Assembly (NCBI RefSeq): GCF_900187265.1
Contig: NZ_LT906450.1
Span: 744,001-808,000 of the forward strand
Length of the DNA stretch: 64,000 bases
Origin: Rhodococcus rhodochrous
GTDB lineage: Bacteria > Actinomycetota > Actinomycetes > Mycobacteriales > Mycobacteriaceae
Direction: 5' to 3'
The notes under the pieces are model-generated. The model saw only the letters and a list, made by a program, of their open reading frames with translations. It had not been told where the DNA came from and did not search any database. Of the stretch, positions 1 through 64,000 are shown in pieces (position 1 is the stretch's first letter; each line of letters begins with the position of its first letter). A program made the translations under genes and the position numbers.

Positions 1-1311
1 CTCGAGGTCGTGCGGGTTGCACTGGAACGACTGCCGCAGTTCGGCTGCGGCACCGGTGAACTCGCTGAGCACCAACGCGCCGCCGAGATCGCTGCGGCAC
101 GCGATGTACTCCTTGGCGACGAGATTCATACCGTCGCGCAAGGGGGTCACGAGCATGACGTCGGCCGCGACGAAGAACGCGATGAGCTCGTCGCGGGGGA
201 CCGGCCGGTGGATGTAGTGCACCACCGGACGCCCCACCTCGGCGTACTCGCCGTTGATGCGGCTGACCGTCCGCTCGATCTCGCCGCGCATGTGGACGTA
301 GGAATCGACGCGCTCCCGGCTCGGGGTCGCGAGCTGCACCATCACGGTGTCCTTCGGGTCCATGCGACCCTCGGCGAGGAGTTCGTGCACCGCGTCGAGC
401 CGCACGTCGATGCCCTTGGTGTAGTCGAGCCGGTCGACGCCGAGCAGGATCTTCTTCGGGTTGCCGAGTTCCTTGCGCAACGCCTTGGCACGATCGCGGA
501 TCGCCTTGCTGCGCGACTGCTGGTCGAGCCGGCCCGATTCGATGGAGATGGGGAAGGCACCGACACGCACCGAGCGGAAGCCGACCTGGACCACGCCGAG
601 CTTCGACCGGATACCGATGTTGCCGCGGGAGGTCTGGGCCCCTGCCAGACGTCGGGCGAGATACAGGAAGTTCTGGGCACCACCGGGGAGGTGGAAGCCG
701 ATGAGATCGGCGCCGAGGAGACCCTCGACGATCTCGGTGCGCCACGGCAGCTGCATGAACAGCTCGATCGGCGGGAACGGGATGTGCAGGAAGAAGCCGA
801 TCGTCAGATCGGGGCGGAGCATCCGCAGCATCTTCGGCACCAGCTGCAGCTGGTAGTCCTGGATCCAGACGGTCGCGCCCTCCGCGGCGGCCTTCGCGGT
901 CTCCTCCGCGAAGCGGCGGTTGATCTCGACGTAGGAGTTCCACCATTCGCGCCGGTACTCCGGGCGCACGATCACGTCGTGGTAGAGCGGCCACAGCGTG
1001 GCGTTGGAGAACCCCTCGTAGTAGTCGGCGATGTCCTCGGTGCTCAACCGCACCGAGTGCAGGGTCAGACCGTCCTCGACGATGACGCCGGACTCGGCGT
1101 CGGCCACACCGGCCCAGCCGACCCAGGCGCCGTTGTTCGAACGCAGGATCGGCTCGAGCGCGGTGACGAGGCCGCCCGGACTGCGCTTCCAGCGGGTGGT
1201 GCCGTCGGGAAGCCGTTCGAGGTCGACCGGCAGGCGATTGGCGACGACCACGAAGTCCGACCCGGCGTGCGAGTCGTGGTTCCCCGCTGCGTCCGCTTCG
1301 CCTGCTGTCAC
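1..1311 (-). CDS. otsA: Trehalose-6-phosphate synthase, C-terminus cut by the window edge
   Basis: Cytosolic GT20 glycosyltransferase that joins a nucleotide-glucose to glucose-6-phosphate to give trehalose-6-phosphate, the first step of OtsA/OtsB trehalose synthesis, used in this group for osmoprotection and mycolate carriers. The reverse strand shows [13 protein letters not shown] near residue 22, [46 protein letters not shown] and [18 protein letters not shown], the family motifs in the expected order. The GTG start at 1311 has AGAGGA seven bases upstream. About 437 residues are present; the family is usually near 490-500, so only the last part is missing. The downstream otsB is outside the window. 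Confidence 0.96.
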
Positions 1312-1334
1312 GTTGTGGTCCTCTTTCGGGGCCG

Positions 1335-1410
1335 GTGCCGTCGCCGGCCCGGCAGGGTGGGTGCCGTCACCGGCCCGGCAGGGTGGGTGCCGTCACCGGC
1401 ACCGTGGTGG
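1335..1410. repeat. 26-bp tandem repeat upstream of otsA
   Basis: Two nearly identical 26-bp units (1335-1360 and 1361-1386, one base different) and a third partial unit (1387-1410), each starting GTGCCGTC. They lie between otsA and the small ORF upstream of it, within 25-100 bp of the otsA start. No gene occupies them. Function unknown; possibly slippage-prone spacer or leader sequence. Confidence 0.8.
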
Positions 1411-1422
1411 GTGTCGTGCTCG

Positions 1423-1593
1423 TCAGTGCTTGTCGCTGGGACCGATGCCGAGCATCGACAGCAGCATGCGGCACTCGTCCGCATTCTCTGCGTAGGCGGC
1501 GACGACTCGCTGCGCCTGTCGTGCGGTTTCGTCGGCGACGGGTTCGAGATCCTCGTCGGCGATGTCGTTCGCGGTGGTCGGGTCCGCGGCCAT
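1423..1593 (-). CDS. Small hypothetical protein (56 aa) upstream of otsA
   Basis: Family not recognised. The ATG at 1593 has a good ribosome site (GGAGG, five bases upstream), which favours it over in-frame upstream starts. The product is acidic and probably helical, beginning MAADPTTAND, with ETARQAQRVVAAYAEN in the middle and LLSMLGIGPSDKH at the end. There is no signal peptide or membrane segment. It reads in the same direction as otsA and ends about 110 bp before it, so the two may be cotranscribed through the tandem repeat. The strong ribosome site and the non-random composition are the evidence for coding. Confidence 0.6.
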   Translation of the reverse strand: MAADPTTANDIADEDLEPVADETARQAQRVVAAYAENADECRMLLSMLGIGPSDKH

Positions 1594-1827
1594 GATGTCC
1601 TCCCGGGGTCGCTGCTCTGTGCGAGCACGCATCGTCCTTCGACTCTAGGAGAATCGGACAGCTCGCCGCCACCCGCCTTCCGAGGTCGGTCCTGGCACGG
1701 TCCTGCACGTCTACGTCGCGGTACCGTAGGACGGTCGTGCTGTAGGTACACCGTGTGTGTTTCCGGTGCGCGACGTCACGGCGCCGACCCGCGGCGCACA
1801 ACCGCGCTCTCGTCGAGGAAGGTATTC

Positions 1828-2628
1828 ATGCCCATTGCCACCGTGAACGGCATCCCGCTGAACTACCAGGTCAAGGGAACGGGCGATCTCGTCGTCCTCA
1901 TCATGGGAACGGGTAGTCCGGGACGCGTGTGGGATCTGCACCAGGTGCCCGCGCTCGTGAAGGCCGGCTACCGGGTCGCCACCTTCGACAACCGCGGCAT
2001 CGCACCGTCGGGCGAGAGCCTCGGCGGCATGACCATCGACGACCTGGTGAAGGACACCGCCGGCCTGATCGAACTGCTCGGCGGTCCCGCCTACGTGATC
2101 GGCACGTCGATGGGTGCGCGTGTCGCGCAGGAGTTGACGCTCGCCCGTCCCGAGCTCGTCCGCAAGGCCGTCTTCCTGGCCGGCCACGCCCGCATGGACC
2201 AGTTCCAGCTGACGCTCACCGAGGGGGAGCGCCAGCTCTACGACAGCGGCGTCGAACTGCCACCGAAGTACCAGGCCGCCGTCACGGCGGTGATGAATCT
2301 GTCGCCGGCCTCGCTGGCCGACGAGCACACCGCCCGCGACTGGCTGGACGTCTTCGAGTTCAGCGGCGGAAAGGTGTCGGCGGGCGTGCGCGCGCAGCTC
2401 GGCATGGACCGGGAGTTCGATCGGCGCGCGGCCTACCGGGGCATCACCGTGCCGTGCCTGGCCGTCGGATTCGCCGACGACCGGATGATCCCGGCCTATC
2501 TGTCGCGCGAGGTCGCGGACGCCATTCCGGGTGCGCGCTACGAGGAGATCCCGGACGCCGGGCACTACGGCTATCTCGAGCGGCCCGAGGCGGTCAACAA
2601 GATCCTGGTGGACTTCCTGGCTTCGTAG
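1828..2628 (+). CDS. Alpha/beta-fold hydrolase beside siderophore island A
   Basis: 266-residue single-domain alpha/beta hydrolase. The nucleophile elbow GTSMGA places Ser near residue 94. An acidic residue follows in GFADDRM (about 218), and the His is in AGHYGYLE (about 247), giving a complete Ser-Asp-His triad. A GTG-type oxyanion loop occurs early (VVLIMGTGSPG). The start ATG has GAGGAAGG upstream; there is no signal peptide, so it is cytosolic. Substrate unknown. It lies immediately before the siderophore monooxygenase but is separated from it by a hairpin and an iron box. As the nearest gene of this fold to a siderophore pathway that lacks a thioesterase, it is a candidate in-trans release or editing enzyme (inference). 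It could equally be an unrelated esterase. Confidence 0.88.
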   Translation: MPIATVNGIPLNYQVKGTGDLVVLIMGTGSPGRVWDLHQVPALVKAGYRVATFDNRGIAPSGESLGGMTIDDLVKDTAGLIELLGGPAYVIGTSMGARVAQELTLARPELVRKAVFLAGHARMDQFQLTLTEGERQLYDSGVELPPKYQAAVTAVMNLSPASLADEHTARDWLDVFEFSGGKVSAGVRAQLGMDREFDRRAAYRGITVPCLAVGFADDRMIPAYLSREVADAIPGARYEEIPDAGHYGYLERPEAVNKILVDFLAS

Positions 2629-2658
2629 GGGAGTCCCCTGGCAGGGGAAATCGGCAGG

Positions 2659-2695
2659 CGGGCGCGGTGGAATCGGTCACGATCCACCGCGCCCG
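2659..2695 (+). terminator. Hairpin terminator after the hydrolase gene
   Basis: Perfect 12-bp arms GGGCGCGGTGGA (2660-2671) and TCCACCGCGCCC (2683-2694), extended by one further C-G pair, with an 11-base loop. It begins about 30 bp past the stop codon. There is no U-tract, as is common for actinobacterial terminators. Confidence 0.65.
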
Positions 2696-2781
2696 TCGTC
2701 TGCGAAATGCGACGAAGGTCCCTGTGATCCGGGAGATCGTGACGTCCCGCGGACCGTCGGGCACTGGTACGCTCACCGAAC

Positions 2782-2800
2782 AAAGGTTAGCCTGAGCTAC
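2782..2800 (+). promoter_or_regulatory. IdeR/DmdR-type iron box before the N-monooxygenase
   Basis: AAAGGTTAGCCTGAGCTAC matches 13 of 19 positions of the actinobacterial iron-box consensus TTAGGTTAGGCTAACCTAA, with the left half intact. It lies 62 bp before the monooxygenase start. In this family Fe(II)-loaded IdeR/DmdR binds such boxes and represses siderophore genes. Site assignment is by pattern only. Confidence 0.7.
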
Positions 2801-2862
2801 CTTCGAGTCTCGTACGAACCGATCACGGGCCCCTCCGGCCCCCCTAGTACGGAAGTTGAGTG

Positions 2863-4254
2863 ATGACCGACCGTTCCAGCCTTGTCGCCGATGACGCGGG
2901 GAGGTCGGAGGGCAACTCGCAAGGAGACGTCTTCGACCTCGTCGGTATCGGTTTCGGCCCCTCGAACCTGGCGCTCGCGATCGCTGTCGAGGAGCACAAC
3001 ACCGACAACCCCTCCTCGGCGATCCGGGCACGATTCTTCGAACGTCAGTCGGCCTTCGCCTGGCACCCGGGCATGCTGCTCGAGGGCGCCACGATGCAGA
3101 TCGCGTTTCCCAAGGATCTGGTCACCTTCCGTAACCCCACGAGCTCGTACAGCTTCTTCTCCTACCTGCACGACCGTGGCCGTCTCGTGGACTTCGTCAA
3201 CCACCAGACGTTCTTCCCCACGCGTCACGAGTTCCAGGACTACCTGCAGTGGGCGGCCACGCGCGTCGACGCCGATGTCCGCTACGGAACCGAGGTCGTC
3301 TCGGTCGAGACCGTGCGCAACCACAACGGGATCGCCGACCTGTTCGCCGTGCGGACCGCCGACGGTGCCGTCGTGTACGCGCACAGCGTCGTGGTCGGAG
3401 TCGGACTGCGTGCCCGGCTCCCGAAGTGGGCGGTCGCGTCTGCCCGCTGCTTCCACAACCACCACTTCCTCTTCCACATCGAGGACATGCCGGAGCCGCA
3501 GCACCAGCGCTTCGTGGTGGTCGGCGCAGGGCAGAGCGCTGCCGAGGTCGTGCAGTACCTGCACACGCACTACCCGCAGGCCGAGGTCCACAACGTCTTC
3601 AACCGCTTCGGGTACAGCCCCGCCGACGACAGCCCGTACGCGAACCGCATCTTCGACCCGCAGGTCGTCGACGAGCTGCACGCGGCCCCGCTGTCCGAGC
3701 GTGAGCGTCTGCTCGCTCTGCACCGCAGCACCAACTACTCGGTCGTCTCGCCCGAACTCATCGAGGCGCTCTACGCGACCGAATACCGCGAACGGGTGAG
3801 CGGTCGTCGCCGCCTGTTCATGCGGCGTGCCTCGGAAGTCGTGTCGGCGATCGAGAGCGACGGTGGAGTCACCGTCGAGATCCGCGACAATCTCGAAGGC
3901 GACAGCGAGACACTCGAGTGCGACGCGGTGGTCCTCGCGACAGGCTTCGAGCCCGCACCCCTCGCGCCGCTGCTGGGCGATCTCGCCCCCGAGACGCCCG
4001 TCCTGTCCGTCGCCCGCGACTACCGTCTGCCGCTGCCGGAGAACGTCACGGCCGACGTCTACCTGCAGGGCGGAACCGAGAAGACACACGGTCTGACCGC
4101 GTCGTTGCTGTCCAATGCAGCGATCCGCGCGGGTGAGATCCTCACCTCGATCGTCGAACGCCGAGAGCTCCGTCTGCCCGGAGCAGGGGGAGGAATCGAT
4201 GAGCTTGGTAGGATATCGGACCATCACACCTACGCAACAAGTGAGGCGAGATGA
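2863..4254 (+). CDS. L-ornithine/L-lysine N-monooxygenase, hydroxamate siderophore biosynthesis
   Basis: 463-residue class B flavin monooxygenase of the SidA/PvdA/IucD family. It uses FAD, NADPH and O2 to hydroxylate the side-chain amine of ornithine or lysine, the first step to a hydroxamate iron ligand. Visible motifs are the FAD site [12 protein letters not shown] (about 28), the family block [22 protein letters not shown], the NADPH site [11 protein letters not shown] (about 218) and the C-terminal VLATGFEP (about 358). Ornithine is more likely than lysine by analogy with other rhodococcal siderophores (inference). The start ATG at 2863 has GGAAG upstream; GTG at 2860 is an alternative. 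The stop overlaps the MbtH start by four bases (ATGA). An iron box precedes it. It is about 37 kb from the NRPS genes that would use its product. Confidence 0.93.
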
Positions 4255-4487
4255 GCACGAATCCATTTGACGACGAAGACGGCCGCTTCTACGTCCTCAT
4301 CAACGATGAGGAGCAGTACTCGCTGTGGCCGACCTTCGCCGAGGTTCCGCAGGGGTGGCGGGTGGTATTCGGCGAAGAGTCGCGCGCCGCTTGCGTCGAG
4401 TACGTCGAGCAGAATTGGACCGATATGCGTCCGAAGAGCCTTCGCGACGCAATGGAAGCCGACGAGAAGGCCCGCCAGGGCAGCTGA
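4251..4487 (+). CDS. MbtH-like NRPS partner protein
   Basis: 78-residue MbtH-family protein. These small proteins bind NRPS adenylation domains and are often needed for their solubility and activity. All signature positions are visible: [25 protein letters not shown], a Cys before VEYVEQNW, and [12 protein letters not shown]. It overlaps the monooxygenase by four bases, so the two are translationally coupled and share the iron box. No NRPS is adjacent. The four adenylation domains of island B are the obvious partners in this window, which implies action at a distance. Confidence 0.95.
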
Positions 4488-4496
4488 ACGCTTCCG

Positions 4497-6236
4497 TCAG
4501 ATCCGCCGAGAGTCACGCCCGCGCCGAAAGCGCAGCGTGGCTCTCGTCGTCTGTACGGACGATCCTGCCTCCCGGCCCGATGACGACCCGTGTGAATCGA
4601 GAGGTATCGGGCCGGTGGTCAGGGGACCCGACGCGATCGGGCCCGTCGGTATCGGGCCGGTGGCGATCGGACCGGTGGCGATCGGACCGGTGGCGATCGG
4701 TCCCGTCGCGAGGGGGCCGGTCCCGGGAGCTGTGGGTATCGGACCGGTGTGCAGCGATCCCACCGGGATGGGACCCGTGGCGGGGCCGGGCGCCGGACGC
4801 CACACCGGGCGGTTCTTGTCGAGCCGGATCCGGGGGATACGCCGCAGCTGCGGGCGACGCAGCGCGCCGACGCGGAGGACACCGCGCGGGTTGCGGGTGC
4901 GGCGGGCGAGCCATTCACCGAGCGTGACACCCGCGGCGAGCGCGCACCCGATACCGAACGCCGAGAACAGCGCCGTCATGCCGGTGGCCATCTGATTGCG
5001 GAGCATCGCGTACAGGCCGCGATAGAGGGCGAGACCGGGCAGCAGCGGCGTGATGCCGGCGACCGCGACGACCAGCGGCGGCGTGAGCGTGCGGCGGGCC
5101 ATCAGACCACCGGCGAAACCGATGACGGTCGCGGCCAGTGCCGACGAGATGATCGGGCCGAGCGACAACCCGAGCGCGAGCTGGTAACCGAGGCTGCCGG
5201 TGGCGCCGGCGAGCGCGGCGACCGTGAGGGCCCGGCGTTCGGCGTAGCAGGCGAGGGCGTAGAACAACGCCGCCGCGGCGCCGGCGAGGATCTTCGTCGG
5301 CAGCTGTGTGAGGTCAGGGAGTGCCTCGTAACTGATGAGGGGGAGTTCGGCGCCGAACACCGACGCGACCCGCAGGGTCGTCGCGACGCCCGCGATGATG
5401 CCGCCCGTCATCATCAGCACTTCGAAGAAACGCGCCGACGCCGTGATGGGGGCACCGGTGATGGCGTCCTGCACCGAACCCACGAGCGACAGACCGGACA
5501 ACAGCACCGTCACGCCGGCCGCGATGATCAGTCCCGGAGACACTTCGACCCCGAAGGTCTCCCGTATCCCGTACAACGTGATCGCCGGGGCCGTCGCGAT
5601 GATGCCGCCCACCAGATGCTGGAAGAAGAACGGCAACCCGGCCGCGTTGAGTTTGCGATTGACGCGGTCGATCACGAACGTCGAACCGAAGGCGACGAGC
5701 GCGACCAGCGCGTCGCCACCGAGGAGCACGGAGATCGAGGCGGCCATCGCCGACCACGCGATCGTCGCCACCCAGCGGTTGTACGGATGAGCCTTGGTGG
5801 TGATGGCGAGCAGTTCCTCGTGCGCCTGTGCCGGGGAGATCGCGTCGCGGCGGATGCGGCGGGTCAGGCGGTCGACGGCCGCGAGTCGCGTGAAGTCCAT
5901 CGAGCGGTAGTGCACCACCCGCATCGTGCTCGACGGCGGCATGGTCGGTCCGCGATAGGCCGACAGCACGATCGAGTTGTAGGTGACGTCGACGTCGCAC
6001 TGCGCCAGACCGTAGGTGGCAGCGACGAACCGCACCTGTTCGGCGGTGTCGATCGCGCCGGTGCCCGAGGCGAGCAGGACCTCACCGACACGTACGGCGA
6101 CGTCGAGCGCCTCGGCGACCACTGCATCGTCGGTCAGATCGATCGGCTGCAGTGGCGCCGGCGCCTCGGTGACCGCGTCGATGGTCGCGCGGCGGGTCCC
6201 GAGAACCCGATCGAGGAAGTCGTCGAAGCGGCTCAC
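4497..6236 (-). CDS. ThrE-family threonine/serine exporter with repetitive C-terminal tail
   Basis: 579-residue inner-membrane exporter of the ThrE family, which in Corynebacterium exports L-threonine and L-serine by proton antiport. The N-terminal soluble half (DUF1212-like) has GEVLLASGTGAIDTAEQV and CDVDVTYNSIVLSAY. Some ten hydrophobic segments follow from about residue 165 to 455 (e.g. ALVALVAFGSTFVIDR, LLSGLSLVGSVQDAITGAP, PLVVAVAGITPLLPG). After the last segment comes a basic stretch and then a proline/glycine-rich tail of ATGPI-type repeats. GTG at 6236 is chosen as start because GGAGG sits nine bases upstream; a TTG further out lacks this. The gene converges on mbtH with a 9-bp gap. 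The tail is absent from the usual roughly 490-residue form. Confidence 0.9.
   Translation of the reverse strand: MSRFDDFLDRVLGTRRATIDAVTEAPAPLQPIDLTDDAVVAEALDVAVRVGEVLLASGTGAIDTAEQVRFVAATYGLAQCDVDVTYNSIVLSAYRGPTMPPSSTMRVVHYRSMDFTRLAAVDRLTRRIRRDAISPAQAHEELLAITTKAHPYNRWVATIAWSAMAASISVLLGGDALVALVAFGSTFVIDRVNRKLNAAGLPFFFQHLVGGIIATAPAITLYGIRETFGVEVSPGLIIAAGVTVLLSGLSLVGSVQDAITGAPITASARFFEVLMMTGGIIAGVATTLRVASVFGAELPLISYEALPDLTQLPTKILAGAAAALFYALACYAERRALTVAALAGATGSLGYQLALGLSLGPIISSALAATVIGFAGGLMARRTLTPPLVVAVAGITPLLPGLALYRGLYAMLRNQMATGMTALFSAFGIGCALAAGVTLGEWLARRTRNPRGVLRVGALRRPQLRRIPRIRLDKNRPVWRPAPGPATGPIPVGSLHTGPIPTAPGTGPLATGPIATGPIATGPIATGPIPTGPIASGPLTTGPIPLDSHGSSSGREAGSSVQTTRATLRFRRGRDSRRI
4603..4793 (-). 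repeat. 15-bp coding repeats, ATGPI tail of the ThrE protein
   Basis: Direct repeats of about 15 bp (GCGATCGGACCGGTG and variants on the plus strand) encode on the minus strand a run of ATGPI, PTGPI, ASGPL and TTGPI pentapeptides. At least ten units occur, three of them identical and adjacent. The predicted tail is disordered, uncharged and cytosolic or periplasmic depending on topology. Repeat number probably varies between strains. Confidence 0.85.
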
Positions 6237-6381
6237 CGTCCGCGGCCTCCGGTACGGCTGGGGGAAACGGGGAGGGTGGGCATGCAATCCACCGTAACGA
6301 AGGCGGGTGGGTGCGCGCCGGGAGTGTGACGCGCTATATGATGGCGTCGCTCACGCGTCGTCCGCGGCCGTCGAGTTCTGT

Positions 6382-6456
6382 GCCTCCTTAGCTCAGTGGT
6401 AGAGCACTCGCCTTGTAAGCGAGCGGTCGTCAGTTCAATCCTGACAGGGGGCTCCA
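6382..6456 (+). tRNA. tRNA-Thr (anticodon TGT)
   Basis: Full cloverleaf: a seven-pair acceptor stem (GCCTCCT with AGGGGGC, one G-T pair), D-stem GCTC/GAGC, anticodon stem CTCGC/GCGAG around loop CTTGTAA (anticodon TGT, reads ACA), T-stem GTCAG/CTGAC around TTCAATC, discriminator T and encoded CCA. 75 nt. Confidence 0.97.
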
Positions 6457-6488
6457 GTAGGGCCCGTCGCGTACCGCGCGGGCCTGTT

Positions 6489-6776
6489 TCATCCGGTGCT
6501 GCTGTGAACCGCTGCGAAGACCACGAATACGGCGAACAGCGCCGCAGCGCCCAGGCAGGCACCGATCAGAGCTTCGCGACGATGCGTCGCCGTACCCCTG
6601 TCGATCCGTTCGAGACCGATCCATCCGCACACCACCGCGACCAGACCTGCCGGGATCGCGACGAAGTCGCCGATGACGGGTACGAAGGCGAAGACGAGCG
6701 CGACGATTCCCGAGATCAGTGCCGTGTTCCCGGCGCCGTTGCGGGGCGGGACCGGGGTGAAGCGGTCTGCGGTCAT
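6489..6776 (-). CDS. Small two-segment membrane protein, DUF4190-like
   Basis: 95 residues. A short polar start (MTADRFTPVPPRNGAGN) is followed by two hydrophobic segments: ISGIVALVFAFVPVIGDF running into AGLVAVVCGWIGLERI, then LIGACLGAAALFAVFVVFAAV. This resembles the DUF4190 proteins common in Actinobacteria, where the layout is proline-rich head, two helices and a short charged loop. ATG at 6776 has GAGGG close upstream; an in-frame start at 6806 is possible. Function unknown. It runs toward the tRNA gene. Confidence 0.7.
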   Translation of the reverse strand: MTADRFTPVPPRNGAGNTALISGIVALVFAFVPVIGDFVAIPAGLVAVVCGWIGLERIDRGTATHRREALIGACLGAAALFAVFVVFAAVHSSTG

Positions 6777-6863
6777 CGTCCCTCGATCCGGGAGGCACAC
6801 ATGCACGGGCGGGTGTTCGCCCGGACCGGATCCCGATGTCCCGTCGAAGGCGAGAAGGACAAC

Positions 6864-7091
6864 CTACATCGGAAGACGGGGCTCCGGGAGAGTTGCCGGA
6901 CCGGTGCCGTCCTGCTCCGGCTGGTGGCGTTCACCGAGGCGGAGTGCTCGGCGCTCGGACAGGTCGATCACCGGTGCGATCGTGCGCGGCGCCTCGTGGA
7001 GGTCGCGGGCCGCGGCGACGCGGCCGAATACGAGGGCGACCACCGGGGATGCCGTGAGCCATCCGAGCAGCGGCCAACCGATCCATGTCAT
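6864..7091 (-). CDS. Hypothetical small membrane-anchored protein (75 aa)
   Basis: Not recognised. One hydrophobic N-terminal segment (IGWPLLGWLTASPVVALVF) is followed by a charged region, AAARDLHEAPRTIAPVIDLSERRALRL, and a short proline-containing end. The Trp- and Gly-rich start followed by basic residues suggests an inner-membrane anchor with the C-terminus in the cytosol. The ribosome site is weak. It could be cotranscribed with the DUF4190-like gene 88 bp downstream. Coding status rests on length and composition. Confidence 0.5.
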   Translation of the reverse strand: MTWIGWPLLGWLTASPVVALVFGRVAAARDLHEAPRTIAPVIDLSERRALRLGERHQPEQDGTGPATLPEPRLPM

Positions 7092-7213
7092 ATCCAGAGA
7101 ACGGTTCGGGCGCGCGGAGCGTTAACGGATCCGGTGCAGTTCACCCGGTTGTTCACCCCTCGCATGTCACTGCAGGGGCGTGTGAATACGGAAGTGGCGA
7201 AATGGATCGGATA

Positions 7214-7456
7214 TCAGGACTTCGAGGATTCGAATGCGTCCATATCGACGAATATCAGTCGTCCGTCGTCGAGTGCCACGGCCCAGCGGCGCACGGGCGC
7301 CCAGTCGCGACCCAGCTTGTCGCCCACGGCTTCCTGTGCAGGACCGAAGTCTTCGACGATCGTGCCGGGACAGGCCTTGTCGCCCGCGACACCCGCGCGT
7401 ACGACGACCTTCGAGCCCACAGCAGGCTTCGGGGGAGTATTCGACGATCCGGCCAT
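7214..7456 (-). CDS. Hypothetical small soluble protein (80 aa)
   Basis: Not recognised. From ATG at 7456 the product begins MAGSSNTPPKPAVGSKVVVRAG, continues CPGTIVEDFGPA and GRDWAPVRRWAVALDDGRLIFVD, and ends AFESSKS. The beta-rich pattern KVVVRAG..GTIVEDFG..RWAVALDDGRLIFVD looks like a compact SH3-like barrel (inference from hydrophobic alternation). In-frame starts further upstream exist (MIRVMAG). The flanking DNA at about 7460-7560 is less GC-rich than the rest of the window. Confidence 0.6.
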   Translation of the reverse strand: MAGSSNTPPKPAVGSKVVVRAGVAGDKACPGTIVEDFGPAQEAVGDKLGRDWAPVRRWAVALDDGRLIFVDMDAFESSKS

Positions 7457-7576
7457 AACTCGAATCATGCCATCAGTGGAAAGAAATGACCGGGCAAACA
7501 CGCATTATCCGCATCGGACGAATGTGGTGATTCGAGTGGAATATCCCTTTTGCGTTGTTCTTTCCTCCGGAAACGA

Positions 7577-7606
7577 CTTCGCCCACGCCGGTCGGCGTGG
7601 GCGAAG
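7577..7606 (-). terminator. Strong hairpin after the stress-protein gene
   Basis: Perfect 13-bp arms CTTCGCCCACGCC (7577-7589) and GGCGTGGGCGAAG (7594-7606) around a four-base loop. It lies 31 bp past the stop of the 7637-8110 gene on the minus strand. No U-tract. Confidence 0.75.
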
Positions 7607-7636
7607 AGGTTCTCGAATCGGAGAAACAATGGTCGG

Positions 7637-8110
7637 TCAGCGCAGTGCGAGCTTCTCGCGCGCCTGATCGACGAACTCGGAATCGACCATGAGGTCGTAG
7701 CGCGAGGCCTCGATGCTCTTTCTCGAGACGAAGTCGCGGCGTCCCCCGGTGCTCCAGTGGGTGAAGAAGCCGAGTGATCCGCCCCATACCGCGCCGAAGA
7801 CGACAGCGGCGAGGATCACGGTGGCCATGCCGGTAGCAGGCAGGAGCAGTGCCAGGAGCAGCCCGAAGAGCAAGCCCGTCCAGACGCCCGCGGCGGCGCC
7901 GCGAAGGGCGGCCTTGCCGTTGGTCATGCGGCCTTCGATGTGTTCGACGGTGGTGACTCCCTGGCCCACGACTCGCAGGTACTCCACGGGAAAGCCTTCG
8001 TCGGACAGGTGGTCGATGGCCCTCTCGACGGCGTCGTAGGTGCGGTAGCTCTCGAGGACGGTTTCGGATTCGGTGTGGTGCCCGGGCGTCGGTGCGTAGA
8101 TATCTGTCAT
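7637..8110 (-). CDS. General-stress-type membrane protein, GsiB/YflT-like
   Basis: 157 residues. The N-terminal domain resembles general stress protein 17M/YflT: VLESYRTYDAVERAIDHLSDEGFPVEYLRVVGQGVTTVEHIEG. Two hydrophobic helices with small residues follow (AAAGVWTGLLFGLLLALLLP and MATVILAAVVFGAVWGGSLGFF), then a basic end RRDFVSRKSIEASRYDLMVD. In Actinobacteria this arrangement is typical of membrane-tethered stress proteins of unknown biochemical role. The start ATG is 25 bp from a 28-bp palindrome shared with a divergent TetR gene, so TetR control is likely. A strong hairpin ends the unit. Confidence 0.75.
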   Translation of the reverse strand: MTDIYAPTPGHHTESETVLESYRTYDAVERAIDHLSDEGFPVEYLRVVGQGVTTVEHIEGRMTNGKAALRGAAAGVWTGLLFGLLLALLLPATGMATVILAAVVFGAVWGGSLGFFTHWSTGGRRDFVSRKSIEASRYDLMVDSEFVDQAREKLALR

Positions 8111-8134
8111 GCGTTCCCCTTCGTCGACGATTGG

Positions 8135-8162
8135 AACGATACGCTCATCGTAGCGTATCGTT
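8135..8162. promoter_or_regulatory. Perfect 28-bp palindromic operator between stress gene and tetR
   Basis: Arms AACGATACGCT (8135-8145) and AGCGTATCGTT (8152-8162) are perfect 11-bp inverted repeats around CATCGT. It lies between two divergent genes, 25 bp from one start and 83 bp from the other. Its length and position fit a TetR-dimer operator. Confidence 0.75.
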
Positions 8163-8244
8163 TCGTAGTGTTTGATTCGGGGTCGCCTTTTCGGGGAGAC
8201 TCGGGAATCCTGCGGGTGTATGCCCGCGCGAGGAGGATGTAGAC

Positions 8245-8856
8245 ATGGTGGGCGAGGTCGAGACGGAGTCCGTGGCCCTGACGTCGCGGCGTCCCGTCAA
8301 GGAGCGTGCCGGGACCGACGCACGCATCGTGAAGGCCGCGCTCGAGATCCTGCGCCTTCACGGGCCCAACCGCGTCACCGTCGAGGCGGTCGCGGCGCTG
8401 TCGGGCGTTGCGAAGACGACGATCTACCGGCGCTACGCGAACCGCGAGGAGATCCTCGACGCGGCACTGCACTCGCAGGTCGCCTCGCCGTGCGTTCCCG
8501 ACGGGTTGTGCGTCTACGACCGCGTCAAATGGACCCTCGAACTGATCCGTCGCGGACTGTCGAACGAGGTGGGCATGGGCAGTGTCGGCGCACTGCTCAC
8601 CGACCAGGAACCCGAGTTCACCGAGTCGATCCGCGAGATCATCAATGCCCGGAGCGAGGTCGTCGCCGACGTGCTCCGCACCGCGATCGAGTCGGGCGCG
8701 ATCCGCAAGGACATCGACGTCGACACCGCCGTCTCGATGCTCGTCGGCGCGTATCTCGGCGCCTACCTGCGTCACGGCGAGGTGGGGGAGTCCTGGGCGG
8801 ACGAGGTCGTCCACATCGTCTGCCCCGAACTGGAACCGGACACGAAGGGGCAGTGA
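8245..8856 (+). CDS. TetR/AcrR-family regulator
   Basis: 203 residues. The N-terminal helix-turn-helix is typical of TetR: ARIVKAALEILRLHGPNRVTVEAVAALSGVAKTTIYRRYANREEIL (about 27-72). The variable C-terminal ligand domain includes LTDQEPEFTESIREIINARSEVV and the TetR_C-like VSMLVGAYLGAYLRHG. The ATG has GAGGAGG eight bases upstream. It is transcribed away from the stress-protein gene, with the 28-bp palindrome between them, so it probably represses both. The ligand is unknown. Confidence 0.92.
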   Translation: MVGEVETESVALTSRRPVKERAGTDARIVKAALEILRLHGPNRVTVEAVAALSGVAKTTIYRRYANREEILDAALHSQVASPCVPDGLCVYDRVKWTLELIRRGLSNEVGMGSVGALLTDQEPEFTESIREIINARSEVVADVLRTAIESGAIRKDIDVDTAVSMLVGAYLGAYLRHGEVGESWADEVVHIVCPELEPDTKGQ

Positions 8857-8888
8857 TCGTAGGCCCGCCCCCGCGGGTCGATCGGCCG

Positions 8889-8894
8889 TAGGCT
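8889..8894 (+). promoter_or_regulatory. -10 box of a leaderless ribokinase transcript
   Basis: TAGGCT (TANNNT) lies six bases before the GTG at 8901, which has no ribosome site. This spacing fits transcription starting at the first base of the start codon. Confidence 0.5.
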
Positions 8895-8900
8895 CGACCC

Positions 8901-9770
8901 GTGACCGAGTCGAGTCGATGCGTGGTGGCGGTCGTGGGATCGCTCAACCTCGACCTGACGGTCGTCGTGGCACGTGCTCCCGAAGAGGGTGAGACGGTAC
9001 TCGGCCGGCATCTGCGCACCTATCCGGGAGGCAAGGGCGCGAACCAGGCCATCGGTGCTGCCCGCCTGGCTCCCACCGCCATCGTCGGCGCGGTGGGCAG
9101 CGATCATGCCGCCGACGTGCTGCGCGGCGTGCAACAGAGGGCCGGGGTCGACACCTCCCATCTGCGCACCACACCGGGCCCGACCGGCCGGGCCGTCATC
9201 ATCGTCTCCGACGACGGGCAGAACCGGATCGTCGTCGTACCCGAGGCCAATTCGCTGCTGAAAGCCGAGGACGTGACCACCGCACTCGATGCCCTCGATC
9301 CCGCGGTGGTGCTCACCCAACTCGAGCTGCTCCCCGCGGTGACCTGGGCCGCCGCCCAGTGGGCGCGCGATCACGACCGCCGGTTCGTGCTCAATCCGAG
9401 CCCGGTGATCGACCTGGACGAATACGTCCTCGCCGGCGCCGATCCGCTCGTACTCAACGAGCAGGAAGCCCTGCACTACGCGGGTCTTCCCGCCGGGGCC
9501 CCCTTCGACGAGATCGTGACCCGCCTGCTCGAACAGGTACGCACCGTGGTGATCACCCGGGGCGGGGAGGACGTCGTGGTCGGAACCGAGGACGCGATCG
9601 AACATCTGCGGGTCCCGCAGGTCGACGTCGTCGACACGACGGGTGCGGGCGACCACTTCGCCGGCACGCTCGCCGCACTGCTCGGCACGGGGGAGGACCT
9701 GTTCGCGGCAGCGCGCCGGGCATCGGCCGACGCTGCCCGGCTGGTCGCATCCCGTCGCTCCGATCGCTGA
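8901..9770 (+). CDS. rbsK: Ribokinase, PfkB family
   Basis: 289-residue cytosolic sugar kinase, probably ATP + D-ribose to ribose-5-phosphate. It starts with the ribokinase pattern VVGSLNLDLTVVV. The N-terminal PfkB signature GGKGANQAIGAARL is at about residue 43. The C-terminal signature DTTGAGDHFAGTLAALL carries the GAGD anion hole and the catalytic Asp (about 245-260). TPGPTGRAVIIVSDDGQN and LNPSPVIDLDE also match ribokinase. The GTG lacks a ribosome site and is preceded by a -10 box. No ribose transporter lies next to it. Other PfkB sugars cannot be excluded, but GGKGANQA and the overall length favour ribose. Confidence 0.88.
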   Translation: MTESSRCVVAVVGSLNLDLTVVVARAPEEGETVLGRHLRTYPGGKGANQAIGAARLAPTAIVGAVGSDHAADVLRGVQQRAGVDTSHLRTTPGPTGRAVIIVSDDGQNRIVVVPEANSLLKAEDVTTALDALDPAVVLTQLELLPAVTWAAAQWARDHDRRFVLNPSPVIDLDEYVLAGADPLVLNEQEALHYAGLPAGAPFDEIVTRLLEQVRTVVITRGGEDVVVGTEDAIEHLRVPQVDVVDTTGAGDHFAGTLAALLGTGEDLFAAARRASADAARLVASRRSDR

Positions 9771-9785
9771 TCCGCGGGAACCGCG

Positions 9786-10616
9786 TCAGGGCGGCGGAAG
9801 CAGTTCGCCCTTGCCGCTGCGCAGCCAGCGCCCGGGAAGGCGGCCGGCGAGGTCGCCGAGCGGACCGACGGCCCCGCGCAGCAGCTCGACCGTTTCCTGC
9901 AGCATGTCGATACTCGCGTTCATCTGCGAGATGCCGGGCGTGAGATGCGCGAGTGTCTCCGAGAGCGAGACGATCTGATCGAGCGGACCGCCCTCGGCGA
10001 GCAGTCGTTCCAGGGCGCCCCGTTCGGAGAGCAGGACGTCGAGGACGCCGCCCTGGGCGAGAGCCCGCTCGACGACCCCGCCGGGCCGGATCGCCACGTC
10101 GACGATGCCGCCCGGTGCGGTGAGCCGCTCCACCGCCCCGTCCTGGGCGAGCAGCCGCTCGAGCGGGCCGTCGTGCGCGGTGAGGCGATCGAGCAGACCG
10201 CCTTCCGACACGAGGCGGTCGAGGGCACCGTCGTCGGCGAGGATCCGGTCGAGGGGACCGCCCGGCGCGGTGAGCCGGTCGACGGGTCCGCCCGGTTCGA
10301 GCAACCGATCGAGCAGGCCACCCGGCTCGGTGAGCCGATCCACGGGACCACCCGGCGCGAGCAGCCGGTCGAGGGGACCACCGGGACGCAGCGCGTGACC
10401 GAGTCCGCGGTCCTCCGACGTGAGCTTCGAGATCTGCTGCAGCAGACCCACCGAACTGCGGGTGTCGGGCAGGCCGACCGCGCCGAGCGCGGAGTAGGTG
10501 GTGGGCGACACCGCGACCCGTACGGTGCCGACGACCGTCTCGGCGACGCTCAGGGCGGCCTCGGCGGCGGTCAGACCCACACGCACCGGCATCACGAGTA
10601 TGGACCCGAGGTTCAT
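9786..10616 (-). CDS. Protein with 14 exact decapeptide repeats, unknown function
   Basis: 276 residues in three parts. Residues 1-76 form an alanine/valine-rich head with a possible amphipathic or membrane-touching helix (VGLTAAEAALSVAETVVGTV). Residues 77-216 are fourteen uninterrupted 10-residue units of pattern (A/E/R)PGG(P/V)(L/V)(D/E)RLL. Residues 217-276 form a heptad-like helical region (SETLAHLTPGISQMNASIDMLQETVELL), a linker and a proline end. Hydrophobic residues at units 6, 9 and 10 and Asp/Arg at 7-8 are kept while codons vary, which supports coding on this strand. Domain not recognised. A repetitive scaffold or envelope-associated role is possible but unproven. The ribosome site is unclear. 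Confidence 0.75.
   Translation of the reverse strand: MNLGSILVMPVRVGLTAAEAALSVAETVVGTVRVAVSPTTYSALGAVGLPDTRSSVGLLQQISKLTSEDRGLGHALRPGGPLDRLLAPGGPVDRLTEPGGLLDRLLEPGGPVDRLTAPGGPLDRILADDGALDRLVSEGGLLDRLTAHDGPLERLLAQDGAVERLTAPGGIVDVAIRPGGVVERALAQGGVLDVLLSERGALERLLAEGGPLDQIVSLSETLAHLTPGISQMNASIDMLQETVELLRGAVGPLGDLAGRLPGRWLRSGKGELLPPP
9969..10388 (-). repeat. 14 x 30-bp in-frame repeats
   Basis: 420 bp of head-to-tail 30-bp units, each encoding one decapeptide (RPGGPLDRLL, APGGPVDRLT, EPGGLLDRLL and so on). Units are diverged at the DNA level but conserved at the structural positions of the peptide. The array length is an exact multiple of 30. Confidence 0.9.
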
Positions 10617-10681
10617 GGAACCGACTGTAACGGTCAGTGTCCGAGAACGTCAGTGCCGGAGGTTGTCGGTGCACGGAAAGG

Positions 10682-10996
10682 TCAGTGCACGAGTTTCAGG
10701 CCGACGACGCACAGCACGATGCCCGCGATCAGTGCGATCTTCAGCAGCGAGGCGGTCTCGGTGCCCGTGACCATCGCGTATCCCACCGTGAGGGCGGCGC
10801 CGATACCCACCCAGACGGCATAGGACGTCCCGACCGGCAGCGTGCGCAGGGCGTACGCGAGTCCTGCCATGCTCAGGACGAGGGCGACGACGAACACCAG
10901 TGTCGGTGTGAGCCGGCTGAAACCGGCGGATCTGCCGAGGGCCGTGGCCCACACGGCTTCGAGCACACCGGAGAGGACGAGAACGATCCAGGCCAT
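10682..10996 (-). CDS. Small multidrug resistance (SMR) exporter, SugE/Gdx-like
   Basis: 104 residues with four transmembrane helices, a proton-coupled dual-topology dimeric exporter. The essential membrane Glu is in helix 1 (LSGVLEAVWA, Glu13). The following ALGRSAGFSRLTPTL resembles the GFTRLxPS pattern of SugE/Gdx guanidinium exporters more than EmrE/QacC. TSYAVWVGIGAALTVGYAMV is the helix-3 family block. ATG at 10996 has GGAG eleven bases upstream; an in-frame TTG nine bases further out would be too close to that site. I looked for a guanidine riboswitch upstream and found none convincing. Substrate assignment is tentative. Confidence 0.88.
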   Translation of the reverse strand: MAWIVLVLSGVLEAVWATALGRSAGFSRLTPTLVFVVALVLSMAGLAYALRTLPVGTSYAVWVGIGAALTVGYAMVTGTETASLLKIALIAGIVLCVVGLKLVH

Positions 10997-11115
10997 GACG
11001 TACAACGCTCCTGCACCGTCTTGTCGCTGGCCGGGTACGGTGCGCTCGTCCGGGAGGCCGACCGGCGGCCACCTCCGTCGAGGTTAGGAATCCCGGGCGA
11101 GTATTGGCAAATTGC

Positions 11116-11322
11116 TCAGGACACGCGCAGCAGCTGTGATTCCTGCGCAATCACCGTGCACGAGCATCCGCCGTCCAGTTCGGTGCAGTCGAGAACGAGG
11201 GTGTGCCGCACGATCTCGAAGCCGACGCAGTCGGGTTCTGTGCAGTCGACCCGAGTATCGGCGTGGATCACGAGGGTGCCGTGGCAGTGGTCGAGATCGT
11301 GGTTGCACTGTGAGCACGTCAT
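11116..11322 (-). CDS. Cysteine/histidine-rich mini-protein (68 aa)
   Basis: Not recognised. It has eight Cys and five His in 68 residues, arranged MTCSQCNHDLDHCHG then DCTEPDC then LDCTELDGGCSC. Paired CxxC, CxC and CHxHC spacing suggests one or two zinc sites, as in a zinc ribbon. VGFEIVRHTLVLDC looks like a beta hairpin between them. There is no signal peptide, so it is cytosolic. The ribosome site is weak. It is divergent from the downstream PHA-synthase-like hydrolase gene. Confidence 0.65.
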   Translation of the reverse strand: MTCSQCNHDLDHCHGTLVIHADTRVDCTEPDCVGFEIVRHTLVLDCTELDGGCSCTVIAQESQLLRVS

Positions 11323-11469
11323 GCACCACTTGATAGCACTACCGTCGGACAGGTTCTCAGAGGCGGGTCGTGTGCCGTCCGGTTCGTCCGGTGCGCGGGC
11401 CCCGACGTCCCACGACTATCGTGAGCACGCGCAACAAGCAGGTATTGCCGACTCGGGGAGGAGTCACAC

Positions 11470-12570
11470 ATGGGGATCACGGACGTGGTCGGGAAGGCCG
11501 CGCGGAACGCGTGGTCGTTGTTCGTCGCCGACGGAATCGCGCCGCCCCATCGCACTCCCTCGGTGGTCGTCGGGGACGGTCGCCACCGCACGCTGCGTCG
11601 CTTCGGCCCGGAGAACGCCGGTCCGCCGGTGCTGCTCGTGACCCCGCTCGCCGCCTCGCCCACCTGCTTCGACCTGATGCCCGGCCAGAGTCTCGTCGAG
11701 CACCTCCTCGAGCTCGGACGCAGCGTCTTCCTCGTCGAATACGGCGAGATGACCTCCGACGACCGCGACCTCGGACTCGAGTTCTGGATCGACGAGGTCA
11801 TCCCCGAAGCGATCGCCCGCACGTCCGAACTGTGCGGGAACCGCGAGGTGGACGTCGTGGCATGGAGCATCGGCGGCACGCTCGCGATGCTCACCGCCGC
11901 GGCACATCCCGACCTGCCGATGCGGTCGCTGACGGCCTTCGGCAGTCCGCTCGACTACTCCGCGATCCCGCTGATGGCGCTTCCCCGGCTCGTCGGCCGG
12001 TTCGTCGCCGAGCCCGCACTCGGCCTGCTCGACGCCGTTTTCGGCGGGGTGCCCGCACCCATCGTCCGCACGGCCTACCGCCTCACCGCGATCGAACGCG
12101 AGATCCAGCGTCCGTGGTTCGTCGCGACGCACCTCGCCGACGCGGAGACGCTCGCGCGGATGGAACGCGTCGACCGTTTCCAGGACGAGATCCACGGCTA
12201 CGCCGGACGCGTGTTCCACCAGCTCGCGACGAGCGTGACCGTCGACAACGAACTCGCCACCGGACGTCTGGACCTCGGCGACCGGGTCGTCGACCTCGCC
12301 GATGTCACGGTGCCCGTGCTCGCACTCGGCGGCGAGGACGACGTGCTCGCCCCGATCCCGGCGGTCGAACCCGTCACGAGGCTGCTCGGCAGCACGCAGG
12401 TGCGCTTCGTCCGCGTTCCGGGGACGCACCTCGGCATGCTCACCGGCAGCGCCGCGCGCGACACCTCGTGGGTCGAACTGGACGCTTTCCTGCGCGAACC
12501 CCGTGCGAACGGCAACGCGCCGGCCGCCACGCTTCCCGTCGAACAGGAAGTCGTGACGACCGGCGCGTGA
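11470..12570 (+). CDS. Alpha/beta hydrolase of the PHA-synthase/PhaC-like group
   Basis: 366 residues. The fold and order resemble class III poly-hydroxyalkanoate synthase and depolymerase-like hydrolases: PPVLLVTPLAASPTCFDLMPGQSLVEHLLELGRSVFLVEYGE, the elbow AWSIGGT (about 138), and VPVLALGGEDDVLAP followed by the His region PGTHLGML. The elbow nucleophile is Ser rather than the Cys of true PHA synthases, so polymerising activity is doubtful and an esterase/lipase-type role is likelier. Good ribosome site GGGGAGGAG before the ATG. No phaE/phaR partner or phasin is adjacent. It converges on an MFS gene. Confidence 0.85.
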   Translation: MGITDVVGKAARNAWSLFVADGIAPPHRTPSVVVGDGRHRTLRRFGPENAGPPVLLVTPLAASPTCFDLMPGQSLVEHLLELGRSVFLVEYGEMTSDDRDLGLEFWIDEVIPEAIARTSELCGNREVDVVAWSIGGTLAMLTAAAHPDLPMRSLTAFGSPLDYSAIPLMALPRLVGRFVAEPALGLLDAVFGGVPAPIVRTAYRLTAIEREIQRPWFVATHLADAETLARMERVDRFQDEIHGYAGRVFHQLATSVTVDNELATGRLDLGDRVVDLADVTVPVLALGGEDDVLAPIPAVEPVTRLLGSTQVRFVRVPGTHLGMLTGSAARDTSWVELDAFLREPRANGNAPAATLPVEQEVVTTGA

Positions 12571-12600
12571 GTTGGCCGGCCGGCCGGTGGGTACCGCCGG

Positions 12601-14100
12601 CTAGTGCGTGCCGGCGGTCTCCGGGACCGACGCCTCCACCGCATCCGGTTCGGGCTCCGGGGCCCGTCGGACGAACAGCGAGCCGACGACGGCGATCACC
12701 GCGATCACCGCACCCCACGTGAAGGCACCGTGGACACCGTCGGCGAGCGCGCCTGCGGGATCGTCGGCGTTCTCGGCGCCCGCGACGGTCGTGCGGGTCA
12801 GCACCGTGATGAACAGCGCCGTACCGGCCGCGCCGGCGACCTGCTGCATCGTGCTGACGATGGCGCTGCCGTGCGAGTACAGCCGTCGCGGCAACGCTCC
12901 GAGGGCGGAGGTCAGCAGCGGCGAGAACATCAACGCGAGGCCGATGTTGAGCAGCACGTGCCAGGCGATCACAGTGCCGATCGCGGTGGTCGCGTCGAAG
13001 GTCGTCATGCCCCACATCGCGACGCAGGCGATGACCGCGCCCGGCGCGACGAGCGGCCGCGGACCGAACCGGTCGAACAGGCGTCCGACGATGTAGCCGA
13101 GCAGACCCATGACCAGACCGCCGGGCAGCAGCATCAGGCCGGTGGTCAGCGTCGACTGGCCCAGCACGTTCTGCAGGTAGATCGGCAGCAGGATGAGGGT
13201 GCCGAACAGCGACATCATGCTCACCGACACGAGTGCGACCGCGAGGGAGAACGCCGGGGTGCGGAACGCGCGCATGTCCAGCAGCGCGCCGTCGCCGAGG
13301 CGGATCTGACGCAGGACGAAGACCGTCAGCGACGCGATGCCGACGCCCAGCGGCAGCCACGGGGGCAGCAGCGGATCACCCTCGGCGGCCTCACCGAGGC
13401 TGCTCAGACCGAAGACGAGACCGCTGAACCCGAGGGCCGACAACACCACCGACGGGACGTCGAGCGGCACCGCGACCGGTTCGGTGACATTGCGGATCCA
13501 GCTCAGGCCGAGCGCCGTCGCGACGACCGCGATCGGCAGCACCAGCCAGAACATCCACCGCCAGCTCAGCTGGTCGAGCACGACGCCACCGATGGTCGGG
13601 CCGACGGCAGGAGCGACCGCGATGACGATCGAGATCACGCCCATCGTGCGCCCGCGACGATCGGCGGGAACCAGGTTGAGCACCGTCGTGAACAGCAGCG
13701 GCAACATCACCGCGGTGCCCACGGCCTGGACGACACGACCCAGCACGAGGACCGGGAAGATCGGGGCGCTCGCGGCGATCAGGGTGCCGAGCAGGAAGCT
13801 GCCCATCGCGATCGCGAAGACCGTGCGCAGCGAAAGCCGGGTGAGCAGGTAACCCGTGATCGGGATGACGACGGCCATGGTCAGCATGAACGCCGTCGTG
13901 AGCCATTGGGCGGTGGCCGCGCCGACGTCGAACTCGACCATCAGCTTCGGCAGCGCGACGCTCATGATCGTCTCGTTGAGGATGACGACGAATGCGGCCC
14001 CGACGAGAACGGCGATCAGCAGACCGGCGCGCGGTGCGGCAGCGGCCTGCGGCTCGGCCGTACCGGCCGGGGCTGGGGAACTCGGTGGAGTAGAAGACAC
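12601..14100 (-). CDS. MFS drug exporter, DHA2/EmrB-QacA family
   Basis: 499 residues with about 14 transmembrane segments, a proton-driven inner-membrane efflux pump. The motif at helix 1 is VVILNETIMSVALPKLM. Motif A-like loop residues follow in the helix 2-3 region (TGYLLTRLSLRTVF). Motif C of drug exporters is VIAVAPAVGPTIGGVVLDQLSWRW. The GTG start at 14100 (VSSTPPSSPAPAG) precedes a proline/alanine-rich cytosolic head and then helix 1. The ribosome site is poor. A 46-bp hairpin lies directly upstream and may be its operator or the terminator of the HIT gene. Substrate unknown. Confidence 0.9.
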   Translation of the reverse strand: MSSTPPSSPAPAGTAEPQAAAAPRAGLLIAVLVGAAFVVILNETIMSVALPKLMVEFDVGAATAQWLTTAFMLTMAVVIPITGYLLTRLSLRTVFAIAMGSFLLGTLIAASAPIFPVLVLGRVVQAVGTAVMLPLLFTTVLNLVPADRRGRTMGVISIVIAVAPAVGPTIGGVVLDQLSWRWMFWLVLPIAVVATALGLSWIRNVTEPVAVPLDVPSVVLSALGFSGLVFGLSSLGEAAEGDPLLPPWLPLGVGIASLTVFVLRQIRLGDGALLDMRAFRTPAFSLAVALVSVSMMSLFGTLILLPIYLQNVLGQSTLTTGLMLLPGGLVMGLLGYIVGRLFDRFGPRPLVAPGAVIACVAMWGMTTFDATTAIGTVIAWHVLLNIGLALMFSPLLTSALGALPRRLYSHGSAIVSTMQQVAGAAGTALFITVLTRTTVAGAENADDPAGALADGVHGAFTWGAVIAVIAVVGSLFVRRAPEPEPDAVEASVPETAGTH

Positions 14101-14106
14101 GAGGAA

Positions 14107-14152
14107 CTCAACGGGATACCGGTCGGAATTGTTCCGCCGATATCCCGTCGAG
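14107..14152 (-). promoter_or_regulatory. 46-bp near-perfect hairpin upstream of the MFS gene
   Basis: Outer arms CTCAACGGGATA (14107-14118) and TATCCCGTCGAG (14141-14152) match at 11 of 12 positions. An inner CGGAA-TTG-TTCCG completes a long interrupted stem. It occupies the whole gap between the HIT gene stop (14159) and the MFS start (14100). It could be a terminator or an operator. Confidence 0.55.
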
Positions 14153-14158
14153 TGGAGA

Positions 14159-14584
14159 TCAGTCCGGGACGTGCTCGCCGTGACCCTGTTCGCGCAGCGC
14201 ATCCTTGATCTTCTGCTGCGCCCGGTCGAGCGATTCGGGCGACGGATCCTTCTCGGCCGTCGCGAAGTCGAAGTCGCCGAGGGAGTAGGCCGGGAAGACG
14301 TGCAGATGCAGGTGGGGGACTTCCAGACCGGCGATCATCAGGCCGGCGCGCGGGGCGTCGAAGGCGGCGGTGACGGCGCGGCCGAGGATGCGGGCGACGT
14401 CGTTCACCTTCGCCCACAGGTCGTCGTCGACGCTCTGCCAGTGATCGACCTCCTGCCGCGGCACGACCAGCACATGCCCCTCGGTGAAGGGATTGATGGT
14501 CAGGAAGGAGACGACGTCGTCGTCCTGCCAGACGAAACGGCCCGGCAGTTCACCGGCGATGATCTTGCTGAACACGGAAGTCAT
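14159..14584 (-). CDS. HIT-family nucleotide hydrolase/transferase
   Basis: 141 residues. Histidine-triad proteins hydrolyse or transfer nucleoside phosphoramidates and dinucleotides in the cytosol. The triad HLHLHVF is at about 100-106 and the N-terminal fold residues [19 protein letters not shown] and [18 protein letters not shown] are typical. ATG at 14584 is chosen because a TATCCT -10 box lies six bases upstream, fitting a leaderless transcript. An upstream in-frame ATG at 14632 would overlap the ArsR gene. A second HIT protein is encoded at 25969-26397. Confidence 0.9.
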
Positions 14585-14590
14585 ACCGGG

Positions 14591-14596
14591 AGGATA
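14591..14596 (-). promoter_or_regulatory. -10 box of the leaderless HIT transcript
   Basis: On the minus strand TATCCT lies six bases before the ATG at 14584, with no ribosome site between them. Confidence 0.5.
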
Positions 14597-14609
14597 AGGG
14601 ACACCGTGT

Positions 14610-15116
14610 TCACCGGAGCTGTTCCCCGACATCGGCCGCCGCGACGGTGAGGACGAGCAGCGGCACGACCTTCTCCGGAGCGATCCGGTAGCGGTTGCGG
14701 CTCTCCTGCTCGACCACGCGCGCAGCCGACAGGGCCCGGAGATGGTGGTACAGCCGGCCGGTCGACGTGAGGTCGGTGGCCTCCTGGAGTTCGGTGGCGG
14801 TGGCGGGACCGCGCAGCAGGGTCCGCACGATCGCGAGTCGCGCCGGGTTGCCCAGCGCGTCGAGGACGGCGGCGACGGGAACGGGATCGAGTACGAGGGA
14901 TGCGCCCGCGTCGTACTCGATGTTCCAGCGCACGTTCCCGTGCAGGGAGACCGCGCCCCCGTAGGTCACGGACCCGGTGCCCGCCGCCACGTCCGCCGCG
15001 GGGCCGGGACCGTCCCCGGCGCTCGGACGGGTCGCGTCGCCCTCGAGGATCCGCACACGGCGTTCGAGATCCGCGAGCCGGGCCTCGTACTCGTCGTTCA
15101 CGTCGCCGTCGCTCAC
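14610..15116 (-). CDS. ArsR-like winged-helix regulator coupled to a beta-lactamase-like gene
   Basis: 168 residues. An N-terminal coiled-coil ([17 protein letters not shown]) is followed by a Gly/Ala-rich linker, a short beta segment ([17 protein letters not shown]), and a winged helix-turn-helix: [45 protein letters not shown] (about 89-133). No metal-site ELCVCDL motif is present, so metal sensing is not indicated. The GTG start overlaps the upstream gene stop by four bases (GTGA), showing translational coupling. Together with the operator at 16253-16274 this suggests autoregulation and control of the cell-wall-active lipoprotein. Confidence 0.85.
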
Positions 15117-16222
15117 ATCGCGCAGCGTATCCGCTCGAGGAAATCGGGATCGTTCGCCGCCGTGAAGAGCATCTCCTGGTGGGCGAACGATTCGAAGGCT
15201 CCCGCATAGTCGCTGTCCGACATGCCGGACGCGAGCATCACCGTGGTCGCGATCGTGCCGTCGTCGCGGCGGAAGGTGATCGCGTCGGTGAGGACGCCGG
15301 GCAGGCTGCCGCCCTTGAAACCGATTCCTTCGAATCCCGGAACCGTGGACGGTTGCCATTCGAGGTGGGTGCGCGCGAGGTCGCTGCCGGCGCCGAACGA
15401 ACCGTCGGCGATCGCGCGATGCAGGTCGGTGAGTTCGGCGGCCGATCCGGTGTTGTCGAAGCGCTGGACGCGGTCGACCCGGGCGGCCAGATCCTCCGGC
15501 ACCGGGTTCTGCACCACTTCGGCGCGGTAGGCGGGGTCGGAGGCGTAGCGGCGCGCGGCGTCCCGGACCGCCGACGAGTCGTCGAGCGTCGGGTCGAGCA
15601 GCGCGAGCGTGTTGCCGAGCATCGTCGGCGGCGTGAAGTCGTCCCAGCCGCCCTGGGCGGCGGCCTCGCGCAGGGCGTCGTCGCCGAGCCGGTCGCGCAG
15701 GTAGTCGGGGACGGCGTTGTCGCTCTCCTGGATCATCGCCGACACCATCTCGTCGAGGGTGACGGTGTCCTCCGGATCGTTCACGCCGAGCCGTTCGAGA
15801 GCCCGGGGATGTGCGCCGCCGTCGGTGTCGGGGAGATGCCAGCGTTCCCAGTCGGTGAGCGGTACACGCTCGTCGGGGGAGAGTTCACCGGCTGCGACGG
15901 CGCGGGCGTAGGCGGCGAGATGCACGACCTTCACGGCCGATGCGAGCGGTTGCCGCTCGTCGGGTCGCTGTTCGAAGGACCCGCCGTTGCCGTCGTGGAC
16001 CGCGACGGCGACCGTGTCGGAGTTCTCGGCGAGGTAGCCGATCCAGCCTTCGGCGGTGGTCACGTCGGCGGCGGGGGTCGGCAGGCATTCACCGGTCGGC
16101 GCGGATCCCTCGGCACCGGAAGGTGCGGCGACGTCGGGTTCCGGCGGGTCGGTCTGTCCGCATCCGGCGAGTGCGATCACGACGCTCGTCGCGGCGAGGG
16201 TGGTTCCGATCCTGTTCGGCAT
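15113..16222 (-). CDS. Lipoprotein serine hydrolase, class A beta-lactamase-like
   Basis: 369 residues. A lipoprotein signal ends at the lipobox LAGC (about 18-21), so it should be anchored on the outer face of the membrane. The penicillin-recognising fold is marked by SxxK in ASAVKVVHL (about 94-97), SDN in QESDNAV (about 168), and a KGG version of the K-T/S-G motif in GFKGGSLPG. This family covers class A beta-lactamases and D,D-peptidase-like hydrolases; the Glu166-type omega-loop residue was not identified, so lactamase activity is unsure. It is first in an operon with the ArsR-like gene and has a 22-bp palindrome 31 bp upstream of the ATG. Confidence 0.85.
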   Translation of the reverse strand: MPNRIGTTLAATSVVIALAGCGQTDPPEPDVAAPSGAEGSAPTGECLPTPAADVTTAEGWIGYLAENSDTVAVAVHDGNGGSFEQRPDERQPLASAVKVVHLAAYARAVAAGELSPDERVPLTDWERWHLPDTDGGAHPRALERLGVNDPEDTVTLDEMVSAMIQESDNAVPDYLRDRLGDDALREAAAQGGWDDFTPPTMLGNTLALLDPTLDDSSAVRDAARRYASDPAYRAEVVQNPVPEDLAARVDRVQRFDNTGSAAELTDLHRAIADGSFGAGSDLARTHLEWQPSTVPGFEGIGFKGGSLPGVLTDAITFRRDDGTIATTVMLASGMSDSDYAGAFESFAHQEMLFTAANDPDFLERIRCAM

Positions 16223-16252
16223 GGCGATGTCCGTCCGTGTCGAGGTTGGTAG

Positions 16253-16274
16253 TTCGTAATTTCGAACTTACGAA
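16253..16274. promoter_or_regulatory. 22-bp palindromic operator before the lactamase/ArsR operon
   Basis: TTCGTAA (16253-16259) and TTACGAA (16268-16274) flank an eight-base centre holding TTCGAA. The site is AT-rich against a GC-rich background and lies 31 bp upstream of the lipoprotein start, at the expected promoter position. Confidence 0.7.
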
Positions 16275-16341
16275 ATAACGATAGACCGGTCGGGGTGGGC
16301 GTGTCGAGAGCTCACGGCGACTCCGATGTCGCGAGCGGTCG

Positions 16342-16347
16342 TATCGT
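16342..16347 (+). promoter_or_regulatory. -10 box of a leaderless kinase transcript
   Basis: TATCGT lies seven bases before the ATG at 16355, which has no clear ribosome site. Confidence 0.45.
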
Positions 16348-16354
16348 CGGGCTC

Positions 16355-17020
16355 ATGGGAGGTGACGGGAGTGTGCGGGAGGCGCCGCTGCGCGTGCTCG
16401 TGGACGAACTCGTCACGCACGTCCTCGTGGGACTTCCCGCGGATCGGCGCACGGTCGTCGGTCTGTGCGGGCCGCCGGGCGCCGGGAAGAGCCGCGCCGC
16501 GGCGCTGCTCGTCTACGCCCTCCGATGCGCGGGGGTGTCCACCGGGCAGGTGCCGATGGACGGCTACCACCTGTCCAACCGCCAGCTCGACACCTTCGGC
16601 GCGCGGGACCGGAAGGGAGCGCCCGACACCTTCGACGTCGCCGGCTTCCGCGACATGCTGAGCCGGGTGCGGCAGTGCCGCGACGAGACGATCTACGCCC
16701 CCGACTTCTCCCGGCCCCTCGACGAACCGATCGCGGCGGTGCACGCCGTGCCGGCCGACGCGCGGGTGATCGTCACCGAGGGCAACTACCTGATGTTCGA
16801 GACCGGGGGATGGGAACACATTCGCCCGCTGCTCGACCTCGTCATCTACATCGACGCACCCCGCCGCACGCTCACCCGGCGTCTCGTGCGCCGGCACCGC
16901 CACAACGGGCGGGACGACGACGGAGCGCGCGAGTGGGTGCGGACCGTCGATCTGCCCAATGCGGAAGCCGTCCAGCGCACGCGCTCCCGCGCCGATCTCG
17001 TGTGGAGACCGGTCCCGTAG
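16355..17020 (+). CDS. Uridine-kinase-like P-loop (nucleoside/sugar) kinase
   Basis: 221 residues. Walker A is [14 protein letters not shown] (about 38-45). [12 protein letters not shown] is the catalytic Asp block of the uridine kinase/phosphoribulokinase/pantothenate-kinase superfamily. [10 protein letters not shown] and [17 protein letters not shown] are also typical. It is most like the actinobacterial nucleoside/nucleotide kinase family proteins related to fructose-transport-associated kinases. The true substrate is not predictable. ATG at 16355 is preferred over an in-frame GTG at 16295 because of the -10 spacing. It ends 11 bp before purD, but purD has its own -10 box inside its tail. 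Confidence 0.85.
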
Positions 17021-17023
17021 TCT
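17018..17023 (+). promoter_or_regulatory. -10 box of leaderless purD
   Basis: TAGTCT lies seven bases before the GTG at 17031 and overlaps the stop codon of the preceding kinase gene. Confidence 0.55.
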
Positions 17024-17030
17024 GTCCTGC

Positions 17031-18284
17031 GTGCGCGTACTCGTTATCGGCTCCGGTGCCCGTGAACATGCTCTTGCTCTCGCCCTGTCCCGCGACCCCG
17101 GCGTGACCGCCGTGCTGGCCGCGCCCGGCAACCCCGGTATCGCGAACGTCGCCGAGCTGTTCCCTGTCGACGCGGCCTCCGCCGAGAGCGTCGTCGACCT
17201 CGCCACCGAGCAGAAGGCCGACCTCGTGGTCATCGGCCCCGAGGTCCCGCTCGTCCTCGGTGTCGCCGACGCCGTCCGCGCCGCGGGCATCCCCTGCTTC
17301 GGACCGTCCGCCGCCGCCGCGCGCATCGAGGGATCGAAGGCGTTCGCGAAGGACGTCATGGCCGCCGCCGGTGTGCGTACCGCCCACAGCGAGGTCGTCG
17401 ACAGCCCCGCGACCCTCGACGAGGCGCTCGACCGCTTCGGGCCGACCTGGGTGGTCAAGGACGACGGTCTCGCCGCCGGTAAGGGCGTCGTCGTCACCAC
17501 CGACCGTGCCGCGGCCCGCGACCACGCCGCCGAGATCCTCGAGAACGGCCACCCCGTCCTGCTGGAGTCCTTCCTCGACGGCCCCGAGGTCTCGCTGTTC
17601 TGCCTCGTCGACGGCGAGACGGTGGTGCCGCTGCTGCCGGCGCAGGACCACAAGCGCGTCGGCGAGGGCGACACCGGCCCCAACACCGGTGGCATGGGTG
17701 CCTACACGCCGCTGCCGTGGCTGCCCGAGGGTAGCGTCGAGCAGATCGTCTCCGAGGTCGTCGAGCCGGTCGCGGCCGAGATGGTGCGTCGCGGATGCGG
17801 TTTCTCCGGCCTGCTCTACGCGGGTCTGGCGATGGGTGCCGAGGGTCCGGCCGTGGTCGAGTTCAACTGCCGTTTCGGCGACCCGGAGACCCAGGCCGTG
17901 CTCGCCCTGCTCGAGTCGCCGCTGGGCGAGGCCCTGAACGCGGTCGCCACCGGCACGCTCGCCGAACTCCCGCCGCTGCGCTGGAAGGACGGCGCCGCGG
18001 TGACCGTGGTGCTCGCCGCCGAGTACTACCCGTCCACCCCGCGCACCGGCGACGTGATCACCGGTGCCGAGGGTGAGACGGTGCTGCACGCCGGCACCAG
18101 GCGTCGCGACGACGGTGCGCTGGTCTCCGCAGGTGGGCGCGTGCTCAACGTGATCGGTGTGGGTGCCGATCTCGCGTCCGCGCGCGAAGCCGCTTATGAT
18201 CGGCTCGCCGACGTGAAGCTGCCGGGCGGTCACTTCCGCCGCGACATCGGTCTGGCAGCCGTCGAGGGCCGGATCTCGGTCTAG
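17031..18284 (+). CDS. purD: Phosphoribosylamine-glycine ligase (GAR synthetase)
   Basis: 417 residues, ATP-grasp enzyme of de novo purine synthesis: 5-phosphoribosylamine + glycine + ATP to glycinamide ribonucleotide. The start [19 protein letters not shown] is the family N-terminus. [58 protein letters not shown] and [12 protein letters not shown] follow in order. The GTG start is leaderless. It is one of three purine genes in the window (purD, purB, purC), the framework into which the other genes are interspersed. Confidence 0.97.
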
Positions 18285-18368
18285 CCTTTCACCCGCGTCC
18301 TTCACCTTGCACCTACCGGGTGTATGTTGCACACTCGGTGCATCTTTGATGCCGCCAGGGGTGACTGC

Positions 18369-20150
18369 ATGGTTTCTCGAAGACGACCGCCGAAGCCGGA
18401 CCCGACACCGCTACGGCACCACCACGTCGTCGTCCACGGGCTGCCGGACGACGTCCTCGTCGAGCGCGACGTGCCCATCCGCACGGGCGACGGCACCGTA
18501 CTGAAGGCCGACGTCTACCGCCCCGCAGGCTCCGGTGAGCACGACCGCTGCCCCGTGCTGGTCGCCGTCACCCCCTACGGCAAGGACGCCGGCGTCGACC
18601 GGTATCCCGTCGACTTCGACGATCTCGCCGAATCCGGCAACCACGTGGGCGATCTCGAGATCAGCGACTGCACCTCCTTCGAAGCGCCCGACCCCGCCTA
18701 CTGGGTTCCTCACGGTTACGTGCTCGTCGTCGCGGACATGCGCGGCCATCACGCGAGCAGCGGCCGTCCCCGACTGCTGCTCGGCCGGGCCGCGCTCGAC
18801 TGCGCGGCCGTCGTGGAATGGGCCGGCGGTCAGAAGTGGAGCAACGGCCGCGTCGGCCTCGCCGGCGCCGACTACCTCGCCACGCTGCAGTGGTACACGG
18901 CCGCGCTCGACCCGCCCTATCTCGCGGCCATCGCACCCTGGGAGGGCGTGAGCGATCCCTGCCGCGACATCCTCACCCAGGGCGGCATCCCCGAGACCCG
19001 CTACAGCGCGTTCTGGTACAGCGCGATGAACACCGGAGCCCGCTGCGGCGCCGCGTCCCTCCGGCGATTCACCCCGTGGTTGCTGCGCCGGTTCCCCGAC
19101 CTCTTCCGCCACGTCGCCCCACCGCCCCGGCTCGAGGACGTCACCGTGCCCGCCCTCGTCGGGGTCTCGTGGTCCGATCAGGGCCCGCGCGCCCGCGGAT
19201 CGGTCGAGGGCTACCGCCGCATCGCGTCGGAGCACAAGTGGCTCTACACCCACGGCCGGAAGATGTGGCAGACCTTCTACGGCAACGAGGCACTCGACTA
19301 CCAACGACGTTTCTTCGACCGCTTCCTCAAGGGCGAGGACAACGGCTTCGAGGACACCCCGCGCATTCGCCTCGAGACCCGCCACGACCTGCGCACCTAT
19401 TCCGAACGCCTCGAATCCGAGTGGCCCGTCCCCGACACCCGCTACGTCGCACTCCACCTCGACCACGCGAACGCAGACCTGAGCACCACCCCGTGCGAGA
19501 GCCGCCAGTTCCGCCGCACCTTCCCCGTCGCGGGCGACGAACTCGTCTTCACTCACACCTTCGACGAGGACACCGAGATCACCGGCCACGCCGCGCTGCG
19601 TCTGTGGGTGCAGGCGAAGGACGCCAACGACATGGACCTGTTCGTCGGGCTGGCCAAGCGCGACGAACACGGCCGCGACGTGTGGTTCGAAGGCCACGGC
19701 GGCTACGAGAAGGGATTCGTCGCCCACGGGTGGATGCGGGTCTCGCGCCGGGCACTGGACCCGGAGGCCTCCACCGCCTACCGGCCCGTCCACGACCAGA
19801 AGAAGTACTGGCCGTTGCTGCCCGATCAGATCGTGCCGGTCGACATCGAGATCATGCCGCACAGCACCTTCTTCGAGGCCGGATCGAGCCTGGTGCTCGT
19901 CATCGCCGGTCACGACCTCGACGAGAACCCGCGCGTCGGGCACGATCGCACCATCAACAAGGGCTTCCACATCGTGCACGCCGGCGGACAGTTCGACTCG
20001 CATCTACTGTTGCCGGTCGTGCCGCAGCCGCAGCCGGAACCCGACGAGACCGCCACCGACGCGGACGCCGTACCCGCGAAGGGCGTCGATCGTCACGACT
20101 ACCCGATCGCGTGGGGCGCCCTCACCCGACTTCAGCGCGTCCGGCTCTGA
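18369..20150 (+). CDS. CocE/NonD-family hydrolase with Asp in place of the nucleophilic Ser
   Basis: 593 residues, X-Pro dipeptidyl-peptidase/cocaine-esterase type (S15-like). The alpha/beta-hydrolase core begins DVLVERDVPIRTGDGTVLKADVYRP and continues CPVLVAVTPYGKD and VVADMRGHHASSG. A C-terminal jelly-roll domain follows (DTRYVALHLDHANADLS ... TGHAALRLWVQAKDANDMDLFV; PVDIEIMPHSTFFEAGSSLVLVIAGHDL). The elbow, normally GxSYxG as in GVSYLG, reads RVGLAGADYLATLQW (DNA GGC GCC GAC TAC), so Ser is replaced by Asp at about residue 174. The enzyme may be inactive, or use Asp as nucleophile as haloalkane dehalogenases and epoxide hydrolases do. The ATG has AGGGGTG upstream. Confidence 0.88.
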   Translation: MVSRRRPPKPDPTPLRHHHVVVHGLPDDVLVERDVPIRTGDGTVLKADVYRPAGSGEHDRCPVLVAVTPYGKDAGVDRYPVDFDDLAESGNHVGDLEISDCTSFEAPDPAYWVPHGYVLVVADMRGHHASSGRPRLLLGRAALDCAAVVEWAGGQKWSNGRVGLAGADYLATLQWYTAALDPPYLAAIAPWEGVSDPCRDILTQGGIPETRYSAFWYSAMNTGARCGAASLRRFTPWLLRRFPDLFRHVAPPPRLEDVTVPALVGVSWSDQGPRARGSVEGYRRIASEHKWLYTHGRKMWQTFYGNEALDYQRRFFDRFLKGEDNGFEDTPRIRLETRHDLRTYSERLESEWPVPDTRYVALHLDHANADLSTTPCESRQFRRTFPVAGDELVFTHTFDEDTEITGHAALRLWVQAKDANDMDLFVGLAKRDEHGRDVWFEGHGGYEKGFVAHGWMRVSRRALDPEASTAYRPVHDQKKYWPLLPDQIVPVDIEIMPHSTFFEAGSSLVLVIAGHDLDENPRVGHDRTINKGFHIVHAGGQFDSHLLLPVVPQPQPEPDETATDADAVPAKGVDRHDYPIAWGALTRLQRVRL

Positions 20151-20168
20151 CGAACGACACAGGCGTAC

Positions 20169-20174
20169 TACCGT
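20169..20174 (+). promoter_or_regulatory. -10 box of a leaderless aminotransferase transcript
   Basis: TACCGT lies seven bases before the GTG at 20182, and no ribosome site is visible. Confidence 0.45.
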
Positions 20175-20181
20175 CGTCGAC

Positions 20182-21357
20182 GTGCGCCCCGAATCCCAAC
20201 GCTCCGGTATCGAGACGTTCCATGTCATGGATGTGTGGAAGGCGGCTGCCGAGCGGCAGCGCAGCCACGGCGACGTCCTGAGTCTCGCCGCCGGACAACC
20301 CTCGACCCCCGCACCCGCTCCCGTGCTCCGCGCCGCCAACCTCGCGATCGACGCCGAACTGCTCGGTTACACGGAGACCTTCGGCATCCTGCCGTTGCGC
20401 GAGGAGATCGCGGCGTACCACCGCCACAAGTACGGCATCGACGTCGACGCGGACGACGTCGTCGTCACCACCGGCTCGTCGGGTGCCTTCACCCTGGTGT
20501 TCCTCGCGGCCTTCGATGTCGGCGACACCGTCGTCGTCGCCCGCCCCGGTTACCCGGCCTACCGCAACACCCTCGCCGCCCTCGGCTGCCGCGTCGTCGA
20601 ACTCGACTGCGGCCCGCAGACCCGCTACCAGCCGACCGTCGCGATGCTCGAGGAACTCGACACTCCGCCCGCGGGAATCGTCGTCGCCAGTCCGGCCAAC
20701 CCGACCGGCACGATGATCGAACCGTCCGAGCTCGCGGCGCTCGCACGCTGGTGCGACGAGCACGGCAGCCTGCTCATCTCCGACGAGATCTACCACGGCA
20801 TCGAGTTCGGTACCCCCGGATCACCGGCGACCTCCACGGCGTGGGCGACCTCCCGCGACTCGGTGGTGATCGGCTCGGTCTCGAAGTACTTCTCGATGAC
20901 CGGCTGGCGGCTCGGCTGGATGCTCGCGCCCGAGACGATGCGTCCGGCCCTGCAGCGACTCGCGTCGAACATGACGGTGTGCCCGCCGTCGATCTCCCAG
21001 TTCGCGGCGATCGAGGCGTTCGGGACCGAGGCCCGCACCGAACTCGACGGACACGTCTCCCGTTATGCCGTGAACCGGGAACTGCTCCTCGAAGGCCTGC
21101 CGGATCTCGGAATCACGAAACTCGCCCCGGCCGACGGCGCCTTCTACGTCTACGCCGACATCGGTCATCTGCTCGACGGCGAGAACTCGACGGCGTGGTG
21201 CGCGCGGCTGCTCCACGACACCGGTCTCGCGCTCGCACCGGGCGTCGACTTCGACACCGTGCGCGGCGACGGGACCGTGCGACTGTCGTTCGCAGGATCG
21301 ACCGCCGACGTCACCGCGGCGCTCGACCGGCTCGCGGGCTGGCTCCCCGTCTCCTGA
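20182..21357 (+). CDS. Class I/II PLP-dependent aminotransferase
   Basis: 391 residues, fold type I aspartate-aminotransferase superfamily. The PLP-binding Lys is in GSVSKYFSMTGWRLGW (about 236). SPANPTGTMI carries the Asn and SDEIYHGIEF the Asp-Tyr that hold the cofactor. GYTETFGILPLREEIAAY is the family N-terminal block. VRLSFAG near the end carries the carboxylate-binding Arg. The start VRPESQRSGIETFHVMDVW fits a leaderless GTG. Substrate unknown: this subgroup includes aspartate, alanine and N-succinyl-DAP aminotransferases. It stands alone, 32 bp after the CocE-type gene. Confidence 0.92.
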   Translation: MRPESQRSGIETFHVMDVWKAAAERQRSHGDVLSLAAGQPSTPAPAPVLRAANLAIDAELLGYTETFGILPLREEIAAYHRHKYGIDVDADDVVVTTGSSGAFTLVFLAAFDVGDTVVVARPGYPAYRNTLAALGCRVVELDCGPQTRYQPTVAMLEELDTPPAGIVVASPANPTGTMIEPSELAALARWCDEHGSLLISDEIYHGIEFGTPGSPATSTAWATSRDSVVIGSVSKYFSMTGWRLGWMLAPETMRPALQRLASNMTVCPPSISQFAAIEAFGTEARTELDGHVSRYAVNRELLLEGLPDLGITKLAPADGAFYVYADIGHLLDGENSTAWCARLLHDTGLALAPGVDFDTVRGDGTVRLSFAGSTADVTAALDRLAGWLPVS

Positions 21358-21384
21358 TCGCCGGCCCGGACCGCCGCGGACGGA

Positions 21385-23028
21385 TCACCGCCCGTCGGCG
21401 ACGATCCGCGCGATGTTCCGTTCGGCCAGCGCCGCGATGGTCAGCGACGGATTGGCGGTGCCGGTGCTGCCCGGGATCAACGCGCCGTCGACGACGTAGA
21501 GGCCGGGATGACCGTGCACGCGGCCGTACCCGTCGGTCGCGTCGCCGAGCACCGCACCACCGAGCGGATGCGCCGTGAAGGTCGCGTTGACGTCCTCGGC
21601 CATCGGCGATGCGCCCGGGATCGTGCCACCGGCCTGCGCCATGGCGTTGTGCACGGCCCGAAGGGCCTCGACGCTCTCGCGTTCGCCACCGGCCGGCCAG
21701 TTCGGAACCGCGCGATCGGCACCCGGGTCGTACGTGAAGTCGGCGCGGGTGGGGTCGAGGGTCATGCCGAGGGAGGCGAGCATCCCGACGTCCTTCGCGG
21801 TGCCCGCGACAAACCAGTTCTCGAGGCTCAGCGGCAGACCGGACTCGTCGACGATGCGCGACGCCGACGGCGCGCCCTGGTCGCCGCCGAAACCCTCGGT
21901 GAGCGCGAACGAACGGACGAGCACCGCGTCGCCGTTGGTGCCCCAGCCCCGGCCCACGCGCTCGTCGAGGTTCGGCAGCGAACCCGTGTGCCGCGCCTTG
22001 ACGAGCAGTTCGGTGGTGCCGATCGATCCGGCGCCGAGGACGAGGCGGTCGCACGTGATCGTGGTGGTGCGCAGCACCGCACCCGTCGGGTCGACGGCCT
22101 GCACGTCGAGCCAGTACCGGCCGTCGCCGTCCTGACCGACAGCGAGCACCCGGTGACCGTGGCACACCAGGGTGCGCCCGGTCGCCTCGGCCGCCGGGAT
22201 GTAGTTCTGTGTGAGATCGAACTTCGCGCCGTTCGAGTTGCCGAGATTGCTCTCACCCGCGACGGCCGACCGGCGGACCGAGCCGGCGAGTTCGGCGCGC
22301 ACGACGTCCCAGTCCCAGATGCCGTCGATGCGGTGCGGGCTGTAACCGGCGGCGCGGGCGTCGTCGTCCCACCGCCGCGAGTGCGTGAACTCGGCGGCGT
22401 TGTAGATGTCGTCGGGCATCGGATCGAGGCGCAGCATCGAGCGCACCTTCGGGTACCAGGTGGACGCCATCTCGTCGTAGGAGAGACGGCCGCCGAAGAC
22501 GTGCTCGAAGAAGTGCCGTTCGGGAGCGATCATCACGCCGGTGAACACGATCGATCCGCCGCCCACCGCGGCGCCGCGCCACACCGACATGTTCGGGTAG
22601 TCGACGACGTCGAGGACGCCGGCGAAGTCGTCGCACACCACCGGGATGCCCGTCGGGCCGGTGAACCGGGTGCGGTGGTGGTAACCGCGACCGTCGGCGA
22701 GCAGGTCGGTCGTGAAGATCTCGCGGTGCGGGTCGCGGGGCCAGCGCATGCCGCGCTCGAGCATCGTGACCCGGTTCCCCGCCTCGGCCAGGCGCAGCGC
22801 GGCGACGCTCGCCCCGAAACCGGAGCCCACCACGACGACCTCGGAATGCTCCGGCGGTGCGGGCGGCGGCACGAACAGCTCGGGCACGAGACGGAGGTAC
22901 TCGTCGACCCCGACCGGCAGGGCGTCCGCACGGGGGACACCGATGCCGGTCAGGCCGGAACCTGCGGCGCCGGTGCCCGCCAGGGCAGCCCCGAGAAGCG
23001 AGGCCTGCAGAAAGCGTCGACGTCTCAT
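21385..23028 (-). CDS. choE: Tat-exported cholesterol oxidase, GMC family
   Basis: 547 residues. Flavin enzyme that oxidises and isomerises cholesterol (3-beta-hydroxysteroids) to the 4-en-3-one with H2O2, acting outside the cell. The N-terminus MRRRRFLQASLLGAALAGTG has twin arginines and a hydrophobic core, a Tat signal, as in Streptomyces and Rhodococcus enzymes. The FAD site is VVVGSGFGASVAALRLAEAG. The GMC fold continues with AAVGGGSIVFTG, NYIPAAEATGRTLVCHG and LVLGAGSIGTTELLVKA. The C-terminal HPLGGAVLGDATDGYGRVHG and IPGSTGTANPSLTIAALAERN match ChoE/ChoA closely. A TetR gene is divergent across a 145-bp gap, a possible regulator. Confidence 0.93.
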   Translation of the reverse strand: MRRRRFLQASLLGAALAGTGAAGSGLTGIGVPRADALPVGVDEYLRLVPELFVPPPAPPEHSEVVVVGSGFGASVAALRLAEAGNRVTMLERGMRWPRDPHREIFTTDLLADGRGYHHRTRFTGPTGIPVVCDDFAGVLDVVDYPNMSVWRGAAVGGGSIVFTGVMIAPERHFFEHVFGGRLSYDEMASTWYPKVRSMLRLDPMPDDIYNAAEFTHSRRWDDDARAAGYSPHRIDGIWDWDVVRAELAGSVRRSAVAGESNLGNSNGAKFDLTQNYIPAAEATGRTLVCHGHRVLAVGQDGDGRYWLDVQAVDPTGAVLRTTTITCDRLVLGAGSIGTTELLVKARHTGSLPNLDERVGRGWGTNGDAVLVRSFALTEGFGGDQGAPSASRIVDESGLPLSLENWFVAGTAKDVGMLASLGMTLDPTRADFTYDPGADRAVPNWPAGGERESVEALRAVHNAMAQAGGTIPGASPMAEDVNATFTAHPLGGAVLGDATDGYGRVHGHPGLYVVDGALIPGSTGTANPSLTIAALAERNIARIVADGR

Positions 23029-23173
23029 CCGGTACGGCTCCGATCGTTCGATGACCTACTCGCGGGGCGGCGCCCGCCGAGGACTCGACACGCGCGGGCG
23101 GGCGCAATGGTACCGGTTGGTCTCCAATTCCGTTTTCCCCTGGTGAGACGCTCGGGACTGTCACCATGAGAAG

Positions 23174-23788
23174 GTGTCGATTGCTGCGACCCCCAAGGGC
23201 GAACGGCGCCGTCAGGCGCTGGTCGAGGCAGCGGCCGACCTCATTCTCGAAGGAGGGATCGACGCCGTCCGCCACCGGGCCGTCGCGACCCGCGCGGGCC
23301 TGCCGCTCGCATCGACCACCTACTACTTCGAATCACTCGACGACCTCGTCGCGTGCGCGGTCGACTACAACAGCGAGCGGGAACTCGACGCGATGCGGGA
23401 ACGCGTCCGCGACATCGAGCCGCTCCCGCGCAGTCTCGAGGGCACGGCCGATCTCATCGTCGACCTGCTGATCGGGCCGCGGGACTGCGACGGCGGCATC
23501 GACCGCGAACGCCTGATCTCCCGCTACGAGCGGTGCGTCGCGACGGCCCGCTATCCGGAACTGCGCGACGTGCAGGTCCGCATGCGCGAACAGATCGACC
23601 ACCTGCTCACCGACCTGCTCGAACGCTGCTGCCGATCGGTGCGGCCCCGTGAGGTGCGCCGGCTCGTGGCGGTCGTGGACGGCGCGGTCCTCGGCGGACT
23701 GGGCGAACTCGATCCCGACCCGCGCTCGCTCGCGCGCGGCATCCTGCTCGACGTCGTGGAGACCGTCGCACCCCCGGTCGAGGATTGA
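23174..23788 (+). CDS. TetR-family regulator divergent from cholesterol oxidase
   Basis: 204 residues. The N-terminal helix-turn-helix is ERRRQALVEAAADLILEGGIDAVRHRAVATRAGLPLASTTYYFESLDDL (about 10-58), a TetR subgroup with the TTYYF recognition end. The C-terminal ligand domain includes RLISRYERCVATARYPELRDVQVRMREQIDHLLTDLLERC. The GTG start is uncertain: AGAAGG lies right against it and no better start is in frame. It could control the divergent oxidase gene, but I found no convincing palindrome in the shared intergenic region. Confidence 0.88.
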   Translation: MSIAATPKGERRRQALVEAAADLILEGGIDAVRHRAVATRAGLPLASTTYYFESLDDLVACAVDYNSERELDAMRERVRDIEPLPRSLEGTADLIVDLLIGPRDCDGGIDRERLISRYERCVATARYPELRDVQVRMREQIDHLLTDLLERCCRSVRPREVRRLVAVVDGAVLGGLGELDPDPRSLARGILLDVVETVAPPVED

Positions 23789-23819
23789 GGTCGGGGAATA
23801 CGGGAACAGGCCCGGACCG

Positions 23820-23825
23820 TAAACT
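23820..23825 (+). promoter_or_regulatory. -10 box of leaderless purB
   Basis: TAAACT lies seven bases before the GTG at 23833, with no ribosome site. Confidence 0.55.
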
Positions 23826-23832
23826 CACTTCT

Positions 23833-25254
23833 GTGAGCCACATCCCCAACGTCCTCGCCACCCGCTACGCCAGCCCCGAACTCCGGGACCTGTGGTCGCC
23901 CGAGTACAAGATCGTGCTCGAGCGCCAGCTGTGGCTCGCGGTGCTGCGGGCGCAGGCCGAACTCGGGATCGACGTTCCCGCCGAAGCGATCGCCGACTAC
24001 GAGCGCGTGATCGAGCAGGTCGACCTCGAGTCCATCGCGCAGCGCGAACGCGTCACCCGCCACGACGTCAAGGCTCGCATCGAGGAGTTCAACGCCCTCG
24101 CCGGTCACGAGCACGTCCACAAGGGCATGACCAGCCGCGACCTCACCGAGAACGTCGAGCAGCTGCAGATCCTGCGGTCGCTCGAACACGTCCACTCCCA
24201 CGGTGTCGCCGTGGCCGCACGCCTCGCCGAGCGCGCCACCGAGTACGCCTCGCTCGTCATGGCCGGCCGCTCGCACAACGTCGCGGCGCAGGCCACCACA
24301 CTCGGCAAGCGCTTCGCGTCGGCCGCCGACGAACTGCTCATCGCGCTGCAGCGCGTCCGGGAGCTGATCGCCCGCTACCCGCTGCGCGGGATCAAGGGCC
24401 CGATGGGCACCGCGCAGGACATGCTCGACCTGCTCGGCGGTGATTCCGCCAAGCTCGCGCAGCTCGAACAGAAGGTCGCGCAGCATCTCGGCTTCGCGAA
24501 CGTCTTCACGAGCGTCGGCCAGGTCTACCCCCGTTCGCTCGACCACGACGTGCTCTCCGCGCTCGTGCAGGTCGGCGCCGGCCCCGCGTCGTTCGCCCAC
24601 ACCATCCGGCTCATGGCCGGCCACGAACTCGTCACCGAGGGCTTCCAGCCCGGCCAGGTGGGATCGTCCGCCATGCCGCACAAGATGAACACCCGCTCGT
24701 GCGAGCGCGTCGACGGCCTGCAGGTCGTCCTGCGCGGCTATGCCTCCATGGCCGCCGAGCTCGCCGGCGCGCAGTGGAACGAGGGCGACGTCTTCTGCTC
24801 CGTCGTCCGCCGTGTGGCCCTGCCCGACGCCTTCTTCGCGATCGACGGCCAGATGGAGACCTTCCTGACGGTCCTCGCCGAGTTCGGTGCCTACCCGGCG
24901 GTGATCGAGAAGGAACTCGTGCGGTACCTGCCGTTCCTCGCGACCACCAAGGTCCTCATGGCCGCGGTCCGGGCCGGGGTGGGTCGCGAGACCGCCCACG
25001 AGGTCATCAAGGAGCACGCGGTCTCCGTCGCGCTCGCGATGCGCGAGGAGGGCCGCGAACCCGATCTGCTCGACCGTCTCGCCGCCGACGACCGGCTTCC
25101 GCTCGACCGCGCCGCGCTCGACACGGCACTGGCCGACCGGGAGGTCTTCGCCGGAGCCGCGGTCGCGCAGGTCGAAGCGGTCGTCGCGGCGGTGCAGGAT
25201 CTCGTAACGCAGTATCCCGAGGCGGCGAAGTACACGCCGGCGCCGATTCTCTAG
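23833..25254 (+). CDS. purB: Adenylosuccinate lyase
   Basis: 473 residues, fumarase/aspartase superfamily. It removes fumarate from SAICAR and from adenylosuccinate in purine synthesis and acts as a homotetramer. The start is VSHIPNVLATRYASPELRDLWSPEYKI. HEHVHKGMTSRDLTENV carries a catalytic-site His and Thr-Ser pair. AGRSHNVAAQATTLGKR and the signature loop GSSAMPHKMNTRSCERV (about 279-295) with the mobile catalytic Ser are clear. The C-terminal ADL_C region ends TQYPEAAKYTPAPIL. The GTG is leaderless. Confidence 0.97.
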   Translation: MSHIPNVLATRYASPELRDLWSPEYKIVLERQLWLAVLRAQAELGIDVPAEAIADYERVIEQVDLESIAQRERVTRHDVKARIEEFNALAGHEHVHKGMTSRDLTENVEQLQILRSLEHVHSHGVAVAARLAERATEYASLVMAGRSHNVAAQATTLGKRFASAADELLIALQRVRELIARYPLRGIKGPMGTAQDMLDLLGGDSAKLAQLEQKVAQHLGFANVFTSVGQVYPRSLDHDVLSALVQVGAGPASFAHTIRLMAGHELVTEGFQPGQVGSSAMPHKMNTRSCERVDGLQVVLRGYASMAAELAGAQWNEGDVFCSVVRRVALPDAFFAIDGQMETFLTVLAEFGAYPAVIEKELVRYLPFLATTKVLMAAVRAGVGRETAHEVIKEHAVSVALAMREEGREPDLLDRLAADDRLPLDRAALDTALADREVFAGAAVAQVEAVVAAVQDLVTQYPEAAKYTPAPIL

Positions 25255-25339
25255 GAAGCCGATTCAGCAGGAATCACGGGAGCCGACTACCGGGGGGAGT
25301 GTCCGATGGGGGTGGGCGGTATCAGCAGGGGAGAACGAA

Positions 25340-25972
25340 GTGTCGGTGAAACCGGGAAATACGGGTCGGGTGCGTGACGCAGCGCGAACACGCACCGCGC
25401 TGCTCGATGCGGCGCGCGAGGTGTTCCTGCGCGACGGATACGCGGCGGCGGCCACGGAGGAGATCGTCTCGGTCGCGGGGGTGACGCGCGGTGCGCTCTA
25501 CCACCACTTCGCCGACAAGCGGGATCTGTTCCGCGGCGTCATCGAGCGCCTCCAGAAGGAAGCGGAGAGCTCCCTGGTCCCGGCCGAGCCGGTCGACGAC
25601 GCCTGGGAGGGTTTCACCCAGGCCGTGCTCGCCTCGCTCGATGCTGTCTACGATCCCGCGACCCGCCGACTGCTGCTCATCGAAGCTCCGGCGGTCCTCG
25701 GCTGGGCCGAGGTTCGTGAGACCCACCGGCACTCCTCGCTGAGGGCGATCGAGCGCATGCTCGTCACCCTCGACCCCGAGACCTACGAGGCGTCGCCCAC
25801 ACGGACGTCGGTGCTCGCGCACCTGCTCGTCGCGGCCGTCGAGGAAGCGATGCTGTGCCTCGCGCACAGCGACGATCCGGTACGCGACCGTCCCGAGGTT
25901 CAGGGCGAACTGCTGCGCCTGCTCGAATCCGCCCGCGGACCCGCACGTACGGAGGAGTCCACGCCACGGTGA
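25340..25972 (+). CDS. TetR-family regulator, first gene of a HIT-lactate permease operon
   Basis: 210 residues. The helix-turn-helix is ARTRTALLDAAREVFLRDGYAAAATEEIVSVAGVTRGALYHHFADKRDLF (about 15-64), a canonical AcrR-type pattern. The C-terminal domain contains RRLLLIEAPAVLGWAEVRETHRH, typical of actinobacterial TetR_C proteins. The GTG at 25340 has GGGGAG upstream. The stop overlaps the next start (GTGA), so it is translationally coupled to the HIT gene and through it to the permease. It may autoregulate this operon. Confidence 0.9.
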   Translation: MSVKPGNTGRVRDAARTRTALLDAAREVFLRDGYAAAATEEIVSVAGVTRGALYHHFADKRDLFRGVIERLQKEAESSLVPAEPVDDAWEGFTQAVLASLDAVYDPATRRLLLIEAPAVLGWAEVRETHRHSSLRAIERMLVTLDPETYEASPTRTSVLAHLLVAAVEEAMLCLAHSDDPVRDRPEVQGELLRLLESARGPARTEESTPR

Positions 25973-26397
25973 CGGACTGCATCTTCTGCGCCATCGTGGC
26001 CGGGCAGTCGCCGGCCAGCGTCGTGCTCGACGAACCCGATGTGCTCGCATTCATGGACATCCGCCCGTTCACCCCGGGGCATCTGCTCGTGATCCCGAAG
26101 CGGCACGCCTCCGGACTGGCACAGCTCGATCCCGACGACGGAGCGAAGGTGTTCGCCGCCGGGCAACGGATCGCCACGGCGATGCGCGAGTCCGACCTCC
26201 CCATCGAGGGCGTGAACATGTTCCTCGCCGACGGCGTGGCTGCCGGCCAGGAGGTGTTCCACGTGCACCTGCACCTCGTGCCGCGCAGGGCCGGGGACGG
26301 CTTCGGGATCCGCGCCGATTGGCGGACACCGAACCGGACCGTGCTCGACGGCACGGCCGCCACCATCCGCACCGCCGTGGAGACACACCGGTCGTGA
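25969..26397 (+). CDS. HIT-family protein (Hint-like)
   Basis: 142 residues. The N-terminus is CIFCAIVAGQSPASVVLDEPDVLAFMDIRPFTPGHLLVIPKRH, the classic Hint/HIT start with the CxxC pair. The histidine triad is HVHLHLVPR (about 96-102). It acts on nucleoside phosphoramidates or adenylated compounds in the cytosol; the natural substrate is not known. The GTG start overlaps the TetR stop by four bases and the permease start follows within five bases. Confidence 0.92.
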   Translation: MTDCIFCAIVAGQSPASVVLDEPDVLAFMDIRPFTPGHLLVIPKRHASGLAQLDPDDGAKVFAAGQRIATAMRESDLPIEGVNMFLADGVAAGQEVFHVHLHLVPRRAGDGFGIRADWRTPNRTVLDGTAATIRTAVETHRS

Positions 26398-26401
26398 TGC
26401 A

Positions 26402-28003
26402 GTGACAGGTGCATACGTTCAGCCGATCGCGCCGGTCGGCGGGTCGCTCGCGTGGTCGGCACTGGTGGCGGTACTCCCGCTGCTGACCATGCTCGTCCTG
26501 CTCGCCGTCTTCCGTCTGCGGTCGCATTCGGCCGCGGGCATCGCGGTGGTGGTGGCCCTCATCGTGGGCACCGCCGTCTACGGCATGCCGGTCGGGTCCG
26601 CGCTCAGCGCCGGCGTCGAAGGCGCGGTCTTCGGTCTCTTCCCGATCATGTGGACGGTGGTCAACGCCGTCTGGGTGTACCGGCTCACCGTCGAATCCGG
26701 GCACTTCGACGTCCTCACCCGCGCCTTCGGGCGAATATCCCCGGATCCGCGGATCCTCACCATAGTCATCGCCTTCCTGTTCGGCGCGCTGCTCGAGGCG
26801 GTCGCCGGTTTCGGCACCCCCATCGTCGTGTCGACCGTCGTGCTCATCGGCGCCGGTCTGCCTCCGGTGCGTGCGGCCGCTGCGTCGCTGCTCGCCAACT
26901 CGGTCGTCACCCCGCTCGGCGTCATGGGCACACCGATCCTGACGATGTCGCGCGTGTCGGAGATCCCGATCGACGAGATCGGACCGGTCGTTGCGCGCCA
27001 GGTCTGCCTGCTCGCGGTGTTCATCCCGCTCGTGCTGGTCGCGGTGATCGGCGGATGGCGCGGTGTCCGCGAGACGTGGCCGGTCGCGCTCGTCGTCGGA
27101 CTCGCCTTCGGCGCCGCCCAGTTCGTGTGCGCGAGCTACCTCACCGTGGGGCTGAGCAACATCGCCGGCGCAGTGGCCGGTCTGCTCGTGCTGGTCGTCG
27201 CGGTGAAGGTGCACCCCACGCATCGGGAGGCCCGCCGGGCCGCGGCCGAACGGATCCACGACTCGCGCCGACGCGTCGTCGAGGCATTCGCCCCCTACGC
27301 GCTGATCGTGGTCGTCTTCCTCGTCAGCCGGTTCGGTCCGGTGGCATCGCTGCTGTCGAACGCGAGCCTGTCGTTCCCCTGGCCGGGTGTGGACGTGACC
27401 ACCGCGGACGGGGACGTTCCCACCGCGGAGACCTTCACCATCGATCTGTTCACCGCCCCGGGCAGCCTCGTCTTCGTCGCCGCGCTGCTGTCGATACCGG
27501 TGCTGAAGGTCGCGGTGGCCGACGCGGTGCGGTGCTTCGTCGCGGCGGTCGTGCAGTTGCGGTGGTCGTTCGCGACGGTGACGGCAGTTCTCGCCCTCGC
27601 GTACGTGATGAACCTGTCCGGGCAGACCGCCACGATCGGCGGGTTCCTCGCCGGTGCGGGCGTCGCGTTCGCGCTGTTGTCGCCCGTGCTCGGCTGGCTC
27701 GGCGTCGTGGTCACCGGCTCGAACACCGCCTCCAACGCGATGTTCGGCAGCCTGCAGGTCGCCGCGGCCCAGCAGTCGGGACTCGACCCGACCGTGCTGG
27801 TCGCCGGGAACATGGCCGGCGGCACCACCGGCACCCCGATCGCACTGCAGAACCTCGCGCTGGTGTCGTCGGTGAAGGGACTGTCCGGCAAGGACGGGCT
27901 GCTCATGCGCCGCATCTGGCCGCTGAGCATCGCCGGCCTCGCGGTGCTCTCCGTCCTCGTATGGCTGCAGTCGACCTCGGTGTTGGGTTGGATGGTGCCC
28001 TGA
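26402..28003 (+). CDS. lldP: L-lactate permease family transporter
   Basis: 533 residues with about 12-14 transmembrane segments, proton-coupled uptake of lactate (glycolate in some homologues). Family blocks are visible: EGAVFGLFPIMWTVVNAVWVYRLTVESG, FLFGALLEAVAGFGTPIVVS, LLANSVVTPLGVMGTP, and near the end TGSNTASNAMFGSLQVAAAQ with GNMAGGTTGTPIALQNLA. The GTG start is 4 bp past the HIT stop, in one operon with TetR and HIT. No lactate dehydrogenase is adjacent. Confidence 0.92.
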   Translation: MTGAYVQPIAPVGGSLAWSALVAVLPLLTMLVLLAVFRLRSHSAAGIAVVVALIVGTAVYGMPVGSALSAGVEGAVFGLFPIMWTVVNAVWVYRLTVESGHFDVLTRAFGRISPDPRILTIVIAFLFGALLEAVAGFGTPIVVSTVVLIGAGLPPVRAAAASLLANSVVTPLGVMGTPILTMSRVSEIPIDEIGPVVARQVCLLAVFIPLVLVAVIGGWRGVRETWPVALVVGLAFGAAQFVCASYLTVGLSNIAGAVAGLLVLVVAVKVHPTHREARRAAAERIHDSRRRVVEAFAPYALIVVVFLVSRFGPVASLLSNASLSFPWPGVDVTTADGDVPTAETFTIDLFTAPGSLVFVAALLSIPVLKVAVADAVRCFVAAVVQLRWSFATVTAVLALAYVMNLSGQTATIGGFLAGAGVAFALLSPVLGWLGVVVTGSNTASNAMFGSLQVAAAQQSGLDPTVLVAGNMAGGTTGTPIALQNLALVSSVKGLSGKDGLLMRRIWPLSIAGLAVLSVLVWLQSTSVLGWMVP

Positions 28004-28045
28004 CACTCCCGGCGTGCCGTGAATGCCTGGTTCGCCGGGGTGCAC

Positions 28046-28051
28046 TAGCGT
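28046..28051 (+). promoter_or_regulatory. -10 box of leaderless dypB
   Basis: TAGCGT lies seven bases before the GTG at 28059, with no ribosome site. Confidence 0.5.
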
Positions 28052-28058
28052 TGTCCGA

Positions 28059-29087
28059 GTGGTTCGCGCACAACCGATACTGACCCCGCTCACCGAAGCG
28101 GCGATCTTCCTCGTCGTCACCGTCGACGAGGGTGCAGAGGACACCGTGCGGGATCTGCTCGAAGATCTCTCGGGCCTGCGCCGCTCGGTCGGTTTCCGCA
28201 TCCCGGAGGGCGGCCTGTCGGTCGTCACCGGCATCGGCTCGGACATGTGGGACCGGCTGTTCGACGGTCCCCGCCCTGCCGAACTGCACCCGTTCGTCCC
28301 GCTCGACGGCGGTCGGCACCAGGCACCCTCGACCCCCGGCGACCTGCTGTTCCATCTCCGCGCGTCGACGATGGACCTGTGCTTCGAACTCGCCGCGAAG
28401 ATCAACGATCGGCTGCGTGGAGTGGCCCGGGTCGTCGACGAGACCCACGGCTTCCGCTATTTCGAACGCCGCGACCTGCTCGGCTTCGTCGACGGAACCG
28501 AGAACCCCGAGGACGACGAGGCCGTCGACGCGGCCCTGGTCTCCGACGAGGATCCGGACTTCGCCGGTGGTAGCTACGTCATCGTCCAGAAGTACCTGCA
28601 CGACCTCGCGTCGTGGAACTCGCTGACGGTGGAGGAGCAGGAGCGGGCGATCGGCCGGACCAAGCTCGACGACATCGAACTCGACGACGAGACCAAGCCC
28701 GCGAATTCGCACGTCGCGCTGAACGTGATCGTCGACGAGAACGGGGTCGAGCAGCAGATCGTGCGCGCGAACATGCCGTTCGGCAGCTTCGGCGCCGACG
28801 AGTTCGGCACCTACTTCATCGGTTACTCGGCCACCCCGGAGGTGACCGAGCAGATGCTGCGCAACATGTTCCTGGGCAGCCCACCCGGCAACACCGACCG
28901 CATCCTGGACTTCTCCACCGCGGTGACGGGCTCGCTGTTCTTCTGCCCCTCGCTGGAGTTCCTCGAAGATCTTCCGCCGTCACCGGCGGATATTCCCTCC
29001 CACGAAGATTCGAGTGCCTCGACCGCCGGCCGGCCGGCCGACGGATCACTCGGAATTGGCGCTCTGCGAAGGAGTTCGACGCTGTGA
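28059..29087 (+). CDS. dypB: Dye-decolourising peroxidase (DypB type), encapsulin cargo
   Basis: 342 residues, haem peroxidase that oxidises dyes, phenolics and lignin model compounds with H2O2. The distal Asp motif is GFVDGTENPEDDEA (about 143-156). The proximal haem His is in NSHVAL (about 217). Arg and Asn of the distal pocket are in VRANMPFGSFG (about 235-237). PFGSFGADEFGTYFIGYSATP is a family block. The C-terminus, after a Ser/Asp-rich linker, ends with SLGIGALRRSSTL, which resembles the encapsulin cargo-loading peptide SLGIGSL. Its stop overlaps the encapsulin start (GTGA), so the two are coupled. Confidence 0.95.
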   Translation: MVRAQPILTPLTEAAIFLVVTVDEGAEDTVRDLLEDLSGLRRSVGFRIPEGGLSVVTGIGSDMWDRLFDGPRPAELHPFVPLDGGRHQAPSTPGDLLFHLRASTMDLCFELAAKINDRLRGVARVVDETHGFRYFERRDLLGFVDGTENPEDDEAVDAALVSDEDPDFAGGSYVIVQKYLHDLASWNSLTVEEQERAIGRTKLDDIELDDETKPANSHVALNVIVDENGVEQQIVRANMPFGSFGADEFGTYFIGYSATPEVTEQMLRNMFLGSPPGNTDRILDFSTAVTGSLFFCPSLEFLEDLPPSPADIPSHEDSSASTAGRPADGSLGIGALRRSSTL

Positions 29088-29902
29088 ACAATCTGTATCG
29101 CGACCTCGCCCCGATTTCCGAGGCAGCATGGACCGAGATCGAGGAGGAGGCCGCGCGCACCTTCGAGCGGCACGTCGCCGGACGCACCGTCGTCGACTTC
29201 TCCGGACCGCACGGCACCGACTTCGCAGCGGTGGGTCTCGGCCGCACCCGCGAGATCGAGCCCCCGGCCGCCGGAGTGCGGGCACGCCAGCACCGCGTCG
29301 CGCCGGTCGTCGAACTGCGGGTGCCGTTCACGCTGTCGCGCGAGGAGATCGAGAGCGTCGAGCGCGGTTCCCGCGACATCGACCTCGACCCCGTCAAGGA
29401 AGCGGCCCGCCAGATCGCCTTCGCCGAGGACCGCGCGATCTTCGAGGGCTACGCGGCCGCCGGTATCGAGGGCATCCGGGCGTCGTCGTCGAACCCGTCC
29501 CTGCAGCTGCCCGAGGATCCCCGCGATTTCCCGGAGATCATCAGCCAGGCGCTGTCACAGCTGCGACTGGCGGGTGTGGGCGGCCCGTACTCGATCCTGC
29601 TCGGCGCCGACGAGTACACCAAGGTCAGCGAGACCTCCGATCACGGCTATCCGATCCGCGAACAGCTGCGCCGCCTCATCGACGGCGACCTCATCTGGGC
29701 CCCGGCGATCGACGGTGCGTTCGTCCTGACCACGCGCGGCGGCGACTACGACCTGCAGGTCGGTCAGGACCTGTCGATCGGCTACCTCTCGCACGACGCC
29801 GAGACGGTGAACCTGTACTTCCAGGAGTCGTTCACCTTCCTCGTCTACACCGGCGAGGCCTCGGTTCCGCTGGTGCCGACGACGCTCGAACTCCCGCACT
29901 GA
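29084..29902 (+). CDS. Encapsulin shell protein, family 1 (linocin M18-like)
   Basis: 272 residues, HK97-fold protein that assembles into a small icosahedral protein compartment (60 subunits in family 1). The N-terminus NNLYRDLAPISEAAWTEIEEEAARTFERHVAGRTVVDFSGPHG is diagnostic. LGRTREIEPPAAGVRARQHRVAPVVELRVPFTLSREEIESVERG and AFAEDRAIFEGYAAAGIEGI follow, and the end is LYFQESFTFLVYTGEAS. It packages the coupled DypB peroxidase. The usual length is about 265. The GTG start overlaps dypB by four bases. Confidence 0.96.
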   Translation: MNNLYRDLAPISEAAWTEIEEEAARTFERHVAGRTVVDFSGPHGTDFAAVGLGRTREIEPPAAGVRARQHRVAPVVELRVPFTLSREEIESVERGSRDIDLDPVKEAARQIAFAEDRAIFEGYAAAGIEGIRASSSNPSLQLPEDPRDFPEIISQALSQLRLAGVGGPYSILLGADEYTKVSETSDHGYPIREQLRRLIDGDLIWAPAIDGAFVLTTRGGDYDLQVGQDLSIGYLSHDAETVNLYFQESFTFLVYTGEASVPLVPTTLELPH

Positions 29903-29908
29903 GCCGAC

Positions 29909-29939
29909 CCCGGGGCGTTCGCGCGTGCGGCGCCCCGGG
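29909..29939. terminator. Bidirectional hairpin between encapsulin and marR genes
   Basis: CCCGGGGCG (29909-29917) pairs with CGCCCCGGG (29931-29939) across a 13-base loop. It lies between the stop codons of two convergent genes and can serve both. Confidence 0.65.
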
Positions 29940-29968
29940 TCACCGAGCGAGAGCGAAGTGCGCGCGAT

Positions 29969-30454
29969 CTAGTTCCGGATCGCCCCGGCCTTCAGCGCCG
30001 CCGCGTTGACGCGGACGAGCGCGGCGTGCAGGTCCTGGAGTTCGTCGAGCCCGACACCGAGGGCGTCGACGACCTGACCCGGCACCGATTCGGCCTCGGC
30101 GCGCAGCGCCCGCCCGGCGTCGGTGAGCTCGAGGACGAGTTGCCGTTCGTCGGCGGCGCTGCGCGCACGGGTGATCAGCCCCAGAGCTTCGAGCCGCTTG
30201 AGCAGGGGAGAGAGCGTGGGGGAATCGAGCTGGAGCAACTGCCCCACTTCCTTGCTCGTCAGCGGCGAGCGTTCCCACAGGGCGAGCATCACCAGATACT
30301 GCGGATGGGTCAGGCCCAACCTGTCGAGGATCGGCCGATAGACCGCGAGCACGGCGCGGTTCGCCACGGCGAGCGCGAAACACACCTGCCGCTCCAGTGC
30401 GAGAGGATCATCGCCGGAAGCGGGGAGATGAGTGGCCGGGGACTCGACGCTCAT
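29969..30454 (-). CDS. MarR/OhrR-type regulator with sensing cysteine
   Basis: 161 residues. The segment RQVCFALAVANRAVLAVYRPILDRLGLTHPQYLVMLALWE (about 23-62) follows the OhrR pattern, including the peroxide-sensing Cys (Cys25) and the two Tyr that hold it. The winged helix is LTSKEVGQLLQLDSPTLSPLLKRLEALGLITRARSAADERQLVLELTDAG. OhrR repressors are released by organic hydroperoxides. No ohr gene lies nearby. The convergent DypB-encapsulin pair is the only peroxide-linked function in reach, but it does not share a promoter with this gene. Confidence 0.9.
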   Translation of the reverse strand: MSVESPATHLPASGDDPLALERQVCFALAVANRAVLAVYRPILDRLGLTHPQYLVMLALWERSPLTSKEVGQLLQLDSPTLSPLLKRLEALGLITRARSAADERQLVLELTDAGRALRAEAESVPGQVVDALGVGLDELQDLHAALVRVNAAALKAGAIRN

Positions 30455-30512
30455 GAATCGACGATACCGAACCGGTATGCCCTGACCCGGGTTCTCCCTG
30501 GTGCAACGATCC

Positions 30513-31263
30513 TCACGGGTCGTAATCGGGATAGGTCGTGTGCAACCTCAGGTAGCCGGTGACGTTCTCGCCCAACCATCCTTCGCTCTCCTCCGGCGTC
30601 ACGCCGTCGCAGACCGCGTCGCCCTCGATGCAGATCCGTTCGACGACGATCGGCCCGAAGTCGTCGCGACCGCCACTGAGTGTGATGCCCGGAGCGACCT
30701 CGCCGGGGAACAGCGTCTCGACCCCCCCGGGTGTCGCGCGGATCGGAGTACAGCACACCGCTGATCCGCTCCGGCGGCACCGAACCGTCGGCGGCGATCT
30801 CGGCGAGGACGTCGCCGGCGATCGACGCGCCCTGCGAGTAACCGAGGACGACGAGTTCGCTGTCGGGACACGAGCTGTGCCGGACGGTGATCGTCTCGCG
30901 CAGGCGCTGGTGCCCGATCCTCTTGGACTCGTCGTAGGCGAGACGCCCCGACCCCTCGCTCGACCCGGACTCGGGCACCGGGACCACGACGGCGGGATAC
31001 CGGATGTGCTCGACCACCGTGCCGGGTGCCGCGTATCGCGCCGAGATCTTCGCGAGGGGCGAATCGGGATCGATCGAATCGGGGGTGTCGATGTTGCGGG
31101 TTCCGTCGACCGCGATGACGAACCGCTCCGGGCACGGACGGAAGGTCTCCGCTCCGGCGGTGGATGCGGTGCCGGCGGTGGCAGCGGCGGCGACAGGTCC
31201 GGTCAGACCGAGGGTGAGTCCTGCGATGATCGCCAGGACACGACGGCAAGCGAAGTCGGACAT
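30513..31263 (-). pseudogene. Secreted cutinase-like serine hydrolase, frameshifted in a C7 run
   Basis: A signal peptide (VLAIIAGLTLGLTGPVAAAATAGTAS) leads to a cutinase-like alpha/beta hydrolase: CPERFVIAVDGTRNID, then the elbow VVLGYSQGASIAGDVLAEI, then ISGVLYSDPRDT. At C7 on the plus strand (30722-30728) the frame breaks. The remaining sequence, ETLFPGEVAPGITLSGG ... IEGDAVCDGVTPEES ... GYLRLHTTYPDYDP, continues in another minus-strand frame to a stop at 30513 and holds the expected late Cys and the active-site His. Removing one base from the run joins both parts into about 249 residues. It is either a real frameshift or a homopolymer sequencing error. ATG at 31263 has AGGAG six bases upstream. 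Confidence 0.8.
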
Positions 31264-31382
31264 GGCAGTCTCCTGTGATCGATCCCGACACCGATGACTA
31301 CCGCACGAGAATATCGTCCCTTTTGACTCATTTCTCGTCGGAGAACCGCTACCTGGAGTGTAGTTGGTTACAAAGTCACAGA

Positions 31383-31394
31383 CCGAACGTTCGG
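31383..31394. repeat. Isolated 12-bp perfect palindrome
   Basis: CCGAACGTTCGG in the 150-bp gap between the alkB stop and the cutinase start (both minus strand). It could be an operator for the cutinase gene 120 bp downstream, or chance. Confidence 0.35.
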
Positions 31395-31413
31395 AATTTT
31401 CGAGGAGGGTCGG

Positions 31414-32076
31414 TCAGGAGAGTCCGGTGCTCCGCAGGGTGATGTTGAGGCGCCCCGCGGTGAGTCCGCAGCGGGCGCTGCCGGTGTCCGGATACACGAC
31501 CGGCACCCCGTGGTACGCGAATCGCGACGGCCCACCGAAGACGAACAGGTCGCCGGATTCGAGACGCACGTCGGTGTAGGGCCGGCCTCGCGACTCGGTG
31601 TTGCCGAACCGGAACAGGCAGGCCTCCCCGAGGCTGAGCGACACGATCGGCGCGCTCACCCGTTCGTCCTTGTCCCGGTGCATGCCCATCCGCGCGTCGC
31701 GGTCGTAGAAATTGATCAGGGCGGTATCGGGTTCGTACCCGCTCCCGGCCGCCGGATCGTCGTAGGCATCGGCGACGGCACGCCGCCCGAGTTCGACGAG
31801 CAGGTCGGGAAGCGGGGGAACGGGAGCGTCGTCGACGTCGACCGCGGTGCGGGTGTACCGGTACGGCGACCAGTGCCATCCGAGGCACACCGTGCTCACC
31901 GACATCCGTCCGCCACCCGGCAGCAGGGTGTGCCGCATCGGCGCCGGCGGGCGCGCCCATTCGCGACACAGCTCGACGAGCTCGCGCTGTTCGTCCGGGC
32001 CGAGCCAGTCGGGCACGTGCACGGCGCCCGGCGCGATCTCGCGTCGCGGACGGGAGACGGAGAACAATTCGTCCAT
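31414..32076 (-). CDS. alkB: AlkB-family DNA/RNA repair dioxygenase
   Basis: 220 residues, Fe(II)/2-oxoglutarate oxygenase that removes alkyl groups from bases such as 1-methyladenine. The Fe ligands HxD are in MGMHRDKDE and the distal His in SRFAYHGVP. The 2OG-binding Arg is in LNITLR at the end. The AlkB pattern INFYDRDARMGMHRDKDERVSAPIVSLSLGEACLFRFG is complete. ATG at 32076 (MDELFSVSRP) has only a weak ribosome site; an in-frame GTG further upstream is possible. It stands alone and divergent from an SDR gene. A second, different 2OG oxygenase is encoded at 34050-34769. Confidence 0.92.
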   Translation of the reverse strand: MDELFSVSRPRREIAPGAVHVPDWLGPDEQRELVELCREWARPPAPMRHTLLPGGGRMSVSTVCLGWHWSPYRYTRTAVDVDDAPVPPLPDLLVELGRRAVADAYDDPAAGSGYEPDTALINFYDRDARMGMHRDKDERVSAPIVSLSLGEACLFRFGNTESRGRPYTDVRLESGDLFVFGGPSRFAYHGVPVVYPDTGSARCGLTAGRLNITLRSTGLS

Positions 32077-32197
32077 CCCGGGTGCTCGACCTTCCGTGCG
32101 TGTGAGCGGTACGTACAGCCGGTGATACGTGTAGACAGGTTCCGTACCAACTGTGCCGCACGGGACGGCACTGCGATTCGACGGGGAGGTAACAGCG

Positions 32198-33028
32198 ATG
32201 AAGGTCGAAGGCAGAGTGGCCGTCGTGACCGGCGGGGGCGGCGGAATCGGCGGCGCCATCGCTGCCGGCCTCGTCGAACGGGGTGCGCGAGTGGTGGTCG
32301 CCGACCTCGACGAACACGCGGCCCAGCGCGTCGTCGCAACGCTCGAGGAGAAGACCCCGGGCAGCGCCGTCGCGGTGGCGGCGGACGTCTCCGACGACGA
32401 GCACATCCGCGGACTCGTCGAGCGCGCCGAAGCGGAGTTCGGTCCCGTGGACATGTACTTCGCCAATGCCGGTGTCACCGGTGTGCCGGGCCTGGAGATC
32501 GAGGACTCGGTCTGGGAGCAGTCCTTCGATGTCAACCTGCGCGCACACATCCGGGCGGCGCGACTGCTGGTGCCCCGCTGGGTCGAACGCGGCGAGGGCT
32601 ATTTCGTCAGCACGGCGTCGGCGGCGGGCCTGCTCACCCAGATCGGCTCGGCCACCTACTCGGTCACCAAGCACGCGGCCGTCGGTTTCGCCGAGTGGTT
32701 GTCGGTGACCTACGGCGACAAGGGCGTGCGGGTGAGCTGCCTGTGCCCGATGGGCGTCAACACACCCCTGCTGTACTCGGGGGACGCATCCGGGCATGCA
32801 CTCGGCGAACTCGCCACCCGCGCCGTCACGACCGCCGGTGCGGTGCTCGAACCCGCGGACGTCGCGGAGACGGTGTTCGCCGCGATGGAGGAGGAGCACT
32901 TCCTGATCCTTCCTCACCCGGAGGTCCTCGAGATGTACCGGAACAAGGGCGCCGACTACGACCGGTGGCTGCGCGGCATGCGTCGCTACCGTCAGGCCCT
33001 CGAGGAGTCGACTCCCACCGATTCGTGA
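32198..33028 (+). CDS. Short-chain dehydrogenase/reductase (classical SDR)
   Basis: 276 residues, NAD(P)-dependent oxidoreductase. The cofactor motif TGGGGGIGGAIAAGL is at about 11-25, NAG is in FANAGVTG, Ser in STASAAG and the catalytic YxxxK in TYSVTKHAA (about 156-160). VVVADLDEHAA places Asp after the second strand, favouring NAD. The C-terminal portion continues beyond the usual 250 residues with ILPHPEVLEMYRNKGADYDRWLRGMRRYRQ, seen in a mycobacterial/rhodococcal SDR group of unknown substrate. GGGGAGG before the ATG. Confidence 0.9.
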   Translation: MKVEGRVAVVTGGGGGIGGAIAAGLVERGARVVVADLDEHAAQRVVATLEEKTPGSAVAVAADVSDDEHIRGLVERAEAEFGPVDMYFANAGVTGVPGLEIEDSVWEQSFDVNLRAHIRAARLLVPRWVERGEGYFVSTASAAGLLTQIGSATYSVTKHAAVGFAEWLSVTYGDKGVRVSCLCPMGVNTPLLYSGDASGHALGELATRAVTTAGAVLEPADVAETVFAAMEEEHFLILPHPEVLEMYRNKGADYDRWLRGMRRYRQALEESTPTDS

Positions 33029-33057
33029 AATCGGTGCCCCTCCCGCCGGTGGTGTCC

Positions 33058-33063
33058 TAACGT
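33058..33063 (+). promoter_or_regulatory. -10 box of a leaderless phosphotriesterase-family transcript
   Basis: TAACGT lies eight bases before the ATG at 33072, and no ribosome site is present. Confidence 0.45.
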
Positions 33064-33071
33064 CACCGGTC

Positions 33072-34043
33072 ATGACATCCGTCGACACCGTTCGCGGCCC
33101 CCTCGACACGGGCCGTCTGGGCAGAGTCCTCATGCACGAGCACGTCTTCGTGCTCGGCGAGGAGATCCGCAGCAACTTTCCCGACTACCCGAGCCCGTGG
33201 GACGAGGACGAGCGTGTCGACGACGCGGTGGCGAAGTTGAAGGCGTTGTCGGAGCGTGGCATCGACACGATCGTCGATCCCACGGTGGTCGGTCTCGGCC
33301 GGTACATCCCGCGCATCCAGCGCGTCGCCGAACAGGTGGACATCTCCATCGTCGTCGCGACGGGCCTGTACACCTACAACGATCTGCCGTTCCAGTTCCA
33401 CAACGTCGGGCCGGGGCTGCTGGTGGACGGACCGGAACCGCTCACCGAACTGTTCGTGAAGGACATCCGCGAGGGCATCGCCGGCACGGGGGTACGTGCA
33501 GGAATGCTCAAGTGCGCCATCGAGCTTCCGGGCCTCACGCCGGGCGTCGAACGCGTGATGCGGGCGGTGGGGCAGGCGCACGTCGAGACCGGCGTGCCGA
33601 TCACGGTGCACACCAACCCGCACACCGGATCGGGGGAGGTGGCGCAACGCGTGCTCGCGGAGGAAGGCGTCGACCTCACCAAGGTGGTCGTCGGGCACAG
33701 CGGTGATTCGACCGATCTGGATTACCTGCGACGGATCGCCGACGCCGGTTCGATTCTGGGGATGGACCGCTTCGGCCTCGACCTGCTGTTGCCGTTCGAG
33801 CAGCGCGTCGATACGGTGGTCGCGCTCGTGGAGGCCGGTTATACCGAGCGCATGGTGCTCTCGCACGACGCGGCATGCTTCATCGACTGGTTCCCGCACG
33901 ACGTGAAGCAGGCCGCCGTGCCCAACTGGAACTACAACCACATCAGCGACGAGGTGCTGCCGGCCCTGCGTGAACGGGGCGTGACCGAGGAGCAGATCAC
34001 CACGATGCTCGTGGACAATCCGCGGCGGATCTTCGAACGGTAA
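33072..34043 (+). CDS. Phosphotriesterase-family metal-dependent hydrolase
   Basis: 323 residues, amidohydrolase superfamily (PTE/PHP). Binuclear metal ligands are visible: HxH in MHEHVF (about 22-24), a bridging Lys in GMLKCAIE, His in TVHTNPHTG and VVGHSGD, and Asp in LSHDAACF (about 260). This matches the PTE family including mycobacterial phosphotriesterase-like lactonases, which open N-acyl homoserine or other lactones. Lactonase and promiscuous phosphotriesterase roles cannot be separated by sequence. It acts in the cytosol. Leaderless ATG. It follows the SDR gene closely and may act on related substrates (inference). Confidence 0.9.
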   Translation: MTSVDTVRGPLDTGRLGRVLMHEHVFVLGEEIRSNFPDYPSPWDEDERVDDAVAKLKALSERGIDTIVDPTVVGLGRYIPRIQRVAEQVDISIVVATGLYTYNDLPFQFHNVGPGLLVDGPEPLTELFVKDIREGIAGTGVRAGMLKCAIELPGLTPGVERVMRAVGQAHVETGVPITVHTNPHTGSGEVAQRVLAEEGVDLTKVVVGHSGDSTDLDYLRRIADAGSILGMDRFGLDLLLPFEQRVDTVVALVEAGYTERMVLSHDAACFIDWFPHDVKQAAVPNWNYNHISDEVLPALRERGVTEEQITTMLVDNPRRIFER

Positions 34044-34049
34044 GAGTGC

Positions 34050-34769
34050 TCAGGCCGCGTCGTGCAGGACCAGGCCGAGCGTGCGACGCAGACCGGAACG
34101 GACGGTGCTCACGCCGTGCCGGACCGGTGCCCGCGACCATCCGCGTGCCGAGCGGATCGGTCGGTCGCGGGTGGTGAAGATCAGCGCGTGGCCTCGCTCG
34201 AGCACAGTGACGGTGCCCCGCGACTGCGCGCGCGGCCGTTGTTCGACCAGCAGGAACTCACCACCGGTGTAGTCGACGCCCGCCCGGTCGAGCCCGATCA
34301 CGACCTGCAGGGGGAACACGAGGTCGCCGTAGAGATCGCGGTGCAGGGCGTTCCAGTCGCCGGTGGTGTAGCGCAGCATCAGCGGGGTGGGGTCGGTCTG
34401 GCCGGCCGCGTGGCACATGCCCAGCCAGTCGTCGAAGTCGTCGGGCCAGGGTGCCGGATCGCCGAGGCGTTCGGCCCACGAGCGCGCGACGCCGAGCAGC
34501 TGCCGGTAGAACGCCGAGCGCAGGTGTGCGACGGCGTCGGGGACGGGTGGGCCGAAGTACTTGTAGATGCCGTGCCCGTATCGGTAGCGGCTCATGTCGA
34601 CCGTGGTGCGGAATCGGGCGTCGTCGTCCCACAGGGCCGCGAGCTCGGCGCATTCGTCGTCGCTCAGCAGCGGCCCGGTGAGGACGCAGCCGTTCTCGTC
34701 GAGCTCGTTCGTCAGCTCGGGCAGGTTCAGTGCGTCGACGCGCGACTGCAGGCTGTCGATGGTCTTCAC
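34050..34769 (-). CDS. 2-oxoglutarate/Fe(II) oxygenase (2OG-FeII_Oxy family)
   Basis: 239 residues. Fe ligands HxD in NALHRDLYGD (about 147-149) and distal His in PVRHGVSTVR (about 217), followed by the 2OG-binding Arg. GEFLLVEQRPRAQSRGTVTVLERGHALIFTTRDRPI forms the jelly-roll core seen in prolyl-hydroxylase-like proteins. RYRYGHGIYKYFGPPVPD and FYRQLLGVARSWAERLG are in the N-terminal half. GTG at 34769 has GAGGAGAA six bases upstream, which decides the start. The substrate is unknown; protein, DNA or small-molecule hydroxylation are all possible. It converges on the phosphotriesterase-family gene with a 6-bp gap. Confidence 0.85.
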   Translation of the reverse strand: MKTIDSLQSRVDALNLPELTNELDENGCVLTGPLLSDDECAELAALWDDDARFRTTVDMSRYRYGHGIYKYFGPPVPDAVAHLRSAFYRQLLGVARSWAERLGDPAPWPDDFDDWLGMCHAAGQTDPTPLMLRYTTGDWNALHRDLYGDLVFPLQVVIGLDRAGVDYTGGEFLLVEQRPRAQSRGTVTVLERGHALIFTTRDRPIRSARGWSRAPVRHGVSTVRSGLRRTLGLVLHDAA

Positions 34770-34851
34770 GGGGTTCTCCTCGATCGGCACGGACACTCGT
34801 AGGGAAGACGTCGCCGCCGTCGGAAATGTGAGTACCCGGAACCGGAAAGGA

Positions 34852-35280
34852 TCAGCGCGGCCGGTCGTCGACGAGTTTGTGCAGCAGATCGGACAGTCGC
34901 GCGCGTTCCTCGGCGCCGAGCCGGTCGAACATCTCGACGGCGTCGGCATCGCGGGCGGAGGCCAACTCGGCCCGGATCCTGCGGCCCTCGTCGGTCAGCC
35001 GCACGCAGACCGCGCGCCGGTCGGCGGGATCGGGGAGCCGCTCGGTGAGGCCCCGCGATTCGAGGCGGTCGACCACCTCGGTGGCCGAGCGGGGGACGAT
35101 ACGCAGTTCCTTGGCCACGACACCGAGGCGGATGGGGTCGTCGGCGCGTCCGATGACGTCGAGCGCCCGGTACTCGTGGGGTGACAATCCCCACGGTTGG
35201 AGGAGGTCGTGCCAGCGTCGGCGCAGCGTACGCGTGGTGGTGAGGAGGAGATCGCGCAGTGCGACGGGTGAATCCGACAT
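34852..35280 (-). CDS. MarR-family regulator divergent from an ABC exporter
   Basis: 142 residues. The winged helix is IRLGVVAKELRIVPRSATEVVDRLESRGLTERLPDPADRRAVCVRLTDEG (about 51-100), with the DxRxxxVxLT wing of MarR. N-terminal helix TTTRTLRRRWHDLLQPWGLSPHEYRALDVI and C-terminal helix RLGAEERARLSDLLHKLVDD form the dimer domain. The ATG at 35280 has no ribosome site but a TAGTGT -10 box seven bases upstream that lies within an inverted repeat, indicating autorepression and likely control of the divergent ABC exporter. Confidence 0.9.
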   Translation of the reverse strand: MSDSPVALRDLLLTTTRTLRRRWHDLLQPWGLSPHEYRALDVIGRADDPIRLGVVAKELRIVPRSATEVVDRLESRGLTERLPDPADRRAVCVRLTDEGRRIRAELASARDADAVEMFDRLGAEERARLSDLLHKLVDDRPR

Positions 35281-35287
35281 AGTGGTA

Positions 35288-35293
35288 ACACTA
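35288..35293 (-). promoter_or_regulatory. -10 box of leaderless marR inside a small inverted repeat
   Basis: On the minus strand TAGTGT ends seven bases before the ATG at 35280. It overlaps the inverted repeat GGTA-ACAC-TACC (35284-35295). Confidence 0.5.
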
Positions 35294-35304
35294 CCTCACT
35301 TGAC

Positions 35305-35327
35305 GGTTGCCACTCAATGAGGCAACC
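35305..35327. promoter_or_regulatory. Probable MarR operator before the ABC exporter
   Basis: GGTTGCC (35305-35311) and GGCAACC (35321-35327) are perfect inverted repeats. The nine-base spacer contains most of a second, offset inverted pair, CTCA-A-TGAG. The site is 24 bp from the marR start and 42 bp from the ABC start. Confidence 0.65.
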
Positions 35328-35369
35328 TCAATAAGTACGAAACACGAACCACGAATCGAGGTGGCGCAC

Positions 35370-37295
35370 ATGATGCAGCCCCCACCCACACTCGGCGGCA
35401 AGCCGGGCGGCCGCGGCGGGATCGACAAGAAAGATCTCGAGCAGCTCCGCGAAGCCCCGGTGAGCCTGCGCCGTATCGGCGCCCTCTTCGCGCCCTACCG
35501 GTGGAAGATCACCCTCGTCGTCGCGCTCATCATCGCCTCATCGGTGATCTCCCTCGCGACGCCCTTCCTCGTCCGCGCCGTCATCGACGACGCCATCCCG
35601 CACCAGAACGTGAGCCTGCTGCTGTGGGCGGTCGGCGGCATGCTGGCCGTCACCGTCGCGAGCTCGCTCCTGTCCGTCGTCCAGACCTGGATCTCCACGA
35701 CCGTCGGCCAGAACGTCATGCACGGTCTGCGCACCCGGGTCTTCTCCCACCTGCAGCGACAGTCGCTGAACTTCTTCACCCGCACCCGCGGTGGCGAGAT
35801 CCAGTCGCGGTTGACCAACGACATCGGCGGCATGCAGTCCGTGGTCACCAACACCGCGACCTCGCTGGCGTCCAACGTCACCACCGTCGTCGGCACGGCG
35901 ATCGCCATGGCGGTCCTCAGCTGGCGACTGGCCCTGCTCTCCCTGATCGTGCTCCCGCCGGCCATCTGGCTCACCCGCCGGGTCGCACTCATGCGCCGCG
36001 CCGTCACCGCCCGTCAGCAGCGCCGCCTCGCCGACATGCAGTCGCAGATCGACGAAGGACTGTCGGTCAGCGGTGTGCTGCTCGTCAAGACGCTGGGCAC
36101 CGGCCCGGCACTGTCCGACAAGTTCGCCCGCACGTCGGAGGAGCTGGCCGATCTCGAGGTGCACGCGCAGTTGTCCGGCCGCTGGCGCATGGCCACGATG
36201 AACATCGTCTTCGCGGCGATCCCCGCGGTCCTCTATCTCGTCGCCGGCCTGCCGGCCACCTCGGGCGGCATGACGATCGGCACCCTGGTGGCGTTCACCG
36301 GACTGCAGGGCGCGCTGTTCCGGCCGCTGATGAGCCTGCTCGACGTCGGTGTCTCCGTCACCAGCTCACTGGCCCTGTTCAGCCGCATCTTCGAATACCT
36401 CGACCTTCCCGTCGACATCGACGACCCGCGCGATCCGGTGGCCGTCGACCCGGCGACCGTCGCCGGCCGGGTGCTGTTCGAGAACGTGAGCTTCCGCTAC
36501 GAAGGAGCTCACCGCAACGCGCTCGACGGGATCGACCTCGACGTCCCGGCGGGAGCGCAGGTCGCGCTCGTCGGCGAGACCGGATCGGGCAAGACCACGC
36601 TCGGCTCGCTCGTCGCACGACTGTACGACCCGGTCGACGGACGCGTGAGCATCGACGGCGTCGACCTGCGCGACATGCGGCTCGCCGATCTCGCCGGACT
36701 GGTCGGCGTGGTCTCGCAGGAGACCTACCTCCTCCATGCGACCGTCCGGGAGAACCTGCGCTACGCGAAGCCCGACGCGACCGACGACGAGATCGAGGCC
36801 GCGGCCCGCGCCGCCCACATCCACGACCTGATCGTCTCGCTGCCCGACGGCTACGACACCGTCGTCGGTGCCCGCGGACACCGCTTCTCCGGTGGCGAGA
36901 AGCAGCGCCTGGCGATCGCACGTACGCTCCTGCGCGACCCGCGTGTCCTCGTGCTCGACGAGGCGACCAGTGCCCTCGACAACGACACCGAGCACGCCGT
37001 GCAGCAGGCCCTCGACGCCGCGCGCAGCGGTCGTACGACCATCACCATCGCGCACCGGCTCTCGACCGTGCGCAACGCCGACGAGATCGTGGTCCTCGAC
37101 CGGGGCCGCATCGTCGAACGCGGAACGCACGACGAACTCGTCGCCCGCGGTGGCCGCTATGCGACCCTCGCCGCCCGTGCAGAGCGAGGTGAGACCGGCG
37201 CCGCCGTGCGGAGCGAGGTCGATACCGCCGCCGTGCGGAGCGAGATCAGTCCTTCAGAGTGGCCGCGAGAGCGCGCCGCAGTTCGTTCCGGCTGA
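35370..37295 (+). CDS. ABC exporter half-transporter (type IV, MsbA/LmrA-like)
   Basis: 641 residues with fused membrane and ATPase domains; it should work as a homodimer. Six transmembrane helices occupy about 35-320 (e.g. [39 protein letters not shown]). The ATPase has Walker [10 protein letters not shown] (about 405), Q-loop [17 protein letters not shown], signature [16 protein letters not shown], Walker [14 protein letters not shown] and switch His IAHRLST. The start at 35370 has GAGGTGG upstream. The conserved part ends at about 37190. A further 35 residues carry three AAVRSE-like units and run 50 bp past the stop of the convergent DHB-ligase gene. Being next to the siderophore cluster, it could export the product, but the MarR-type operator suggests drug efflux. 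Confidence 0.93.
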
Positions 37296-38895
37296 TCTTG
37301 CCCACACCCGTGACGGGGAAGGCGCCGACGAACTGCACCTTGTCGGGGATCTTGTACTCGGCCAGCCCTCGCTCTCTCAGGAACTTCTTGAGCGCGAGGG
37401 CCTTCGGCGCTTCACCCTCGGTGACGACGAAGGCGCAGGTGCGCTCGCCGAGATACTTGTCGGGCATCGACACCACCGCCGCATCGAGCACGGCCGGGTG
37501 CGCGATCAGATGGTTCTCGACCTCCTCGGCCGCGATCTTCTCGCCACCACGATTGATCTGGTCCTTCGCGCGTCCCTCGACGACGATGTAACCGTGCTCG
37601 GTGAGCCGGACGATGTCGCCGGTGCGGTAGAAACCGTCCGGGGTGAACGCCGTCGAATTGTGTTCCGGCGCGTTGTAATAACCCCGGATCGTGTACGGGC
37701 CGCGGGTGAGCAGGTGACCGGTGGTGCCCACGGGCACGGGTTCGTCCGCGTCGTCGACGACGCGGATCTCGTCGTCGGCACTGATCGGCCGGCCCTGGGT
37801 GGTGACGATGGTGTCCTCGTCGTCGTCGAGCCGGGTGTAGTTGACGAGACCCTCCGCCATACCGAAGACCTGTTGCAGCGTGCAGCCGAGTTCGGGGCGA
37901 ACGCGTTTGGCAGCCTCGGCCGGGAACTTCGCGCCACCGACCTGCAGCACCTGGAGCGACGACAGGTCGCGCTCGGTGCGGGCCCGCGCCGACAGCCACG
38001 CCTGCGCGAGGGGCGGGACGAGCGACGCCATCGTCACGCCCTCGCTCTCGATCAGGGCGAACGCGGTGTCGGGGCTCGGATCCGGAGCGAGGACGACGGT
38101 GCCGCCGGCGTGCAGCACACCGAGGATGCCCGGTGAACTCATCGGGAAGTTGTGCGCCGCCGGCAACGCGACCAACATGCGGGTGTTCTCGTCCACCCCG
38201 CAGATCATCGCGGACTCGCGCACCGAGTACAGATAGTCGGCGTGGGTGCGGGGGATGAGCTTCGACGTCCCGGTGGTGCCGCCCGACAACTGCAGGAAGG
38301 CAACGCTTTCGGAGTCGTTCTCCGTGATCGGCGCGGGTTCGCGGTCGCGCAGCGAGTCGAGCGCGGTGAACTCCTCGGCCTCACCGGCGACCACGACCGC
38401 CGGCGGATTCTCCATCTCGGAGGTGACCTGCCGGGCGAGCACGCGGTAGTCGAATCCGCCGTGTTCGTCGGCGATCACGTACGCCGCGGCGTCGCTGAAC
38501 CGGCAGAAGTAACCGATTTCCGACGCGCGGTGTGCGGGCAGGGAGAAGACGGGGAGCGCGCCGAGCCGGAAGACCGCGAAGAGCACCTCGGTGTACTCGA
38601 CGATGTTCGGCAACTGCAGGACGACACGGTCGCCCTTGCGTACCCCGAGGTCGGCGAGACCGGCGGCGATGCGGGCCGAGGCGTCGTCGAGTTCGCGGTA
38701 GGTGATGCTCCGCCGAGTGGCCGTCGCGTCGTGTCCGACGACGGCGGTGCGATCGGCGAACCGGGCGGCGCGGGCCGGGAGGAACTCGCCGAAGGTCTCG
38801 CTCGTCCAGTAACCGGCTGCGCGATACCGCTCGGCGAACTCCTCGGGGTAGCGGGCGGTGTCGACGAGCGGGGTGCGCTCGAAACCGGTTGTCAC
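37246..38895 (-). CDS. dhbE: 2,3-Dihydroxybenzoate-AMP ligase (EntE/DhbE)
   Basis: 549 residues, stand-alone adenylation enzyme that activates 2,3-dihydroxybenzoate as acyl-AMP and loads it on an aryl carrier protein. [24 protein letters not shown] is the P-loop (about 190). [11 protein letters not shown] and [15 protein letters not shown] carry the residues that in DhbE favour DHB (the second Ser of SSPG, and Val in GLVNYT). Salicylate ligases have Cys and Leu there, so DHB is predicted. Adenylation continues [27 protein letters not shown] and the catalytic Lys in [15 protein letters not shown] at 38895 has GAAAGGAAC upstream. It is last in an entC-entA-entE operon. Confidence 0.96.
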
Positions 38896-38939
38896 GGAAC
38901 GGTTCCTTTCGGGATGCGGATCGATGTGGGGTCGGTCGG

Positions 38940-39722
38940 TCAGGCACGGAGGGTGGCGCCGCCGTCGATGTACAGCGCCTGCATGGTGATGTGACGGGCA
39001 CGGTCGGACAGCAGGAATTCGATGGCCTCGGCGATGTCGGCGGGCTCGGCGATGCGGCCGAGGGGGATGCCCACCTTGAACTGCGACGGATCGCCCTCGA
39101 TGGCGCTGCGGGCGCCGGCGTCGTCGTTCGGATCCTCCCACAGCGAGCGCTGCATGGCGGTGTCTGTGGAGCCCGGCGCGACGATGTTGGCGCGGATCCC
39201 GTACTGCGCCAGTTCGAGTCCGAGGATCCGGACGATCATCGTGGCGGCGGCCTTGGACGATCCGTAGGCACCCATGCCCATCCGCGGCACGCCCGCGGAA
39301 TTCGATCCGACGACGACGATCGAACCCGACCGCCGCTCCCGCATGGCCCGTCCGACCGAACGCAGGACCGACAGCAGGCCGGTGACGTTGACGTCGTACA
39401 TGTGCTGCCAGTCCTCGGGATCGGAGTCGAGCACCGATCCCGTGGTGAAGACACCGGCGACGTGCGCGAGATGCTCGATCGGTCCGTGCTCGGATTCGAT
39501 GCTCTCGACGACGTGGGCGACAGCATCGTGGTCGCGGATGTCGACGGGGTAGGTGGGGACGGGGCCGCCGAGCAACGCGGCGGTCTTGCAGAGTCCTTCG
39601 GCGTCGCGGTCGGCGAGCACGAGACGGTGACCGGCGCGCGCGAGGGTCTCGGCGGTCGCGCGGCCGATGCCCTGCGCGGCCCCGACGACGAGCGTGACGG
39701 GGGAGGGTGCGGTATCGGTCAT
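38940..39722 (-). CDS. dhbA: 2,3-Dihydro-2,3-dihydroxybenzoate dehydrogenase (EntA/DhbA)
   Basis: 260 residues, NAD-dependent SDR that aromatises 2,3-dihydro-2,3-DHB to 2,3-dihydroxybenzoate. The cofactor site is [17 protein letters not shown]. The EntA-type pattern [23 protein letters not shown] holds the Ser, Tyr and Lys. [14 protein letters not shown] and the end [16 protein letters not shown] match EntA. The start overlaps the entC-like stop (ATGA), showing coupling. Its substrate needs an isochorismatase, which is not in this window. Confidence 0.95.
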
Positions 39723-40861
39723 CGGAGTACTCCCAGTGCATCGAGGACGGTGCCGAACTTGACGGTCGTCTCGGCCAGTTCGTCGGCGGGGTCGGAGTCG
39801 GCGACGATACCGCCCCCGGCGTACGCCGTGAGCCCGACACCGTCGGCGTCGAGGACGGCGCAGCGGATGGTGACCAGCCACTCGCCGTCGCCCGCGGCGT
39901 CGCACCATCCGAGCGCACCGGCGTAGAAGCCCCGGTCGCCCTCGGTGGCGAGGATCAGATCGCGGGCCGCGGCGGTCGGCGTGCCGCAGATCGCGGGAGT
40001 GGGGTGCACTGCGAGTGCGAGATCGAGGGCCGTGACACCCGGATCGCGCAGGCGACCCTCGATGGGAGTGCCGAGATGCCACAGCTGGCGCGTGCTCGTC
40101 ACGGTCGGCTGCTCGGGGATGTCGAGCTCGACGCACAACGGTTCGAGAGCGGTGCGGATCGCATCGATCACGTGCGCGTGCTCGGCGAGGTTCTTCGCGG
40201 AACCGGCGAGCCTGTCGGCCGTCGCCCGATCGATCTCGGGGTCGCGGTGGCGCGGTGCGGATCCAGCGAGGGGGTGGGCGGTGACCCGATCGCCGCGTCG
40301 GCGCACGAGCACCTCCGGGCTCGACCCCACCAGGTGGCGGCCCGTCCACGCGCCGCCGGCGGACGTGAGGTCGACGAGGAAGCCGTTGTGCAGCGGATCG
40401 TTTCGCGTGAGAGCGACGAGAAGGTCGTGCGGGGTGACGGGCCGGTCTGCGCGCAGGGCGAGTGTCCGGGCCAGCACCACCTTGAGCAGGTCGCTGTCGT
40501 CCGAGCGGAGCAGCCGCAGTACGGTCTCGACCCGATCGATGTGTTCGCCTTCCGACGGCAGTGCGCCCGTGATCGTGATCGGGGGCAGCTCGGCGGCCGG
40601 TGCGTCGTAGTGCGCGGGGACGTGGCGGAGTGTGTCCGGAGCGGTCAGTGCGGCCGGACCGTCGGGTGCGAAGGGCAGTGCTCCGACGATCGCGGCGACC
40701 TGTCCGGTGCGCAGGGCGTCGGCTGCGGAGGACGCGCGATCGAAGCGTCCGCTCACGCCTTCGGCGACCACCGTGCCGTGCGGGCGGGACAGGACGAACG
40801 GGTGCGCGACGGGCCGCTCGGCCCGGTCGGTAGCGGTTGCGCCGAGGACCGGCACTTGCAT
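39719..40861 (-). CDS. dhbC: Isochorismate synthase (EntC/DhbC)
   Basis: 380 residues, chorismate-utilising (MST) enzyme, Mg-dependent conversion of chorismate to isochorismate, the first committed step to 2,3-DHB. Core motifs: [12 protein letters not shown] with the general-base Lys, [82 protein letters not shown] and [27 protein letters not shown]. The ATG has GAAGG seven bases upstream. It is first in the left-going dhbC-A-E operon and divergent from NRPS1 across an iron box. Confidence 0.95.
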
Positions 40862-40933
40862 TCTCGTACCTTCCGGTTGAGGAGGTCTGCTGGCAGGACC
40901 GCGCCACAGGACACACGATCACTGAGCAAGATA

Positions 40934-40952
40934 TACGGTAAGCCTAACCTTT
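40934..40952. promoter_or_regulatory. IdeR/DmdR iron box shared by dhbC operon and NRPS1
   Basis: TACGGTAAGCCTAACCTTT; its reverse complement AAAGGTTAGGCTTACCGTA matches 14 of 19 positions of TTAGGTTAGGCTAACCTAA. It lies 73 bp upstream of dhbC and 88 bp upstream of NRPS1, where one repressor could silence both divergent units. Confidence 0.82.
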
Positions 40953-41039
40953 GGTACTGTGCCCTCCGGCGCCGCAGCGCGCACATCAGCGGATTCCGTT
41001 CCCAGTCAATCGTTTCGATCGAAGGAAAGAGGATCTCCA

Positions 41040-48824
<7,785 letters not shown>

Positions 48825-48852
48825 GAACGGAGCGCTTGGCGGGGCGGTCTGT

Positions 48853-48871
48853 TTCGGTTAGCCTAACCAAT
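48853..48871 (+). promoter_or_regulatory. IdeR/DmdR iron box before the siderophore-binding lipoprotein
   Basis: TTCGGTTAGCCTAACCAAT matches 15 of 19 consensus positions; the core GGTTAG-C-CTAACC is a perfect palindrome. It lies 48 bp before the binding-protein start, in the 94-bp gap after NRPS1. Confidence 0.85.
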
Positions 48872-48918
48872 CGTGACCGGGGCAACGCGCCCCGGCGGGA
48901 GACTCTGGGAGAACAACG

Positions 48919-49947
48919 ATGCGCGTTCTGGAACGCAAGCGCGCGCGGGGCGCCGTGGCGCTCGGCGCGGCAGCTCTGCTGGCCGTCGGACTTGTGGGAT
49001 GTTCGAGCGACGGTGACAGCAGCAGTGCCGAGAGCGGCACCGACTCCGTCGCGACGCGCACCTTCGAAGCGCAGAACGGCAGCATCGAGATCCCGGCCGA
49101 CCCGCAGCGGATCGTGTCCTGCGGTTACGCGACCCTCCCGCTCATCCAGGCCGGCGCGAACCTCGCCGCCGTGTGCGAGTGGAGCCGCGAGCTCGACAAC
49201 ATGGACGAGGAGACCCTGGCCGCCTACGAGGCACTCCCGAAGGTCGCCCCCGACGGAGCAGTGGCGGAGCTCAACTACGAGGCCGTCACCGCCGCCGATC
49301 CCGACCTCATCATCATGGGTGTCCCGGCCCGCGTGAAGGAGCAGGTCGACGTGGCAAAGCTCGAGGCGCTCGCCCCGGTGGTCTTCGTCGGACTCACCGT
49401 TCCGGGTGAGTGGCGCGAACTCGGTGAGCAGTACGCCGATGCCGCGAACGTCAGCGACTCCTACGGGGAGTTCAAGGAGGAGTACGAGGCTCGCGCTGCC
49501 GAGATCGCCGACAAGTACGCCGGCTCGCTCGGGGGCCTGAAGTTCGCCGGCGTCTGCGGTGTGTGCGGTACCGAGCCCGGTGAGTTCTCCCGCGAGTACG
49601 CCTCGTCGTACACCACCAACCTGTTCGACGATCTCGGACTCGACTTCTACGGTGAGCCGACCGATCCCGAAGAGGTTCACTCCGAGTACCTGTCGGTCGA
49701 GCAGCTGCCCGAGAACCTCGGCGAGGCCGACGTGATCGTCTACGGTGTCGAGGCCGACGGTTCGCTGCCGCCCGAGCTGGAGGAACTGTTCGCCTCCCCG
49801 CTATGGCAGGATCTGCCCGCAGTGAAGGCCGGCAACCTCGTCGCCGTCAAGCACTCCAGTGCAGCGACCTACGAAACCGCTCTGCTGGCACTCGATTCCA
49901 TCGATGCCGAGTTGGCGAAGCTTCCTGCGAGCCAGAACCAGGAGTAG
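48919..49947 (+). CDS. Ferric-siderophore substrate-binding lipoprotein (FepB/FhuD family)
   Basis: 342 residues. A lipoprotein signal (RGAVALGAAALLAVGLVGCSS, Cys28) anchors it outside the membrane. Class III periplasmic-binding fold: IEIPADPQRIVSCGYATLPLIQAGANLAAVCEW, then DLIIMGVPARVKEQVDVAKLEALAPVVFVGL with the long bridging helix region DSYGEFKEEYEARAAEIADKYAG, then a C-terminal lobe ending LLALDSIDAELAKLPAS. It should capture the Fe-siderophore for an ABC importer. No permease or ATPase gene is in the window. It has its own iron box and GGGAG ribosome site, and a strong hairpin follows it, splitting the NRPS genes. Confidence 0.92.
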   Translation: MRVLERKRARGAVALGAAALLAVGLVGCSSDGDSSSAESGTDSVATRTFEAQNGSIEIPADPQRIVSCGYATLPLIQAGANLAAVCEWSRELDNMDEETLAAYEALPKVAPDGAVAELNYEAVTAADPDLIIMGVPARVKEQVDVAKLEALAPVVFVGLTVPGEWRELGEQYADAANVSDSYGEFKEEYEARAAEIADKYAGSLGGLKFAGVCGVCGTEPGEFSREYASSYTTNLFDDLGLDFYGEPTDPEEVHSEYLSVEQLPENLGEADVIVYGVEADGSLPPELEELFASPLWQDLPAVKAGNLVAVKHSSAATYETALLALDSIDAELAKLPASQNQE

Positions 49948-49980
49948 TCGCCGCTGCGGGCCCGTCCCGCACCACCGACC

Positions 49981-50015
49981 GAACGGCCCCCGACGTCCCG
50001 ACGCGGGGGCCGTTC
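49981..50015 (+). terminator. Strong hairpin between binding-protein gene and NRPS2
   Basis: GAACGGCCCCCG (49981-49992) and CGGGGGCCGTTC (50004-50015) are perfect 12-bp arms around an 11-base loop. It starts 33 bp past the binding-protein stop and ends 43 bp before the NRPS2 start. Confidence 0.75.
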
Positions 50016-50058
50016 GTCGTTCGTGCCCGAATTGACCGTCTTACAACGAAAGCGACAG

Positions 50059-53000
50059 ATGACCCGTTCCACTGCGCTCGAAGACATCGTTCCGCTCTCG
50101 CCGCTGCAACAGGGCCTGCTCTACCTGAGTACCGTTGCGGCGCCGACCGGCTCGGTATCCGACAACACGGGTACGGCCGACCCCGACGCCTACACGGTGC
50201 AATCGGTGGTACGACTGTCGGGCGCGGTCGACGAGGGGCGGATGGCGGCCTCCGCCCAGGCGCTGCTCGATCGTCATCCGGCGCTGCGCACGTGCTTCCG
50301 TCCCCGAAAGGACGGCCGTACGGCGGGTCTCGTCGTGTCGGGCGTGGAGAATCCCTGGCGTAGCGAGGATCTGTCGGGTCTCGAACGCGCCGAGGCGGAA
50401 CGCCGGCTCGAGCAGATCGTCGAGGACGACCTGCACGACTGGTTCGACCTCACGCAACCGCCGCTCGTGCGCTGGACCTTCGTGCGGTTCGGCGCCGACG
50501 AGGTGCGCCTGCTGCTCACCGCCCACCACATCGTCGTCGACGGCTGGTCGTCGCCGATCCTGGTGCGCGAGCTGCTCGAGATCTACGCTGCCGGGGGATC
50601 GGCGTCGGGTCTGCCGTCCGTACGCCCCTACCGCGACTACCTCGCATGGCTCGGGCGCCAGGACCACGAGGCCGCCCGGTCGCTGTGGCGCGAGGCGCTC
50701 GACGGTGTGAGCGAACCGTCGCTCGTGGCACCGCCGGGCGCGACCCGCTCGTCGGAACGCTGCGGCGAACTCGACGTGCCGGTCCCCGACGGGCTCGGCG
50801 CGAAACTCGCGGAGCTCACCCGCGCAAGCGGGGTCACCCTCAACACGGTGCTGCAGACCGCGTGGGCGATGCTCCTGTCCGGTCTGCTCGGCCGCGGCGA
50901 CATCGTCTTCGGCGCGACGGTCTCCGGCCGCCCGCCGGAACTCGCCGGCGTGGAATCGATGGTCGGGCTGTTCATCAACACCGTGCCGGTGCGGGTGCGG
51001 CTCGATCCCGCCGCGACCGTCACCGACCTGCTGCGACGCGTACAGCTCGAGCAGTCGCGCACCGTCGACCACCAGTATCTGGGCCTGTCCGACGTGCAGC
51101 GCGCCGTCGGGATCGGTGAACTGTTCGACACCCTCACCGTGTTCGAGAGCTACCCCGTCGACCGCGACGCCCTCGAGCGAGCCCAGCGCGCCGGGGGAGT
51201 GACGATCACCGGCGTCGACGGACGCGACGCCACCAACTATCCGCTGGTCCTCACGGCCGGCATGTCCGACCGGCTCGTCGTCAAGCTCGACCACCGTCCG
51301 TCGCTGATCGACGCGGACGAGGCCGCCGCCCTGGGTGCCCGCCTCGTCGCGATCCTCGAGGCCCTGTGTACCCGGCCCGATGCGCCTGTCGCCGACCTCG
51401 ACGTCCTGCCGTCCTCGGAACGGGAACGCATACTGGGCACCTGGTCCACCGCACCCGCGGCACCGTCGACCGGCACCGTCGCCGACCTGCTCGCGCACCG
51501 GTTCACCACCGACACCGACCGACCCGCAGTGGTGTGTGGTGAGCAGGAATCGTCCTTCGGTGAACTCGGCGCGGCCTCGGCACGACTGGCGAGACTGCTC
51601 GTCGACCGCGGCGTGCGACCCGACGAGCGGGTCGGTCTCGCGCTTCCCCGGACCGGCGCCATGGTCGACGCGATCGTCGCCGTCCTCACCGCCGGAGGCG
51701 CCTACCTGCCGCTCGACCCGTCCTATCCCGCCGACCGGCTGAAGCACATGATCACCGACGCCGCACCGCGACTGGTGATCACCACCGAAGCCGTGCGCGC
51801 GAGCCTCGGCGACGTGCTCGACGGCGCCGACGTGCTGGTCCTCGACGCCCCGGACGTCGAGTCCGCACTGTCGGCGCTGCCGTCCGCTCCGCTCAAGGAC
51901 GCGGACCGGCGCGCCCCGCTCCGCCCGGACCATCTGGCCTACGTCGTCTACACCTCCGGTTCCACGGGTCTGCCGAAGGGTGTCGCCGTCACGCACGCCA
52001 ATCTCGCCGACCTGCACGCCGCACAGACCGCCGGGCCCATGCAGGCCGCCGGTCGTGCGCCGCGTGACGGGCAGTGGCACGTCCTGCTCACCTACCCGTT
52101 CGCCTTCGACTCGGCCGTCGCCGCGCTCACCTGGCTCTTCGAAGGCCATGTGCTGCACGTGCTTCCCGACGAGTACCGCGCCGACGTCGACCACATCGTC
52201 GACTACGTGCGCACCCACGGCATCGACTACGTCGACACCGTGCCCGTGCTCATGAACCGCCTGCTCGACGCCGGTCTCCTCGAACCCGGCGGGCACGTCC
52301 CCGCGACCGTCACGGTGGGCGGCGAAGCGGTGAGTGCCGCGCTGTGGCAGCGCCTCGCCGCGAGCGACGTGGTGGCGACGAACTGCTACGGACCCACCGA
52401 GTGCACCGTCGACGCGACCTCTGCGCGCATCGCGGGGGAGACCGTGACGATCGGCGGTCCCACCCCGGGGACGAGCGTGCGGGTCCTGGACCACTGGCTG
52501 CGTCCCGTGCCCACGGGAGTGGCCGGTGAGCTGTACGTTGCCGGAAACGGCGTCACCCGAGGCTATCTCGGCCGGAACGGCCTGACCGCGACGCGTTTCG
52601 TCGCCGATCCGCACGGGCCGGCGGGTGCCCGCATGTACCGCACCGGCGACGTCGTGCGGTGGACGGACGACGGCACACTCGAATACGTCGGGCGCGACGA
52701 CGACCAGGTCAAGATCCGAGGATTCCGCGTGGAACCCGGCGAGATCGAGACCGCGCTCACCGCGCATCCGGCCGTGCGGAACGCCGTGGTGGTCCCGCAC
52801 ACCGACGATCGGGGGACCACCCGCCTCGTCGGGTACATCGTCGGTGACGGACCCGATACCGCCGAGGTGCGGGCCGTGCTCGCCGGCCGGCTGCCGGACT
52901 ACATGGTGCCGGCCGTGCTCGTCGCTCTTCCCGTCCTTCCACTGACGACCAACGGCAAGATCGACCGGAAGGCGTTGCCCGAACCCGACTTCTCGTCGCT

Positions 53001-56000
53001 GGCGGGTGCCGGTGAACCGCGCACCGAGACCGAGCGGACGCTGTGCGCCACCGTCGCCGACGTCCTCGGCCTCGACCGCGTCGGGGTGCACGACGACTTC
53101 TTCGCCCTCGGAGGCGATTCGATCGTCTCCATCCAGCTGGTGTCGCGGTTGCGTGCGGCCGGGCTGCGCGTGACGGCCCGTCAGGTCTTCGAACTGCGTA
53201 CCGCCGCCGCGCTCGCCGCAGCGTGCGAGGCACCCGCCGAGGAGCCCCGGCGAGCCCGGACGGCGGCGACCGGCCCGGTGCCCGTCACGCCGATCGTGCA
53301 CGAATCCCTCGCGTCCGGATCGTTCGACTCGCTGCGCCGGTTCACCCAGTCGCGGGTGCTCGTCGCCCCCGTGGGTCTGCGGGAGGCGGACCTCGTCGCG
53401 GGCGTGCGGGCACTGCTCGCGGCTCACCCGATGCTGCGCTCGCGGTTCACCATCGGCGACTCCGGACCGTCGTGGATCGTGCCCGAGGACCTTCCGGAGG
53501 CCGCGACGCTCGTCCGGCGAGTGGATGTCTCGACCACGGACCAGGTCTCGTGGAGCGACGTCATCGCCGAGGCGTCGGCGGAGGCCGTCGACGCACTCGA
53601 CCCCGAGACCGGGATCATGCTCCGCGTGGTCTTCCTCGACCCGGGACCGCAACAGGCCGGGCGCATCGTCGTCGTCGCGCACCATCTCGTCGTCGACGGC
53701 GTGTCGTGGCGGATCCTGGTGCCCGACCTCGCCGGTGCCGTCGACGCAACCACCCGCGGGGAGACCCCCGCGCCGGAGGACACCGGGACGTCCTTCCGGG
53801 AATGGGCGGAAGCGCTCGTCGAGGCCGCCTCGTCCGAGCGGATCACCGGATCGTGGCCGATCTGGGAATCCGCTCTCGCCGTCGAGGGGGCACCCGCGGT
53901 GGGAAGCCGCCTCCTGGACCCGCAGCGCGACATCGTGTCGACCTCGGCGTCCGTCGAGATCGACGTGCCGATCGACGTCACCGAACGCATCCTCACCACC
54001 GTGCCGTCCGCCCTCGGTATCGGCACCGGCGACGTGCTGCTCGCAGCTCTCGCCCTCGCCGTCACCGACGTCTGCGGCGGATCCGCCCTGCGAGTGCATC
54101 TCGAGGGTCACGGCCGCGAAGAACAGGTCGTGCCCGGCGCCGACCTGTCGCGCACCGTCGGATGGTTCACCTCCCTGTACCCCGTGACGGTCGAACTCGT
54201 TGGAGACCGTGCGCTCGACGGTGGTGATCCGCTCCGGGCCGTCGCCTACGCGACCGAGTCGCTGAAGCGGATCCCCGACAACGGAATCGGATTCGGTCTC
54301 CTGCGCTTCCTCGGCGACGACCGCGACCGCTTCGCCGGCTACCGGGCCCCGGAGGTGATGTTCAACTACCTCGGCCGCATGACCCTCGGCGACACCGCCG
54401 ACGCCGCGTGGTCGGCCGCACCGGAGGTGGCCGCGCTCGGCGGTTCCGTCGACCCGGCCATGCCCCTCGACCACGTCCTCGACGTCAACGCCATCACGGA
54501 GGACGGACCGGACGGACCCGCGCTGTCGGCGGTGTTCACCTACGCCACCGGTGCGCTCGACGCCGATCGCGCCCGCCGGATCGGGCAACGCTGGCTCGCG
54601 GCACTGCGCCTCCTCACCGACACGGTCGCAGATGGCGTTGCCGGTGCCCCCGTGCCGTCGATGCTCACCGCGTCCGGACTGTCCGTCGACGAGGTGCTCG
54701 CGCTGCACGCCGAGAATCCGGACGGCATCGAGGACGTCGTGCCGCTGACACCCCTGCAGCGCGGCATGTACTTCCTGGCCGGACTGGACGAGCCATCGGG
54801 ATCGGGCAGTGTCGCCGAGGGTGTCGATGTCTACACGATGCAGACCGACCTCGCCCTCGACGGTCGCGTCGACGCCCGAACGATGCAGCGCTCGGTGCGT
54901 GCACTCGTCGACCGGCACGCCGTGCTGCGCACCGGATATCGACTCGGCGCAGCGGGCGAACCGATCGGCGTCGTCCGTCGTACCGCCGAACCGCGCTGGG
55001 AGGTCGTCGATCTCGGGGACGTCGAGCCCGGCGAACTCGACACGCGGGTGGCGGAACTGCTCGCCACCGACCGCGCCCGCAGGTTCGATCTCTCGGCCGC
55101 ACCGCTGGTGCGCTTCACGCTGGTGGTCGCGGGACCGTCGCGCGCGCGACTGCTGTTCACGATGCACCACCTCGTCTCCGACGGTTGGTCCACCCCGCTG
55201 CTCGTGCAGGAACTCCTGCAGATCTACGCCGCCGGCGGATCCACCGCCGGACTCGCACCCGTCGCGCCGTTCTCGGACTACCTCGACTGGCTCGGCGAAC
55301 AGGACGTCGCGGCCGGTGTCGAGGTGTGGCGCGAGTTGCTCGACGGTGTGGACGAACCCACCCTCGTCGCGCCGTCCGGCACGGCGCTGCGACCGGAGTT
55401 CCCCGCCGAACTGACGGTCGCCGTGCCGGACGGACTGTCGCGGCGACTCGTCGAGGCGAGCCGCGCATACGGCGTCACGGTCAACGGACTCGTCCGGACC
55501 GCCTGGGGTCTTCTCGTCGGATCGCTCACCGGCAGAACCGATGTCGTCTTCGGGGCGATCGTCTCCGGGCGCGTCCCCGACGTGCCGGGCGTGGAATCGA
55601 TGATCGGCCTGTTCATCAACACCGTCCCGGTGCGCGTCCGCACGCAGGCGGAGGAGTCGATCACCGATCTCGTCACGCGCACGCACGCCACCCAGAACCG
55701 TGTGATGGACCACCAGTACGTGGGTCTCGCCGACATCCAGCGTGCCGTCGGGGTCGGCGAACTGTTCGACACCCTGCTCGTCTTCGAGAACTATCCCGTC
55801 GACCGCGACGCCCTCGACGCGGCGCAGCGGGACGGTGGCGTGCGGGTCGGCTCCGTCGGAGGCTCGGACGCCACGAACTTCCCGCTCGTGCTGGTCGCGG
55901 GACTGGAGGACGAACTGCATCTCGGCCTCGAATACCGGACTGATCTGTTCACCGAGGACGACGCCACCGCACTGGGGGAGAGGCTCGTCCGCATCCTCGA

Positions 56001-59000
56001 TCAGCTCGTCACCGAGAAGCCCAGAACCGTGACGCAACTCGATGTGCTCACGGCCGCCGAACGCGCCGGTCTGCGCAGCGAGTGGTCGACGACCCCCGCG
56101 GCACCGTCGAGCGGTGCGGCGACCGTCGCCGATCTCCTGGCACGGCAGATCACACGTACCCCGCACGCACCCGCGGTGGTCGCCGACGGCACGACACTGT
56201 CGTTCGCGGAACTGGGCCGGCGATCCGCGCGACTCGCGCGGCTCCTCGTCGACGCCGGGGTCGGGCCGGAGACGGTCGTGGGGCTCGCGTTGCCGCGGTC
56301 CGAGCACATGGTCGTCGCGATCGCGGCGGCGATCTCGTCGGGTGGCGTGTACGTACCGATGGATCCGTCCTATCCACAGGATCGACTGGCGCACATAGTG
56401 TCCGATTCGCGTCCGCAGGTGATCGTCACGGTCGCCTCGGTTCTGGGTGGCATCGCCCCCGTCGCAGGCGACACGCGGATCGTGGTGCTCGACGACCCCG
56501 ACCTGCAACTCGACGAATTCTCCACGGCCCCACTGACGGACGCCGACCGGCTCGGAGCGTTGCGCCCGCACAACGGTGTGTACGTCATCTACACCTCCGG
56601 TTCGACCGGACTGCCGAAGGGCGTCGCGGTCACGCACGCGAACCTGCTCAACCTGTTCGAGAGTCACCGCGCGGACCTCTACGTCCCGACCGTCGCGGCG
56701 TCCGGACGCGACTCCGTCGGCGTCGGGCACGCATGGTCGTTCGGCTTCGACGCGTCCTGGCAGCCCACCCTGTGGCTGCTCGACGGACACACGGTGCACG
56801 TCTTCGACGAGGACACCATGCGTGATCCCGAACGGATGGTCGCGTACACGCTCGAACACGAACTCGACTTCCTCGAGGTCACCCCGTCCTTCCTCGACCG
56901 CATGCTCGCGGCGGGACTGTACGAGAGCGGACACCGCCCCGCCTCCGTGGGATTCGGTGGCGAGGCCGTCAATCCGGCGTCGTGGCAGCGACTGCGGGAG
57001 CTCACGGACGGGCGGGCCTTCAACCTCTACGGCCCCACCGAATGCACCGTGGACTCGCTCATCGGGTCGGTCACCGATGCGGACACACCGTGCCTCGGCC
57101 GGGCGGTACACGGTGCCGGCGCCTACGTCCTCGACGCGATGCTCCGGCCCGTGCCGATGGGAGTGGTCGGCGAACTGTACGTCTCCGGTGCCGGCGTTGC
57201 CCGCGGATATCTCGGTCGGCCCGACCTCACGACGGTCCGGTTCGTGCCGAATCCCTTCGCCGACGACGGCAGTCGCATGTACCGCACCGGCGACCTCGTC
57301 CGGCGGGTCCGCGGTGCCGACGGCCGGCCCGTGCTCGAATTCCTCGGGCGCGGCGACGACCAGGTCAAGATCCGCGGCTTCCGGGTCGAACTCGGCGAGG
57401 TGGAGGCCGCGCTGACCGCGGTGCGTGGCGTGCGGGACGCGGTCGTGAACGCACACACCGACACTCGTGGAGTGACGCGTCTGGTCGGCTACGTGACCCC
57501 GGACGGCGACGTCGATCCGGCGGTCGTTCGTGCCACCGTCGCCGAGCGCCTGCCCGACTACATGGTGCCCGCCGTGGTGCTCGTGCTCGACACCTTCCCC
57601 GTCACCGCCAACGGCAAGGTCGACCGGAAGGCGCTACCCGAACCGGACTTCTCGTCGCTGGTCGGCACCAGTGCACCGCGCACCGGCACCGAACGGGTCC
57701 TGGCCGGACTCGTCGCGGACGTGCTCGGACTCGAACGGGTGGGCATCGACGACGACTTCTTCTCCCTCGGCGGCGACTCGATCGTCTCGATCCAGCTCGT
57801 GTCGAAGGTCCGGGCAGAAGGACTGTGGATCACGACCCGTCAGGTGATCGAACTGCGCACCGTCGAGGCACTCGCGGCTGCGATCGACATCGGCAGCGGG
57901 CAGACCCGTCCGGCAGCCGTCGGCGACGCTACGGGCGAGGTGACCGTCACGCCGATCGTGTGGGACACCCTCGAACAGTGGACGGGTCTGTCCCGGTTCT
58001 CGCAGGCGCGACTGCTCGTCGCGCCGGTCGGGGTCACGCTCGACACCCTGCGGACCGCGATCGAGGCGCTCGTGACCGCCCATCCGATGCTGCGCTCGGC
58101 CTTCCGGGTCGACGACGAAGGCCGGCCGTCGTGGACGGTCCCCGAGACCGTGCCCGACCTCACCGGGTCCGTGCGGCGCGTCGACGCCACGGGCCGGGAC
58201 TGGGGCGAGTTGTTCGACGAGGAACGTGAGAACGCCTACGCGGCACTCGATCCCGAGAACGGGATGATGGTGCAGGTCGTGTGGTTCGACTTCGGGCCGC
58301 AGCAGGCCGGACGCGTCCTGATCGTCGTGAACCACCTCGTGGTGGACGGCGTGTCGTGGCGGATCCTCGTCCCCGACCTCGCCGACGCCGTCGAACAGGC
58401 CGAGCGTGGAGAGCCGGTGACCCTGTCGTCGAGCGGCACACCCTTCCGGGTGTGGGCGGACGAACTCGCGAAGGCCGCCCGCTCGGAGCGGATCACCGCG
58501 TCGTGGTCGGCCTGGCAGCGCGCCGTCGACGCCGATGAACCGATGCTCGGTTCGCGCCCGCTCGACCCGGCACGCGACACCGTCTTCTCGACCCGGTCGA
58601 CCCGCGTGCACCTGCCCGTCGACGTCACCGAACGGGTCCTGGCCGCGGACGTCGTCGACGACATCCTGCTCTCGGCCCTCGCCGTCGCGGTGGCGTCGGT
58701 TCGGGGCGGCGACCAGGTCCGTATCGATCTCGAGGGACACGGTCGGGAGGAGCAGGTGGTCCCCGGTGCCGACCTGTCGCGCACCGTCGGCTGGTTCACG
58801 TCGATGTATCCGGTGACGGTGGATCTGTCGGAGGTCGACGTGGCGTCCGCGTCCCGGGACACCGACGCCGCGGGCGCGGCGCTGCGCGCGGTGGCACGCG
58901 CGTCGCGGGAACGACCCGACAACGGCATCGGCTTCGGCCTGCTGCGTCGGCTGAACCCGGACTTCGGCCACCGCTTCGCCCGGTACGTGCCGCCGGCCGT

Positions 59001-59295
59001 CGTCTTCAACTACCTCGGCCGGCTCACGCTCGGAGAGGCATCCGGCAGCCCGTGGTCGGGCGCACCGGGCGCCGCCGCGATCGGCGGGTCGGTGGATCCG
59101 GACATGCCGCTCGACCACGTCCTGCAGGTGGACGCGATCACCGAGGACACCCCGGACGGCGCGGTTCTAGAATGCGAGTTCGCCGCCGCAGCGGACGTGG
59201 TCGATGCGGACACGCTCGCCGAGATCGCGCGGATCTGGCAGGACACGGTGCAGGTCGTCGTCGCCGCGAGAGAACTGACGGGCACCGCTCGATAG
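50059..59295 (+). CDS. Siderophore NRPS 2, C-A-T-E-C-A-T-E, no thioesterase
   Basis: 3,078 residues. The start [17 protein letters not shown] is an acceptor docking/C-domain head. C3 has HHIVVDGWS (156). A3 (about 470-980) specificity positions read D-S-A-D-T-G-C-V-D-K, close to A2. T3 GGDSIVS (1017). E3 (about 1075-1530) [11 protein letters not shown]4 begins [24 protein letters not shown] (1703). A4 (about 2015-2530) reads D-A-Q-E-G-G-L-V-D-K, almost identical to A1. T4 GGDSIVS. E4 (about 2630-3078) has [10 protein letters not shown]: the first His is Asn but the catalytic second His and Asp remain. The protein ends right after E4 ([13 protein letters not shown]) with no thioesterase, reductase or docking tail. 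ATG at 50059 has a weak ribosome site; GTG at 50023 is an alternative. Confidence 0.95.
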
Positions 59296-59335
59296 AGCGC
59301 AACCCGCCTGCACACATCGAAAGAAGGAGAACACC

Positions 59336-59557
59336 ATGCTCGATCGCACTACCGTCCTCGCCGACACCGCCCGGATCCTGGACATCGACGTCGACGAACT
59401 CGACCCCTCGGCGAGCCTCGTCGACCAGGGACTCGATTCCGTCCGGCTGATGGCCCTCGTGGAACAGTGGCGCAGCGCCGGCGTCGAGGTCGACTTCGTG
59501 GACCTCGCCTCGGCCCCCGACCTCGAGCAGTGGATCGCGCTGCTCACCCGCGGATGA
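59336..59557 (+). CDS. Stand-alone aryl carrier protein
   Basis: 73 residues, acyl-carrier fold. DQGLDSVRLMALVEQWRSAG is the phosphopantetheine site (Ser near 36) and matches the C-terminal aryl-carrier domain of EntB/DhbB (LIxxGLDSxRxMxLxxxWR). It should take the DHB-AMP made by the ligase and hand the DHB to C1 of NRPS1. In EntB/DhbB this domain is fused behind an isochorismatase; here it stands free and no isochorismatase is nearby. GAAGGAG before the ATG. It lies 40 bp after NRPS2 and 4 bp before the exporter gene, in one operon. Confidence 0.93.
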   Translation: MLDRTTVLADTARILDIDVDELDPSASLVDQGLDSVRLMALVEQWRSAGVEVDFVDLASAPDLEQWIALLTRG

Positions 59558-59561
59558 GCGG

Positions 59562-60818
59562 GTGATCGTGGCCGTCTTCGAGAAGCTCCTCATCGACATC
59601 GACCCGCTGCGGACCAGCCGCGAGTTCCGGTACCTGTTCACCGCACGCGTCGTCTCCCTGTTCGGTCTCGGTTTCCTCATCGTGGCCGTGCCCGTGCAGG
59701 TCTACCAGCTCACCGGCTCGACGGCGCAGGTCGCCGCCGTCTCCGCGGTGATCGGTGTGACCACCTTCGGGGCCACCTTCGCGGGCGGGGTGCTCGCCGA
59801 CCGGTACGACCGGCGGAACGTCATCGCCCTCGCTCGCGGCACCGCAGGCGTCGCCTTCGCGCTGCTGGCGATCAACGCGTTCCTGCCCGAACCGCAGATG
59901 TGGGCGATCTACGTGCTCGCCGTCGTCGACGGCATCGCGGGCGGGATCTCGGCGACCGCGCTCATGGCCGTCACCCCCAGCCTGATCCCGCGCGACAAGC
60001 TCGCTGCGGCCGGCGCGCTCATGGCGCTGACCGCCGACCTCGGCTCCATGATCGGCCCGGCGCTCGGCGGTGTCGTCATCGCCGCCGGTGGTGTGGGCGT
60101 GGCCTACGCGCTCGCGGCGTTCACCACCGCGATCACCACCTTCTGCATCACCCGCCTGCCGTCGCTGCCCCCGACGCATGTCGCGGAGGAGTCACCGCTG
60201 AAGTCTGTGGTGTCGGGCTTCCGGTACGCGGCACACAACCGCGTGGTGGGGCAGGTGCTGATCGTCGGGTTCCTCGCGATGCTGCTGTCCGGCTGGGCCG
60301 TGCTGATCCCGGAGTTCGCCGACGAGGTGCTCGGCGTCGGACCGTCGGTGGTGGGCCTGCTCTACACCGCGCCCGCAGTCGGAGCCGTGATCGGCTCGCT
60401 GACCAGCGGCTGGACCGGCTCGATCCGCCGGTACGGGCTGGTGGTGTACCTGCTCATGGCGGTCTCCGCCGCCGGTCTGGTGGGTGCCGGCGCGACCGGC
60501 GTCCTCGCCGTCGTGCTGCTCGGCCTCGCCGCGCACGGTTTCGGCGACTCGCTCGCGGACGTCGTGCGGTACGCGACCGTCCAGCGCAACACCTCCGACG
60601 AGTACCGCGGACGGATCGCGGCCGTGTGGGGCGCGCAGGTGACGGCCGGTACCTCCGTCGGTGCGGTCGCGGCGGGCGTCGTGGCCTCGCTGGTGCCGAT
60701 CTCGATGGCCCTGACCGTCTACGGCGTGGCCGGTGTGGTGATCATCGCGATCATGTTCGTCGCGACCCCGACGCTGCGGCGGTTCGAGGACGCGGGCGAT
60801 CTCGAAGCTGTGGGCTGA
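59562..60818 (+). CDS. MFS exporter, EntS-like siderophore exporter
   Basis: 418 residues with 12 transmembrane segments. The start DIDPLRTSREFRYLFTARVVSLFGLGFLIVAVPVQVYQLTGSTAQVAAVS is the pattern of the EntS/MFS_3 exporters that release catecholate siderophores. GGVLADRYDRRNVIALARG is motif A and SLIPRDKLAAAGALMALTADLGSMIGPALGG matches the family. It is last in the NRPS2-carrier-exporter operon, followed by a strong hairpin. GTG at 59562 lies 4 bp after the carrier stop with a weak ribosome site. Confidence 0.92.
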   Translation: MIVAVFEKLLIDIDPLRTSREFRYLFTARVVSLFGLGFLIVAVPVQVYQLTGSTAQVAAVSAVIGVTTFGATFAGGVLADRYDRRNVIALARGTAGVAFALLAINAFLPEPQMWAIYVLAVVDGIAGGISATALMAVTPSLIPRDKLAAAGALMALTADLGSMIGPALGGVVIAAGGVGVAYALAAFTTAITTFCITRLPSLPPTHVAEESPLKSVVSGFRYAAHNRVVGQVLIVGFLAMLLSGWAVLIPEFADEVLGVGPSVVGLLYTAPAVGAVIGSLTSGWTGSIRRYGLVVYLLMAVSAAGLVGAGATGVLAVVLLGLAAHGFGDSLADVVRYATVQRNTSDEYRGRIAAVWGAQVTAGTSVGAVAAGVVASLVPISMALTVYGVAGVVIIAIMFVATPTLRRFEDAGDLEAVG

Positions 60819-60833
60819 CCTGCGGGTCGACGA

Positions 60834-60861
60834 GCGGGGCCGGGGTGAACCCCGGCCCCGC
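60834..60861. terminator. Strong hairpin ending the siderophore operon
   Basis: GCGGGGCCGGGG (60834-60845) and CCCCGGCCCCGC (60850-60861) pair perfectly around TGAA. It lies between the convergent exporter and the 60887 gene and can serve both. Confidence 0.8.
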
Positions 60862-60886
60862 CTTCGCGTCGATCAGCGCCTTCGTG

Positions 60887-61285
60887 TCATACCCGTCCGT
60901 CGCGCGCCCAGGCCTCCACGGCCGAATACCCTTCGCTGACGCCCTGGGTGTAGGCGACGAGCGCGCCGTACAGCCGGGATCCCTCGGTGGCGAGCTCGAT
61001 GGTGCCCACCCAGTCGGCAGCGCGTGCCATGACGTGCGCGGAGATGTCCTGCCGGTCGCGGGTCGCGGACGACACGATCCGGAATGCCTCGTCGGCGATC
61101 CGGAAGGTCTCGGCGACACCGCGCCAGAAGTACTCCGCGTCCATGGCAGAGCGCAGCGCCTCGTAATCCGTCGTGTCCTGCATCGCCGTGGCGTGTGCCA
61201 GCCGCTGCAGAGCATGCTCCGCAGCCCCGACGGGGAAGTACGTCACGTCGTCGATGGTGTCCTTGCCGCCGCTTGTCGTTCTCAC
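60887..61285 (-). CDS. Hypothetical helical protein (132 aa)
   Basis: Not recognised. It is predominantly alpha-helical and soluble: AAEHALQRLAHATAMQDTTDYEALRSAMDAEYFWRGVAETFRIADEAFRIVSS, then RQDISAHVMARAADWVGTIELATEGSRLYGALVAYTQGVSEGYSAVEAWAR. No signal peptide or membrane segment. The regular helix pattern with acidic and aromatic positions suggests a small helical bundle. GTG at 61285 has a poor ribosome site. It is in the same direction as the MFS gene upstream (74-bp gap) and converges on the siderophore exporter across a hairpin. Function unknown; no tie to siderophores is visible. Confidence 0.7.
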   Translation of the reverse strand: MRTTSGGKDTIDDVTYFPVGAAEHALQRLAHATAMQDTTDYEALRSAMDAEYFWRGVAETFRIADEAFRIVSSATRDRQDISAHVMARAADWVGTIELATEGSRLYGALVAYTQGVSEGYSAVEAWARDGRV

Positions 61286-61359
61286 CGCAGAGATGGTGCC
61301 CGATCTCGAGCGAATACGAAACAGCGCGTAGGTAACGGTATAGGCACGCGGCGTGTCGC

Positions 61360-62793
61360 CTACCCGGCCGCCGCCGGACGGTTCTGGATCAGGCACACGC
61401 ACGACACCAGCAGGGCGGCGCAGACCAGAACGGCGACGAACACCGGCGCCACGGACGCCGCCAACTGCGCCGCGTCGGGAGCCCCCATCGTGGTCTCGTC
61501 CGCTGCTGCACCACCGAGCGCGGCGTTGGCGAGCGCACCGAACACCGCCACACCGACCGCGCTGCCGATCGCGCGAGCGAAGGCGTTCGCCCCCGTGACG
61601 ACGCCCCGCTCCGACCACTCGACACTCGACTGCGCCGCGATCAGCGACGGGCTGGCGATCAACCCCATCCCGAGACCGACGAGCACGCAGCAGACCGCGA
61701 CCTGCCAGGGAGCCGACTCCACACCGACCTGCGTCAGCAGTGCCGCGCCGCAGAGCAGCGGCACCGCACCCACCAGGCCGGTGTTGCGGAAACCGATCCG
61801 CAGGTAGAACCGGCCCGACTGCGCCGCCGCGATCGGCCAGCCGATCGTCATCGTCGCCAGCGTGAAGCCCGCGACGAGCGCGGTGGTCCCCAGCGCGCCC
61901 TGCACGAACGACGGAACGTACGAGGTCAGACCCAGCACGACCGCCCCCACCAGGCACGATACCGCGCTGGTGGTGACGAGCACCCGCCGCGTGAACAGGC
62001 GGATCGGCAGGATCGGCTCGGCTGCGCGGGACTCGATCCACACGAACACCGCGATCAGCGTCGCGCCCGCGGCGAAGATGCCGATGCTCGGTGCCGACGT
62101 CCACGCCCACGACTGGCCGCCCTCGAGCAGTCCGAGGATCAACAGGGCGGCGCCCGCCGCGAGGGTCGCCGCGCCGGCCCAGTCCACCCGCGGTCGTGGT
62201 CCGGCCGGTTTCTCCTCGCGGAAGTTGCGGACGAGCACCCACGCCGCGAGGGCGCACAACGGCAGGTTGACCCAGAAGATCCACCGCCACGACAGGAAGT
62301 CGGCGAAGATGCCTCCCACGGCCGGGCCGACCACCGCCGACATGCCCCACACGCTGGCCAGATAGCCCTGCGCCTTGGCCCGCTCGGCGACCGTGTAGAT
62401 GTCCCCGGCGATGGTCTGCGCCATCGGCAGCACCGCACCGGCGCCGAGTCCCTGCACCGCGCGGAACGCGATCAGCGCCGGCATGCTCCACGACAGCGCG
62501 CACAGCACCGAACCCGCCGCGAACACCCCGATCCCGAACAACAGGAGCGGAGTGCGGCCGAAGACGTCGGAGAGCTTGCCGTAGACGGGGACGAGCACCG
62601 CCTGCGTGAGCAGGTAGGCGGAGAACAACCACGGAAACTGCGTGAAGCCACCCAGGTCCGCGACGATCGTCGGGACCGCGGTGGCCAGGATCGTGCTCTC
62701 GAGCGCCACGAGGGAGGTGGCGAGCATCAGAGCGATGAGGATCGGGCCCCGATCGGACCTGAACCCGACGTCCACCCGCGACGATGCGGCCAT
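61360..62793 (-). CDS. MFS drug exporter, DHA2/EmrB-QacA family
   Basis: 477 residues, about 14 transmembrane segments. ILIALMLATSLVALESTILATAVPTIVADLGG is the DHA2 helix-1 motif (D1-like, Glu instead of Asp). VYGKLSDVFGRTPLLLFG is motif A. SAVVGPAVGGIFADFLSWRWIFWVNLP is motif C. It is a proton-driven drug or metabolite exporter of unknown substrate. ATG at 62793 has AGGAG four bases upstream. Being within 2 kb of the siderophore operon it could export a related molecule, but nothing else supports this. It is divergent from purC. Confidence 0.92.
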   Translation of the reverse strand: MAASSRVDVGFRSDRGPILIALMLATSLVALESTILATAVPTIVADLGGFTQFPWLFSAYLLTQAVLVPVYGKLSDVFGRTPLLLFGIGVFAAGSVLCALSWSMPALIAFRAVQGLGAGAVLPMAQTIAGDIYTVAERAKAQGYLASVWGMSAVVGPAVGGIFADFLSWRWIFWVNLPLCALAAWVLVRNFREEKPAGPRPRVDWAGAATLAAGAALLILGLLEGGQSWAWTSAPSIGIFAAGATLIAVFVWIESRAAEPILPIRLFTRRVLVTTSAVSCLVGAVVLGLTSYVPSFVQGALGTTALVAGFTLATMTIGWPIAAAQSGRFYLRIGFRNTGLVGAVPLLCGAALLTQVGVESAPWQVAVCCVLVGLGMGLIASPSLIAAQSSVEWSERGVVTGANAFARAIGSAVGVAVFGALANAALGGAAADETTMGAPDAAQLAASVAPVFVAVLVCAALLVSCVCLIQNRPAAAG

Positions 62794-62886
62794 GCCACTC
62801 CTGTTCTCGCTCGCGTCGCTGCTCCGTCGTGCTGTGACCGAGTGGGATATCCGCCACGGGGTGCGGTACGCCCACTCGATGAGCAC

Positions 62887-62892
62887 TAGGGT
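62887..62892 (+). promoter_or_regulatory. -10 box of leaderless purC
   Basis: TAGGGT lies six bases before the GTG at 62899, with no ribosome site. Confidence 0.55.
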
Positions 62893-62898
62893 GTCAGC

Positions 62899-63786
62899 GT
62901 GCGTCCTTCACTCGAGTCCTACCAACACCTCGCCGGCGGCAAGGTGCGTGATCTGTACGTGATCGACGACGAGCACCTGCTCCTCGTCGCCAGTGACCGG
63001 ATCTCGGCCTACGATCACGTGCTCGAGACCCCGATCCCCGACAAGGGGCGGGTCCTCACTGCGATGAGCGTGTTCTTCTTCAAGCTGCTCGACGCCACCA
63101 ACAACCATCTCGCGGGAGAACCCGACGACGAGCGTATCCCCGAGGAGGTCCTCGGCCGTGCCCTCGTGGTCAAGCGCCTCGAGATGGTGCCCGTCGAGTG
63201 CGTCGCCCGCGGCTTCCTCACCGGCTCCGGCCTCCTCGACTACCAGGCCACGGGCTCCGTCTGCGGTGTCGCCCTGCCCGAGGGTCTCGTCGAGGCCAGC
63301 AGGCTGCCCGAGCCGATCTTCACCCCGGCCAGCAAGGCCGCGCTCGGCGACCACGACGAGAACATCTCGTTCGACGACGTCGTCGAGAAGGTCGGCCTGA
63401 ACCTGGCGATGAAGCTGCGCCAGGACACGCTCGACATCTACGACCGCGCCGCCATGTACGCCTCCGAACGCGGCATCCTGCTCGCCGACACCAAGTTCGA
63501 GTTCGGTCTCGACAAGGCCGGCAACCTGGTGCTCGCCGACGAGGTCCTCACTCCGGATTCGTCCCGCTACTGGGACGCGAACGAGTACGAGGAGGGCAAG
63601 GTGCAGCCCAGCTTCGACAAGCAGATCGTCCGGAACTGGCTCACCGGACCCGAATCGGGCTGGGACCGCGCCTCCGACACCCCGCCCCCGCCGCTGCCGC
63701 AGCACGTCGTCGACAAGACGCGTGCCCGCTACATCGAGGCGTACGAACGTATTTCGGGAATGTCCTTCGACGATTGGATCGGCTGA
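62899..63786 (+). CDS. purC: SAICAR synthase (phosphoribosylaminoimidazole-succinocarboxamide synthase)
   Basis: 295 residues. ATP-dependent joining of CAIR and aspartate to give SAICAR, the step before PurB in purine synthesis. Family motifs: [117 protein letters not shown] and [11 protein letters not shown]. The GTG is leaderless. An oligopeptidase gene follows after 6 bp, the order known for purC-ptrB in mycobacteria. Confidence 0.97.
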
Positions 63787-63792
63787 CCGCAT

Positions 63793-64000
63793 ATGACCTC
63801 CTCGAAGATCGCTCCGCCGGTCGCGAAGAAGGTGCCCCTCGAGCGCACCCACCACGGGCACACCTTCGTCGACGACTACGAATGGCTGCGCGACAAGAAC
63901 GACCCCGAGGTCGTCGCGTACCTGGAGGCGGAGAACTCGTACACCGAGGCGCAGACGGAGCATCTCGCTCCGCTGCGTGAGGCGATCTTCGAGGAGATCA
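63793..64000 (+). CDS. ptrB: S9 oligopeptidase (oligopeptidase B-like), start only
   Basis: The first 69 residues are in the window. PPVAKKVPLERTHHGHTFVDDYEWLRDKNDPEVVAYLEAENSYTEA is the start of the N-terminal beta-propeller of prolyl-oligopeptidase-family enzymes, closest to oligopeptidase B (PtrB), which cleaves short peptides after basic residues. The catalytic domain lies outside. ATG at 63793 is 6 bp after the purC stop, so the two are probably cotranscribed. Confidence 0.9.
   Translation, partial: MTSSKIAPPVAKKVPLERTHHGHTFVDDYEWLRDKNDPEVVAYLEAENSYTEAQTEHLAPLREAIFEEI

Follow-up and report, generated by a model that had tools for sequence, protein, structure and literature searches.

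The window, by which we mean the whole 64-kb stretch of Rhodococcus rhodochrous DNA that was analysed, carries a nonribosomal peptide synthetase (NRPS) cluster that looks like a catecholate (dihydroxybenzoate) siderophore line (Table 1). NRPS1 and NRPS2 lie on either side of a siderophore-binding protein gene (PBP), and NRPS2 is followed by genes for a stand-alone aryl carrier protein (ArCP) and an MFS exporter. The ArCP gene, which was absent from an earlier note on this DNA, begins 41 bases past the NRPS2 stop, and the best solved relative of its product was the isochorismatase-aryl carrier EntB, matched in the aryl carrier end (3.2e-9). The first C domain of NRPS1 was nearest to ObiF1, then to the NRPS C domain 7c1k, EntF, CdaPS1 and VibH. 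Because the ArCP, the EntC-, EntA- and DhbE-like genes and a starter C domain close to ObiF1, EntF and VibH occur together, the line is read as dihydroxybenzoate-capped and its product as probably at least partly catecholate. An in-frame GTG at 41040, behind a purine-rich stretch, is the likely true start of NRPS1. None of the four isochorismatase-family matches of the genome lies within the window's cluster, while one adjoins a second siderophore-like NRPS pair, cluster B, and the two clusters may thus share a dihydroxybenzoate supply. Upstream of the cluster, at 28613-29902, lies an encapsulin-type protein (PF04454 Linocin_M18).

Table 1. Features of the siderophore line and associated loci; coordinates here and in the text are positions in the window unless marked genome.
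Feature	Position	Strand	Basis or remarks
L-ornithine N-monooxygenase (OrnMO)	2860..4254	+	sole strong PF13434 match genome-wide
ABC transporter adjoining the cluster	35361..37295	+	Pfam; also in L075 and L077
Dihydroxybenzoate-AMP ligase-like (DhbE/EntE)	37246..38936 (start approximate)	-	PF00501; beside the ArCP in L075 and L077
Short-chain dehydrogenase, EntA-like	38940..39718 (start approximate)	-	PF13561
Isochorismate synthase-like, EntC	39719..40861	-	PF00425, 1.3e-68
Iron-box-like site	40934..40952		17/19; between EntC and NRPS1
NRPS1 (modules 1 and 2)	40959..48824	+	starter C-A-T-C-A-T-E, donor-type tail; A codes DAQEGGFVDK, DSEDVGMVDK
Iron-box-like site	48853..48871		16/19; ahead of the PBP-NRPS2-ArCP-MFS run
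Siderophore-binding protein (PBP)	48919..49947	+	PF01497
NRPS2 (modules 3 and 4)	50023..59295	+	C-A-T-E-C-A-T-E; A codes DSADTGCVDK, DAQEGGLVDK
Terminal E domain of NRPS2, protein end	57895..59295 (start approximate)	+	E motifs, solved relatives
Stand-alone ArCP, 73 aa	59336..59557	+	PF00550, 1.5e-10
MFS exporter	59562..60818	+	Pfam
Cluster B, second siderophore-like NRPS pair (L096, L097)	genome ~1228881-1253560 (with isochorismatase-family gene)

Pfam gave four condensation-type, two AMP-binding and two carrier matches in NRPS2, and the domain order was read from their positions together with sequence motifs. Both E motifs, EGHGRE and NYLG, were found in the last domain, whose best solved relatives were chains of bacitracin synthase 3, PvdL, GrsA and TycA (2.5e-40 to 1e-35), and which was also matched by one tyrocidine synthase 2 chain (2.1e-33). 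The protein ends in ...[11 protein letters not shown], 96 residues after the FNYLGR of this domain, and the stop codon TAG stands at 59293-59295; Pfam, motifs and stop codon thus confirmed the claim of the earlier note that the last module is C-A-T-E and that the protein ends right behind its E domain. NRPS1, in contrast, extends 120 residues beyond the FNYLGR-equivalent point and carries the tail [18 protein letters not shown]. A thioesterase (TE) hidden by a frameshift was considered and rejected, as only 40 bases separate the NRPS2 stop from the ArCP gene and the gaps are short in relatives too.

Of 61 genomes searched for the ArCP, 31 had it, including 18/18 of the same genus (the window's own genome counted), and 20 regions were fetched. 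Twelve of these showed the order NRPS2-ArCP-MFS with an E-ended NRPS2, and none of the twelve matched any of three TE domains taken from the window's own genome. The other eight comprised L075 and L077, with no NRPS beside the ArCP, L088, at a contig end, L084 and L085, where a heterobactin-like NRPS with an A-T-TE end precedes the ArCP, and the more distant L083, L086 and L087. A further 17 named loci, 11 of which shared a contig with the regions above, were examined apart from L117 (Streptomyces); these added lines from Prescottella defluvii, R. hoagii, P. equi DSM 20307 and R. wratislaviensis. There was no NRPS2 beside the ArCP in L104 or L106 (the latter at a contig end), and no such line in L116 (5,989 bases). 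This gave 17 orthologous lines in Rhodococcus and Prescottella, made up of the 12 regions, the four named loci and the window.

An E end without a fused TE was found in 17/17 of these lines. The TPSD tail was present in 10/10 NRPS1 ends that lay within the stretches and in 0/17 NRPS2 ends, which bore out the earlier statement that NRPS1 has a donor tail and NRPS2 has none. The gap between NRPS2 and the ArCP gene was 5 to 141 bases in 13/17 lines, and in two more, L108 and L111, it was 41 and 43 bases; in L070 the NRPS2 reading frame is 39 residues longer and overlaps the ArCP gene, still without a release domain. With none of the genome's PF00975 matches inside the cluster, the view that NRPS2 is the true terminus and that the cluster lacks a release domain was likewise supported. 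Judged from its architecture and terminus in the sequence, the terminal E domain is the natural end of a complete NRPS line. Within HHxxxDG the second His, the Asp and the Gly were invariant in 17/17 terminal E domains, and so were the EGHGRE motif and the NY of NYLG. The first His, however, was Asn in 10/17 and Asp in 1/17, with both His residues kept in 6/17. In cross-species identity to the window's copy, the terminal E domains were about as conserved as the internal ones, which suggests selection on the terminal E domain.

An ortholog of the terminal module was present in 13/21 genomes at 58% identity or more. It was not found in the genomes of L075 and L077 (G013 and G012), where the best matches had 41% identity. 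These two loci (L075 being R. phenolicus, the same as L104) retain the dihydroxybenzoate genes and the ArCP, with NRPS1 and NRPS2 missing beside them, and the binding protein gene of L075 directly adjoins that of the ArCP.

The A codes were derived by aligning the A domains to the GrsA positions, and a literature search for six A-domain code strings found no publication giving them. The terminal code, DAQEGGLVDK, was identical in 13/13 lines read. DMEN(L/M)GLINK, which we take to be a hydroxyornithine-type code, occurs in cluster B of the same genome, at a locus of genome G026 and at heterobactin-like loci. When 46 A-domain rows were placed in a maximum-likelihood tree, all four A domains of the line and the DMEN-type A domains formed one clade (100/100) apart from the remaining A domains in the set, with module 1 on a long branch and only loosely placed within the clade. 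All four modules thus probably use basic, ornithine-type residues. Hydroxyornithine as the terminal residue, and with it a cyclic hydroxamate version of the product, is no more than possible on these codes, since the terminal code differs from the hydroxyornithine-type code found elsewhere in the genome.

A possible source of hydroxyornithine is the OrnMO gene, 37 kb from NRPS1. Its PF13434 match (1.8e-105) contrasts with 14 weak ones elsewhere in the genome, and an OrnMO was present in 20/20 genomes searched. Potential users of OrnMO were sought with a heterobactin-like hydroxyornithine A domain as query (E<=1e-105) in 15 genomes, including 11 of the 13 carriers of the line. In 9/11 carriers, all with one OrnMO, every A domain at E<=1e-105 among the candidates scored sits in a window-type cluster, although a diverged A domain could escape because in 6/9 genomes the scoring covered 102 candidates out of 106 to 169. 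The other two carriers, G000 and G026, have a DMEN-type A domain as well; in G026 the OrnMO lies about 5 kb from it, and in the window's own genome the DMENLGLINK A domain of cluster B could be the OrnMO user. As G007 and G013 keep OrnMO without a window-type line and without a match at 1e-105, its retention is no proof of use by the line. The evidence leans towards OrnMO serving the window's siderophore line.

Iron-box-like sites were scored against what we take to be the iron-box consensus. Besides the two sites in the cluster (Table 1), a third, at 2782 and ahead of the OrnMO gene, scored 15/19 and was the weakest of the three; 20 mononucleotide shuffles of the window gave means of 0, 0.05 and 0.1 sites at scores of 17, 16 and 15. 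A box of at least 16/19 precedes PBP-NRPS2 in 12/12 relatives' regions with NRPS2, and a box of at least 15/19 was found at 13/20 OrnMO loci. Genome-wide there were 11 boxes of at least 16/19, as against two for the reversed pattern. These sites suggest that the line would be regulated by iron. Three of the 11 are the NRPS sites (784934, 792853 and 1241200 of the genome), 1398480 and 5095124 were left out, and ten proteins at the remaining six were scanned with Pfam. They comprised binding proteins, FecCD, DUF2470, a methyltransferase, an Amidohydro_2 protein and three without a family, and no TE or alpha/beta hydrolase was among them. The site at genome 4802423 (L140) lies between a siderophore-binding protein gene and the Amidohydro_2 (PF04909) gene.

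This conserved assembly line poses a chemical question, namely how the chain is freed from a C-A-T-E end, and the 17 lines form a natural test series for it. MbtF of mycobactin biosynthesis is a terminal C-A-T-E module too, and Nocardia is a related actinobacterium. In the nocobactin model described in PMC7413640, NbtE (C-A-T-E) adds lysine, which is then epimerised, N-hydroxylated and closed to a caprolactam, a cyclic hydroxamate; the same source finds, in 75/101 genomes, a trimodular Nocardia NRPS whose first and terminal modules have E domains. NbtE thus resembles the window's line, likened here through its published description, in being a siderophore line whose last module is C-A-T-E without a TE. 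However, nocobactin is built with lysine, which closes to a seven-membered ring, and has a cap derived from salicylate and a PKS portion, whereas the window's line has a dihydroxybenzoate cap and ornithine-type codes. An E-ended siderophore line is therefore already in print, and the window's line adds another of that kind.

By analogy with nocobactin, we infer the substrates, the D-configuration and a release by lactam formation as follows. Dihydroxybenzoate would be loaded onto the stand-alone ArCP and joined to the first residue by the starter C domain of NRPS1; the four modules would extend the chain with basic, ornithine-type residues, E domains being present in the last three, and the terminal E domain would turn the last residue D. 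The terminal ornithine or hydroxyornithine would then use its side-chain nitrogen to attack its own thioester and form a six-membered lactam without a TE, a cyclic hydroxamate where the side chain is N-hydroxylated. Release by such a side-chain lactam closure is the reading that we favour, tentatively and at slightly less than an even chance, with a trans-acting hydrolase ranked next. The E end conserved in all 17 lines, the intact E motifs, the single A-domain clade and the distribution of OrnMO argue for lactam closure. Against it, the terminal code is not DMEN(L/M)GLINK and is nearly that of module 1, which is not terminal; the heterobactin-like L084 and L085, whose code is of the DMEN type, have a TE at their end; most terminal E domains have Asn or Asp in place of the first His of HHxxxDG; and OrnMO lies far from NRPS1 and has other possible users, in cluster B and, in G026, in the neighbouring A domain. 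If the terminal residue is hydroxyornithine, the release logic of nocobactin would extend to catecholates.

A discrete hydrolase or type II TE encoded elsewhere could instead free a linear acid, as proposed for CahG in cahuitamycin after coelichelin, a route that we consider possible but less probable. A trans alpha/beta hydrolase has been proposed for the cahuitamycin line, a siderophore-like NRPS without a TE like that of the window, as in coelichelin (PMC4757757). According to that source, however, the chain is released by CahD from a T domain at the end and the candidate hydrolase gene CahG lies inside the cluster, whereas the window's line is E-ended and no hydrolase family was found among the scanned proteins of the cluster and its flanks. 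The pattern G[WYFLHV]SxG[GA] was also absent from all stop-to-stop frames of more than 180 aa in the 34-41, 48.7-50.1 and 59.2-64 kb intervals. Elsewhere in the genome there are candidates, with 17 PF00975 matches, 14 of them above the cut-off and 11/17 in frames of less than 500 aa, but no box of at least 14/19 lay within 1.5 kb of the ten PF00975 loci checked (of the 17 matches). An alpha/beta hydrolase gene does adjoin OrnMO in 15/20 loci, but it ends ahead of the iron-box-like site, and its identity across genomes is 88-100%, more like that of a housekeeping gene. With nocobactin and the hydrolases proposed for cahuitamycin and coelichelin as precedents (PMC7413640, PMC4757757), the assertion of the earlier note that every remaining release route would be unusual was too strong.

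The replaced histidine invites a different explanation, in which the terminal E domain has turned into a release catalyst, by water or side-chain attack, and is no longer an epimerase. The replacement is indeed concentrated at this end of the line, being seen in 11/17 terminal E domains as against 2/20 internal ones and 0/10 NRPS1 ends; the invariance of the remaining E motif residues in 17/17, together with the six lines that keep both His residues, makes this improbable.

That NRPS2 passes its peptide to a further NRPS such as that of cluster B (the NRPS pair at about 1230496-1253560 of the genome) appears more doubtful still. Cluster B has boxes of its own (16/19 at genome 1241200 and 15/19 at 1230477) as well as the DMENLGLINK A domain and the adjoining isochorismatase-family gene. 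However, an ortholog of one probed A domain of cluster B was found in 4/21 genomes among the candidates scored (72 per genome, fewer than are present), compared with 13/21 for the terminal module, and both were found in three genomes (G000, G002 and G004), again among the candidates scored. Since the two distributions differ, such a hand-over is not the rule, and NRPS2 is without the tail that NRPS1 keeps in 10/10 ends inspected. The earlier note had looked to a further iron-boxed NRPS or TE elsewhere in the genome as evidence against a true terminus, and this held in part: cluster B exists, but among the candidates scored no ortholog of the probed A domain turned up in 10/13 carriers of the line, and the six scanned boxes yielded no TE. 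At its own end, cluster B has a carrier domain and no TE. The least probable route is cyclisation of the D-ended chain in trans by a penicillin-binding-protein-type TE of the SurE type, since, although such enzymes work in trans on a C-terminal D residue (PMC11735501) and the genome has seven PF00144 matches, the chemistry reported there is a head-to-tail lactam from an N-terminal L to a C-terminal D residue, which a dihydroxybenzoate cap at the N-terminus should bar, and 7/7 PF00144 loci were neither near the cluster nor accompanied by a box of at least 14/19 within 1.5 kb.

The cluster may also give an orphan siderophore its genes. Among the siderophores of Rhodococcus, heterobactin is described as being of mixed catecholate-hydroxamate type (PMC7502451). 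The heterobactin-like L084 and L085 share with the window the same kind of ArCP directly behind the NRPS; in contrast, they end in A(DMENMGLINK)-T-TE, and the heterobactin-family traits of these loci, namely Gly- and hydroxyornithine-type codes and a terminal TE, are absent from the window's line. PMC5550956 describes the iupS/iupT (rhequibactin) locus of Rhodococcus (Prescottella) equi as a catecholate line with two NRPSs, and P. equi DSM 20307 has, like the window, an orthologous E-ended NRPS2 (L111). We infer that L111 is iupS/iupT, and the rhequibactin locus may be close kin of the window's line. Simple identity with rhequibactin is disfavoured, because in the network of PMC5550956 the rhequibactin family is confined to R. 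equi strains and falls into a group with heterobactin. Rhodobactin, from R. rhodochrous OFS, is a catecholate-hydroxamate siderophore whose gene clusters were still to be identified according to a 2020 review (PMC7502451), and that the window's cluster makes it is a guess.

Taken as a whole, a widespread Rhodococcus/Prescottella family can be pictured, possibly that of rhodobactin and kin of rhequibactin, in which a dihydroxybenzoate-capped, ornithine-type chain would release itself as a D cyclic (hydroxy)ornithine, with OrnMO acting from 37 kb away and one extra C-A-T-E module leading to the same release end in R. zopfii and R. yananensis; in this full form the picture is rather unlikely. The extra module of these two species was observed in L074 and L079 (R. 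zopfii, the same as L105, and R. yananensis, the same as L110), where NRPS2 contains a third C-A-T-E module with the A code DSAD(T/V)GFVDK, and their peptide is therefore probably one residue longer.
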